Below, piece by piece: positions 1 through 38,963 of a DNA stretch of 38,963 nt. Numbering within the stretch: the stretch's first letter is position 1; each line of letters begins with the position of its first letter. The notes under the pieces are model-generated. The model made no database searches. It saw nothing but the letters and a program-made list of their open reading frames with translations, and was not told the origin of the DNA. Origin of the DNA: Bacteroidota bacterium. GTDB taxonomy: Bacteria; Bacteroidota; Bacteroidia; Palsa-965. The position numbers and the translations under genes were made by a program. The stretch spans positions 31,333 through 70,295 of the forward strand of contig VBWE01000052.1 in NCBI GenBank assembly GCA_006218065.1, written 5' to 3'.

Positions 1-46
1 AAAAACCATTTGTGGTTATAGACAGTTGAGTGTTCCAAACGCCAAC

Positions 47-73
47 TACTGGTAGCTGCGGAACGTTACAGGC
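47..73 (+). other. attC-like half site at the start of a gene cassette
   Basis: This stretch ends in a core-like GTTACAGGC (65-73) preceded by GGTAGCTGCGGA. It closely matches the right half of the attC-like site at 1271-1362, which reads AGTAGCTGCAGACC and then GTTATAAGC. Integron cassettes are bounded by such right-half sites, so the hydrolase gene between them would be the cassette body (about 65-1353). The left half of this site is not visible and may lie before the window. Confidence 0.4.
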
Positions 74-95
74 AATTTTAAAGACAGACATGATT

Positions 96-1265
96 ATGAA
101 AAAAATAATTCTAATTTTTTTGCTTGGATTCTTGATTGGTTCAGTTACCTACGGACAGGCAATAAATAAAAGTAAGCTTGACACCCTTCTAAAAAAAGCT
201 AAGCAGAACCATTCAGAAGCAGTTATCATCTATAAAGACAATAAATTAGTTACAGAAAAGTATTTTGGCATTGGACAAGCCAATAATAAAATTGAAAGTA
301 TGTCCTGCACGAAAAGTATTGTTGGACTTGCAGTTGCATGTCTGCTTACTGACAAGTTAATTGATAGCCTTGATATTCCTGTTTCAAACTACTTCCCCGA
401 ATGGAGACAAGGACAAAAGCAATTCATTACTATAAGACACTTAGTGAATATGACTTCTGGGCTTCAAAATAATTCTAATGCATCAATAGAAATTTATCCC
501 AGTCCTGACTTTGTGCAATTAGCCCTTACTGCTGAACTTTCTGGCAAACCAGGTGAAATTTGGGCATATAACAACAAGTCTTTAAATCTGATGGCAGGGG
601 TTATAAAAAAAATTACAGGTAAACGAATGGACATTTATATTGGTGAACGTCTTTTTAGACCATTGGGAATTACTGATTTTAGTTGGTCACTTGATAGTCT
701 TGGCAACCCACATGTAATGTCTGGATGTCAGATTAAGCCACTGGATTTTGTTAAAATTGGACTTTTATTACTAAATAAAGGGAAATTTAATAATGAAGTA
801 GTAATTGCAGAAAAATACATAACTGATGTAACCGCGCCATGTAAACAGTATCAAGGATATGGAATGTTGTGGTGGATAGATTATGAAAAGACGATTTCGA
901 TTATTGATGATGAAATTATTAACGAATTAACAAACGCAGATGTATCTAAAGACTTCATCCAAAAGGCAATAAAAATGAAAGGAACTTACAACTCAAATGA
1001 CGAATATTATGCTAAAATTCAAATTGTTTTTGGGGATAATCCTTGGGAATATATTAATGAAACTCTTGGGTCAAGCCTGCGTCTACGCAAAAAGGAGTTT
1101 AGTGGCAAAGTGACATATCGAGCTGACGGCTATTTAGGTAATTATATCATCGTAGATCCAAAAAATAAAATTGTTGCAGTCAGAATGATAAGCCATCAAA
1201 GTTTCGAGAATGAAAATGACAATTTTGTTGACTTTGGCAAACAGGTGTTGAATTTAACTGAATAA
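96..1265 (+). CDS. Serine hydrolase, beta-lactamase (class C) family, exported
   Basis: The 389-residue protein has an N-terminal signal peptide (MKKIILIFLL followed by a hydrophobic run ending near TYGQ). It carries the serine beta-lactamase/PBP-fold motifs: SxxK at about residues 70-73 (SCTK, catalytic Ser70 and Lys73) and YxN at 158-160 (YNN). Near the C-terminus a GYLGNYIIV strand takes the place of the usual KTG/HxG region. The family includes esterases, D-aminopeptidases and beta-lactamases, so the substrate is unknown and the protein should not be read as a resistance enzyme. Start 96 gives a clean signal peptide; ATG at 90 is an alternative. The gene is A+T-rich compared with later genes and lies between two attC-like sites, which suggests acquisition as a cassette. 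Confidence 0.85.
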   Translation: MKKIILIFLLGFLIGSVTYGQAINKSKLDTLLKKAKQNHSEAVIIYKDNKLVTEKYFGIGQANNKIESMSCTKSIVGLAVACLLTDKLIDSLDIPVSNYFPEWRQGQKQFITIRHLVNMTSGLQNNSNASIEIYPSPDFVQLALTAELSGKPGEIWAYNNKSLNLMAGVIKKITGKRMDIYIGERLFRPLGITDFSWSLDSLGNPHVMSGCQIKPLDFVKIGLLLLNKGKFNNEVVIAEKYITDVTAPCKQYQGYGMLWWIDYEKTISIIDDEIINELTNADVSKDFIQKAIKMKGTYNSNDEYYAKIQIVFGDNPWEYINETLGSSLRLRKKEFSGKVTYRADGYLGNYIIVDPKNKIVAVRMISHQSFENENDNFVDFGKQVLNLTE

Positions 1266-1270
1266 AAACT

Positions 1271-1362
1271 GCCTATAACAGCACCTACCAGTAATTGGCG
1301 CGGACGAGGTAATAGAAAGTTTTTTATCTTTAAAAAACCAGTAGCTGCAGACCGTTATAAGC
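1271..1362 (+). mobile_element. attC-like recombination site downstream of the hydrolase
   Basis: Six bases after the hydrolase stop lies an imperfect inverted repeat laid out like an attC site. The outer arms are GCCTATAAC (1271-1279) and GTTATAAGC (1354-1362). The inner arms are CAGTAATTGG (1289-1298) and CCAGTAGCTG (1338-1347), and a loop of about 39 bases separates them. The right core matches the integrase consensus GTTRRRY only loosely. Position at the 3' end of the ORF, total size (92 bp) and a second right half at 47-73 all fit a gene cassette. No integrase gene is in the window. Confidence 0.5.
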
Positions 1363-1646
1363 AAGCCTAAGGACGACACGACAACAACAAACTGACTCCT
1401 AAAAATTGTATAGAGACAAGGGCAAACCATTTTTGACAAGTGACAAAAGGACCGACCGGATTACAAACTGAAAACAAGAAAGCCGACACTCTACCGACCC
1501 TTCTGTATTTTTTATTTTCCCCACCGCTCATTTTTTTTAATTCAATTTTAGCCTGCACACATTTGGCACATTTGCCTTTGCCCCGACACACAAACCAATC
1601 CTTCTGCAAAAGCAAAAGAGCCAAATCCCCACCCGCAAGAATGATG

Positions 1647-1874
1647 TTACTTTCGATTTCGCTTGGCAGTTGGATATACGAAATGCTTTTCTTTGAATTC
1701 AGAAATTTCATCTTTTAGCTTTTTATTGGCGTTATGCAGTAACTCGTTCTGTACTTTCATGATACTAAGCAAATCGTGCATTGCATTTAGGTTTTCTAAT
1801 TGACAGGAAACGAGTTCTTCCAAATCAGCTTTCGTATAGTTTGAACATTTGTGCTTAATTTCGAGTGACGGCTT
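1647..1874 (-). pseudogene. Remnant of a small coiled-coil-like protein, no start codon
   Basis: An open minus-strand frame runs from a stop at 1875-1877 to a stop at 1647-1649. It reads like natural protein (ADLEELVSCQLENL, then QNELLHNANKKLKDEISEF) with heptad-like leucine spacing and a basic end. No ATG precedes the coherent part; the first internal Met is at 1781. It looks like the 3' piece of a decayed gene. I do not recognise the family. The rest of 1363-1972 holds no gene I can support. Confidence 0.3.
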
Positions 1875-1972
1875 TCAAATGTCCTGCCCTTCACCAAACC
1901 GCAAACTGTTGGCGGCCATTGTAAAACGACAAACGGATTACATAGAATAACAAACAGAAAAATAAAAATACG

Positions 1973-2443
1973 ATGAAAGCAACCGGAAAAACAGTAAAAG
2001 AAATTCTGATCAGTCTTCCTGCGGACAGGGCAGAACCTTTTAACAAACTGCACGATGTTATTGTCAAAAACCTGCCCAAAGGTTTTGAAGCAGCCATCAG
2101 TTATGGCGGATTGGGTTATGTTATTCCGCATACACTTTATCCTGCGGGTTACCATTGTAAGCCAAGCGAACCGCTCCCGTTCGCGGGAATTGCTTCGCAA
2201 AAAAATTCTATTAATTTTTACCACATGGGTATTTATTCCGATCCCCAATTATTGAAATGGTTCGTAACCGAATATCCCAAACACAGTAAGCAAAAACTGG
2301 ACATGGGAAAAAGTTGTGTCCGCTTCAGGAAGCTGGATGAGATTCCCTATAAACTCATTGGTGAATTAATGAAAAAAATGAGTGCTAAGGAATGGATTGA
2401 GATGTATGAGAAAAATCTTGTACCGAAACCGAAGAAGAAGTAA
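1973..2443 (+). CDS. DUF1801 domain protein
   Basis: The 156-residue cytoplasmic protein matches the DUF1801 (YdhG-like) fold. An N-terminal helix is followed by AISYGGLGYVIP and then PLPFAGIASQKNSINFYHMG, the family's central sheet with its conserved glycines. The helical C-terminus ends in a basic PKPKKK tail. The fold resembles frataxin and some members are called iron chaperones, but function is not settled. There is no signal peptide or membrane segment. An A-rich stretch, not a Shine-Dalgarno, precedes the ATG, as is normal in Bacteroidota. A second DUF1801 protein lies at 7807, but that one is a multidomain fusion. Confidence 0.8.
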   Translation: MKATGKTVKEILISLPADRAEPFNKLHDVIVKNLPKGFEAAISYGGLGYVIPHTLYPAGYHCKPSEPLPFAGIASQKNSINFYHMGIYSDPQLLKWFVTEYPKHSKQKLDMGKSCVRFRKLDEIPYKLIGELMKKMSAKEWIEMYEKNLVPKPKKK

Positions 2444-2556
2444 GTGTACTGCAGTTCGCTGATAAAAGAACCAGGTGCACCAGCCGGGACACCATTAAAA
2501 CTATCGGACGGCCGACGACCGGCATGAAAATGGACAATTGATTTAAGCAAAATAAA

Positions 2557-3138
2557 ATGAGAAAAGTAATTGCAGCAATCAATATGACACTTGACGGGTT
2601 TTGCGACCATACAGCAATAGTTCCGGATGAAGAAATACATCAGCATTATACGGAACTGTTAAATGAGGCAGGTGCAATTCTATACGGTAGGATAACATAT
2701 CAACTTATGAGATATTGGCAACCGCTGGTACAAAATCCTTCAGGTGAAAAAACAATGGACGACTTTGCTGTCGCGATAGACAAAGTCCCCAAAATAGTTT
2801 TTTCCCACACGCTTCAACATGCAGACCCGGCAGCTATCGGGTGGGAAAGTGCAAGGTTAGCAAACCGGGCCATTGAAGAAGAAGTTTCAGAACTCAGGCA
2901 ATCCGCCAATGGCGGAGGTAAAAACATTTTTGTCGGCAGCCGGAGTTTAATTATACACTTAATGAAACTTAATTTAATTGATGAATACCAGCTTTGTGTT
3001 CACCCTGTTATTGCAGGAAATGGTTTGCCATTATTCGAAAACATAAGCGACAGGACAATTCTTAAGCTCATAAAAACAAAAATCTTTGGCTCCGGTGCAG
3101 TAACGCTTTACTACGAGCCGGCAAAAATTGACCGATAG
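2557..3138 (+). CDS. Dihydrofolate reductase family protein (RibD C-terminal domain-like)
   Basis: The 193-residue protein begins with the family's first strand and NADPH-binding start (KVIAAINMTLDGFCDH). ILYGRITYQLM, the family's GRxTYE-type motif, follows near residue 42. A GGGKNIFVGSRSL segment near 120 is the usual nucleotide-contact glycine region. The C-terminal part (YQLCVHPVIAGNGLPLF) is typical of the DUF/RibD_C group in Bacteroidota. It is probably an NADPH-dependent reductase of unknown substrate, not the housekeeping FolA, which is shorter with a different active site. The neighbours do not inform function. After the stop, 3139-3269 holds only remnants, including ACGACACGAC, which also occurs after the attC-like site. 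Confidence 0.8.
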   Translation: MRKVIAAINMTLDGFCDHTAIVPDEEIHQHYTELLNEAGAILYGRITYQLMRYWQPLVQNPSGEKTMDDFAVAIDKVPKIVFSHTLQHADPAAIGWESARLANRAIEEEVSELRQSANGGGKNIFVGSRSLIIHLMKLNLIDEYQLCVHPVIAGNGLPLFENISDRTILKLIKTKIFGSGAVTLYYEPAKIDR

Positions 3139-3269
3139 CTTGAAACGACACGACTTCGGACGAAGAGTAACACATACGCATAACAGGAGGACGCAAACGG
3201 GACCGACGGATAAACTTCGGCTTCCGTGCTGTGAACTTTTAGCGGCCAGGTCAAGACGGCCCCGGCAAG

Positions 3270-3632
3270 CTAACAATCTCCACGCTGAACATCTTTAATC
3301 CCATCGACAAGATACTTCCTGACTTGCTTGAGTTGACGGATTTTGGCATCAATTTCACCGATTTTAATGCTCAGAATTTCTACTTTCCTTTCTATCGGCA
3401 ATTTCTTGCTATACCAACTGTCCAGCAAGTTTCTTATTTCTGAAAGTGTAAACCCGATTTCTTTTGCCTCCTTAATAAGTTCAATTTTTTCGACAAGACT
3501 TTCATCATAATGCTTGTAATTGTTTGTTTTTACTTTTTCATCAGACGCGCCTTTGAACAAGCCATAGTTTTCATAGTATCGCAAAGTGTGTATGGATACC
3601 CCTGTCCTCTTCGATAACTCGTTTATTAACAT
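3270..3632 (-). CDS. MerR family transcriptional regulator
   Basis: The 120-residue protein has the MerR winged-helix start (MLINELSKRTGVSIHTLRYY at residues 1-20, with TLRYYENYGLF) and the second wing (YKHYDESLVEKIELI). A dimerising antiparallel coiled coil covers about residues 75-115. No metal-binding cysteine loop is present (one Cys at the very end), so metal sensing is not indicated; this resembles the small HTH_MerR-SF regulators. It is transcribed away from a three-gene membrane-protein unit and a dyad (3668-3681) lies between them. Control of its own gene and of that unit is therefore the simplest inference. Confidence 0.9.
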   Translation of the reverse strand: MLINELSKRTGVSIHTLRYYENYGLFKGASDEKVKTNNYKHYDESLVEKIELIKEAKEIGFTLSEIRNLLDSWYSKKLPIERKVEILSIKIGEIDAKIRQLKQVRKYLVDGIKDVQRGDC

Positions 3633-3667
3633 CTTGACTTTTTTTGTTGAAAAATAAAGTTGAAGTA

Positions 3668-3681
3668 TAGAGTATGCTCTA
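3668..3681. promoter_or_regulatory. Dyad operator candidate between merR and membrane genes
   Basis: TAGAG-TATG-CTCTA is a perfect 5-bp dyad with a four-base centre, 36 bases upstream of the MerR start and 60 bases before the divergent gene. MerR-type regulators bind such short dyads. It is not inside an obviously stretched promoter spacer, so the regulatory mode is uncertain. Confidence 0.45.
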
Positions 3682-3707
3682 CGCTTTTAGGTTACAAATG
3701 TAGAATC

Positions 3708-3715
3708 TATTTTTG
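3708..3715 (+). promoter_or_regulatory. Bacteroidota -7 element for the membrane-protein genes
   Basis: TATTTTTG matches TAnnTTTG exactly, 26 bases before the ATG at 3741 and downstream of the MerR dyad. No clear TTG lies 19-23 bases upstream, so the promoter may need the regulator. Confidence 0.45.
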
Positions 3716-3740
3716 CACAAACAATGAAAGGTATTCAATC

Positions 3741-4154
3741 ATGGTAAATTTAAAAACAGCTAAAATTATCGTTCGAGTTGCTTCACTCTACAATGCAAGT
3801 GCATTGTTTGTATTTCTGATTCCGGGCGGGCTTGCCCTGTTTGGTGTCAAAGAACCGTACTCTGTTTTTTGGCAGGTATTGCCTGCACTATTGGCGTCTT
3901 ATGCCGCCATCGTTTTATTTTTTTCTTCGAACAATCTCGGGAGGTTCGGTAGTTTTCCCTATTGGAATGGCATTATCAGGGTAATCTTTGCGGTCACAGC
4001 ATTACTGCTTGATTTCAAAACCTCTGTAGGCATGTTCATCGGCTTGCTTGCCATCGGCGATTTATTGATAGGTGTTTTATGTATTTACATTCTACCAAAA
4101 GCAACGGGCAACACGCACTTGCAGTTACTCACTAACAGTTTAAACAACCAATAA
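3741..4154 (+). CDS. Small integral membrane protein, first of three
   Basis: The 137-residue protein has four predicted membrane helices: LYNASALFVFLIPGGLALFG, VLPALLASYAAIVLFF, IIRVIFAVTALLLDF and IGLLAIGDLLIGVLCIYIL. I do not recognise the family. Start 3741 was preferred because an upstream extension of the frame would overlap the promoter and add an odd cysteine-rich tail. The gene is one base from the next and divergent from merR, so the three membrane genes and the regulator are probably a unit. Confidence 0.7.
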   Translation: MVNLKTAKIIVRVASLYNASALFVFLIPGGLALFGVKEPYSVFWQVLPALLASYAAIVLFFSSNNLGRFGSFPYWNGIIRVIFAVTALLLDFKTSVGMFIGLLAIGDLLIGVLCIYILPKATGNTHLQLLTNSLNNQ

Positions 4155-4155
4155 A

Positions 4156-4563
4156 ATGAAAAAACTTGCTGACTTAAAATTACTCTTTACAATAGTAGCG
4201 GTATTGGAATTCTTCTACTTCGCCGCAGCCATGATGCCGCCATCCTGGATAAGACCAGTCACAGGCTGGGAGTTAAATGCCGATGGGCATTGGATAACAA
4301 AACTACTCGGGTTGGCACTGGGTATTCAAGCATATATCGCCTGGATTTTCAGAAAAAATCCCAGTATAGGTTTAGCAAAGGGCCTGGCTTTTTACCAGGT
4401 AACAAGCGCCACTATTGACTGGGTAATGTGGAGTGTAATGAAGGATGAAGGAATTTTTAATAATTCCCTGGCTCAATTCACCGTGATTGCCGCCATTGTT
4501 TCACATTATATTTTAGGCATCCTGCTCTTTATCGGCATCAGCAAAACTCAAGGCAGTGAATAA
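4156..4563 (+). CDS. Small integral membrane protein, second of three
   Basis: The 135-residue protein has about four hydrophobic segments: KLLFTIVAVLEFFYFAAAMM, LLGLALGIQAYIAWIF, FYQVTSATIDWVMWSV and FTVIAAIVSHYILGILLFIG. The family is not recognised. The start codon lies two bases after the previous stop and the end overlaps the next gene by 8 bp, so translation is probably coupled. No catalytic motif is visible. Confidence 0.75.
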   Translation: MKKLADLKLLFTIVAVLEFFYFAAAMMPPSWIRPVTGWELNADGHWITKLLGLALGIQAYIAWIFRKNPSIGLAKGLAFYQVTSATIDWVMWSVMKDEGIFNNSLAQFTVIAAIVSHYILGILLFIGISKTQGSE

Positions 4564-5038
4564 TATTGAAAAATATTTTGCAGGTGAAAAACTGCAATGT
4601 ACTATAGGGATTATTTTATCCTTTATCAGCATTGCATTATCCGTTTACTTTCTTGCCTTACATAAGCCCTTGCTGAGAGGAATATCATTTGTATTTATTC
4701 CGCTTTCTGTTTTACTATTGATTATTTGTATCGGTGTTGTCACCAGGACACCAAAAGATATTGAACGGATAACGGGATTCTATAAAACAGAACCGCAGAA
4801 GATACAAACAGACGAATTGCCACGAATGGAAAAAGTAATGAAGAATTTTACACTCATCAAGAGAATTGAACTTTGTTTTTTCACCGCAGGCCTGTTGCTG
4901 ACGATATTCTTTGGAAAAAATGACCTTATCAAAGGAATCGCTATTGGCCTGATGATTCAAGGGGCAATACTATACCTGTTTGACTATAGTGCTGAGGTAA
5001 GAGGAAAAGTATATTTCGAATTCTTAAAATCCCTCTGA
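4556..5038 (+). CDS. Small membrane protein, third of three, GTG start
   Basis: The 160-residue protein has two hydrophobic hairpins: IGIILSFISIALSVYFLAL with ISFVFIPLSVLLLIICIGVV near the N-terminus, and ELCFFTAGLLLTIFFG with GIAIGLMIQGAILYLF near the C-terminus. A charged cytoplasmic loop of about 50 residues lies between them. The GTG at 4556 overlaps the preceding gene by 8 bp and no better ATG is near. Function is unknown. It is the last gene before the MITE-like element. Confidence 0.65.
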   Translation: MNNIEKYFAGEKLQCTIGIILSFISIALSVYFLALHKPLLRGISFVFIPLSVLLLIICIGVVTRTPKDIERITGFYKTEPQKIQTDELPRMEKVMKNFTLIKRIELCFFTAGLLLTIFFGKNDLIKGIAIGLMIQGAILYLFDYSAEVRGKVYFEFLKSL

Positions 5039-5105
5039 CGAATTATACAGACAAAAAGCCCGAACCGCTAACATAGGCTTAACCCGAAATGACGGGGATC
5101 TGTTA

Positions 5106-5266
5106 GAGCCTGTTAGGAATTTGTTTTTCGAGGTTTCCGGAGTGTATTTTTTGATCAATTGAGGCGCTTTTTGAGCAAGTAGTTGGATACTACAGGCGAA
5201 AAAAGCAACGAAGAGTGAGCAAAAAAGACACCCTGAAAGCCGGAAGGATAATTTCCTAACAGGCTC
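5106..5266. mobile_element. MITE-like element, copy A (161 bp)
   Basis: The element is bounded by inverted repeats of the form GAGCCTGTTAGGAA (5106-5119), with the complement at 5253-5266, and by a 3-bp duplication TTA (5103-5105 and 5267-5269). It contains no ORF. The centre folds: GCTTTTT (5166-5172) pairs with AAAAAGC (5200-5206), enclosing GTAGT-TGGAT-ACTAC (5179-5193). Farther out, TCCGG, GTGT and TTTTTTG on the left have complements on the right. A diverged inverted copy lies at 12925-13119. TNA duplications and GAG ends recall the IS1031/ISL2 groups of the IS5 family, but no transposase is present to prove this. The rest of 5039-5374 holds nothing I can identify. Confidence 0.75.
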
Positions 5267-5374
5267 TTAAATCAAAGTGTAGTGCATTTGATTAACTTTG
5301 ATACTAAGCGAAAGAATGGTGCTTCTAAGCCATCTTTCGTTAAATCTCAAACTGTTAATTTTAGTAATACACGA

Positions 5375-5824
5375 ATGAAAAAGGCGTTCACTTTTTTACT
5401 TTTCACACTGACGCTCCACTTGTCCTATGGACAGGCTTGCGGTATGTATCGCATAAAGTACGTTGGAAACATAAAGTCGGACGCACGGGATATCGTAAGC
5501 ATATACCTGCCCACAACATTGTATTTGCACGGAATTGAAAATGACAGGTCAAAACGTTCCTTCCTGGAGGCTAAACTGGATAGCAGCCATTTCAATCTCG
5601 GAATCAGTTCTCATCTGACTACTCCGTACACCGACAAAAACGCATTGCTTTCATATTATAAGAGTATATCTCCAGCTTTGAAGATCAAAGTTGCGTTTCT
5701 TAAAGACGGCACTTTAAAAGAACAGTTTGTTAAAATTAACTGGGACGACATTTCCATATCTGTGATCGACGACGATAAACTCGGGACGCTTTTTGAGTTC
5801 AGGATAAAGGACATCCGTATTTGA
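5375..5824 (+). CDS. Small secreted protein of unknown function
   Basis: The 149-residue protein starts with a signal peptide (MKKAFTFLLFTLTLHLSYGQ) and cleavage is likely near residue 20. The mature part has two cysteines at its start (QACG) and alternating hydrophobic residues suggesting a beta-rich domain. I recognise no family. Start 5375 gives the signal peptide; an upstream in-frame extension to 5282 would bury it. The gene stands alone just after the MITE-like element and no promoter was recognised. Confidence 0.65.
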   Translation: MKKAFTFLLFTLTLHLSYGQACGMYRIKYVGNIKSDARDIVSIYLPTTLYLHGIENDRSKRSFLEAKLDSSHFNLGISSHLTTPYTDKNALLSYYKSISPALKIKVAFLKDGTLKEQFVKINWDDISISVIDDDKLGTLFEFRIKDIRI

Positions 5825-5861
5825 CAAAATACAAATCACAGGAGCGCTAAAATTTTCAAGC

Positions 5862-6599
5862 ATGTCACAAAAAGCACACATCACAGTTTACCTGCAGGCC
5901 CTGGGCGCGCATTACCTGGGCGCGCATGCCTATAATGTAAAAGACATTACCATAAAACTGGTTTACTCCGGGGGCGCGATCGACCTGCCGTATCATGTTA
6001 CGCCCGATTTTACGGACGACGGAAATCCTTCGTCAGCGTTTACGCCGGGAGCAAGTTCGTTTATGCCGATCATGACTGTTCCGCAACCCCCGGCGGAACC
6101 AAACACGCTGGTGCATTTTTTATCGCCGGATTTTACTACGGCCTGCGGCAGGGCGGATTTTGAACTTCCTCCCGGTATTGAATTCGCAAAACTGGAGATC
6201 AGTGTACCCACCACCACGAATATGCCGATGTTAATACAGCACCCGGTTTTACTCAACCCGGCGCAACCCGCATATGCTGTTACGGTTGTTGTTCCCGGTT
6301 TGTATTTAACGCCCTGCCGGGTCACGGGCAAGGTTTCGGTACTGGTGAAAATGATGTGCGGTTGCCCGGTTACCGCCGGACCGCCCGCTTCTTTATGGCC
6401 GGCGGATGATTTTACGGTGTATGCAAATGTGGCTGACGCATCAGGCAAAACCACTTCGTACGCACTGGCTTATGATACGGCACAAACCGGGAATTCGCTC
6501 TTCAGCGCCGTATTGCCCGATAAGCAAACGGTAAAATCCGTGACGTTTACCGCAATTCAAAAGAGTACGGGAAATTACGGAGCGGTGGTGCAGGATTAA
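5862..6599 (+). CDS. Hypothetical beta-rich protein
   Basis: The 245-residue protein begins MSQKAHITVYLQALGAHYLG with no signal peptide. The sequence is proline-, threonine- and valine-rich with regular short strands, suggesting one or two immunoglobulin-like or jelly-roll domains. It has four cysteines, including CGC near residue 167. No catalytic motif or known family is seen. A long antisense frame (5993-6454) is a shadow. From here on, G+C content is higher than in the first 5 kb. Confidence 0.6.
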   Translation: MSQKAHITVYLQALGAHYLGAHAYNVKDITIKLVYSGGAIDLPYHVTPDFTDDGNPSSAFTPGASSFMPIMTVPQPPAEPNTLVHFLSPDFTTACGRADFELPPGIEFAKLEISVPTTTNMPMLIQHPVLLNPAQPAYAVTVVVPGLYLTPCRVTGKVSVLVKMMCGCPVTAGPPASLWPADDFTVYANVADASGKTTSYALAYDTAQTGNSLFSAVLPDKQTVKSVTFTAIQKSTGNYGAVVQD

Positions 6600-6690
6600 C
6601 CGGAATATTTCGCATCTTTATTTACACTTTTTTCAGCCGGCAACAATCAGCAACCCGGCAAAATCATAAACCGGTAAATTAAGACCAGCC

Positions 6691-7128
6691 ATGATAAAAC
6701 TTGAATTCACCACCGACATCGAAGCGACAAGGGAAAAAGTGTGGAAAACACTTTGGGACGACAGTACCTATCGCCAATGGACCAGCGTTTTCGGCGAAGG
6801 TTCGTACGCCGTTTCCGACTGGAAAGAAGGCAGTAAAATTTTATTCATTTCCCCGGCCGGCGACGGCATGTTCAGCACCATTGCCAAATGCACGCCCAAC
6901 GAATATATGTCGTTTAAACACCTCGGGGAAATGAAAGGCGGCGTGGAGCAACCGCCGGACGAAAAAAAGGAGCAGTGGACGGGATCGATGGAGAATTATA
7001 CGCTTACACAGCGTGATACAGGGACGAAGCTCACTGTTGAAATTGACGTTACAGACGAGTATGCGTCTTATTTTAAAGACGCTTTTCCGAAGGCGCTGGC
7101 GAAAGTAAAATCGATATCGGAAAACTGA
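6691..7128 (+). CDS. SRPBCC (START-like) domain protein, AHSA1-type
   Basis: The 145-residue protein opens with the SRPBCC pattern: IKLEFTTDIEATREKVWKTL, then DDSTYRQWTSVFGEGSY (the W and the following acidic turn are typical). A strand-rich middle follows, with a last helix (YFKDAFPKALAKVKSISE). The family forms a deep hydrophobic pocket and includes AHSA1/polyketide cyclase-like ligand binders; the ligand here is unknown. It is 37 bases from the next gene on the same strand. Confidence 0.85.
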   Translation: MIKLEFTTDIEATREKVWKTLWDDSTYRQWTSVFGEGSYAVSDWKEGSKILFISPAGDGMFSTIAKCTPNEYMSFKHLGEMKGGVEQPPDEKKEQWTGSMENYTLTQRDTGTKLTVEIDVTDEYASYFKDAFPKALAKVKSISEN

Positions 7129-7165
7129 GCGGCTTTGCATACAAACTGAAAAACACAATTGTACG

Positions 7166-7627
7166 ATGAGCATACTTAAGAAAATCGCCTGGAATTTTAA
7201 CGATACGGATTACCAAACGAGCGACGACTTTAACAAAGACATTTCACAATACCAGCTCGATATTATGAAGGAACGCGCTTCCTGGAACCCGGACGAGATC
7301 GTTGTGAATAACCCGGAAGTAGGGATCGTGTATATGTATTGGGTGTCGGAAGGCGACCCTGTTTTTGACGGCGAGACAAAACTCGGCGATGAAGACGAAG
7401 AGGACGATGAGGAGGAAGAATATGATGAGGACGAGCAGAGAGAAGTTGCCGCGAAATTTAAAGCGGACAACGGGAAACATTTCACGGCTTTGGAACTGCT
7501 GCATAAACTGCACCAGCGTTTAAGACACCGGAACCTGGGCGATCATACTTTCTTTGAAGGATTGAGTTTCTTTAATGATTCTGAAAAGAGAAATCCGCCG
7601 GTGTATTACCTGCGTTGCGGAAGTTAG
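7166..7627 (+). CDS. Acidic hypothetical protein
   Basis: The 153-residue soluble protein has an extreme acidic run in the middle (about residues 72-92, almost all Asp and Glu). This separates an N-terminal part with VYMYWVSEGDPVF from a C-terminal part ending FFEGLSFFNDSEKRNPPVYY. No signal peptide or known domain is visible. The acidic run may be a flexible linker or a charge-mimic surface. A Ser-rich ORF on the other strand over the same run is its shadow. Confidence 0.65.
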   Translation: MSILKKIAWNFNDTDYQTSDDFNKDISQYQLDIMKERASWNPDEIVVNNPEVGIVYMYWVSEGDPVFDGETKLGDEDEEDDEEEEYDEDEQREVAAKFKADNGKHFTALELLHKLHQRLRHRNLGDHTFFEGLSFFNDSEKRNPPVYYLRCGS

Positions 7628-7647
7628 ACTGATAAGTAGTACATCAA

Positions 7648-7793
7648 TTTATAGAGTATTCGCTCTTCACCGCAGGGACGCAACTAACTGCTGTAAAACA
7701 GACTAAGCTATTCGACGACTCAGTCGTCGAATAGCGAAGACGCTGGAAAACAGATTTTCCCCGCGTCTCTGCGGTGAATTTTTGAACTATAAA
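7648..7793. repeat. Nested intergenic inverted repeat
   Basis: Three nested palindromes share one centre. The outer arms are TTTATAG (7648-7654) and CTATAAA (7787-7793). The middle arms are TTCACCGCAGGGACGC (7666-7681) and its complement at 7763-7778, with one mismatch. The innermost is a perfect 14-bp-arm palindrome with a one-base centre (7707-7735, core TTCGACGACT). The structure fills the gap between two co-directional genes. There is no T-tract, so it is not a simple terminator. CACCGCAGAGACGC-type words are a common bacterial repeat theme. Confidence 0.75.
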
Positions 7794-7806
7794 ACTGGAT
7801 TCACAA

Positions 7807-8436
7807 ATGAACGCCATCGATCAGTACATCGCCGCTTTTCCGAAAGAGACGCAGAGATTACTGGAACAAATCCGCGCGACTATCCGAAAGGCCGCGCCGC
7901 ATGCGGAAGAAAAAATTGGTTACGGCATTCCGACGCTGACGCTGGAAGGCAACCTGGTTCATTTTGCGGGATATAAAAACCATATCGGATTTTATCCCGG
8001 GGCCGCGGGAATAGCCACGTTTAAAAAAGAACTTTCCGTTTACAAAGGAGCGAAAGGTTCCGTTCAGTTCCCGGTCGGCAAACCGCTTCCGCTGGCGCTG
8101 GTGACTAAAATTGTGAAATTCCGCGTCGAACAAAACCTGGAAAAAGCGGCCCGGAAAAATTTAAGAACCTGCCGCAAAGGTCACACATACTATAAAAGCA
8201 GCGACTGTCCCACCTGTCCCGTTTGCGAACAGGAACGGAAACCGAAGGACGGTTTTCTTGCCTTGCTTTCCGCCCCGGCAAGGCGCGCACTGGAAAACAA
8301 AGGCATAGCGACATTGAAACAGCTTGCCGCATGCAGCGAAGCGGAAATCTTAAAACTGCACGGCATGGGACCGGCTTCCCTGCCCAAACTGCACAGCGCG
8401 TTGAAGGGAGAAGGCTTGTCGTTTAAGAAAGCCTGA
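7807..8436 (+). CDS. DUF1801 protein fused to a zinc knuckle and helix-hairpin-helix domain
   Basis: The 209-residue protein has three parts. Residues 1-112 are a DUF1801 domain (GYGIPTLTLEGNLVHFAGYK, then IGFYPG). Residues 122-140 form a cysteine/histidine cluster (C122, H126, C134, C137, C140) that looks like a small zinc knuckle. Residues 150-205 resemble a helix-hairpin-helix of the RNA-polymerase-alpha-CTD type (ENKGIATLKQLAACSEAEIL, then LHGMGPASLPKL). The last part suggests nucleic-acid binding. Function is unknown. The start lies just after the nested palindrome, and no overlap with the next gene is seen. Confidence 0.8.
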   Translation: MNAIDQYIAAFPKETQRLLEQIRATIRKAAPHAEEKIGYGIPTLTLEGNLVHFAGYKNHIGFYPGAAGIATFKKELSVYKGAKGSVQFPVGKPLPLALVTKIVKFRVEQNLEKAARKNLRTCRKGHTYYKSSDCPTCPVCEQERKPKDGFLALLSAPARRALENKGIATLKQLAACSEAEILKLHGMGPASLPKLHSALKGEGLSFKKA

Positions 8437-8521
8437 CCGTTTTCCCGGTATTGCCTACGCGCCATCCTTCCACGCATTCCGCCGCTCATAAATCAGTCGT
8501 GTTCCTCACCGGCGATTCTGT

Positions 8522-8529
8522 TATTTTTG
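8522..8529 (+). promoter_or_regulatory. -7 promoter element for the DUF885 gene
   Basis: TATTTTTG matches TAnnTTTG and ends 20 bases before the ATG at 8550. This supports that start over longer in-frame extensions. No clear -33 element is seen. Confidence 0.45.
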
Positions 8530-8549
8530 TTCCTCTTAAAAACGCCATT

Positions 8550-10352
8550 ATGAAATACTTTTCCTGTGCATTTGTCTTTGCGGTCGTTTTCGCTTCCTGC
8601 GGAAACGGGAAACCTGGAGCCGTTGCTGCTCCCGCTGAGGTTGCGGATAACAAAACGCTCGCCGCGCTCTTCGATACGTATTACGAAGAACGCCTGCAGT
8701 TTTTTCCGCTCGATGCTACCTCGAACGGCGACAACCGCTACAACGATAAACTGTACGCCGATTTTACGGACAGCTATCGCGCGAAGCTGAAAACGTTTTG
8801 GGAAAAATCACTCGGTGAACTTTCGAAATTCAACCGCGATTCGCTGAGCGCCAACGACCGGGTGAGCTACGATATTTTCAAACACGAAATGGAAACGAAC
8901 CTCGAAGGACTTCGTTTTCACGATAATTATATTCCCTGCCAGCAGTTCTGGGGACTTCCGCTCACCATGGGCCAGCTCGGCAGCGGCGACGGAAACCAGC
9001 CTTTCAAAACGGTGAAAGATTATGACGACTGGGCCGCGCGCGCAAAACAATACAGCGTGTGGACGGACAGCGCCATCGTGTATTTCCGGAAAGGGATCGC
9101 AGCGAATATCGTGCTGCCGAAAGCGCTTGTTGAAAAAATGATCCCGCAGTTTGACGCGATGAACGTGAGCGATGCGACGAAAAGCCTGTTTTACGCGCCC
9201 ATCGGGAAAATGCCTGCTTCTTTTTCGCCTGCGGATAAGGAACGCCTTACAAAAGCATACACCGCGCTCATCAATGACGAACTTGTCCCGGGGTACAAAA
9301 AACTCGGCACATTCCTGCGCGAAGAGTATCTGCCGAAGGCGAGAACGACATCGGGCATCAATGCGATCCCGGAAGGCGAAGCGTATTACCGTTACCTGAT
9401 CAGCTACTGGACGACGACGAATAAAACGCCGGATGAAATTTACAATACGGGTCTTGCCGAAGTGAAACGCATCAGGGAAGAAATGGAAAAGACGAAGGCC
9501 GCCGTAAATTTTAAAGGAGACATGAATGCGTTTTTCGCTTTCCTGAAAACGGATCCGCAGTTCATGCCATACAAAAAGCCGGAAGAAGTGCTGGCTGCGT
9601 TCCGGGCCATCCAGTTGAAAATCGATCCGAAACTGAAGGACATGTTCGGCCGGGTACCGAAAACAAAATTCGAAATACGCCAGACCGAAGCCTTCCGCGC
9701 GGCCAGCGCCAGCGCCGAATACAACCAGGGCAGCGCCGACGGAAGCCGTCCCGGGATATTTTACGTACCGATTCTCGATGCGACGCGTTACAATACCACG
9801 AGCGGAATGGAAAGTTTGTTTCTGCACGAAGCCATTCCCGGGCATCATTACCAGATTTCGCTGCAGCAGGAAAATGAAGGACTGCCGAAGTTCCGCCGCT
9901 TCCTCTGGTACGGCGCATACGGCGAAGGCTGGGCCCTGTACTGCGAAAGCCTCGGGAAAGAACTGGGATGTTACACCGATCCGTACCAGTACATGGGCGC
10001 GCTCGGCGATGAAATGCACCGTGCGATACGGCTCGTTGTCGATGTGGGCCTGCACACAGGAAAAATGACCCGCGAAGAAGCGATTAAATATTTTACGGAC
10101 AACGAAGCCATCAGCCTGGAAGGTGCTACCGCCGAAATCGAACGGTACATGGCTATCCCGGGGCAGGCGCTCAGCTATAAAATCGGCGCGCTCAAAATCC
10201 GCGAACTGCGGGAGAAATACAAAACACAACTGGGCGATGCGTTCCCCCTTTCCGCTTTCCACGACGAGTTCCTGAAAGACGGCGTTATGCCGATGGAACT
10301 GATCGAACGAAAAATGGATCGCTGGGCGGAAGAAGTGAAGAGTAAGAAATAA
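8550..10352 (+). CDS. DUF885 family lipoprotein, putative zinc peptidase
   Basis: The 600-residue protein starts with a lipoprotein signal (MKYFSCAFVFAVVFASC, lipobox FASC). The family's metal-binding motif HEAIPGHH is at about residues 425-433 and the glutamate-bearing EGWALY at about 460. These HExxxxHH...E ligands fit a zinc metallopeptidase fold, and length matches the DUF885 family. It is probably anchored in the outer membrane or periplasm and degrades peptides, but the substrate is unproven. A single-gene unit is likely: a -7 element lies 20 bases upstream and a strong terminator 19 bases downstream. A 484-codon antisense frame across it is a composition artefact. Confidence 0.9.
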   Translation: MKYFSCAFVFAVVFASCGNGKPGAVAAPAEVADNKTLAALFDTYYEERLQFFPLDATSNGDNRYNDKLYADFTDSYRAKLKTFWEKSLGELSKFNRDSLSANDRVSYDIFKHEMETNLEGLRFHDNYIPCQQFWGLPLTMGQLGSGDGNQPFKTVKDYDDWAARAKQYSVWTDSAIVYFRKGIAANIVLPKALVEKMIPQFDAMNVSDATKSLFYAPIGKMPASFSPADKERLTKAYTALINDELVPGYKKLGTFLREEYLPKARTTSGINAIPEGEAYYRYLISYWTTTNKTPDEIYNTGLAEVKRIREEMEKTKAAVNFKGDMNAFFAFLKTDPQFMPYKKPEEVLAAFRAIQLKIDPKLKDMFGRVPKTKFEIRQTEAFRAASASAEYNQGSADGSRPGIFYVPILDATRYNTTSGMESLFLHEAIPGHHYQISLQQENEGLPKFRRFLWYGAYGEGWALYCESLGKELGCYTDPYQYMGALGDEMHRAIRLVVDVGLHTGKMTREEAIKYFTDNEAISLEGATAEIERYMAIPGQALSYKIGALKIRELREKYKTQLGDAFPLSAFHDEFLKDGVMPMELIERKMDRWAEEVKSKK

Positions 10353-10370
10353 ACAGCTTCTCAGAAAAAA

Positions 10371-10406
10371 AACGAAAAGCTCTCCGGGTGTGGAGAGCTT
10401 TTCGTT
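10371..10406. terminator. Bidirectional intrinsic terminator
   Basis: The 15-bp stem AACGAAAAGCTCTCC (10371-10385) and its complement (10392-10406) enclose a 6-base loop, with A-tract on the left and T-tract on the right. It can serve both the DUF885 gene and the convergent gene ending at 10446. Confidence 0.85.
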
Positions 10407-10445
10407 TTTCCGGCTGCGGGGGTATGCGAACCGGGCAGAAAATTC

Positions 10446-10835
10446 CTAATCAGGAAAACGTACCGGTACTCCTTGCGTATGCCTGATCTTTTTTCTCGGG
10501 TGGCATCCCGCTGCAAGAAAAGTAAAAGTCAGAAGTAACAGTAACGATAACCGGATCGGTCGCCACAGCCGCGCGGATTCCAGCCTGTTGTAAAACCGGA
10601 GGAAGTGCCGTTCTTTTTTCTTCAGCGGGATATTGGTGTGTAAGGTTTGATAACGTCCGCAGATTTTTTGTCCCCGGCGCGCTTCAAGCCAGTTACGGAT
10701 TTCCTCCGGTTGCATTTTCGTAAAGTCCACGACAAGCGTACTGCATTTGCCGCACATCCGTCCTTCGCCCTGCACGGGCATGTTTTCGAATTTTTCGCCG
10801 CAGGCAAAACTGATTCGGATTATTTCTTCTTTCAT
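10446..10835 (-). CDS. Zinc-knuckle membrane protein of a Bacteroidota-type family
   Basis: The 129-residue protein has a cysteine-containing head (ISFACGEKFENMPV, MCGKCSTLVVDFTKM, EIRNWL, then KICGRY). This arrangement, with CxxC followed by VVDFT and a closing CGR(Y/F), recurs in Bacteroidota proteins of unknown role and probably binds zinc. One membrane helix follows (PIRLSLLLLLTFTFLAAGC), then a short basic tail. Start 10835 is preferred because AGGAGAAAG lies just upstream and the earlier frame has no family character. A purine-rich ribosome site of this kind is unusual here. Confidence 0.65.
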   Translation of the reverse strand: MKEEIIRISFACGEKFENMPVQGEGRMCGKCSTLVVDFTKMQPEEIRNWLEARRGQKICGRYQTLHTNIPLKKKERHFLRFYNRLESARLWRPIRLSLLLLLTFTFLAAGCHPRKKIRHTQGVPVRFPD

Positions 10836-10929
10836 GCTGCCGAAGCTTTCTCCTATAATACGGCGTAACGAAAAAGATACAGCCCTGTATCCAAAGCCGG
10901 CTTGGTCATTATAGCAATAAACATACGTG

Positions 10930-11883
10930 ATGAAAACCCTGGTATTCTCCTTCCTGTTTATCGCAACATCTGCGTTTGCATTCGACGATCCGTTCCTGCG
11001 GCTGCACATCAACCAGCGCAGTTACATCAATCCCGGAACGGTGTGCCCGTTCTGCAGCGGCTCCTGTTATCTTTCATACGGCACGCGTCACCAGCACGGC
11101 GATTACCATACGCAGTACACTGCGCAGTACGCCGCCTTCGGGAACGATGCGCGTAACCAGCTGCATGGTCCCTGGGATGTTTCCTATATGAATTTCAATT
11201 CCGGCCGTGCGGATGTAAATGCATACAGCGCGCGTTATGCTTACGCTTTTGAAGTCGGGGACTGGCGTGCGGGAATTGGAATCCGCAGTTCGTACTATGT
11301 AATGAAAGAAACGATTTTTTCTCCCGAAATCGGGCAGGTGAATAATCCGCCTTTACCGGATTCATTGCAATGTTCACGCGGTCTTTTCGATGCGGATGCC
11401 GGGCTGATGATCACCAACCTGCACGGAACGTATTTCGGTTTTTCCGTGCGCCATCTTGCTGCACCGGTTTATGTATTGCAAAACGAGGGATATGCTTTCG
11501 GAGAAAAGGGCAGTCTTCCGCGCACCTGGCATGCCATGGCGGGAACAAAAATTCCGATCGGCGATCATTTTGATATCAGCCCGGAAGCGACGTACCAGTT
11601 TAATGGAAAACGCGGCGTGTTCGACGGCGGTGCAATGTTTCGTTATAATTACCGCTGGACAGCCGGGATGTCGTGGAGTACCTCGCCGGGAAGTCCGCAC
11701 ATGTCGTTCCGGGCGGGATTTACGCACAACAAATTCAAATGGATAACGTCATTTGAACCGCAGGCAGGGCAGTGGGCGGTTGAAACCGGTATCGTCTGGC
11801 GTTTCCTGTTTCAGCAGGAATGTACGGGCGGGCCGCAGAAACCGAAAATTTTCCAGGACTGGGAATTTGGTCCGCGGCTTTGA
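10930..11883 (+). CDS. PorP/SprF family type IX secretion membrane protein
   Basis: The 317-residue protein has a signal peptide (MKTLVFSFLFIATSAFAFDD). It carries the PorP/SprF signature: an N-terminal NQRSYINPG (the family's NPA/NPG turn), repeated amphipathic strands of an outer-membrane barrel, and late segments such as FDGGAMFRYNYRWTAGMSWS. Family members partner with T9SS type-B cargo such as SprB at the outer membrane. The neighbour at 11897-12880 is such a cargo, arranged convergently with 13 bases between the stops. GTG at 10927 would add one residue. A CPFCSGSC cysteine cluster near residue 36 is unusual for the family. Confidence 0.8.
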   Translation: MKTLVFSFLFIATSAFAFDDPFLRLHINQRSYINPGTVCPFCSGSCYLSYGTRHQHGDYHTQYTAQYAAFGNDARNQLHGPWDVSYMNFNSGRADVNAYSARYAYAFEVGDWRAGIGIRSSYYVMKETIFSPEIGQVNNPPLPDSLQCSRGLFDADAGLMITNLHGTYFGFSVRHLAAPVYVLQNEGYAFGEKGSLPRTWHAMAGTKIPIGDHFDISPEATYQFNGKRGVFDGGAMFRYNYRWTAGMSWSTSPGSPHMSFRAGFTHNKFKWITSFEPQAGQWAVETGIVWRFLFQQECTGGPQKPKIFQDWEFGPRL

Positions 11884-11896
11884 TGACGGCGAAGCA

Positions 11897-12880
11897 TCAG
11901 CGGATCAGTGTGAGGAAACCTTTTCGTGTAATTTGATTCTGTCCCGCCGTACGGTAATCGAAGATGTAATAATAGGTTCCGTCGCTGCAGGGAATGCCGG
12001 ATGTGTTCCTGCCGTCCCAGGGCATGGCCGGGAAAGCCGAAAATACTTCCACGCCCCAGCGATCGAAAATGCGGAACTGCAGCCCTTCGATATGCGCCGT
12101 GTCGGGAAAAAACAGGTCATTGATCCCGTCGCCGTTCGGTGAAAAAACATTCGGTATGCTGATCTCCGGGTCGGGCGGCGGATTCTGCGCGGAAGTCGTG
12201 TCTCCCGGTTCCTGCACCAGCACCCAGCAGCCCGCTGCCGGTAATGTATCGGGCGTATAAACCACGGTGAGTTTCGGACGGAGCTGCGGGTACGGGTTAT
12301 CGCTGCTGGCGAATAACAGGCTCCGGTAATACGATTCGTTTTGCAGCCGCAGCATGAACCCGAAACTGTTTGCCGGGTCGTTCAGCATATCCTGCACGAG
12401 TTGTGTGACATTCAACGTATAGTTTTGCGTCATCACCGTCGGGGCGGGAATGTTCAGCTGGTTCTGCACCGTAGTTGCCGGCTGGTTGTTCCAGGTAACC
12501 GTGTTATCCTGCCAGGCTTGTATGATGCGCTCAAGCCAGCAATCCGCCGGGCCGGAAAGATTGGAATGCCCGGTATTATAAGGACTCGGATAATGCGACA
12601 GTTCCAGCGTCGCCTGTTGAACGGCAGCGCCTGCCGGGATAACAGCCAGGTCGAAATCGATCAGCGCACGTGTTCCGCTGGGATTGCCCTGGTTGGTCCA
12701 GGCGCAGGCGATAAAATCCGGATGCTGCGCACTATTATTATCCGGCCAGAGTGTCCATATGAGGGCATCTTTTCCGCAAACAGAATCCGGCTGGAAAATA
12801 ATAGTGATCTGCGCACGCAGTTCGGTGATGCGGGGAAGGATGAAGAATGCCGATAAAAAAACAAGCCGGCTTAAGCGCAT
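11897..12880 (-). CDS. Secreted DNRLRE-domain protein with T9SS type-B (gliding) C-terminal domain
   Basis: The 327-residue protein has a signal peptide, then a DNRLRE/CBM96-like beta domain at about 25-210 (ALIDFDLAVIPAGAAVQQAT, LELSHYP, AWQDNTVTWNNQPA). A proline-rich linker follows. The C-terminus is the gliding-motility-associated domain: IPNVFSPNGDGINDLFF, then FDRWGVEVF, WDG, and GTYYYIFDY, ending GFLTLIR. This is the T9SS type-B export and anchoring signal, so the protein should be surface-exposed, possibly binding polysaccharide. The convergent PorP/SprF is a likely partner. A MITE-like element ends its upstream region 45 bases from the start. Confidence 0.85.
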   Translation of the reverse strand: MRLSRLVFLSAFFILPRITELRAQITIIFQPDSVCGKDALIWTLWPDNNSAQHPDFIACAWTNQGNPSGTRALIDFDLAVIPAGAAVQQATLELSHYPSPYNTGHSNLSGPADCWLERIIQAWQDNTVTWNNQPATTVQNQLNIPAPTVMTQNYTLNVTQLVQDMLNDPANSFGFMLRLQNESYYRSLLFASSDNPYPQLRPKLTVVYTPDTLPAAGCWVLVQEPGDTTSAQNPPPDPEISIPNVFSPNGDGINDLFFPDTAHIEGLQFRIFDRWGVEVFSAFPAMPWDGRNTSGIPCSDGTYYYIFDYRTAGQNQITRKGFLTLIR

Positions 12881-12924
12881 CTGTGTTTTTTTGATTGAAC
12901 GGGTTGTTCAACCGTTTTGTTTCA

Positions 12925-13119
12925 GAGGCTGTTAGGAAATTGTCCTTCCGGCTTCCAGCAGGTCTTTTTCATCCATACTTCGTTGCTTTTTTCGCCTGTA
13001 GCCGCCTGCTACTTACTCAAAAAGCGCCCCTGCCTCCGCCGTAGCGGCTACGCGCAGGCAGGTCGTCTGGATGAAAAATCCCTCGCTGTAATCTCGAAAA
13101 ACAAATTCCTAACAGCCTC
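12925..13119. mobile_element. MITE-like element, copy B (195 bp, inverted relative to copy A)
   Basis: The ends are GAGGCTGTTAGGAA (12925-12938) and its near-complement at 13104-13119, flanked by TCA duplications (12922-12924 and 13120-13122). Read on the minus strand it aligns with copy A at both ends and in the centre. The hairpin is GTAGC-AGGCG-GCTAC instead of GTAGT-TGGAT-ACTAC. It carries a REP-like palindrome at 13029-13062 (CCTGCCT to AGGCAGG arms) that copy A lacks. Its right end supplies the last codons and stop of the hydrolase gene. Confidence 0.75.
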
Positions 13120-13882
13120 TCAGGAAATCGATGAGCGCATCCCAGTATTCCTGCCTGCATTCCGAAACGGGCCAGATCGCTTTGCTGCCGTGTTTCCCTT
13201 CGGAAGCGGGAATAAATATGGTTTTGTTTTTTCCGGGAACAGTATTGAACAGGTTTTTCAGATCCGACGATTCGTTGCGCGACGAAGTCATGAATACCGG
13301 CATGGTCAGTTTTTTACAGTAGTCGGCGATTTTAAATTTGCCCGTGAAGTATTCGCCCGGACTGAAACTGATCACGGACTTTACTTTTTCCGGGTAAGTC
13401 GCGGCGACTTTCAGGACAAGCGCGGCAGAGTAGGAGCTTCCGACCAGGATAACCGGTTTTTTGGTGGCAGCGTAAATATAATTCAGCGCAGCAACGATAT
13501 CCTGTTCCGCATCCGCGAAGCCGGTTTCTTTTTTTGCTTTTTCCGCCGCTTCCGCAGTTTCGTTTTCGATGCCGTTCGCGATTTTGCCGGAACGCTGGTC
13601 GATGGCGAGGCAATTGTACCCGAGTTTGGCCAGCTGCGGCCCGGTTTCGAGATATTCTCCCTTACTGTACCGAGCCTGGTGGCAAAGCAGTATCCAGGGA
13701 TCGGATGTTTTGCCTTTGAATTCCCAGCCGGTAACGGTAAGGCTGTCGAGCGAAGGAAAACGGACCGCGGTAACGGTAATGGTATCGTCCTTGGGCAAAC
13801 GCAGCGTATCGGTTTGTTGCGCCTGTGCCGCTGCAGCAAATACACCGGAAAGCATCAGCAGGATCGTCAGCGTCTTTTTCAT
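13109..13882 (-). CDS. Alpha/beta hydrolase, exported; 3' end supplied by MITE copy B
   Basis: The 257-residue protein has a signal peptide (MKKTLTILLMLSGVFAAAAQ) and an alpha/beta-hydrolase fold. ILLCHQARYSKGEY carries the oxyanion region, GSSYS at 148-152 holds the nucleophile Ser150, and EGKHG gives His231 as the likely catalytic base. The substrate is unknown and the cellular place is periplasm or cell surface. The last residues (R255-G256-C257) and the stop come from the inverted repeat of MITE copy B. Removing the element and one TCA copy restores a frame ending LKQNG and then TGA. The start fits a TAnnTTTG box at 13900-13907. Confidence 0.85.
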   Translation of the reverse strand: MKKTLTILLMLSGVFAAAAQAQQTDTLRLPKDDTITVTAVRFPSLDSLTVTGWEFKGKTSDPWILLCHQARYSKGEYLETGPQLAKLGYNCLAIDQRSGKIANGIENETAEAAEKAKKETGFADAEQDIVAALNYIYAATKKPVILVGSSYSAALVLKVAATYPEKVKSVISFSPGEYFTGKFKIADYCKKLTMPVFMTSSRNESSDLKNLFNTVPGKNKTIFIPASEGKHGSKAIWPVSECRQEYWDALIDFLRGC

Positions 13883-13899
13883 AACGTACGTGTTATGAT

Positions 13900-13907
13900 C
13901 AAATTTA
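13900..13907 (-). promoter_or_regulatory. -7 promoter element for the alpha/beta hydrolase
   Basis: On the minus strand TAAATTTG matches TAnnTTTG and ends 17 bases before the ATG, giving a very short leader. The T-rich stretch about 20 bases upstream could hold the -33 contact. Confidence 0.4.
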
Positions 13908-13982
13908 CTGCAATTCGCAGTAAAAATGAAAAACGGCAGATGCTCCGGCCCGCAAGGAACGCAGGATGTGTAATTCGTGCGG

Positions 13983-15233
13983 TCAGTAATACGTGATTTC
14001 GTAAATGTATTCCGTCACTTTTTTCGACCAGTAATCCGTAGCGGTTTCTTTCGTTACGTTTCCGCGCTCATCAAAAAAACTCACGCGGGCGAGTGTTCCG
14101 TGGTTTACATCGTAGTAGGTTTCTTTCACCGGTTTTCCGCCGGCATCATATTCCCATACAACTGCCGGTTTTGTGCTGCGCGAATAAAAGCAATGGATTT
14201 TCTGTCCCTGAACATTGTATTCCCAGCGTGTAACCACGGGGCTTCCCTGGCTCCAGTAATCCGGGCAAAGACTTACGACGTCTTTCTGTCGTTTTACGGC
14301 ATAGTACTCGATACTGTCCGCGTTGATCTTGCAGGTAAACTGGCTGATGTTATAAGTATCATAGCGTTTTTCCGCGAGCAGGTTTCCGGCGGCATCGTAC
14401 TCGTAAGCATAACGTATAATCGGGTGACTGTAGTTGTGGTTGTTGTATTGTGCTTCATCAAGCAGGCGGCCGGCGGCATCATACCGGTAGGTGCTGATGT
14501 TGCATAAATAATCCGATGTCTCGAAAACATCCGGGCAACAGTCCATCGCCCCCATTTTCCCGAACCAGTGTTCTTCCGTTTTCAGGCTGATCCGCCCGGA
14601 TGCATCATACTGCAGGCGCTCCCGGTAGCGAAGCTGGTCGGGAACTTTGTTCGGAAGGTCGGTGGCGTCCTGCCCGTGAATTGTTTTTTCCGTCAGCCTG
14701 CGTTGCGCATCATATTTAAATGAAACCAGCCCGTTCCGGATCGTCTGCACATGATCTTTAGTACGGAAATAAAGATCCTCTTCATAAAGGAATACGGCAT
14801 CGCCTTTTATCGCGGTAAGCAATCCCTGCTTGTCGTATTCATACTCCGCTTCGTATGCCTTTTGCCCGTACGGCGACCAGGCCGTTTTCCGGGTGATCTG
14901 CGATTTGCTGTTGCGGGTGTATGAAAATTTCTGGTGATCGCCCCATTCATCCTGGTAAAGTTCTCCGTTCCTGTAAGCGGCGCTGAGCAGCAGGTTGCCG
15001 ATGGAATCGTATGCCCAAACATGCTTGAGTATGGTCTGGCCGCCGCTGTCGAGCACAAGCCGCTGCCGATCATCAAAATGCTTTATGCGGATGACTTTCC
15101 CGTTTGCTTTCATGACCCAGGACTTGATAGGTCCTTTCAGCGTTTTGTCCTGCGCTGCAAGATCGGTAGCCAGTTGCTGCGCCGGCATGAAAACGGGGCA
15201 AAGCAAAAAGATCAGCAGTATCGTTTTTTGCAT
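13983..15233 (-). CDS. Secreted YD/RHS-like repeat protein
   Basis: The 416-residue protein has a signal peptide (MQKTILLIFLLCPVFMPAQQ). At least six copies of a YD-type repeat follow, seen as YDSIGNLL, YDKQGLL, YDAQRRL, YDASGRI, YDAAGRLL, YDAAGNLL and FDERGNV. YD repeats build beta-rich shells in RHS/teneurin proteins, but this protein is short and has no RHS core-associated end or toxin domain. It is therefore probably a free-standing secreted or surface repeat protein. It is transcribed separately from the hydrolase (100-base gap); a terminator for atpC lies just upstream of it. Confidence 0.75.
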   Translation of the reverse strand: MQKTILLIFLLCPVFMPAQQLATDLAAQDKTLKGPIKSWVMKANGKVIRIKHFDDRQRLVLDSGGQTILKHVWAYDSIGNLLLSAAYRNGELYQDEWGDHQKFSYTRNSKSQITRKTAWSPYGQKAYEAEYEYDKQGLLTAIKGDAVFLYEEDLYFRTKDHVQTIRNGLVSFKYDAQRRLTEKTIHGQDATDLPNKVPDQLRYRERLQYDASGRISLKTEEHWFGKMGAMDCCPDVFETSDYLCNISTYRYDAAGRLLDEAQYNNHNYSHPIIRYAYEYDAAGNLLAEKRYDTYNISQFTCKINADSIEYYAVKRQKDVVSLCPDYWSQGSPVVTRWEYNVQGQKIHCFYSRSTKPAVVWEYDAGGKPVKETYYDVNHGTLARVSFFDERGNVTKETATDYWSKKVTEYIYEITYY

Positions 15234-15291
15234 GAAGCCAAGATCGAAGAAAAAGAAAACACAGGCTGTTAATATTACTTAATAAAAACAA

Positions 15292-15325
15292 AAAAGCGAT
15301 TGCCTGTTTAAAGACAACCGCTTTT
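15292..15325 (-). terminator. Intrinsic terminator of atpD-atpC
   Basis: AAAAGCGATTG (15292-15302) and CAACCGCTTTT (15315-15325) form an 11-bp stem with one mismatch and a 12-base loop. Read on the minus strand it ends in a U-rich stretch, 18 bases after the atpC stop. Confidence 0.75.
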
Positions 15326-15342
15326 CAAAATGATGGAACCGC

Positions 15343-15582
15343 TTATTGTTCGGCCAGTATGATGATCTTGTTTTTCAACACTTCTGCAACACCGCCGTTG
15401 ATTTCGAACGACTGCTTTTGCTGATCGTTGTCCACGATCCGGATCTCGCCTTTTTTCAGCGTGGTGATCATCGCCGCGTGATTATTCAGCACGCCGAGCG
15501 AACCTTCCGCACCGGGCAAAGTAACCGACTTCACGTCACCGCTGTAAAGCTTTTTATCCGGGGTGATAATTTCTAACTGCAT
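15343..15582 (-). CDS. atpC: ATP synthase F1 subunit epsilon
   Basis: The 79-residue protein is the short, N-terminal-domain-only epsilon typical of Bacteroidota. It starts MQLEIITPDKKLYSGDVKSV and continues PGAEGSLGVLNNHAAMI, the family's H/P-rich turn. It lacks the C-terminal helical hairpin that lets E. coli epsilon inhibit the enzyme. It binds gamma in the central stalk. Start 15582 is chosen because upstream codons (from 15636) lack family character and run into a hairpin that separates it from atpD (about 15600-15630). It is co-directional with atpD, as expected for the split Bacteroidota ATP synthase locus. Confidence 0.93.
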   Translation of the reverse strand: MQLEIITPDKKLYSGDVKSVTLPGAEGSLGVLNNHAAMITTLKKGEIRIVDNDQQKQSFEINGGVAEVLKNKIIILAEQ

Positions 15583-15641
15583 GTTTTCATTTTTCAGATA
15601 ATACCCGCTGCAAAGCGGCATTACCATTTTAAACAATCAAT

Positions 15642-17179
<1,538 letters not shown>

Positions 17180-17203
17180 TTATTTGATACCTGAAATCCG
17201 GCG

Positions 17204-17211
17204 CAAAAGTA
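17204..17211 (-). promoter_or_regulatory. atpD: -7 promoter element of atpD
   Basis: On the minus strand TACTTTTG matches TAnnTTTG, 43 bases before the start codon. A TTTTAG at the expected -33 distance is only a weak partner. Confidence 0.5.
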
Positions 17212-17311
17212 GCAACTTTTATTCTAAAACGATTCCGCGATGTTGATAAATTAAGAACAAAATAAACGGCTTCGCCCAAAGCCATCTTTATTTCGACGAA
17301 AGCGGAAATGG

Positions 17312-17345
17312 TTGAATCGGGGATATTAAAAGCAAGCTATCTTTG
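17312..17345 (+). promoter_or_regulatory. Promoter of the first T9SS cargo gene
   Basis: TTG (17312-17314) and TATCTTTG (17338-17345) are 23 bases apart, a good Bacteroidota sigma-factor match, 44 bases before the ATG at 17389. Confidence 0.6.
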
Positions 17346-17388
17346 CCGCATCAAAAAGCACGAAACCAGACCAAACAGCTCTCAACCC

Positions 17389-19074
17389 ATGAAAAAATTA
17401 TTACCGCTTGCCTTGCTGCTTGGAGCCGCAGGGGCTCATGCACAAACGATTATCTACAGCGAAGATTTCCAGGGCAACAATGGAATGCCTGCGAACATGA
17501 CGCTGTTCAACGTGGATAATCTTACGCCGAACTCATCCGTAAGTTATGTGAACGACGCCTGGATTGCGCGTGAAGACTTCGTTACGCCGAATGCCCTGGA
17601 TACCATGGCCGTGAGCACCTCCTGGTACACCCCGGCAGCCGCTGCCGACGACTGGATGTGGACACCCGCAATCAACCTGACGACCAATAATATGCTGACC
17701 TGGGAAGGCATGGCGCCCGATCAGTCGTATCCCGACGGGTATGAAGTCCGTATCCTGACAGCCGCACCGGCAACCGGGAACCTGATGTCTTCCCCGGTTC
17801 TCCTGACCGTAGCGGCTGAACTCGGTACATGGACTCCGCACTCGGTCGACCTGCAGGCCGCCGGTTATTCAAATCAAACGGTGTATATCGGTTTCCGGAA
17901 TAATTCATTCGATAAATTCGTTCTTTTTATTGACGATATAACCGTCAACGCAGCCGTCGGTTTTGACGCAGCGGTTACCAGTGTAATCACGATGAACGAG
18001 TACACGCGTATCCCGCTTTCCCAGTCCCCCAGGATCGACCTGGGCGGAATTGTGCAGAACGCAGGATCATCGCCCATTACCAATGTGGTGCTTACTGCAA
18101 ACGTGTACAACAGCGCCAACGTAATCGTGCATACCGCCAACAGCACGCCCCTGGCGAACCTCGGAGCAGGAAACTCGAATGCCTTTACGCTTCCGCAGTA
18201 CACCGTGGGCGCAGTGGATAATTACCGCGTGGTGTATTCGGTTGGCATGACCGAAACGGATGGAGTTCCTGCTAACAATATCATGAACGGAGTGGATACG
18301 CTTTGGTCAACGGATACTGTCTACGGTCGCGACCGCGGGCCCTCGGCGGGCTTCCTCGGCATCGGCGCCGGTGTCGGCGGATATTTGGGCAACCTGTACG
18401 TATTAGGCCAGGGCGCAAACCTGACTTCGGTTTCGGCATTCCTTGACCGCCCGTATTCGAGCCATCAGACTGCATTTGCTGTTTTCAATTTCAATAACGG
18501 TGCACCGACATCGACTACGCCGGTAGCGACTACCGCTACAACCACACTTACTTCCGGCGCCGCACAATGGGTAACGCTGGCCTTCTCCTCACCGGTTACA
18601 TTAACTGCCGATAGTTTTGTTGTGACGGTTGTTGAAATAGATTCTACCGCCCGTGTGGGACAAACAGTGGATAATTTCTTCAACAATACGACCTGGGTGT
18701 ACTGGCCGACAATTCCCGGCGGAGTATGGGGAAATAATGAAGATTTCGGTTCCTCTTTCTCCAAACCGTACATGCTTCGCGCAAACTTCGGCCAGCTGGT
18801 CAGCGCACCTTCTGTTGACAGCGATGGACTGAGCATAGATGTGTTTCCCAACCCGAGTAAAGGACAGTTTACCGTTTCACTCGATCTTCAGCTCCAGTCC
18901 GATGTGGACATTACCATTTACAATGCGCTCGGAGAACTTGTAAAATCAGAGCATATTAAACAGGTAAGCAGCAAGTCGTTCGGTATGGACCTGGGGCAGT
19001 CGGCTCCCGGCTTGTATATTGTAAAAGTAGCAACGGCAACCGGCGTAAAAGTTGTTTCGCTGGTTATCCGGTAA
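17389..19074 (+). CDS. Secreted T9SS type-A cargo protein, choice-of-anchor J-like domain
   Basis: The 561-residue protein has a signal peptide (MKKLLPLALLLGAAGAHAQ). A choice-of-anchor-J/MAM-like jelly roll follows at about 20-190 (IIYSEDFQGNNGMPANMTLF, TSWYTPAAAADDWMWTP, YPDGYEVRI, VYIGFRNNS). A CARDB-like region covers about 200-310, then a domain with YWPTIPGGVWGNNEDFG at about 440-460. The last 75 residues are a T9SS type-A sorting domain: VFPNPSKGQFTVSL, GELVKSE, and PGLYIVKV, ending VVSLVIR. The protein should be exported across the outer membrane and attached to the surface or released. The next gene is a paralogue. Confidence 0.85.
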   Translation: MKKLLPLALLLGAAGAHAQTIIYSEDFQGNNGMPANMTLFNVDNLTPNSSVSYVNDAWIAREDFVTPNALDTMAVSTSWYTPAAAADDWMWTPAINLTTNNMLTWEGMAPDQSYPDGYEVRILTAAPATGNLMSSPVLLTVAAELGTWTPHSVDLQAAGYSNQTVYIGFRNNSFDKFVLFIDDITVNAAVGFDAAVTSVITMNEYTRIPLSQSPRIDLGGIVQNAGSSPITNVVLTANVYNSANVIVHTANSTPLANLGAGNSNAFTLPQYTVGAVDNYRVVYSVGMTETDGVPANNIMNGVDTLWSTDTVYGRDRGPSAGFLGIGAGVGGYLGNLYVLGQGANLTSVSAFLDRPYSSHQTAFAVFNFNNGAPTSTTPVATTATTTLTSGAAQWVTLAFSSPVTLTADSFVVTVVEIDSTARVGQTVDNFFNNTTWVYWPTIPGGVWGNNEDFGSSFSKPYMLRANFGQLVSAPSVDSDGLSIDVFPNPSKGQFTVSLDLQLQSDVDITIYNALGELVKSEHIKQVSSKSFGMDLGQSAPGLYIVKVATATGVKVVSLVIR

Positions 19075-19092
19075 CCGGTTTATCAAATCCGA

Positions 19093-19126
19093 AAACCCCG
19101 TCCCGGCAGCGATCAGGACGGGGTTT
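19093..19126 (+). terminator. Intrinsic terminator after the first T9SS cargo gene
   Basis: AAACCCCGTCC (19093-19103) and GGACGGGGTTT (19116-19126) form a perfect 11-bp stem with a 12-base loop, followed by CTTTTT. Confidence 0.85.
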
Positions 19127-19134
19127 CTTTTTGA

Positions 19135-19165
19135 TTTGCGGGTTTTTTCAAAAGAACTAACTTTG
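19135..19165 (+). promoter_or_regulatory. Promoter of the second T9SS cargo gene
   Basis: TTTG (19135-19138) and TAACTTTG (19158-19165) are separated by 19 bases. This is the best consensus match in the window, and it ends 22 bases before the ATG. Confidence 0.7.
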
Positions 19166-19187
19166 CGCTTCCTTAACCAAACTGCAC

Positions 19188-22070
19188 ATGAAAAAATTCT
19201 ACTCTCTCCTGCTTGCATTATTTGTATTAAGCAGTGTCAACGCACAGGTTATTTTCAGCGAAGATTTTGACGGAATCGGTGGTCCCACAAGCGGTGGCGC
19301 CGGTACATACACATTCCCGGCAGGCTGGTTTCTGCGCAACGTGGACAACAGTACTCCTGCGGGTTCTGTATCTTATGTGAACGAAGCCTGGGAACGCCGT
19401 GAAGATTTCGCGAATAACGTGGCCGACTCCTGCGCATTCTCCACTTCCTGGTACAGTCCGGCCGCCACGGCCAACGACTGGATGTGGACGCCGCTCATCG
19501 GACCGATTCCTGCCAACTGCGTATTGAAGTGGAATGCTATTACCTACGATCCTTCTTATCCTGACGGCTATGAAGTCCGGATCATGACTTCCTCCCAGGG
19601 ACCTCCTTCCGGCGGAACAGGTCTGATCGGAAACCAGATCACCAACTCGACAACACTCTTTTCCACTCCTGCTGAAAATACTACCTGGACAGCGCGCCAG
19701 GTGAGCCTGAATGCATATGCCGGGCAGTCGGTTTATATTGCTTTCCGCAACAATGCAACAGATGAATTCCTGCTCCTGATCGACGATGTCGTAGTGGAAA
19801 CGCAGTACACCATCGACGCCCAGATGCAGATTGCAGATACGGCAACTCCGTATACGCTTATTCCTGCTCCCCAGGGCGCGCCGCTCAATTTCAACGGAAC
19901 AATCCGCAACAACGGGGTCAATGCGCTGACCAACGTTTCGGCACAGGTGAACGTTTTCAACGGAGTTACCAATGTGTACTCTGCAAACTCGGCTACCACG
20001 GCTTCACTTGCTGCGGGAGCAACGACCAACTGGACAATTCCTTCGTTCACGGCTACCGCTATCGGTAACTACACGGTGCAGTTCATCGCGAACCAGGCTT
20101 CCGGTACCGACCAGCAAAACAACAACGATACGCTTTACCAGTATTTCTCGGTGATTGATTCTACATACGCCCGTGATAACGGAACAGTGGTGGGTTCACT
20201 CGGAATCGGGGCGGGCAACGGCGGATACCTGGGCCAGGGATATGATGTCTATAATACAGACTACCTTACTTCTATCGGTGTTTATTACACCCGCGGCTAT
20301 ACCGGCAGGCCTGCTGCGCTGGTCGTATGGAATACCGTGGGCGGTGTACCGAATACGATCATTGCCAGCACAGATACGATGATCTACCCGGATGACTCGG
20401 CGCGTTATTATACGCTCCCGATTTCCGGCGGTGCAATTTCACTTACTCCCGGTGAGTATGTGGTTACTGCGGTTGAATTCGACAGCACGCTTGCTGTTGG
20501 CCTGACTATGGATATTTTCACAGCCAACAAAACCTGGGTTTACTGGCCGACAATTCCCGGCGGAGTATGGGGAAATAACGAAGATTTCGGTTCCGCCTTC
20601 ATGCGTGCATATGTCATCCGCCCCAACTTCGGTGATCTTTGTCTCAACAATGCGATATCGACCACAACGACAACTGCAACCTGCCTGACCTGTGCCGACG
20701 GATCGGCTACGACAACGGCAACGGGAACCGATGGAACTGTAACGTATTCCTGGGCGCCGAGCGGCGGAAACGCAGCTACGGCAACGGGCCTGCTTAGCGG
20801 AAGCTACACGGTAACTGCTACCGACGGATTCGGTTGTGTGCTTATGGATACGGTAACCGTTGCTTTCGATACCTGCGGCGGATTTACATCGACCACAAGT
20901 TCTGTTGACGCTTCCTGCGCCACCTGCGCCGACGGTTCAGCAACCATCAGCGTAACCGGCGGATACGGTACACTCGCATACACCTGGGCGAGCAGCTCAA
21001 ACACGACACCCACGCTCAGCAGCCTGCTCCCGGGAAGCTACACGGTAACAGTAGTCGATTCTTTCGGCTGTACGATCGTGCAGACCATCATCGTAAACCA
21101 GAGCATCTGCGGAAACGTAGTCATTACTTCGGATTCTACGGAAGCCAGCTGCAGCAGCTGCGCTGACGGAACGGCCTGGGTAGTGGTAACAGGAAATAAC
21201 GGACCTGTAACATACCTCTGGAGCAACAGCTCGACCAACGATACCATCACAGGCGTATTGCCGGGAACGTACACGGTACTCGTTACAGACTCTGCCGGTT
21301 GTACGTTTAATATTACGGTAATCGTAACATCCGACATCTGCGGCGATATCGCTTCGGCAACATCCAATACGCAGGCCACCTGCGCTACCTGCACCGACGG
21401 TTCGGCAACAGTTACGGTAACAGGTTCCAACGGAACGCTCGCGTATCTCTGGAGCAACGGCGGAACAACGTCAACCATCAGCAACCTGCTGCCCGGTATC
21501 TACACCGTGGTAGTAACCGACTCTGCCGGCTGTTCGATTTCGGATACCGTTACTGTTCCTTACGATATCTGCAGCAACCTCGCAGTTTCTGTCAGCAGTA
21601 CAACCGCAACCTGCGGAACATGCCCCGACGGATCGGCTACTGCTACTGTAACAGGATCGAACGGAACAGTTACGTACCTGTGGAGCAACGGCGGAACGAC
21701 CGCTACGATCACCAACCTGCTCACCGGTTCGTACACAGTTACTGTTACAGATTCTGCCGGATGCACGTACACGGATACAGTTACCGTTGGTTTTGTTGAC
21801 GGTATCGCCGATGCGAACTTCCAGGGATCGGCTTACGTTTACCCGAATCCGAACAACGGGCAGTTTACGGTGAGCTTCAGCTTCGTGAATAAAACGGATG
21901 CTGTTGTCGACGTGTTCAATTCGCTCGGCCAGCTGATGGTATCAAAACAGTACGACTCAATGCTCAACGGCCGTTTCGATGTCAATCTCGAAAACGCTGC
22001 TGCCGGTATTTATTCCGTACGCATCCGCACCGCCGAAGGTGTGAAGGTGCTGCCGGTATCGGTACGCTGA
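19188..22070 (+). CDS. Secreted T9SS type-A cargo protein with five SprB-like repeats
   Basis: The 960-residue protein has a signal peptide (MKKFYSLLLALFVLSSVNAQ). Its N-terminal half is paralogous to the preceding protein (SEDFDG, SWYSPAATANDWMWTP, YPDGYEVRIM, and the shared YWPTIPGGVWGNNEDFG). Five tandem repeats of about 76 residues follow at about 488-870. Each has CxxC(A/T/P)DG, then YLWSN or similar, LLPGSYTVTVTDS.GC and a closing cysteine. These resemble SprB repeats. The last 75 residues form a T9SS type-A sorting domain (VYPNPNNGQFTVSF to KVLPVSVR). It is probably a cell-surface adhesin or fibre. Own promoter upstream and own terminator downstream. Confidence 0.88.
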   Translation: MKKFYSLLLALFVLSSVNAQVIFSEDFDGIGGPTSGGAGTYTFPAGWFLRNVDNSTPAGSVSYVNEAWERREDFANNVADSCAFSTSWYSPAATANDWMWTPLIGPIPANCVLKWNAITYDPSYPDGYEVRIMTSSQGPPSGGTGLIGNQITNSTTLFSTPAENTTWTARQVSLNAYAGQSVYIAFRNNATDEFLLLIDDVVVETQYTIDAQMQIADTATPYTLIPAPQGAPLNFNGTIRNNGVNALTNVSAQVNVFNGVTNVYSANSATTASLAAGATTNWTIPSFTATAIGNYTVQFIANQASGTDQQNNNDTLYQYFSVIDSTYARDNGTVVGSLGIGAGNGGYLGQGYDVYNTDYLTSIGVYYTRGYTGRPAALVVWNTVGGVPNTIIASTDTMIYPDDSARYYTLPISGGAISLTPGEYVVTAVEFDSTLAVGLTMDIFTANKTWVYWPTIPGGVWGNNEDFGSAFMRAYVIRPNFGDLCLNNAISTTTTTATCLTCADGSATTTATGTDGTVTYSWAPSGGNAATATGLLSGSYTVTATDGFGCVLMDTVTVAFDTCGGFTSTTSSVDASCATCADGSATISVTGGYGTLAYTWASSSNTTPTLSSLLPGSYTVTVVDSFGCTIVQTIIVNQSICGNVVITSDSTEASCSSCADGTAWVVVTGNNGPVTYLWSNSSTNDTITGVLPGTYTVLVTDSAGCTFNITVIVTSDICGDIASATSNTQATCATCTDGSATVTVTGSNGTLAYLWSNGGTTSTISNLLPGIYTVVVTDSAGCSISDTVTVPYDICSNLAVSVSSTTATCGTCPDGSATATVTGSNGTVTYLWSNGGTTATITNLLTGSYTVTVTDSAGCTYTDTVTVGFVDGIADANFQGSAYVYPNPNNGQFTVSFSFVNKTDAVVDVFNSLGQLMVSKQYDSMLNGRFDVNLENAAAGIYSVRIRTAEGVKVLPVSVR
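20649..21795 (+). repeat. Five in-frame tandem coding repeats (about 228 bp each)
   Basis: The repeats start near 20649, 20880, 21114, 21345 and 21576. Similarity is highest between repeats 4 and 5, which share TVTGSNGT and YLWSNGGTT. Graded similarity and identical codons in places suggest recent internal duplication at the 3' side. Confidence 0.75.
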
Positions 22071-22086
22071 TTTTAAAAAGTATTTT

Positions 22087-22123
22087 AAAAGAAACCGGGT
22101 CACTGCGACCCGGTTTCTTTTTT
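22087..22123 (+). terminator. Intrinsic terminator after the SprB-repeat gene
   Basis: AAAAGAAACCGGGTC (22087-22101) and its complement (22107-22121) form a perfect 15-bp stem with loop ACTGC and a T-tract, 17 bases after the stop. Confidence 0.88.
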
Positions 22124-22167
22124 GGCACTGCCGGAAAAGGGCGAACTTTGAAAAGAATTCCTGCCAG

Positions 22168-23115
22168 GTGAAAGTTTACAACAGTATAGACGAATTTGTG
22201 AAGACCGGGTGCCCGGTGGTTACTACCGGTACTTTCGACGGCGTGCATACCGGCCACCTGCAGATCATCCGGCGGCTGAAAGAAACGGCGCAGCGGTGCA
22301 ACGGCGAAACGGTTTTGCTGACCTTTTTTCCTCATCCCAGGATGGTTCTGTTCCCGGACCGGAAGCAACTGCTGCTCAGCTCACAGGACGAAAAAATCGA
22401 ATTGCTTCGCGCGGCGGGGATCGATCACCTGGTGATTCACCCGTTTACCCGTGAATTTTCGATGCTCACCTCGCAGGAATTCATCCGGAAAATCCTGGTT
22501 GAAAAACTCGGCACAAAAAAACTGGTCATCGGGCACGATCATCATTTCGGCAGGAACCGGGAAGGCAGTTTCGAACATCTCCGGGAATTTGGCCCGGTTT
22601 ATGGATTTGACGTAGAAGAAATACCGGCGCACGAAGTGGAACACGTGAATGTCAGTTCCACGCGTATCCGGAAGGCGCTCGAAACCTGCGATGTTTCCGA
22701 TGCAGCGCGCCTGCTCGGGTACTATTACCGGCTTTCGGGAACCGTAGTGAAAGGAAACCAGCTTGGCCGGACCATCGGCTATCCCACGGCGAATATCCGG
22801 GTGAATGATCCCGATAAACTTTCGCCCGCCAACGGTATTTACGCGGTAATCGTGAAATACCGGGACAAAAAATACGGCGGAATGCTCAGCATCGGCGTCC
22901 GCCCGACGATAGGCGAGGGGCTGGAACGTACGACCGAGGTAAATATCTTTAACTTTGATAAAGACATTTACGGCGAAAGCCTGACCGTTGAGTTTGTAAA
23001 ATACCTCCGGCCCGAGGAAAAATATCCCAGCCTGGAACTCCTGCAGAAACAACTGGCCGCCGATAAACTGGATTCGATAGAAGCGCTGAAAAATGAGAAC
23101 CTGGAAACTGTTTAG
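22168..23115 (+). CDS. ribF: Bifunctional riboflavin kinase / FAD synthetase
   Basis: The 315-residue protein has an N-terminal FMN adenylyltransferase domain: TGTFDGVHTGHLQII (nucleotide-binding HxGH-type), FFPHPRMV, and VIGHDHHFGRNREG. The C-terminal riboflavin kinase domain has GNQLGRTIGYPTANI and later LRPEEKYPSLELL. It converts riboflavin to FMN and FAD in the cytoplasm. Length is normal. The start is GTG at 22168; no in-frame ATG gives a full N-terminus. An imperfect -7 word (GAACTTTG) lies 18 bases upstream. The LRR gene overlaps its end by 23 bp. Confidence 0.95.
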   Translation: MKVYNSIDEFVKTGCPVVTTGTFDGVHTGHLQIIRRLKETAQRCNGETVLLTFFPHPRMVLFPDRKQLLLSSQDEKIELLRAAGIDHLVIHPFTREFSMLTSQEFIRKILVEKLGTKKLVIGHDHHFGRNREGSFEHLREFGPVYGFDVEEIPAHEVEHVNVSSTRIRKALETCDVSDAARLLGYYYRLSGTVVKGNQLGRTIGYPTANIRVNDPDKLSPANGIYAVIVKYRDKKYGGMLSIGVRPTIGEGLERTTEVNIFNFDKDIYGESLTVEFVKYLRPEEKYPSLELLQKQLAADKLDSIEALKNENLETV

Positions 23116-23701
23116 CCTGATTGTCATGCTGGCCGTCGCTGTTCCCGCAACCGCGCAGCAGAAGCTGCTCGATTCGCTGGCGCTCGATACGATGCCCGGT
23201 TACACCAGTCTGCAGGAAGCCCTGAAAGAACCGGATAAGGTGATCAAACTGGTGCTGCGCAAGCAAAAGCTCAAAATGTTTCCGAAGGAAATCCTGCAGT
23301 TCACCAACCTCCAGTACCTCGATCTCAGCAAAAATGACCTGAAAGAACTTCCCGATTCCATCGGCGTGCTCAAAAACCTGCAGGTACTTCACCTTTCCAA
23401 AAATGAAATCGAATACCTGCCGAAAGAGATCGGCGAACTGGTGAACCTGAAAATCCTGGACGTAAACCAGAACGAACTGGTGGAACTGCCTTCTTCCATC
23501 GGCCGCCTTTCCAAACTGGAATACCTCGACCTCTGGAGTAATAACCTGGAACGTTTCCCGGATACGATGAAAGAACTGAAAAACCTGAAGCTGATGGATC
23601 TCCGCGTCATCCTCATGAGCGATGAACTTCAGCTTCGCCTGCAGCAATGGCTGCCGCACACCAAAATTTATTTCTCGCCGAATTGTAAGTGTAAATACTA
23701 G
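23093..23701 (+). CDS. Secreted leucine-rich-repeat protein
   Basis: The 202-residue protein has a signal peptide (MRTWKLFSLIVMLAVAVPATAQ) and about five LRRs of 23 residues from about residue 60 to 165. Their pattern is LxxLxLSxNxLxxLPxxIGxL (LQYLDLSKNDLKELP, LQVLHLSKNEIEYLP, LKILDVNQNELVELP, LEYLDLWSNNLERFP). It ends with an NCKCKY tail. LRR shells usually bind proteins; the partner is unknown. The start overlaps ribF by 23 bp, so translation may be coupled. The quasi-palindrome at 23704 begins two bases after the stop. Confidence 0.88.
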   Translation: MRTWKLFSLIVMLAVAVPATAQQKLLDSLALDTMPGYTSLQEALKEPDKVIKLVLRKQKLKMFPKEILQFTNLQYLDLSKNDLKELPDSIGVLKNLQVLHLSKNEIEYLPKEIGELVNLKILDVNQNELVELPSSIGRLSKLEYLDLWSNNLERFPDTMKELKNLKLMDLRVILMSDELQLRLQQWLPHTKIYFSPNCKCKY

Positions 23702-23703
23702 GC

Positions 23704-23946
23704 GTATGTTTAAAATTATGTCTCCTGGAATGCGGGTAGCTCGTTTTTCAATATGCGCTTTGTCCAGTTTGCAGTTGGCAGTTTGCAGTTGGCAGTTGTT
23801 TAAACGGGAGCAGGCAGATTTTGACGACATCCCTGTAATACCAAAACTGCAAACTGTAAACTGCAAACTGCAAACTGAAGCCAAACTGATTCCGACGATA
23901 ACCGGTCTCCCTGGTAATAATCTCTCCGGAGGAATTTTAAACATAC
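23704..23946 (+). repeat. Quasi-palindromic heptamer-repeat element, copy 1
   Basis: The outer arms are GTATGTTTAAAATT (23704-23717) and AATTTTAAACATAC (23933-23946). The inner left arm is five tandem heptamers of the form CAGTTKG (23765-23799). The inner right arm is five complementary heptamers of the form YAAACTG (23843-23877). The element runs from two bases after the LRR stop to eight bases before the glycosyltransferase ATG and its right end contains GGAGG. Both ends match those of the element at 33839-34058 when each is read in the direction of transcription. Confidence 0.75.
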
Positions 23947-23954
23947 TATAACGT

Positions 23955-25121
23955 ATGTCCGCATTACGCATTTTTCTCATCGGTCCCGCTTTCCCGCTTC
24001 GCGGAGGGCTTGCCGTTTTTGACGAATCGCTTTGCCGCGAATTCAACAAGGCCGGGCATCACTGCGAAATAATTTCCTACTCCCTGCAGTATCCCGGTTT
24101 TCTTTTTCCCGGGTCAACGCAATACGATACTACGGGAAACGCGCCGGAAGGTATTACCATCCACACGAAGATCAATTCGGTAAATCCCTTCAGTTGGCGC
24201 AGCGTCGGCCGTTTCATCAAAGAGCAGGAGCCGGATTTCGTAGTCATCCGTTTCTGGCTGCCTTTCATGGGACCTGCGCTCGGAACCATCTCGCGCATCG
24301 CGAAAAAGAACGGCAAAACGAAAATCATCGCCATTACCGATAACGTAATTCCACACGAAAAACGTCCCGGCGATTCCGCGTTCACGAAATATTTCCTGAA
24401 AGCCTGCGACGGTTTCATTACCATGAGCAAAAAAGTAATGCTCGACCTGGAACAGTTCACGAAAACGGAACACAAAGTATTTACCGTGCATCCCTTTTAC
24501 GATGCGTTCGGCGAAAAAGTGGACAAGCAAATCGCCCGCGAAAAACTCGGGATCCCGGCAGATGAAAAAACGATTCTCTTTTTCGGCTTCATCCGCCGGT
24601 ACAAAGGTTTGGATCTCCTGCTCGAAGCCCTGGCCGATCCGCGGCTCAAAGAACGGCAGGTGAAACTGCTGGTCGCCGGCGAATTTTACGAGAAGCGCGA
24701 ATATTACGACGAGATCGTGCAGCGGCTCGGGCTGGCCGACCGTGTGCGCATGACCGGTGATTATATCGAAAATGCGGATGTGAAATATTATTTCAGCGCG
24801 GCGGATTTACTTACGCTGACGTATCATTCGGCCACGCAGAGCGGCGTAACACAAACCGCTTTCCAGTTCGATAAACCCGTATTGGTTACCGATGTCGGCG
24901 GCCTGGCCGAAATTATTCCGCATGGCAAAGCGGGCTACGTGGTCCCGATCGATGCCAAAGCGGTAGCCGATTCTGTCGTCGATTTTTACGACAATAACCG
25001 CGAAGCGGCATTCACGCAGGGCATGATTGCCGAAAAACCCCGCTTCGCCTGGAATATCTTCGTGGATAAAATCGTAAACTTGCACGACAGAATTTCAGCA
25101 GCAGATGATCGTTCGAAGTAA
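23955..25121 (+). CDS. Glycosyltransferase, GT4 family
   Basis: The 388-residue protein has a GT-B layout. The N-terminal acceptor domain includes the glycine-rich GPAFPLRGGLAVFDESL. The C-terminal donor domain has GFIRRYKGLDLLLEAL, then LVAGEFYEKREYY, and the SGVTQTAFQFDKPVLVTD segment followed by GGLAE, which holds the nucleotide-sugar-contacting acidic region. It is cytoplasmic or membrane-peripheral. Its place at the head of a GDP-heptose operon suggests transfer of heptose, or of another sugar, to a surface glycan; this is inference. The end overlaps hddA by 17 bp. Confidence 0.85.
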   Translation: MSALRIFLIGPAFPLRGGLAVFDESLCREFNKAGHHCEIISYSLQYPGFLFPGSTQYDTTGNAPEGITIHTKINSVNPFSWRSVGRFIKEQEPDFVVIRFWLPFMGPALGTISRIAKKNGKTKIIAITDNVIPHEKRPGDSAFTKYFLKACDGFITMSKKVMLDLEQFTKTEHKVFTVHPFYDAFGEKVDKQIAREKLGIPADEKTILFFGFIRRYKGLDLLLEALADPRLKERQVKLLVAGEFYEKREYYDEIVQRLGLADRVRMTGDYIENADVKYYFSAADLLTLTYHSATQSGVTQTAFQFDKPVLVTDVGGLAEIIPHGKAGYVVPIDAKAVADSVVDFYDNNREAAFTQGMIAEKPRFAWNIFVDKIVNLHDRISAADDRSK

Positions 25122-26127
25122 AGCGCCTTTACGTATCGGGCTTGCAGGAGGAGGAACCGACGTTTCCCCGTATTCCGAACTTTTCGGCGGAGCGATACTC
25201 AATGCCACGATCGACCTGTACGCCTACGCCAGCCTTGAACCGCAAAAGGGAAATAAAATCACTTTCGTGATCGACGGCACGGACCGCTCGCTGGAACTGG
25301 ACGTCGCAGAACAATTGCCTGTAACGGAAGGGTTCGAACTTTTTACCGGCGTGTACAACCGCGTGATCCGGCAGTTCGGCAAAACGCCTTTTGCATTCAC
25401 GCTTACTTCGCATATCGAAGCGCCGCAGGGCTCCGGCCTCGGAACGTCGTCTACCATCGTCGTTTCGCTGCTCGGCGCATTCGTGGAATATTTCAAACTT
25501 CCGCTCGGCAAATACGATATCGCGCATCTTGCGTATGAAATCGAACGCGTGGATCTGAACATGTCCGGCGGAAAGCAGGACCAGTACGCGGCTACCTTCG
25601 GCGGAATAAACTACCTGGAATTTTTCGCGAACGACCGTGTCATCGTCAACCCGCTCGTGCTGAAACCGGAAGTGCATTACGAAATGGAAATGTGCCTGCT
25701 GCTTTATTTCACGCAAACGCAGCGGCTTTCGGCGGATATCATCAACGCACAGGTGAAAAACGTGGAAGATAAAAACGAGCAGGCCATCGAAGCGATGCAC
25801 AAACTCAAGGAGCAGGCGCACCTGATGAAAGAATACCTGCTTCGCGGCGAGCTGGATAAAATAGGCGAGGTGCTTCATTTCGGCTGGCAGAATAAAAAGC
25901 AGATGGCGAAATCCATTTCCAATTCGTTCATCGACGATATTTACGAATCGGCGCTTGCCGCAGGCGCAACGGGCGGAAAAATTTCAGGAGCCGGCGGCGG
26001 CGGATTTATGTTTTTTTACTGCCCCGGCGTAACCAAAGTAAAAACGGCAAAAGCGCTTGAACGTTTCGGCGGACAGGTGCAGCATTTTGCTTTCACGCAG
26101 CAAGGACTCACCACATGGACCATATAG
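25105..26127 (+). CDS. hddA: D-glycero-alpha-D-manno-heptose 7-phosphate kinase (GHMP family)
   Basis: The 340-residue protein starts with SKAPLRIGLAGGGTDVSPYS, the substrate-side GHMP motif of this subgroup. PQGSGLGTSSTIVVSLL, the ATP-binding GHMP loop, lies near residue 110, and ISGAGGGGFMFFYC is the C-terminal GHMP motif. It phosphorylates heptose 7-phosphate at C1 to the 1,7-bisphosphate. Other GHMP sugar kinases share these motifs; the assignment rests on gmhA, hddC and gmhB following directly. It overlaps both neighbours (17 and 13 bp). Confidence 0.88.
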   Translation: MIVRSKAPLRIGLAGGGTDVSPYSELFGGAILNATIDLYAYASLEPQKGNKITFVIDGTDRSLELDVAEQLPVTEGFELFTGVYNRVIRQFGKTPFAFTLTSHIEAPQGSGLGTSSTIVVSLLGAFVEYFKLPLGKYDIAHLAYEIERVDLNMSGGKQDQYAATFGGINYLEFFANDRVIVNPLVLKPEVHYEMEMCLLLYFTQTQRLSADIINAQVKNVEDKNEQAIEAMHKLKEQAHLMKEYLLRGELDKIGEVLHFGWQNKKQMAKSISNSFIDDIYESALAAGATGGKISGAGGGGFMFFYCPGVTKVKTAKALERFGGQVQHFAFTQQGLTTWTI

Positions 26128-26687
26128 ATTTTATCCGATCGCGCATGGATGCGTCGGTGCAGCTCAAAGCGTCGCTGCTTAAGAATGATCACATCCTGCA
26201 AACGCTGAATAAACTGGCCGATGAGATCGTGGCCTGCTACCGCCGCGACGGGAAAGTGCTTTTCTGCGGAAACGGCGGCAGCGCTGCAGATGCCCAGCAT
26301 CTTGCCGCTGAATTATCGGGCCGTTATTATTACGACCGGCCGCTTCACGTCAATACGTCATACCTCACCGCCGTCGCAAACGATTACAGTTACGATGTCG
26401 TGTTCAGCCGTTTGCTCGGCGCCATGGGAAGAAAAGGCGACGTGCTCATCGGGCTGTCCACCAGCGGCAATTCCGGCAACGTGGTAAAAGCGCTGGAGAA
26501 AGCGCGGGAAACCGGCATGATCACCGTCGGTTTCACCGGCGAAACGGGAGGGAAGATGAAAGAACGCTGCGATTACCTGCTCAATATTCCTTCCAAAGAC
26601 ACGCCGCGCATCCAGGAATGTCACATGTTGCTCGGGCATACTTTGTGTGAAATCGTGGAAGCACAACTTTTCCCGCGCAATGCTTGA
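26115..26687 (+). CDS. gmhA: D-sedoheptulose-7-phosphate isomerase (SIS domain)
   Basis: The 190-residue protein has the SIS fold with CGNGGSAADAQHLAAEL near residues 51-67, LSTSGNSGNVVKAL near 115, and the C-terminal ECHMLLGHTLCEIVE, whose Glu and His are the isomerase residues. It makes D-glycero-D-manno-heptose 7-phosphate, the first step of the heptose route. Length is usual for the family. It overlaps hddA by 13 bp and hddC by 8 bp. Confidence 0.92.
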   Translation: MDHIDFIRSRMDASVQLKASLLKNDHILQTLNKLADEIVACYRRDGKVLFCGNGGSAADAQHLAAELSGRYYYDRPLHVNTSYLTAVANDYSYDVVFSRLLGAMGRKGDVLIGLSTSGNSGNVVKALEKARETGMITVGFTGETGGKMKERCDYLLNIPSKDTPRIQECHMLLGHTLCEIVEAQLFPRNA

Positions 26688-27402
26688 AGAAGCCGTCATC
26701 CTGGCCGGCGGATTCGGAACGCGCCTGCGCGACGTGGTCAACGACCTGCCCAAGCCGATGGCGCCTGTTTGCGGAAAACCTTTCCTCGAATATCTTTTCC
26801 GCTACCTGCAGCACCAGGGCGTCCGCCGGGTCGTGCTCTCGGTCGGTTATCTCCACGAAAAAATCGAAAACCATTTCGGAAAACGTTTCGGTGAAATCGA
26901 AATCGATTATTTCGTCGAGAAAGAACCGCTCGGAACCGGTGGCGGAATCCGTGCCGGGCTTACGAAATGCAAATCAGAACAAGTCCTGGTGCTGAACGGC
27001 GATACGTTTTTCGATATCCCGCTGAGCCGCCTCGAAAGTGTGCAGAGTCACGAATGCCGCGTAGCCACCATCGCTTTGCATAAAGTGCAGGACGCTTCCC
27101 GTTACGGAACGGTAGAGATAAAGGAAGGAACGCCGCTGATCGCCGGGTTTCGTGAAAAAGACAGCACGAAAAAAGGAGAATCCTATATCAATGCCGGCGT
27201 GTATATTATCGAACGGCAAAAATTCCTCGCGATGACGCCGGAAAATACGGCCTTCTCGCTCGAAACGGATTTTTTTATTCCGTCGCTGGAAAAGTCGCCG
27301 GTTTGTTACGCGGTTTTTAATGACAACCCTTATTTCATCGACATCGGCATACCATCCGATTACCAGAAAGCCAATGAAGATTTTCGACAATTCCGCTATT
27401 GA
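26680..27402 (+). CDS. hddC: D-glycero-alpha-D-manno-heptose 1-phosphate guanylyltransferase
   Basis: The 240-residue nucleotidyltransferase begins EEAVILAGGFGTRLRDVV (the GGxGTRL loop) and has LPKPMAPVCGKPFLEYL, then VLNGDTFFDIP with the metal-binding aspartate, and SYINAGVYII. It transfers GMP from GTP to heptose 1-phosphate. Fold alone does not decide between hexose and heptose substrates; the surrounding gmhA, hddA and gmhB do. Start 26680 overlaps the end of gmhA by 8 bp; its own end overlaps gmhB by 29 bp. Confidence 0.88.
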   Translation: MLEEAVILAGGFGTRLRDVVNDLPKPMAPVCGKPFLEYLFRYLQHQGVRRVVLSVGYLHEKIENHFGKRFGEIEIDYFVEKEPLGTGGGIRAGLTKCKSEQVLVLNGDTFFDIPLSRLESVQSHECRVATIALHKVQDASRYGTVEIKEGTPLIAGFREKDSTKKGESYINAGVYIIERQKFLAMTPENTAFSLETDFFIPSLEKSPVCYAVFNDNPYFIDIGIPSDYQKANEDFRQFRY

Positions 27403-27937
27403 CCGTTCCTGGACTTTGTTCCTCGACCGCGACGGGGTGATCAACCGCCGCCTGCCGGGCGATTATGTAAAGCGCTGGGACGAATTCGAATTCCTGCCCG
27501 GCGTGCTGGATGCGATGCCCGTACTGGCGCATATTTTCGGAACGATCGTGATCGTAACCAACCAGCAGGGAATCGCGAAAGGACTTTACACGGAAGACGA
27601 TCTGCGCCTGGTGCACGAAAAAATGCAGGCCCGGGTTTCGGAACACGGCGGCCGCATCGACCGTATTTATTTTTCTCCGCATGCCGCCGCCGAAAATCAC
27701 CCGACCCGCAAACCCGCTATCGGCATGGCTTTGCAGGCGAAATCCGATCTCCCGGCAATCGATTTTTCGAAATCCGTCATCGTGGGCGATTCGGTCAGTG
27801 ATATGCAATTCGGCAGGACAGCCGGTATGAAAACGGTTTTTGCAAAAACGGACGGAGCCCTGCCGGAAGAACATAAAGCGCTGGCCGACCTGGAAGTGAA
27901 CTCGCTTTTCTATTTTGCGAAATGGCTGGCGGATTAA
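27374..27937 (+). CDS. gmhB: D-glycero-D-manno-heptose 1,7-bisphosphate 7-phosphatase, zinc loop lost
   Basis: The 187-residue HAD phosphatase has the nucleophile motif FLDRDGVINRR (D17 and D19 from the chosen start), IVTNQQGIAKGLY as motif II, RKPAIGM with the motif III lysine, and IVGDSVSDMQFG as motif IV. It removes the C7 phosphate from the bisphosphate. The usual zinc loop of this family (a Cys/His cluster before CRKP) is replaced by SPHAAAENHPTRKP, with no cysteines. The start inside hddC gives a complete first strand. Its stop abuts the stop of the convergent gene. Confidence 0.88.
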   Translation: MKIFDNSAIDRSWTLFLDRDGVINRRLPGDYVKRWDEFEFLPGVLDAMPVLAHIFGTIVIVTNQQGIAKGLYTEDDLRLVHEKMQARVSEHGGRIDRIYFSPHAAAENHPTRKPAIGMALQAKSDLPAIDFSKSVIVGDSVSDMQFGRTAGMKTVFAKTDGALPEEHKALADLEVNSLFYFAKWLAD

Positions 27938-28603
27938 TCAACTTCCGAAACCGATAAACACGGAAACCTCCGGACCGCCCAAACGTGTTTTCGGAATTCC
28001 CGGCAGCATCTCTGTTTTCCGTTTCCATTTACCGGATGAGATATCGAAAGAATAACCGGGTCGCACGCCGATAAAGAGCCTGAGGAGTTTTCCGAGGCGA
28101 AGCGCGAGATGTGCATCTAATTTCAGGTCGACCAGGAGTGCCGGGTTAATATATTTCCCTGCGGATGCTGTCGAATATTCCCGGAGACTGAGCCGGTTGT
28201 ATGAAAAACCCCAGGTCGTGTTAAGGTCAAACCAGTTGGTTTTACTGAACAGGTCGTGCCCTGCGTTGATGCCGAAACGATACCCGTTCAAAGTAAAGTT
28301 CAGGGAATCCGATGAAGCCAGATGCTGCCGGTTCAGTTGAGAAAAATAGATCAGCCCGTCGTACACGTATCTCCGGCTGGTCATTATGGTTCCATAAGAA
28401 AGACCGAGCCATTCGAGCTGTTCATTAAACCCGGTTGTTCCCGGGGCGATCCCGCTGTTGAGTTTGGACAGGTTGCTGAACTGCAAAGTAAAATCCTGCG
28501 CGAAATATATATGGTCGGAAAACTGACTTCGCCATCGCCACTGCGCCTGCGTTGTGAGTACGGCAAACAAAAAGAAAAATGTGAGAAAAGCCCGGGTTTT
28601 CAT
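27938..28603 (-). CDS. Secreted, probably outer-membrane barrel protein of unknown function
   Basis: The 221-residue protein has a signal peptide (MKTRAFLTFFFLFAVLTTQAQ). Amphipathic strands follow throughout, with aromatic girdle residues (WFDLNTTWGFSYNRLSL, PGYSFDI), and the end VSVFIGFGS is similar to barrel C-termini. No family is recognised. AGGGAG lies just before the ATG. It is 33 bases from the SIMPL gene on the same strand and probably co-transcribed. It converges on gmhB with no bases between the stops. Confidence 0.7.
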   Translation of the reverse strand: MKTRAFLTFFFLFAVLTTQAQWRWRSQFSDHIYFAQDFTLQFSNLSKLNSGIAPGTTGFNEQLEWLGLSYGTIMTSRRYVYDGLIYFSQLNRQHLASSDSLNFTLNGYRFGINAGHDLFSKTNWFDLNTTWGFSYNRLSLREYSTASAGKYINPALLVDLKLDAHLALRLGKLLRLFIGVRPGYSFDISSGKWKRKTEMLPGIPKTRLGGPEVSVFIGFGS

Positions 28604-28636
28604 CTCCCTAAGTTAAAACTTTTCTCACAGTCACAT

Positions 28637-29539
28637 TTATTCTTTCTGCTTGATCTCGAAAGTCGCTTCTACTTCGTAACGGAGTTTTACATCACGCGCA
28701 GAAGTCTGGTTCTGCGTATTCCCCGGCTCACCGCCGGAAGGCATCCCGTTCATGCCACCATTGCTGCCGATGGCAGAATTGCTCGCGCCGTTCATGCCGC
28801 TCGTCGTGGTAATGCTGTTGCTGCCGTATCCGTAACCGCCCCACCAGTAAGGCCAGTAATCCCCGTAATATCCATAATACGGATGATAACCCTGGCGCTC
28901 GGTCCGCACGGTATTGTTATCGTTGATCACTTCGCGTATCGTGATCAGTTCGCCGGGTTCTTTGCCCACTGCAGCGAGCATGTACTGTGCTTTTTCCTTG
29001 GCCGCTTTTATAGCGTCTATTTTTACCTGCTTGCGCAGTTCACGTTCTTTCGAACTGTGTACGCTGGTAATGTTGGCGCTCTGAATACCTTTTACTTCGA
29101 GCCGCGGGATCACGCTGTCCACCTGCCCGAGCGAATGGAATACGACCTCGTATGTTTTGTGTACTTCCACGGGCCTGCGTCTTCCGCCATCCCAGTAATA
29201 CGTCCAGCCCGAATTGATGCTTTTGATATGCACCTGGTTCGGTTTAACGCCGAGCTTGCCCAGCTTTTCACGAAACTCTTCTTCGATCAGGTCGACGGTG
29301 ATCAGTTTGTTTTCGTCGTCTTTGTTTTTCCGGACCTCGTAATCATACTTGTAATACTGGCGCACATGGAAAGTAACCGTGACCTGGTCGGGCGTGATGT
29401 ACGTTTCCGAACTTCCGGTTACGTCGATGGTTCTTTCTTTGGCGTCCACGTTGCGGAACTCGCCGATTTCCATGCGCGTGTCGCGGTTGCAGGAAGCAAA
29501 CAGCAGGATGGCTGAGGGTAAAAGTAAAAGATGTTTCAT
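28637..29539 (-). CDS. SIMPL domain (DUF541) lipoprotein
   Basis: The 300-residue protein has a lipoprotein signal (MKHLLLLPSAILLFASC, Cys17). The SIMPL fold begins IDVTGSSETYITPDQVTVTF, with ANITSVHSSKERELRKQVKIDA in the middle, and ends DVKLRYEVEATFEIKQ. Between its strands sits a Tyr/Gly/Trp-rich low-complexity insert (GYHPYYGYYGDYWPYWWGG) followed by a Gly/Asn/Met-rich stretch. Family members are periplasmic or outer-membrane proteins linked to stress or signalling; a precise role is not known. Start 29539 is chosen for the lipobox. Confidence 0.85.
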   Translation of the reverse strand: MKHLLLLPSAILLFASCNRDTRMEIGEFRNVDAKERTIDVTGSSETYITPDQVTVTFHVRQYYKYDYEVRKNKDDENKLITVDLIEEEFREKLGKLGVKPNQVHIKSINSGWTYYWDGGRRRPVEVHKTYEVVFHSLGQVDSVIPRLEVKGIQSANITSVHSSKERELRKQVKIDAIKAAKEKAQYMLAAVGKEPGELITIREVINDNNTVRTERQGYHPYYGYYGDYWPYWWGGYGYGSNSITTTSGMNGASNSAIGSNGGMNGMPSGGEPGNTQNQTSARDVKLRYEVEATFEIKQKE

Positions 29540-29630
29540 GCCTGTTGGATTTGGTTTAGGCCTGCAAGGTGCGGCGGTCAAATCACAACAAGGGTTAATA
29601 GTTTCGAAAAAAATAAAAGCGGGTTTTATA

Positions 29631-29809
29631 GATTGCCGATTTGCGATTGCCGATTTTGGATTGGGATTAAAAATAAACGTTAGCGTCTTTGCGCCTTCGC
29701 GGTAAAGATTGTAATCCGGCTTTTACCGCCAAGATGCTAAAGCGCTATCCGGTTCAAAATGCGGAAGCAAGTGTGTCAATCGCAAATCGGCAATCCACAA
29801 TCGAAAATT
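29631..29809. repeat. Nested inverted repeat with heptamer arms
   Basis: The outer arms GATTGCCGATTTGCGATTG (29631-29649) and their perfect complement (29777-29795) are built of heptamers such as GATTGCC and GATTTGC. They extend to 29665 on the left and 29809 on the right. Inside, TTAGCGTCTT...GCGGTAAA (29680-29706) faces its near-complement (29722-29740). It fills the gap between the TonB receptor and the SIMPL gene. No terminator or ORF is seen there. Confidence 0.75.
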
Positions 29810-29831
29810 GTAACAGGATCAAAGCAAGCAC

Positions 29832-32240
29832 TCAAAACTTTAAAGTGAGCATCGTCATGAAATTGAGCCCGGCCTGCGGATAAACATAATTTTCCGTGAT
29901 CAGTTCATTGCCGTACTGGTAACTGAAGGTGTACCCGTTCGAAGAATACATCGTATTCAGCAGGTTGTTCAGCTGGAACGCGAGCCCGATTTCCCGGATT
30001 TTTTTCAGCGAAAATTTATAGCCGAAACGCATATCGCTTATGAAATATGCATCCAGTTTCCGGTTATCGCTGGCCGTATTGTCGAGGAACTGTTCGCCTA
30101 CGTATTTACCCGTGAACGCGATGGACGCGCCTTTGCAGGGTTCGTACTCCAGCTTCGCAGCCCCGATGGCCGCAGGTGAAAATGCGATGTCGGTTTCAGC
30201 ATACATGAACAGCAATTGTCCGCCGTTATCGTAATCGTCGATGAACTCTTCGAAATCCAGGATCTTGTTCTGGCTCAGCGTCGCATTACCCGAAAGGCTC
30301 AGTTTCGGAATCATTTTCCAGTTCACTTCCAGTTCCACTCCGCGGCGGAAACTCTTGTCCACGTTTGTACGTGTGTATGAACCTACATCGTTCACTTTAC
30401 CGGTAAGCACGAGCTGATTTTTATAATTCATGTAATACAGGTTGACCCCGGCCTGCACTTTATTCCCGTTGAATTTCCAGCCGGCTTCCGCATCCTGCAG
30501 CGATTCGTGTTCGGGGCGCGAGGCAGGACTCGACTGCGTATAATCGTCGCGGTTCGGTTCTTTATTGCCCATGCTGAATGACGCGTACACGGCATGTTTA
30601 TCATTCACGTCATAACGCAGACCGGCTTTCGGGTTGAAAAAATTCAGCTGCACGGATTGATCAACGGGCAGCGCATTCTGATCGATCCCGAGAAAATCGT
30701 AGCCGATCATGCGGTACTGGATATCGCCAAACAGGTTTAATTTATTCCCGGCGGCGTACCCGGCTTTGGCGTACACGTTCACATCGGTTTTCTGCGCATC
30801 GTTGTTGTAATATTCCCAGTCCATGGAACTGTTGCTCGCATACTGCGCCCAGATCACACGACCGAAATGGCTGCCGTCGTAGCGGTTCGCGCCGCCGCCG
30901 ATGTTCGCGGAAAAACGTTTGTTGCCGTTGTAGTTCAGCGACCAGGTCATCCCGTAAAAATCATTGTCAAGCCATTTGCGCCGGATGAGGTCGCTTGTCG
31001 TGATGGTGTCGTTGCCGATGATCGCCGCTTCGATATTGTAATCGTAAAGCGTTTCATCGTCTTTGTATTCCTCGTAATAACCGCGGCCTTTCGTATAATG
31101 CAGCGCCGTGTTGAGATGCCAGTTTTCTTTAATGCGCTGCGCATAGTGAAGCTGGTAATTATCCTGGTGATAATTATCCGTCTGGTTTTCGTAAAACAAA
31201 AGATTGCCGCGTGCGTCGGTATGCAGCCCGGCGGCGTTGTAGGTCCTGTTGGTATCGGCATACGATTCCGGCACGCCGTACCAGGCCTGGTATGTTTTTT
31301 CAAGCCCGGAAAAAACCACCGCTTTCACGATGGCTTTCTTCCCGTAATATCCGCCGGAGAGATAATACGATTTCATATCGGCGGAAGCGCGGTCGATATA
31401 CCCGTCGGAAAGAATCCGCGACAAACGCCCGTCAACGGTCCAGTGATCGTTCAGCAATCCCGTTCCGAAATTCACGGTCTGCCGCTGCGTATTGAACGAT
31501 CCGTAACCGCTCATAATTTCGCCGTATGCTTTTTCGCGCATCGTGCTGGTTTGCATATTCAGCGACGCGCCGAATGCGCCCGCACCGTTGGTCGATGTAC
31601 CTACGCCGCGCTGCAGTTGAATATTGTCGGTTGACGAAAGCAGGTCCGGGAAATCGACCCAGAACGCGCCCTGCGATTCGGCATCGTTCACAGGAATCCC
31701 GTTGATCGTTACATTGATCCGCGTGCCGTCCGTTCCGCGGACACGGATGCCGGTGTAACCGATTCCTGCGCCCGCATCCGAAGTGGTGACGACCGACGGA
31801 AGCTGGTTGAGCACATACGGAACATCCTGCCCGAAATTCTGTTTCTCCAGTTCTTCTTTCGAAACATTCGTAAAGGCGAGTCCGGATTTATCGGATGCGC
31901 GCGTGGAAATCACGATCACTTCATCGATCACTTTCGCATTCGGTTCCAGTTGAAAATCGTGCGTGGTGTTTTCGTTTACGTCGATCGTATCGGTCAGCGG
32001 GCGGTATCCGAGCAGCCGGATATACACCGCGTATTTTCCCGCTTTGGGCAGTACGAGATTGTATTTCCCGTCGATGCCGGATTGCACGCCGATAAAAGTT
32101 CCTGATACGCCGATGCCGGCAAAAGCGAGCGGGTTGTTGTTTTCCTTGTCGGTCACACTGCCCGACAGTGTAACCTGTGCCGATAATGTTGCCGGCAGCA
32201 GCAGGGCAGGCAAAGCCAAAGCCCGGATTAATTTTCTCAT
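29832..32240 (-). CDS. TonB-dependent outer-membrane receptor under TPP riboswitch control
   Basis: The 802-residue protein has a signal peptide (MRKLIRALALPALLLPATLSA). A CarboxypepD_reg-like domain lies at about 25-105 (SGSVTDKENNNPLAFAGIGV, YIRLLGYRP). The plug domain is at about 115-230 (VLNQLPSVVTTSDAGAGIGY, IRVRGTDGTRINVTINGIPV, GVGTSTNGAGAFGASLN). The 22-strand barrel ends in phenylalanine (MLTLKF). The TPP riboswitch 58 bases upstream indicates import of thiamin or a precursor, as for riboswitch-linked receptors of this phylum; nothing in the plug itself gives the ligand. PnuC-type transporter and NadR-like kinase genes lie upstream on the same strand. Confidence 0.92.
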   Translation of the reverse strand: MRKLIRALALPALLLPATLSAQVTLSGSVTDKENNNPLAFAGIGVSGTFIGVQSGIDGKYNLVLPKAGKYAVYIRLLGYRPLTDTIDVNENTTHDFQLEPNAKVIDEVIVISTRASDKSGLAFTNVSKEELEKQNFGQDVPYVLNQLPSVVTTSDAGAGIGYTGIRVRGTDGTRINVTINGIPVNDAESQGAFWVDFPDLLSSTDNIQLQRGVGTSTNGAGAFGASLNMQTSTMREKAYGEIMSGYGSFNTQRQTVNFGTGLLNDHWTVDGRLSRILSDGYIDRASADMKSYYLSGGYYGKKAIVKAVVFSGLEKTYQAWYGVPESYADTNRTYNAAGLHTDARGNLLFYENQTDNYHQDNYQLHYAQRIKENWHLNTALHYTKGRGYYEEYKDDETLYDYNIEAAIIGNDTITTSDLIRRKWLDNDFYGMTWSLNYNGNKRFSANIGGGANRYDGSHFGRVIWAQYASNSSMDWEYYNNDAQKTDVNVYAKAGYAAGNKLNLFGDIQYRMIGYDFLGIDQNALPVDQSVQLNFFNPKAGLRYDVNDKHAVYASFSMGNKEPNRDDYTQSSPASRPEHESLQDAEAGWKFNGNKVQAGVNLYYMNYKNQLVLTGKVNDVGSYTRTNVDKSFRRGVELEVNWKMIPKLSLSGNATLSQNKILDFEEFIDDYDNGGQLLFMYAETDIAFSPAAIGAAKLEYEPCKGASIAFTGKYVGEQFLDNTASDNRKLDAYFISDMRFGYKFSLKKIREIGLAFQLNNLLNTMYSSNGYTFSYQYGNELITENYVYPQAGLNFMTMLTLKF

Positions 32241-32298
32241 TGCTGAAAATTTGTGCAGGTCACGTCGCGCGGCCGGGTGCTTCGTAAACTGCGGTTCA

Positions 32299-32428
32299 AC
32301 TTCCCTGCGCAAGCATTATCTTGATCAGGTGTCCGGTTCAGGCGATGGGCGCCTGCGAACCGTTGGGTATAATCTCAGCCTTTCTCGTTATGGCCTGCCC
32401 CGGCCGGGCAGAACGGAAAAGCACCCCT
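32299..32428 (-). ncRNA. TPP riboswitch (THI element)
   Basis: Read on the minus strand, GGGGTGC begins the element. The conserved GCTGAGATTATACCC follows, then CACCTGATCAAGATAATGC and the closing GCGCAGGGAA. These are the thi-box hallmarks in the right order. The P3 arm is long and contains a GC-rich hairpin (CTGCCCGGCCGGGGCAG). It lies between a -7 promoter word and the TonB receptor start, so TPP should lower receptor expression. No clear T-tract terminator follows, so control may be at translation. Confidence 0.93.
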
Positions 32429-32439
32429 TGCAGATGCTG

Positions 32440-32447
32440 CAAATGTA
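32440..32447 (-). promoter_or_regulatory. -7 promoter element before the TPP riboswitch
   Basis: On the minus strand TACATTTG matches TAnnTTTG and ends 12 bases before the riboswitch's first conserved bases, placing transcription start at the element's edge. Confidence 0.55.
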
Positions 32448-32486
32448 TAAACAAAGTGGAATTGAGAAAGTTTTGTTGGAAAAATA

Positions 32487-32642
32487 GTGGAAGAGTACTC
32501 TTTGTGATTCTTTGTGCCCTCGTGTCTTCGTGGCAAGCAGCTGCAAGAGGACCCGATATAAAGTTACCCGAAATGGATTCAATGGAAAAATACGTGGAAG
32601 AGTACTCTTTGTGATTCTTTGTGCCTTTGTGTCTTCGTGGCA
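32487..32642. repeat. Two direct 49-bp repeats with CACAAAG words
   Basis: Copies at 32487-32535 and 32594-32642 differ at two positions. On the minus strand each reads as imperfect octamer-like words (CACGAAGA, CACAAAG). A further short repeat, GAAATGGATTCAA, occurs at 32570-32582 and 32662-32674. They lie between the NadR-like gene and the riboswitch promoter. Confidence 0.75.
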
Positions 32643-32708
32643 GGTAGCCACAAAGGTGTACGAAATGGATTCAAACAGGGATTGCCAAAAATTTTCAGGA
32701 TGAAAAAA

Positions 32709-33248
32709 TCAGCTTTCCCCGAAATGTTTTTCAATCGCCTTCACGGCATTCAGCAGGCGCTGTTCATACCGGCCGTTGATCACGGCATAATCGAAACCGA
32801 GCTGGTCGAGTTCCCTTTTGTACCAGTTGAAAAAATAATCACGGCGCTGCGAATTCATGCGGACCGGGTCTGCAACCCAGGGCAGGTCGTTCGCCGTGAG
32901 CAGGTAAAGATCATAATGCGTCGGCTGCAGTTGCTCGCTTATCCAGCGCGGGCAGGCTCCGAAAACATCTTCGCACCAGACTTTCGCGATGATGAGTTCC
33001 GTATCGACAAAAAGAAAACGGTTCGCTTTCCTCAACTGTTCCTGTTCCTGCGCGAATTGGAGTTTTGCCATTTTCACGATCTCTTCGGCCGAATATTCCT
33101 GCGAATGTGTAGCCATGTATTCGCGTGCGTATTCGGGAACCCACACGGATTGGTAGCGCATGGCCAGTGAACGCGAAAGCGTCGTTTTCCCCGTGCTTTC
33201 CGCACCGAGAATAGCTATGCGTTTGATGTCCGACACCGTTTTCTCCAT
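32709..33248 (-). CDS. NadR-like ATPase / nucleoside kinase
   Basis: The 179-residue protein has a P-loop GAESTGKTT at residues 15-23, then VWVPEYAREYM (the family's PEYAR motif), LFVDTELIIAKVW, and LYLLTANDLPWVADPVR with the lid arginines. This matches the C-terminal ribosylnicotinamide kinase domain of NadR, without the adenylyltransferase domain. It overlaps the PnuC gene by 34 bp, the usual pairing of a PnuC transporter with a kinase that traps its substrate. The substrate could be nicotinamide riboside or, given the adjacent TPP riboswitch and ThiE-like gene, thiamin. Confidence 0.82.
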   Translation of the reverse strand: MEKTVSDIKRIAILGAESTGKTTLSRSLAMRYQSVWVPEYAREYMATHSQEYSAEEIVKMAKLQFAQEQEQLRKANRFLFVDTELIIAKVWCEDVFGACPRWISEQLQPTHYDLYLLTANDLPWVADPVRMNSQRRDYFFNWYKRELDQLGFDYAVINGRYEQRLLNAVKAIEKHFGES

Positions 33249-33823
33249 TTGAAATAAGCCCAGCCCGCAATGATAACATAAATTAAGAACAGCATCGCCG
33301 TCATCGGTGCGGACCTGTTGACATAAAGCCATACATAACCTGCATCGATGAGCACCCAGAAAATCCAGTTCTCCAGGAATTTCCGCGCCGTCATCCAGGT
33401 GGCCACGAGACTGAAAGCGGAAAGTGTCGCATCGGAATACGGAACGGGGGAGTCTGTGAATTCCTGCGACAGCCAGCCGAGCAGGACAGAAACAGCAGCG
33501 CCAACAGCAAGACTCAGCAGGATCGTTTTGGCAGGCGCCTGTAAAACGGGCGCTTCTTTTTTATTGTTTCCGCCGCGTATCCAGTAATACCAGCCGTAAA
33601 TTCCGATCAGGCAATAATATAAACTCAGCCCGGCATCGATATAAAGCCGGAGCGTAAAATTGAACCAGACATAAATAGCGGAACTGATTATTCCGAAAAG
33701 CCAGCACCAGGGATTTTCACGCGCGGCAAGAATGACGTACAGCAAAGCCGAAACGATCGCCATCCATTCGGGGATTGTCGTTTGTCCGACCGCTTTCAAA
33801 AAAAAATGGAAGAATTCTTCCAT
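33215..33823 (-). CDS. PnuC/PnuT family vitamin transporter
   Basis: The 202-residue membrane protein has about seven helices and the PnuC pattern: EWMAIVSALLYVILAARENP, WCWLFGIISSAIYVWFNF, YYCLIGIYGWYYW, then WIFWVLIDAGYVWLYVN. The conserved aromatic residues of the substrate channel are present. PnuC members carry nicotinamide riboside and PnuT members carry thiamin by facilitated diffusion; the sequence read here cannot separate them. Context (riboswitch, ThiE-like gene) favours thiamin. The first six codons form a perfect palindrome followed by nine T residues. It follows a quasi-palindromic element. Confidence 0.85.
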   Translation of the reverse strand: MEEFFHFFLKAVGQTTIPEWMAIVSALLYVILAARENPWCWLFGIISSAIYVWFNFTLRLYIDAGLSLYYCLIGIYGWYYWIRGGNNKKEAPVLQAPAKTILLSLAVGAAVSVLLGWLSQEFTDSPVPYSDATLSAFSLVATWMTARKFLENWIFWVLIDAGYVWLYVNRSAPMTAMLFLIYVIIAGWAYFKWRKRCRTSNA

Positions 33824-33838
33824 GAAAAATGAAGTGTG

Positions 33839-34058
33839 GTTTAAAATTCCTGCGGAATAAATCGTTTTACCAGATATGAGATATGGGACTTGAGATTTGA
33901 GACTCCGTATTCCATCAAATGTATATATGCTTTCGTTTGCTGCTAATCATGCTGATAGTTCGTTCAGCAGGTCTCAAATCTCAAGTCTCATATCTCATAT
34001 CTGGTACAACAGACTTATTGAATTATTTACTTGTGTTTCCCGGATCATAATTTTAAAC
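33839..34058 (-). repeat. Quasi-palindromic heptamer-repeat element, copy 2
   Basis: The outer arms are GTTTAAAATT (33839-33848) and AATTTTAAAC (34049-34058). The inner arms are 36 bp with one mismatch (33868-33903 and 33971-34006) and are built of heptamers AGATATG, GGACTTG and AGATTTG; the loop is 67 bases. Read in the direction of transcription (minus), it starts GTTTAAAATTATG soon after the TenI/ThiE-like stop and ends CAGGAATTTTAAAC shortly before the pnuC ATG. This is the same order as the element at 23704-23946, though the heptamers differ. Confidence 0.8.
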
Positions 34059-34070
34059 AGTTTCCGGACC

Positions 34071-34703
34071 TTATTCCGCTTTGATGCCGAGTTCGGCGCA
34101 CTTGTCCAGCACACTTATAAAATTGGCCAGCGGATCGCCTGCTCTCCATAAAAAACTGTGGAAGGCCATGCCGTGAAAACCGAGGTCGCGTATGTTCGCG
34201 ATATGCTCCAGGCTGATTCCTCCGCGCGCAACAATTTTTACATGCGGATTTTTTTCGATCGCCGTGCGGAGGCTGTGCTGGTTGTAGCCGGCATGAAAAC
34301 CGCCGCTCAGCGATTCGAAGATCGGGCTCAGGAAAACGTAGCTGAATTTTCCTTCATCTTCATAAACATGCGCGAGCTTGCTGAGTGAAGTGCTTTGCGT
34401 GAAACTGCTGCGCCGCAGGTGAAGCATACGCAGGCGGAACCAGGTGGAGAATTTTCTCCTCCGGTGCGCGCGCGTAAGGTGTATGCCGCGAAGTTTCAGT
34501 GATCCCGCCAGGTTATGATGTGAATGAATGACGATACGGTCGTGAAAATGCGCGGGAATTTTTTCGATCATCTGCCGCATTTCTTTCGTCGTCATGTCCG
34601 GCTTGCGCAGGTGGAACGTATTCAATCCGTGCTCAAAAAGCTGCGTGATGATTTCGTGTTCTTTTTCAATAGTCTTGGAAGACGAAATAACGATCAGTTT
34701 CAT
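34071..34703 (-). CDS. Thiamine phosphate synthase-like protein (TenI/ThiE family), divergent
   Basis: The 210-residue TIM-barrel protein follows the ThiE/TenI order: LNTFHLRKPDMTTKEM, FHDRIVIHSHHNLAG, LRGIHLTRAH, YVFLSPIFESLS, and VKIVARGGISLEHI. Several catalytic-site residues of true ThiE are altered. The QxRxK strand reads HLRKP, the ND pair reads HSH, and PTxTK reads ESLSG. It may be a TenI-type aminase/isomerase or a variant synthase. A thiamin link fits the nearby TPP riboswitch. It lies 12 bases after the GGGP synthase gene. Confidence 0.72.
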   Translation of the reverse strand: MKLIVISSSKTIEKEHEIITQLFEHGLNTFHLRKPDMTTKEMRQMIEKIPAHFHDRIVIHSHHNLAGSLKLRGIHLTRAHRRRKFSTWFRLRMLHLRRSSFTQSTSLSKLAHVYEDEGKFSYVFLSPIFESLSGGFHAGYNQHSLRTAIEKNPHVKIVARGGISLEHIANIRDLGFHGMAFHSFLWRAGDPLANFISVLDKCAELGIKAE

Positions 34704-34715
34704 GCTTGCTTCGGA

Positions 34716-35453
34716 TTAAAAAGAATGTACGGCGGCAGCCAGCGTTCCCACCAGCTCGGGTTTTTCTTCCAGCACATTTCCCACCACGATAATATCGGCT
34801 CCCGCTTTGCAGTTCTCAACCGCTTTTTCCACCGTGCGGATTCCGCCGCCGGTGATCAGCGGAACGGTCAGCACCTGCCGCACGGCTTCGATCATCGCGG
34901 TGGTTACCGTTTCCTGTGCGCCGCTCCCGGCTTCGAGGTAAATCATTTTCATGCCCAATTGTTCTCCTGCAAGCGCGGTACAGGCGGCAATGTCGTTATG
35001 ATGGCGGGGCAAGGGAGAAGTATTGCTCATGTACGAAGCCGCCGTGCTGCGCCCGCTTTCAATGAGCATATAACCGGTGGGCAAAACCTCGAGCCCGCTT
35101 TTGCGGATAAGCGGGGCAGCCATCACGTGACGCCCGATCAGCAGTTCGGGATTGCGCCCGGAAATAACGGATAAAAGCAGGAGCGCATCAGCCTGCGCGC
35201 TGATCTGCATCACGCTGCCGGGAAAAAGTACGACCGGGATAGCCGTTTTTTTCCGGATAGCCGTGATACACGCATCCAGGCTTCCGTTGGTGAGCAGGCT
35301 TCCGCCAATCAGCAGGAAATCCACGCCCGCCTTGTTGCAGTGCTCCAGCAGGAAATCGAGGCGTTCGGTTTTGTCGGGATCGATCAGTACGGCGAGACAT
35401 TTCTTGCCGGCCTTTTTTTTGTCGAGGATATGCTGGTAAACCGGTTCGCTCAT
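34716..35453 (-). CDS. Geranylgeranylglyceryl/heptaprenylglyceryl phosphate synthase family
   Basis: The 245-residue TIM-barrel protein has AVLIDPDKTERLDFLL, LIGGSLLTNG, VVLFPGSVMQIS, LPTGYMLIESGRSTA, IYLEAGSGAQ, and PLITGGGIRT with the phosphate-binding GNV at the end. These are the GGGPS/PcrB signatures. The enzyme joins a polyprenyl diphosphate to glycerol 1-phosphate. Members occur in many Bacteroidota, where the lipid product's role is unclear. It overlaps the PPTase gene by 4 bp (ATGA). Confidence 0.9.
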   Translation of the reverse strand: MSEPVYQHILDKKKAGKKCLAVLIDPDKTERLDFLLEHCNKAGVDFLLIGGSLLTNGSLDACITAIRKKTAIPVVLFPGSVMQISAQADALLLLSVISGRNPELLIGRHVMAAPLIRKSGLEVLPTGYMLIESGRSTAASYMSNTSPLPRHHNDIAACTALAGEQLGMKMIYLEAGSGAQETVTTAMIEAVRQVLTVPLITGGGIRTVEKAVENCKAGADIIVVGNVLEEKPELVGTLAAAVHSF

Positions 35454-36085
35454 AGCTGATGATGTATTACCCAGGCAAGCATGAAATTTTCATAAACTGC
35501 ATAATTCAGTTTGCAGACCAGCGTGTTGCCCTCGTGTTCCAGCCGGCAAACAGCTTCGCTGCCGGGAGCGTATTCGAAATTTTCTACAAAAATATTCGAT
35601 TTGAGCGATACGCCTTTTTTTCCGTAAACTTTATATGTCGCTTCCTTGATGCACCAGTAGGCATGCAGTCGTTCAGGCTGCGGACCGGTCAGGGCATGCG
35701 TCATTTCCGCGTCGCTTAAAAATTTCGACGCAATCTTTTCGATCTTCGGGTGAATGCGTTCGATATCGATCCCGGTCGGACGGTCGTCGCGGATCATCGC
35801 GATATATTCACCCGAATGCGAAATGGAAATATGCTGCGCCGATCCTTCCAGGCCCGGTTTGCCGTTCGCGTCATAACAGATCTTCGAACCGGGAACCAGG
35901 TGTTCCAGCAGGAGCCGCGTGCAGTACCATTCCGCCCGCCTTTTTTCATACACAAACTGTTCCGGTACCGATAAGTCGTAAACCCCTGCGGGCATCATGG
36001 AGCGTAATTCGTCCAGGCTCTCCGTGATTTTCCAGAGGCTCCGGCTTCCGTGCTTTCCCGTCGGTTCTTCGTGTACTATCGGCAT
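35450..36085 (-). CDS. 4'-phosphopantetheinyl transferase
   Basis: The 211-residue protein has the PPTase motifs: ISISHSGEYIAM, TGIDIERI with metal-binding D107 and E109, and WCIKEATYKVYGK at 144-156 (W-x2-KEA-x2-K). It moves phosphopantetheine from CoA to a carrier-protein serine. Length fits the Sfp/HetI class. The open frame continues far upstream, but that part is antisense to ahcY and shows no family match; 36085 is the first Met of the real protein. It heads a minus-strand series with a 4-bp overlap to the next gene. Confidence 0.9.
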   Translation of the reverse strand: MPIVHEEPTGKHGSRSLWKITESLDELRSMMPAGVYDLSVPEQFVYEKRRAEWYCTRLLLEHLVPGSKICYDANGKPGLEGSAQHISISHSGEYIAMIRDDRPTGIDIERIHPKIEKIASKFLSDAEMTHALTGPQPERLHAYWCIKEATYKVYGKKGVSLKSNIFVENFEYAPGSEAVCRLEHEGNTLVCKLNYAVYENFMLAWVIHHQL

Positions 36086-36133
36086 AACGGCGACAAAGTA
36101 GCCTGAAAACCGGGATTTTTGCAAGAAAAGAGC

Positions 36134-36141
36134 TACCTTTG
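36134..36141 (+). promoter_or_regulatory. ahcY: -7 promoter element of ahcY
   Basis: TACCTTTG matches TAnnTTTG, 28 bases before the ATG at 36170. The divergent PPTase gene starts at 36085, so the shared gap is only 84 bases. Confidence 0.5.
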
Positions 36142-36169
36142 CCGACGTTTTAACCAAAAACTTCTCATA

Positions 36170-37489
36170 ATGAGTGCAACGTCTGTGGAAAAGTACATCC
36201 CATACAAAGTAAAAGATATGTCGCTGGCCGAATGGGGCCGTAAAGAGATCAAACTTGCCGAAGTCGAAATGCCCGGCCTGATGGCCCTGCGTGAAGAATT
36301 CGGTCCCTCGAAACCGCTCAAAGGAGCACGCATCGCAGGCTGCCTGCACATGACTATCCAGACCGCGGTGCTCATCGAAACGCTGGTGGAACTCGGCGCG
36401 GAAGTAACCTGGTCGTCCTGCAACATCTTCTCGACCCAGGACCACGCCGCTGCAGCCATCGCTGCTGCCGGTATTTCGGTTTACGCCTGGAAAGGCATGA
36501 ACGCCGAAGAATTCGACTGGTGCATCGAGCAGACGCTGTGGTTCGGTGAAGACCGCAAGCCGCTCAACATGATCCTGGATGACGGCGGTGACCTGACCAA
36601 CATGGTTTTCGACAAGTATCCCGAACTCGCCGCAGGCATTCGCGGGCTTTCCGAAGAAACGACAACCGGCGTTCATCGCCTGAAAGAGCGCTGGAAAAAC
36701 GGCACGCTTCTTCTGCCGGCCATCAACGTAAACGATTCGGTTACCAAATCGAAGTTCGATAATAAATACGGCTGCCGCGAATCGCTCGTGGATGCTATCC
36801 GCCGCGCAACCGACATCATGCTTGCTGGCAAAGTTGCCGTTGTGGCAGGTTACGGCGATGTCGGAAAAGGCTCCGCACAATCGCTCAGCAGCCAGGGTGT
36901 CCGCGTGATCATTACCGAAATCGACCCGATATGCGCTTTGCAGGCGGCGATGGACGGTTACGAAGTGAAAACCATGGATGAAGCGGCCAAACGCGCCGAT
37001 ATCATCGTTACCGCAACGGGTAATATGAATATCGTGGTCGGCCGCCATTTCAAATCCATGAAGCATAACGCCATCGTGTGCAATATCGGGCACTTCGATA
37101 CGGAGATCGATATGGCCTGGCTGAACGGCAACTACGGAAAAACCAAGGATACGATCAAACCGCAGGTGGATAAATACACGATCGACGGCAAAGACATTAT
37201 CGTACTTGCCGAAGGCCGTTTGGTGAACCTCGGATGCGCAACAGGACACCCGTCTTTCGTGATGTCGAATTCGTTCACGAACCAGACACTTGCGCAGCTT
37301 GAGCTCTGGACAAATACCGCGAACTACGAGAAAAAAGTGTACACGCTGCCCAAGCACCTCGATGAAAAAGTCGCCCGTCTTCACCTGAAGAAAATCGGTG
37401 TGGAACTGGATGTGCTTGATAAATCCCAGGCGGATTATATCGGTGTGAAAGTAGAAGGACCTTACAAGCCGGATGATTACCGCTATTAA
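36170..37489 (+). CDS. ahcY: Adenosylhomocysteinase
   Basis: The 439-residue enzyme hydrolyses S-adenosylhomocysteine to adenosine and homocysteine, using bound NAD, in the methyl cycle. Seen: [16 protein letters not shown] (substrate site), [20 protein letters not shown], the NAD-binding [30 protein letters not shown], and [18 protein letters not shown]. It ends KPDDYRY as family members do. Start 36170 matches the usual N-terminus; the longer frame from 36119 would pass through the promoter. A strong terminator follows the stop. Confidence 0.97.
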
Positions 37490-37506
37490 CCGGTAAACGA
37501 ATAAAT

Positions 37507-37541
37507 AAAAAGCACCGCTGTATTCCAGCGGTGCTTTTTTT
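37507..37541. terminator. Bidirectional intrinsic terminator
   Basis: AAAAAGCACCGCTG (37507-37520) and its complement (37526-37539) form a 14-bp stem with loop TATTC and T-tract, between convergent ahcY and the Rieske-like gene. Confidence 0.9.
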
Positions 37542-37552
37542 ATGCAGAAAAA

Positions 37553-37978
37553 TCAGTTGTAAATAGTAAGTACCGTTCCGTCGAAATGCGTCTGGTATGT
37601 TTTCAGCGGCACACCTGCCGGGCCCTGGGTTACACTGCCATCCGTAATAAGAAAACGCGATCCGCAGTGACTGTCAACCGCTTCGATATTATTCGCGTCC
37701 ATTTTCACATACTCGTCGGTATTCTCCGGGTCAAATGTGCAGGCTCTTTCGTACGCGGCAAATTCTGTCTGCGATTTACGGTAAAGCAATATGCCGCGGT
37801 AACCGCCGGTAATATAAACCCAGCCCCCGACCGCATTCAGGTTGACAAATTGCGGATCGGTTACGTACATGGTGATATTGACCGGTACGTATGGAACTCC
37901 CTGGTTCTCTTTTTTACAAGCCGTACTCAAAGAGCAGGCAGCAATAAACGCAAGCGCCAGTTTTATCGGGTTCTTCAT
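37553..37978 (-). CDS. Rieske-like lipoprotein with degenerate cluster ligands
   Basis: The 141-residue protein has a lipoprotein signal (MKNPIKLALAFIAACSLSTAC). Its C-terminal half follows the small Rieske-ferredoxin order: YERACTFDP at the first ligand site, DSHCGSRFLITDGSV at the second, then GPAGVPLKTY and GTVLTIYN. True Rieske ligands are CxH and CxxH. Here they read CTF and HCGS, so a [2Fe-2S] cluster is unlikely in the standard form. It is probably an envelope-anchored protein of unknown role. Start 37978 fits the lipobox and an upstream TAACTTTG. Confidence 0.72.
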   Translation of the reverse strand: MKNPIKLALAFIAACSLSTACKKENQGVPYVPVNITMYVTDPQFVNLNAVGGWVYITGGYRGILLYRKSQTEFAAYERACTFDPENTDEYVKMDANNIEAVDSHCGSRFLITDGSVTQGPAGVPLKTYQTHFDGTVLTIYN

Positions 37979-37984
37979 GCAGAA

Positions 37985-37992
37985 CAAAGTTA
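37985..37992 (-). promoter_or_regulatory. -7 promoter element of the Rieske-like gene
   Basis: On the minus strand TAACTTTG matches TAnnTTTG and lies only six bases from the ATG, implying an almost leaderless transcript. Confidence 0.4.
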
Positions 37993-38163
37993 ATAAAGCC
38001 CGTCGACTTTTATGATAGACGGAGGAAAGCGGCAGATGTTGCCCGGGTTCAACAGCAACTTGTTTGTGAATTCTGCCGGCGGCACAATAAGCAGCATGGA
38101 AGATTCGTACTTTCGTTATAACCAATCGATAATCCGGAATATTTTTTGCAGGATTGATCAGTT

Positions 38164-38496
38164 ATGAAAAAAGCACGCGGCATATTCAGATTTATAACGC
38201 TCACCGGGTTATTCGTATTTCTCTCGGCAGCCCTGCCTGCGCAGGAGTCGGGCGGTGGAGGCACCGGGGGAGACGGCACAAAACCACCCTCCAGCAAAGC
38301 CGAAAAACGCAAGGCCAAAAAGAAGTGGAAAAAGGACAGGCTGGAGCAGCGCAAAGCTGAAAAAGCAAAAAAAGAATATCACAAAAAGTACAACAAAAAA
38401 ATCCGCAAGCGGATGAAAAAAAATGAGAAGAAAGCCCGCCTGAATAATGAACACCGGAGAGAGTTTTTCCTCGTCAGGTGGTTCAAGAAGAAATAA
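38164..38496 (+). CDS. Small secreted lysine-rich protein
   Basis: The 110-residue protein has a signal peptide (FRFITLTGLFVFLSAALPAQ, start MKKARGI), then a glycine-rich linker. A very basic helical region follows (residues about 45-110: AEKRKAKKKWKKDRLEQRK and similar), ending VRWFKKK. No family is recognised. After export it would carry a high positive charge and could bind nucleic acid, phospholipid head groups or anionic polysaccharide; this is inference. The gene stands alone. Confidence 0.65.
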   Translation: MKKARGIFRFITLTGLFVFLSAALPAQESGGGGTGGDGTKPPSSKAEKRKAKKKWKKDRLEQRKAEKAKKEYHKKYNKKIRKRMKKNEKKARLNNEHRREFFLVRWFKKK

Positions 38497-38963
38497 TATC
38501 GCCACTTATTCCCCTTTTTTGACCAGTTATTGTTTTAGATGGCCCAGAAAGCAGAAATACACTTTACCCGGTTGCAGTTCTCGTAAGACTATTCTATATT
38601 TGCCTTACGCTGTTTTATATGAATACCGATTCAGTGGAATATTTTTAGTAAATAGTGCTTGTACCTCGTTCTTTCTCAGTTTTCTGCCGCTGACCCGGCA
38701 GTTCAGATTGAAACCATATCAATACAGGTTTCGGGTTAATTAAAAGGTATCAGCATCCCGCTTACATCCCCCGCACGTCCCACCCGCCATTACTCGAAAC
38801 GGAATCACTTATTTGCAGCATTTTTATATGCTTAAAGTGACGCCCGGAAGCCTAAATCGCAAAAAATCTTTACAGCAGAATTCTCTACGCAGAACACCCG
38901 GTTTTGTGCAGGGAACCTGTAGCAATGCATGTTAAAATTTGTTAAAATAATTTTTGCGTGCTG
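38497..38963. other. Gene-free stretch at the window end
   Basis: No convincing gene is seen. An open frame at 38447-38743 lacks a start context and protein character. The stretch holds a promoter at 38572-38602, an 8-codon ORF from 38619 (MNTDSVEYF without the Y... reading M-N-T-D-S-V-E-Y-F, then stop), and an AT-rich end (GTTAAAATTTGTTAAAA from about 38939) that could be the promoter of a gene beyond the window. Confidence 0.5.
38572..38602 (+). promoter_or_regulatory. Promoter without an obvious gene
   Basis: TTG (38572-38574) and TATATTTG (38595-38602) are 20 bases apart, a consensus match. Downstream there is only a tiny ORF starting at 38619 and over 300 bases without a gene, so the transcript may be a small RNA or a long leader. 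Confidence 0.5.

Follow-up and report, generated by a model that had tools for sequence, protein, structure and literature searches.

Mosaic hairpin elements with conserved inverted ends lie at stop codons in a single Bacteroidota genome

Two intergenic regions of the window (the whole 38,963-nucleotide stretch analysed here) are occupied by long hairpin elements with conserved ends (Table 1). Copy 1 follows a leucine-rich-repeat (LRR) protein gene and precedes a family 4 glycosyltransferase gene, while copy 2, read from the other strand, separates a TMP-TENI (thiE-like) gene from a pnuC-like gene. Both hairpins are delimited by a GTTTAAAATT...AATTTTAAAC pair. Exactly four matches to the 10-mer GTTTAAAATT exist in the window, all of them in these two inverted pairs, where 0.48 would be expected and none of 100 shuffles gave more than three. 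Compared with shuffled sequence, both copies are much more stably folded (z -6.3 for copy 1 and -9.0 for copy 2).

Table 1. Coordinates of the two elements and their parts in the window.
Feature	Position	Strand	Details
Copy 1, whole element	23708..23942	+	235 bp, conserved end to conserved end
Copy 1, neighbouring genes	LRR gene stop ends 23701; glycosyltransferase gene start 23955		
Copy 1, left conserved end	23708..23720	+	GTTTAAAATTATG, minority 'ATG' variant, then CTCCTGGAA
Copy 1, left hairpin arm	23765..23797	+	heptamers CAGTTTG/CAGTTGG; 7-base periodicity 0.88
Copy 1, loop module L1	23798..23842	+	reverse orientation
Copy 1, right hairpin arm	23845..23877	+	91% complementary to left arm
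Copy 1, degenerate box	23886..23895	+	CTGATTCCGA, degenerate version of family box CTATTCCGA (reverse of TCGGAATAG)
Copy 1, right conserved end	23924..23942	+	CTCCGGAGGAATTTTAAAC
Copy 2, whole element	33839..34058	-	220 bp
Copy 2, neighbouring genes	thiE-like gene stop at 34071; pnuC-like gene start 33823	-	both genes on this strand
Copy 2, left conserved end	34046..34058	-	GTTTAAAATTATG
Copy 2, first arm (as transcribed)	33971..34010	-	heptamers GAGATAT/GAGACTT/GAGATTT
Copy 2, second arm	33864..33903	-	95% complementary to first arm
Copy 2, right conserved end	33839..33857	-	TTCCGCAGGAATTTTAAAC

A preliminary description of this DNA had reported two copies with conserved ends flanked by co-directional genes, a 10-mer paired at the borders of just these two intergenic regions in a way unlikely to arise by chance, and inner arms that differ completely between the copies. 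All three points agree with the data above. Its limits for copy 1 need a small correction: the ends are present, but four bases on each side (23704-23707 and 23943-23946) lie outside the conserved core. The left end it had offered as a signature, GTTTAAAATTATG, does recur in the genome but is a minority variant, the usual end on both sides being GTTTAAAATTCCTCCG.

We searched the host genome (5.26 Mb in 81 contigs), with reversed sequence as the control. The right-end word GAATTTTAAAC was found 92 times, as compared to once in the control, while GGAATTTTAAAC was found 85 times and GTTTAAAATTATG seven times, with none in the control for either. Matches to the end motifs map to about 75 loci, a few of which are possibly chance or coding matches. 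The stretches around them yielded 57 candidate pairs. In 28 of these both 10-mers are exact, and 24 carry a single mismatch over the two; the reversed control gave three loose pairs. Five doubtful pairs were dropped, and the remaining 52 paired elements, 57-345 bp long, were analysed. The idea of a family had been staked beforehand on the presence of other such end pairs in the same genome, and these 52 elements speak strongly for it.

The family is lineage-specific and private to this one genome. The word GTTTAAAATTCCTYCG occurs 47 times in the host and at most once in each of 394 other genomes of the class, and matches to the ends stay at background level both in eleven genomes from the host's own taxonomic family and across the class (394 genomes). 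Plasmids and phages gave no match to the family and viral contigs gave two; Rfam covariance models at the gathering score gave no match in the window. A scan of genome contigs with a loop word returned six scattered single matches in unrelated organisms, which were taken as chance.

All 52 elements are built as mosaics between 12-bp inverted ends, GTTTAAAATTCC, at both borders. The usual order of modules runs from GTTTAAAATTCCTCCG through a subterminal segment, the TCGGAATAG box and one arm to the loop, and from there through the other arm, CTATTCCGA and another subterminal segment to CGGAGGAATTTTAAAC. The subterminal segments are CGTACCTGTTACAAAACCAGGAAC, GAGCCGTTTTACAGGAAAACTGTT or relatives of these, or are lacking; the arms are composed of words of 6-7 bases (for example GGCAGTC/GGCAGGA/CAGCAG, CAGTTTG, GAGATAT, CGATTTG and CCGTTTA); and three loops recur, in both orientations. 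Loop L1 of copy 1 is common to about 13 other elements, where the arms are often of a different word, and it is combined with at least three arm words. The short elements of 57, 66, 72 and 93 bp apparently lack the inner hairpin. A terminal stem is closed in 50 of the 51 elements folded, with a median z of -7.2.

The modules combine with different degrees of freedom. Left and right subterminal segments assort freely, partners within an element being no more alike than strangers (p = 0.43), while the word type of an arm matches that of its partner (permutation p = 0.0004). For arms of the GGCAG class, partners are no closer to each other than to arms of other copies (p = 0.18), and local arm correction is therefore shown at the level of word type only. 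No convincing bias in loop strand relative to the genes was observed. The suggestion, made from two copies, of retained ends around exchanged inner words extends to the whole set. A fixed polarity with distinct left and right ends, on the other hand, is mostly lost: most copies carry an identical end on both sides, and the loops run both ways.

The core of the ends is far more conserved than its surroundings, although part of its exactness stems from the way it was searched for; the two bases after the core, CC, which were selected only loosely, are 88-89% conserved. We counted 26 core substitutions, each at one end only and none compensated at the opposite end. The core is therefore kept as DNA sequence and not as a base-paired helix, and conservation of this kind points to a putative DNA-binding protein. 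The flanks of the core carry a weak consensus, TNA-GARACT: the outer GAGACT match is 3.6 of 6 at start-facing ends as compared to 1.6 in controls, and the outer six bases are weak at stop-facing ends.

To place the elements relative to genes we used a simple codon-bias gene caller. All 52 are intergenic, with no gene inside. Twenty-eight lie between co-directional, nine between convergent and 15 between divergent genes, a distribution similar to that of background gaps of at least 60 bp (214, 65 and 92, respectively). Placement between co-directional genes, proposed as a family trait, is therefore no rule. The start of copy 1 just after a stop codon, on the other hand, does reflect a rule of the family: 44 of the 46 stop-facing ends are within 15 bp of the stop, whereas random placement in the same gaps gave a mean of 24.2 and a maximum of 32 in 2,000 trials. 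In nine of these 44 ends the TAA of the element's GTTTAAA is itself the stop codon of the gene; the others begin 3-14 bp past the stop, with distances that peak at 5, 6 and 8. Of the 28 elements in co-directional gaps, 27 have the stop within 15 bp and six have the start that close. No such excess is seen among the remaining long hairpins of the host (25 of 63 near a stop, 20.3 at random), and their difference from the family has a Fisher p of 3e-10; the comparison is an approximate one, since the boundary taken for those hairpins is their arm. Between convergent genes the element fills nearly the entire gap in eight of nine cases (0-21 bp left, or overlap), while of the 88 convergent gaps that lack an element, 69 are longer than 21 bp.

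Gene ends were compared with those of a relative. At element E37 the gene ends in NIV*, its V and stop being supplied by the element's GTT TAA, and the relative's gene ends in NII* at the same position. At E30 the gene is five residues shorter than that of the relative and ends in the element, and the other gene ends compared differ by a few residues. The elements therefore lie at ancestral gene ends. A check of syntenic loci for empty sites, suggested in the preliminary description, gave the following result: in G006, from another genus of the same family, the five gene pairs tested (those flanking E11, E20, E26, E30 and E47) are all adjacent without an element, although these empty sites are not base-exact because the relatives compared belong to other genera. 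Where the relative's terminators are readable they are ordinary intrinsic ones, approximately 20-30 nt past the stop (E20, E28 and E48). By the same hairpin criteria, 1.39 Mb of G006 contain 19 hairpins, none with 7-base periodic arms, while 0.70 Mb of the host contain 54 non-family hairpins in addition to the elements, 17 of the 54 having such arms.

The explanation that we favor, and consider probable, is that these are lineage-specific, non-autonomous, mosaic mobile repeats of the MITE/BIME type, with IS5-like outer ends, whose hairpin at the stop codon serves as a transcript 3' end. That they spread by copying is suggested by their high copy number, their absence in relatives and the interchangeability of their modules. 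The outer GARACT, taken with the Porphyromonas MITEs that have GAGACTGTT ends and tandem repeats inside (PMC4596501), would suggest descent from an IS5-type MITE. A recombinase or transposase acting in trans would recognize the conserved core as DNA sequence and join it at gene 3' ends, modules would be shuffled through recombination between copies, and repeat slippage, together with template switching on the hairpin, would keep the arms complementary. After insertion, the hairpin would be carried in the mRNA just past the stop, acting as its 3' end and serving both genes where these converge. Candidate roles for it include a terminator, a 3' stabilizer and a REP-like brake on translation termination.

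As the element takes nearly all of the gap in eight of nine convergent pairs, there is no room in them for another terminator, and we infer that it ends both transcripts unless termination is Rho-dependent. The hairpin is strong, and the element ends were not singled out in a scan for terminators; the dual role stays tentative because the tail, AATTTTAAAC, is a poor U-tract and not a classical one. The 15 copies between divergent genes, where a terminator role is impossible, look like plain insertions.

Several other explanations could be considered. The strongest of them, possible though well short of probable, is that the family consists of decayed IS5-type MITEs with ends of the form TNA/GAGACTGTTTAAAATT that trapped tandem repeats in the manner of BrickBuilt/MITEPgRS, the stop rule then reflecting a TNA target plus selection. 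Length (57-345 bp, non-coding, about 75 loci) and terminal inverted repeats are those of MITEs in general. The outer TNA-GARACT, the GAGACTGTTGCA ends of ISPg4 and MITEPgRS (PMC4596501), a related copy at L069:8091-8241 with perfect ends and a TAA...TAA duplication, and two MITE-like hairpins of the window with GAGSCTGTTAGGAA ends and TTA or TCA duplications all fit an IS5 origin. However, a search for target-site duplications over many lengths and offsets found no excess of matching flanks among the 52 elements. Of the GAGACTGTT-like ends and TNA target of IS5-family MITEs, the elements show a weak outer consensus, TNA-GARACT. No IS5-related transposase gene (Pfam DDE_Tnp_1, DDE_Tnp_1_2 and DUF772), and by these three models no autonomous parent with the same ends, was found in the host genome. 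In addition, the weakness of the outer six bases at stop-facing ends and the spread of stop distances, which are not fixed at 6, do not fit, and a TNA target does not account for the many intergenic TNA sites that stay unoccupied.

A bolder proposal, which we regard as somewhat unlikely, is that the element targets translation stops as such. The candidate recombinase would join the TTTAA-containing end at a stop codon, often providing the stop, and each insertion would swap the native 3' end of the gene for an exchangeable hairpin cassette, making 3' ends interchangeable genome-wide.

It could also be speculated that the elements are not mobile at all: they would be bidirectional terminators or 3' regulatory elements native to the species, which gene conversion has multiplied and selection maintains. 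Stop-codon placement, strong hairpins and filled convergent gaps are consistent with this, but 29% of the elements lie between divergent genes, neither the relatives nor the homologous sites contain them, the terminators readable in the relative are ordinary intrinsic ones, and uncompensated substitutions in the ends are not predicted for a terminator selected as a helix. We consider this explanation unlikely. More doubtful still is that they are REPINs or BIMEs of a RAYT, with REP-like end units mobilized by the Y1 transposases of the genome. Two Y1_Tnp genes are present, one of them next to an L3-related palindrome, and missing duplications together with stop-codon proximity fit REPs; yet GTTTAAAATTCC is absent from both Y1 loci save for one single-mismatch site about 1 kb away, the Y1 gene is not flanked by inverted repeat copies, and the conserved end is a linear core rather than a foot plus palindrome. 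Finally, chance AT-rich 10-mers around unrelated hairpins, suggested by the shortness and composition of the ends, are already refuted by 92 genomic occurrences against one and 52 inverted pairs against three loose control pairs.

In integron attC sites the order of motifs is R'' (RYYYAAC) ... R' (GTTRRRY). An attC identity was rejected, as the order here is reversed (GTTTAAA left, TTTAAAC right) and the copies are dispersed over many contigs.

Viewed as MITE/BIME-like mobile repeats, the elements resemble the REP/BIME sequences of E. coli in being high-copy, intergenic, palindromic mosaics of alternating modules with a large share near stops. As quoted in PMC12306157 from an earlier study, 260 of 496 E. 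coli REPs are within 15 nt of a stop codon, and REPs in this range are reported to stall ribosomes and reduce translation (PMC12306157). The stop-facing ends described here occupy the same range, the hairpin position of a REP-like 3' element. In contrast to E. coli, placement at stops is much more strictly observed (44 of 46), conservation falls on a linear inverted end of 12 bp instead of on the REP palindrome, and the arms are arrays of 6-7-base words. A cognate RAYT arrangement was not found at the two Y1_Tnp loci of the host.

Within the Bacteroidota, the closest likeness is to BrickBuilt and MITEPgRS (MITE464) of Porphyromonas gingivalis, MITE-like elements in which IS5-like ends (GAGACTGTT, GAGACC) enclose variable numbers of tandem repeats (PMC4596501). 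The inner repeats of those elements are 23 or 41 nt long, in direct tandem and with one word per family, and lie 49-591 nt from coding sequences (PMC4596501), whereas here the repeats are 6-7 nt, form two inverted arms, use many words and sit between ends that touch stop codons. Intergenic runs of 7-base words are also known as the STRR of cyanobacteria and the TAACTGA arrays of Beggiatoaceae (PMC4679880); unlike these, the words here form hairpin arms within a bounded element and change from copy to copy.

The stop-codon rule is the notable feature of this family among MITE/BIME-like repeats. It provides a clean, countable set of repeats tied to stops more tightly than E. coli REPs, with dozens of hairpin variants that can be compared, and it raises two testable questions. 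One is which machinery positions palindromic repeats at the ends of genes; the other is what a long hairpin right behind the stop does to termination, mRNA stability and translation in Bacteroidota-like bacteria. With arm words exchanged while the ends stay fixed, the family is also a natural record of palindrome evolution by slippage and template switching.

Several related sequences were observed outside the family. The host is very rich in long non-family hairpins (loci L039-L077), and several of them carry words that also occur in many other bacteria, such as GTCACCCTGAGCGGAGTCGAAGGGTG and ACCACGGAGGCACGGAGAACACAGAG. A search for GCAGTTN word arrays (three repeats) found them in 23 of 395 class genomes from scattered families (loci L156-L185), with 34 matches in G003, of the same family as the host. 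These arrays are mostly plain, with no opposite arm, and some start directly after a stop codon; nine of 25 are near a stop, compared to 10% of random positions, a baseline uncorrected for the arrays being intergenic.

A palindrome, TCGACGACTCAGTCGTCGA or its variant TCGAAGTCTCAGACTTCGA, is present in the loop of a TTCACCGCAG hairpin of the window (7666-7778), at L114 (about 2180-2240) beside a Y1 transposase gene and in loop L3 of five family elements, and is possibly a REP. Two 151-bp MITE-like copies (L069:8091-8241, the one with perfect ends and TAA...TAA, and L037:1361-1511) have GAAGCTGTTTAAAATTCATTTC ends and different interiors, and may link the stop-codon family to an IS5-type MITE. 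Two further IS5-like, MITE-like hairpins of the window (5105-5267 and 12924-13120) form a separate family with AGAGSCTGTTAGGAA ends and apparent 3-bp duplications, TTA and TCA. Lastly, a GATTGCC/GATTTGC heptamer hairpin without GTTTAAAATT ends (29631-29803) encloses a TTTACCGC...GCGGTAAA word pair and lies 24 bp away from the stop codon of the gene at 29832.
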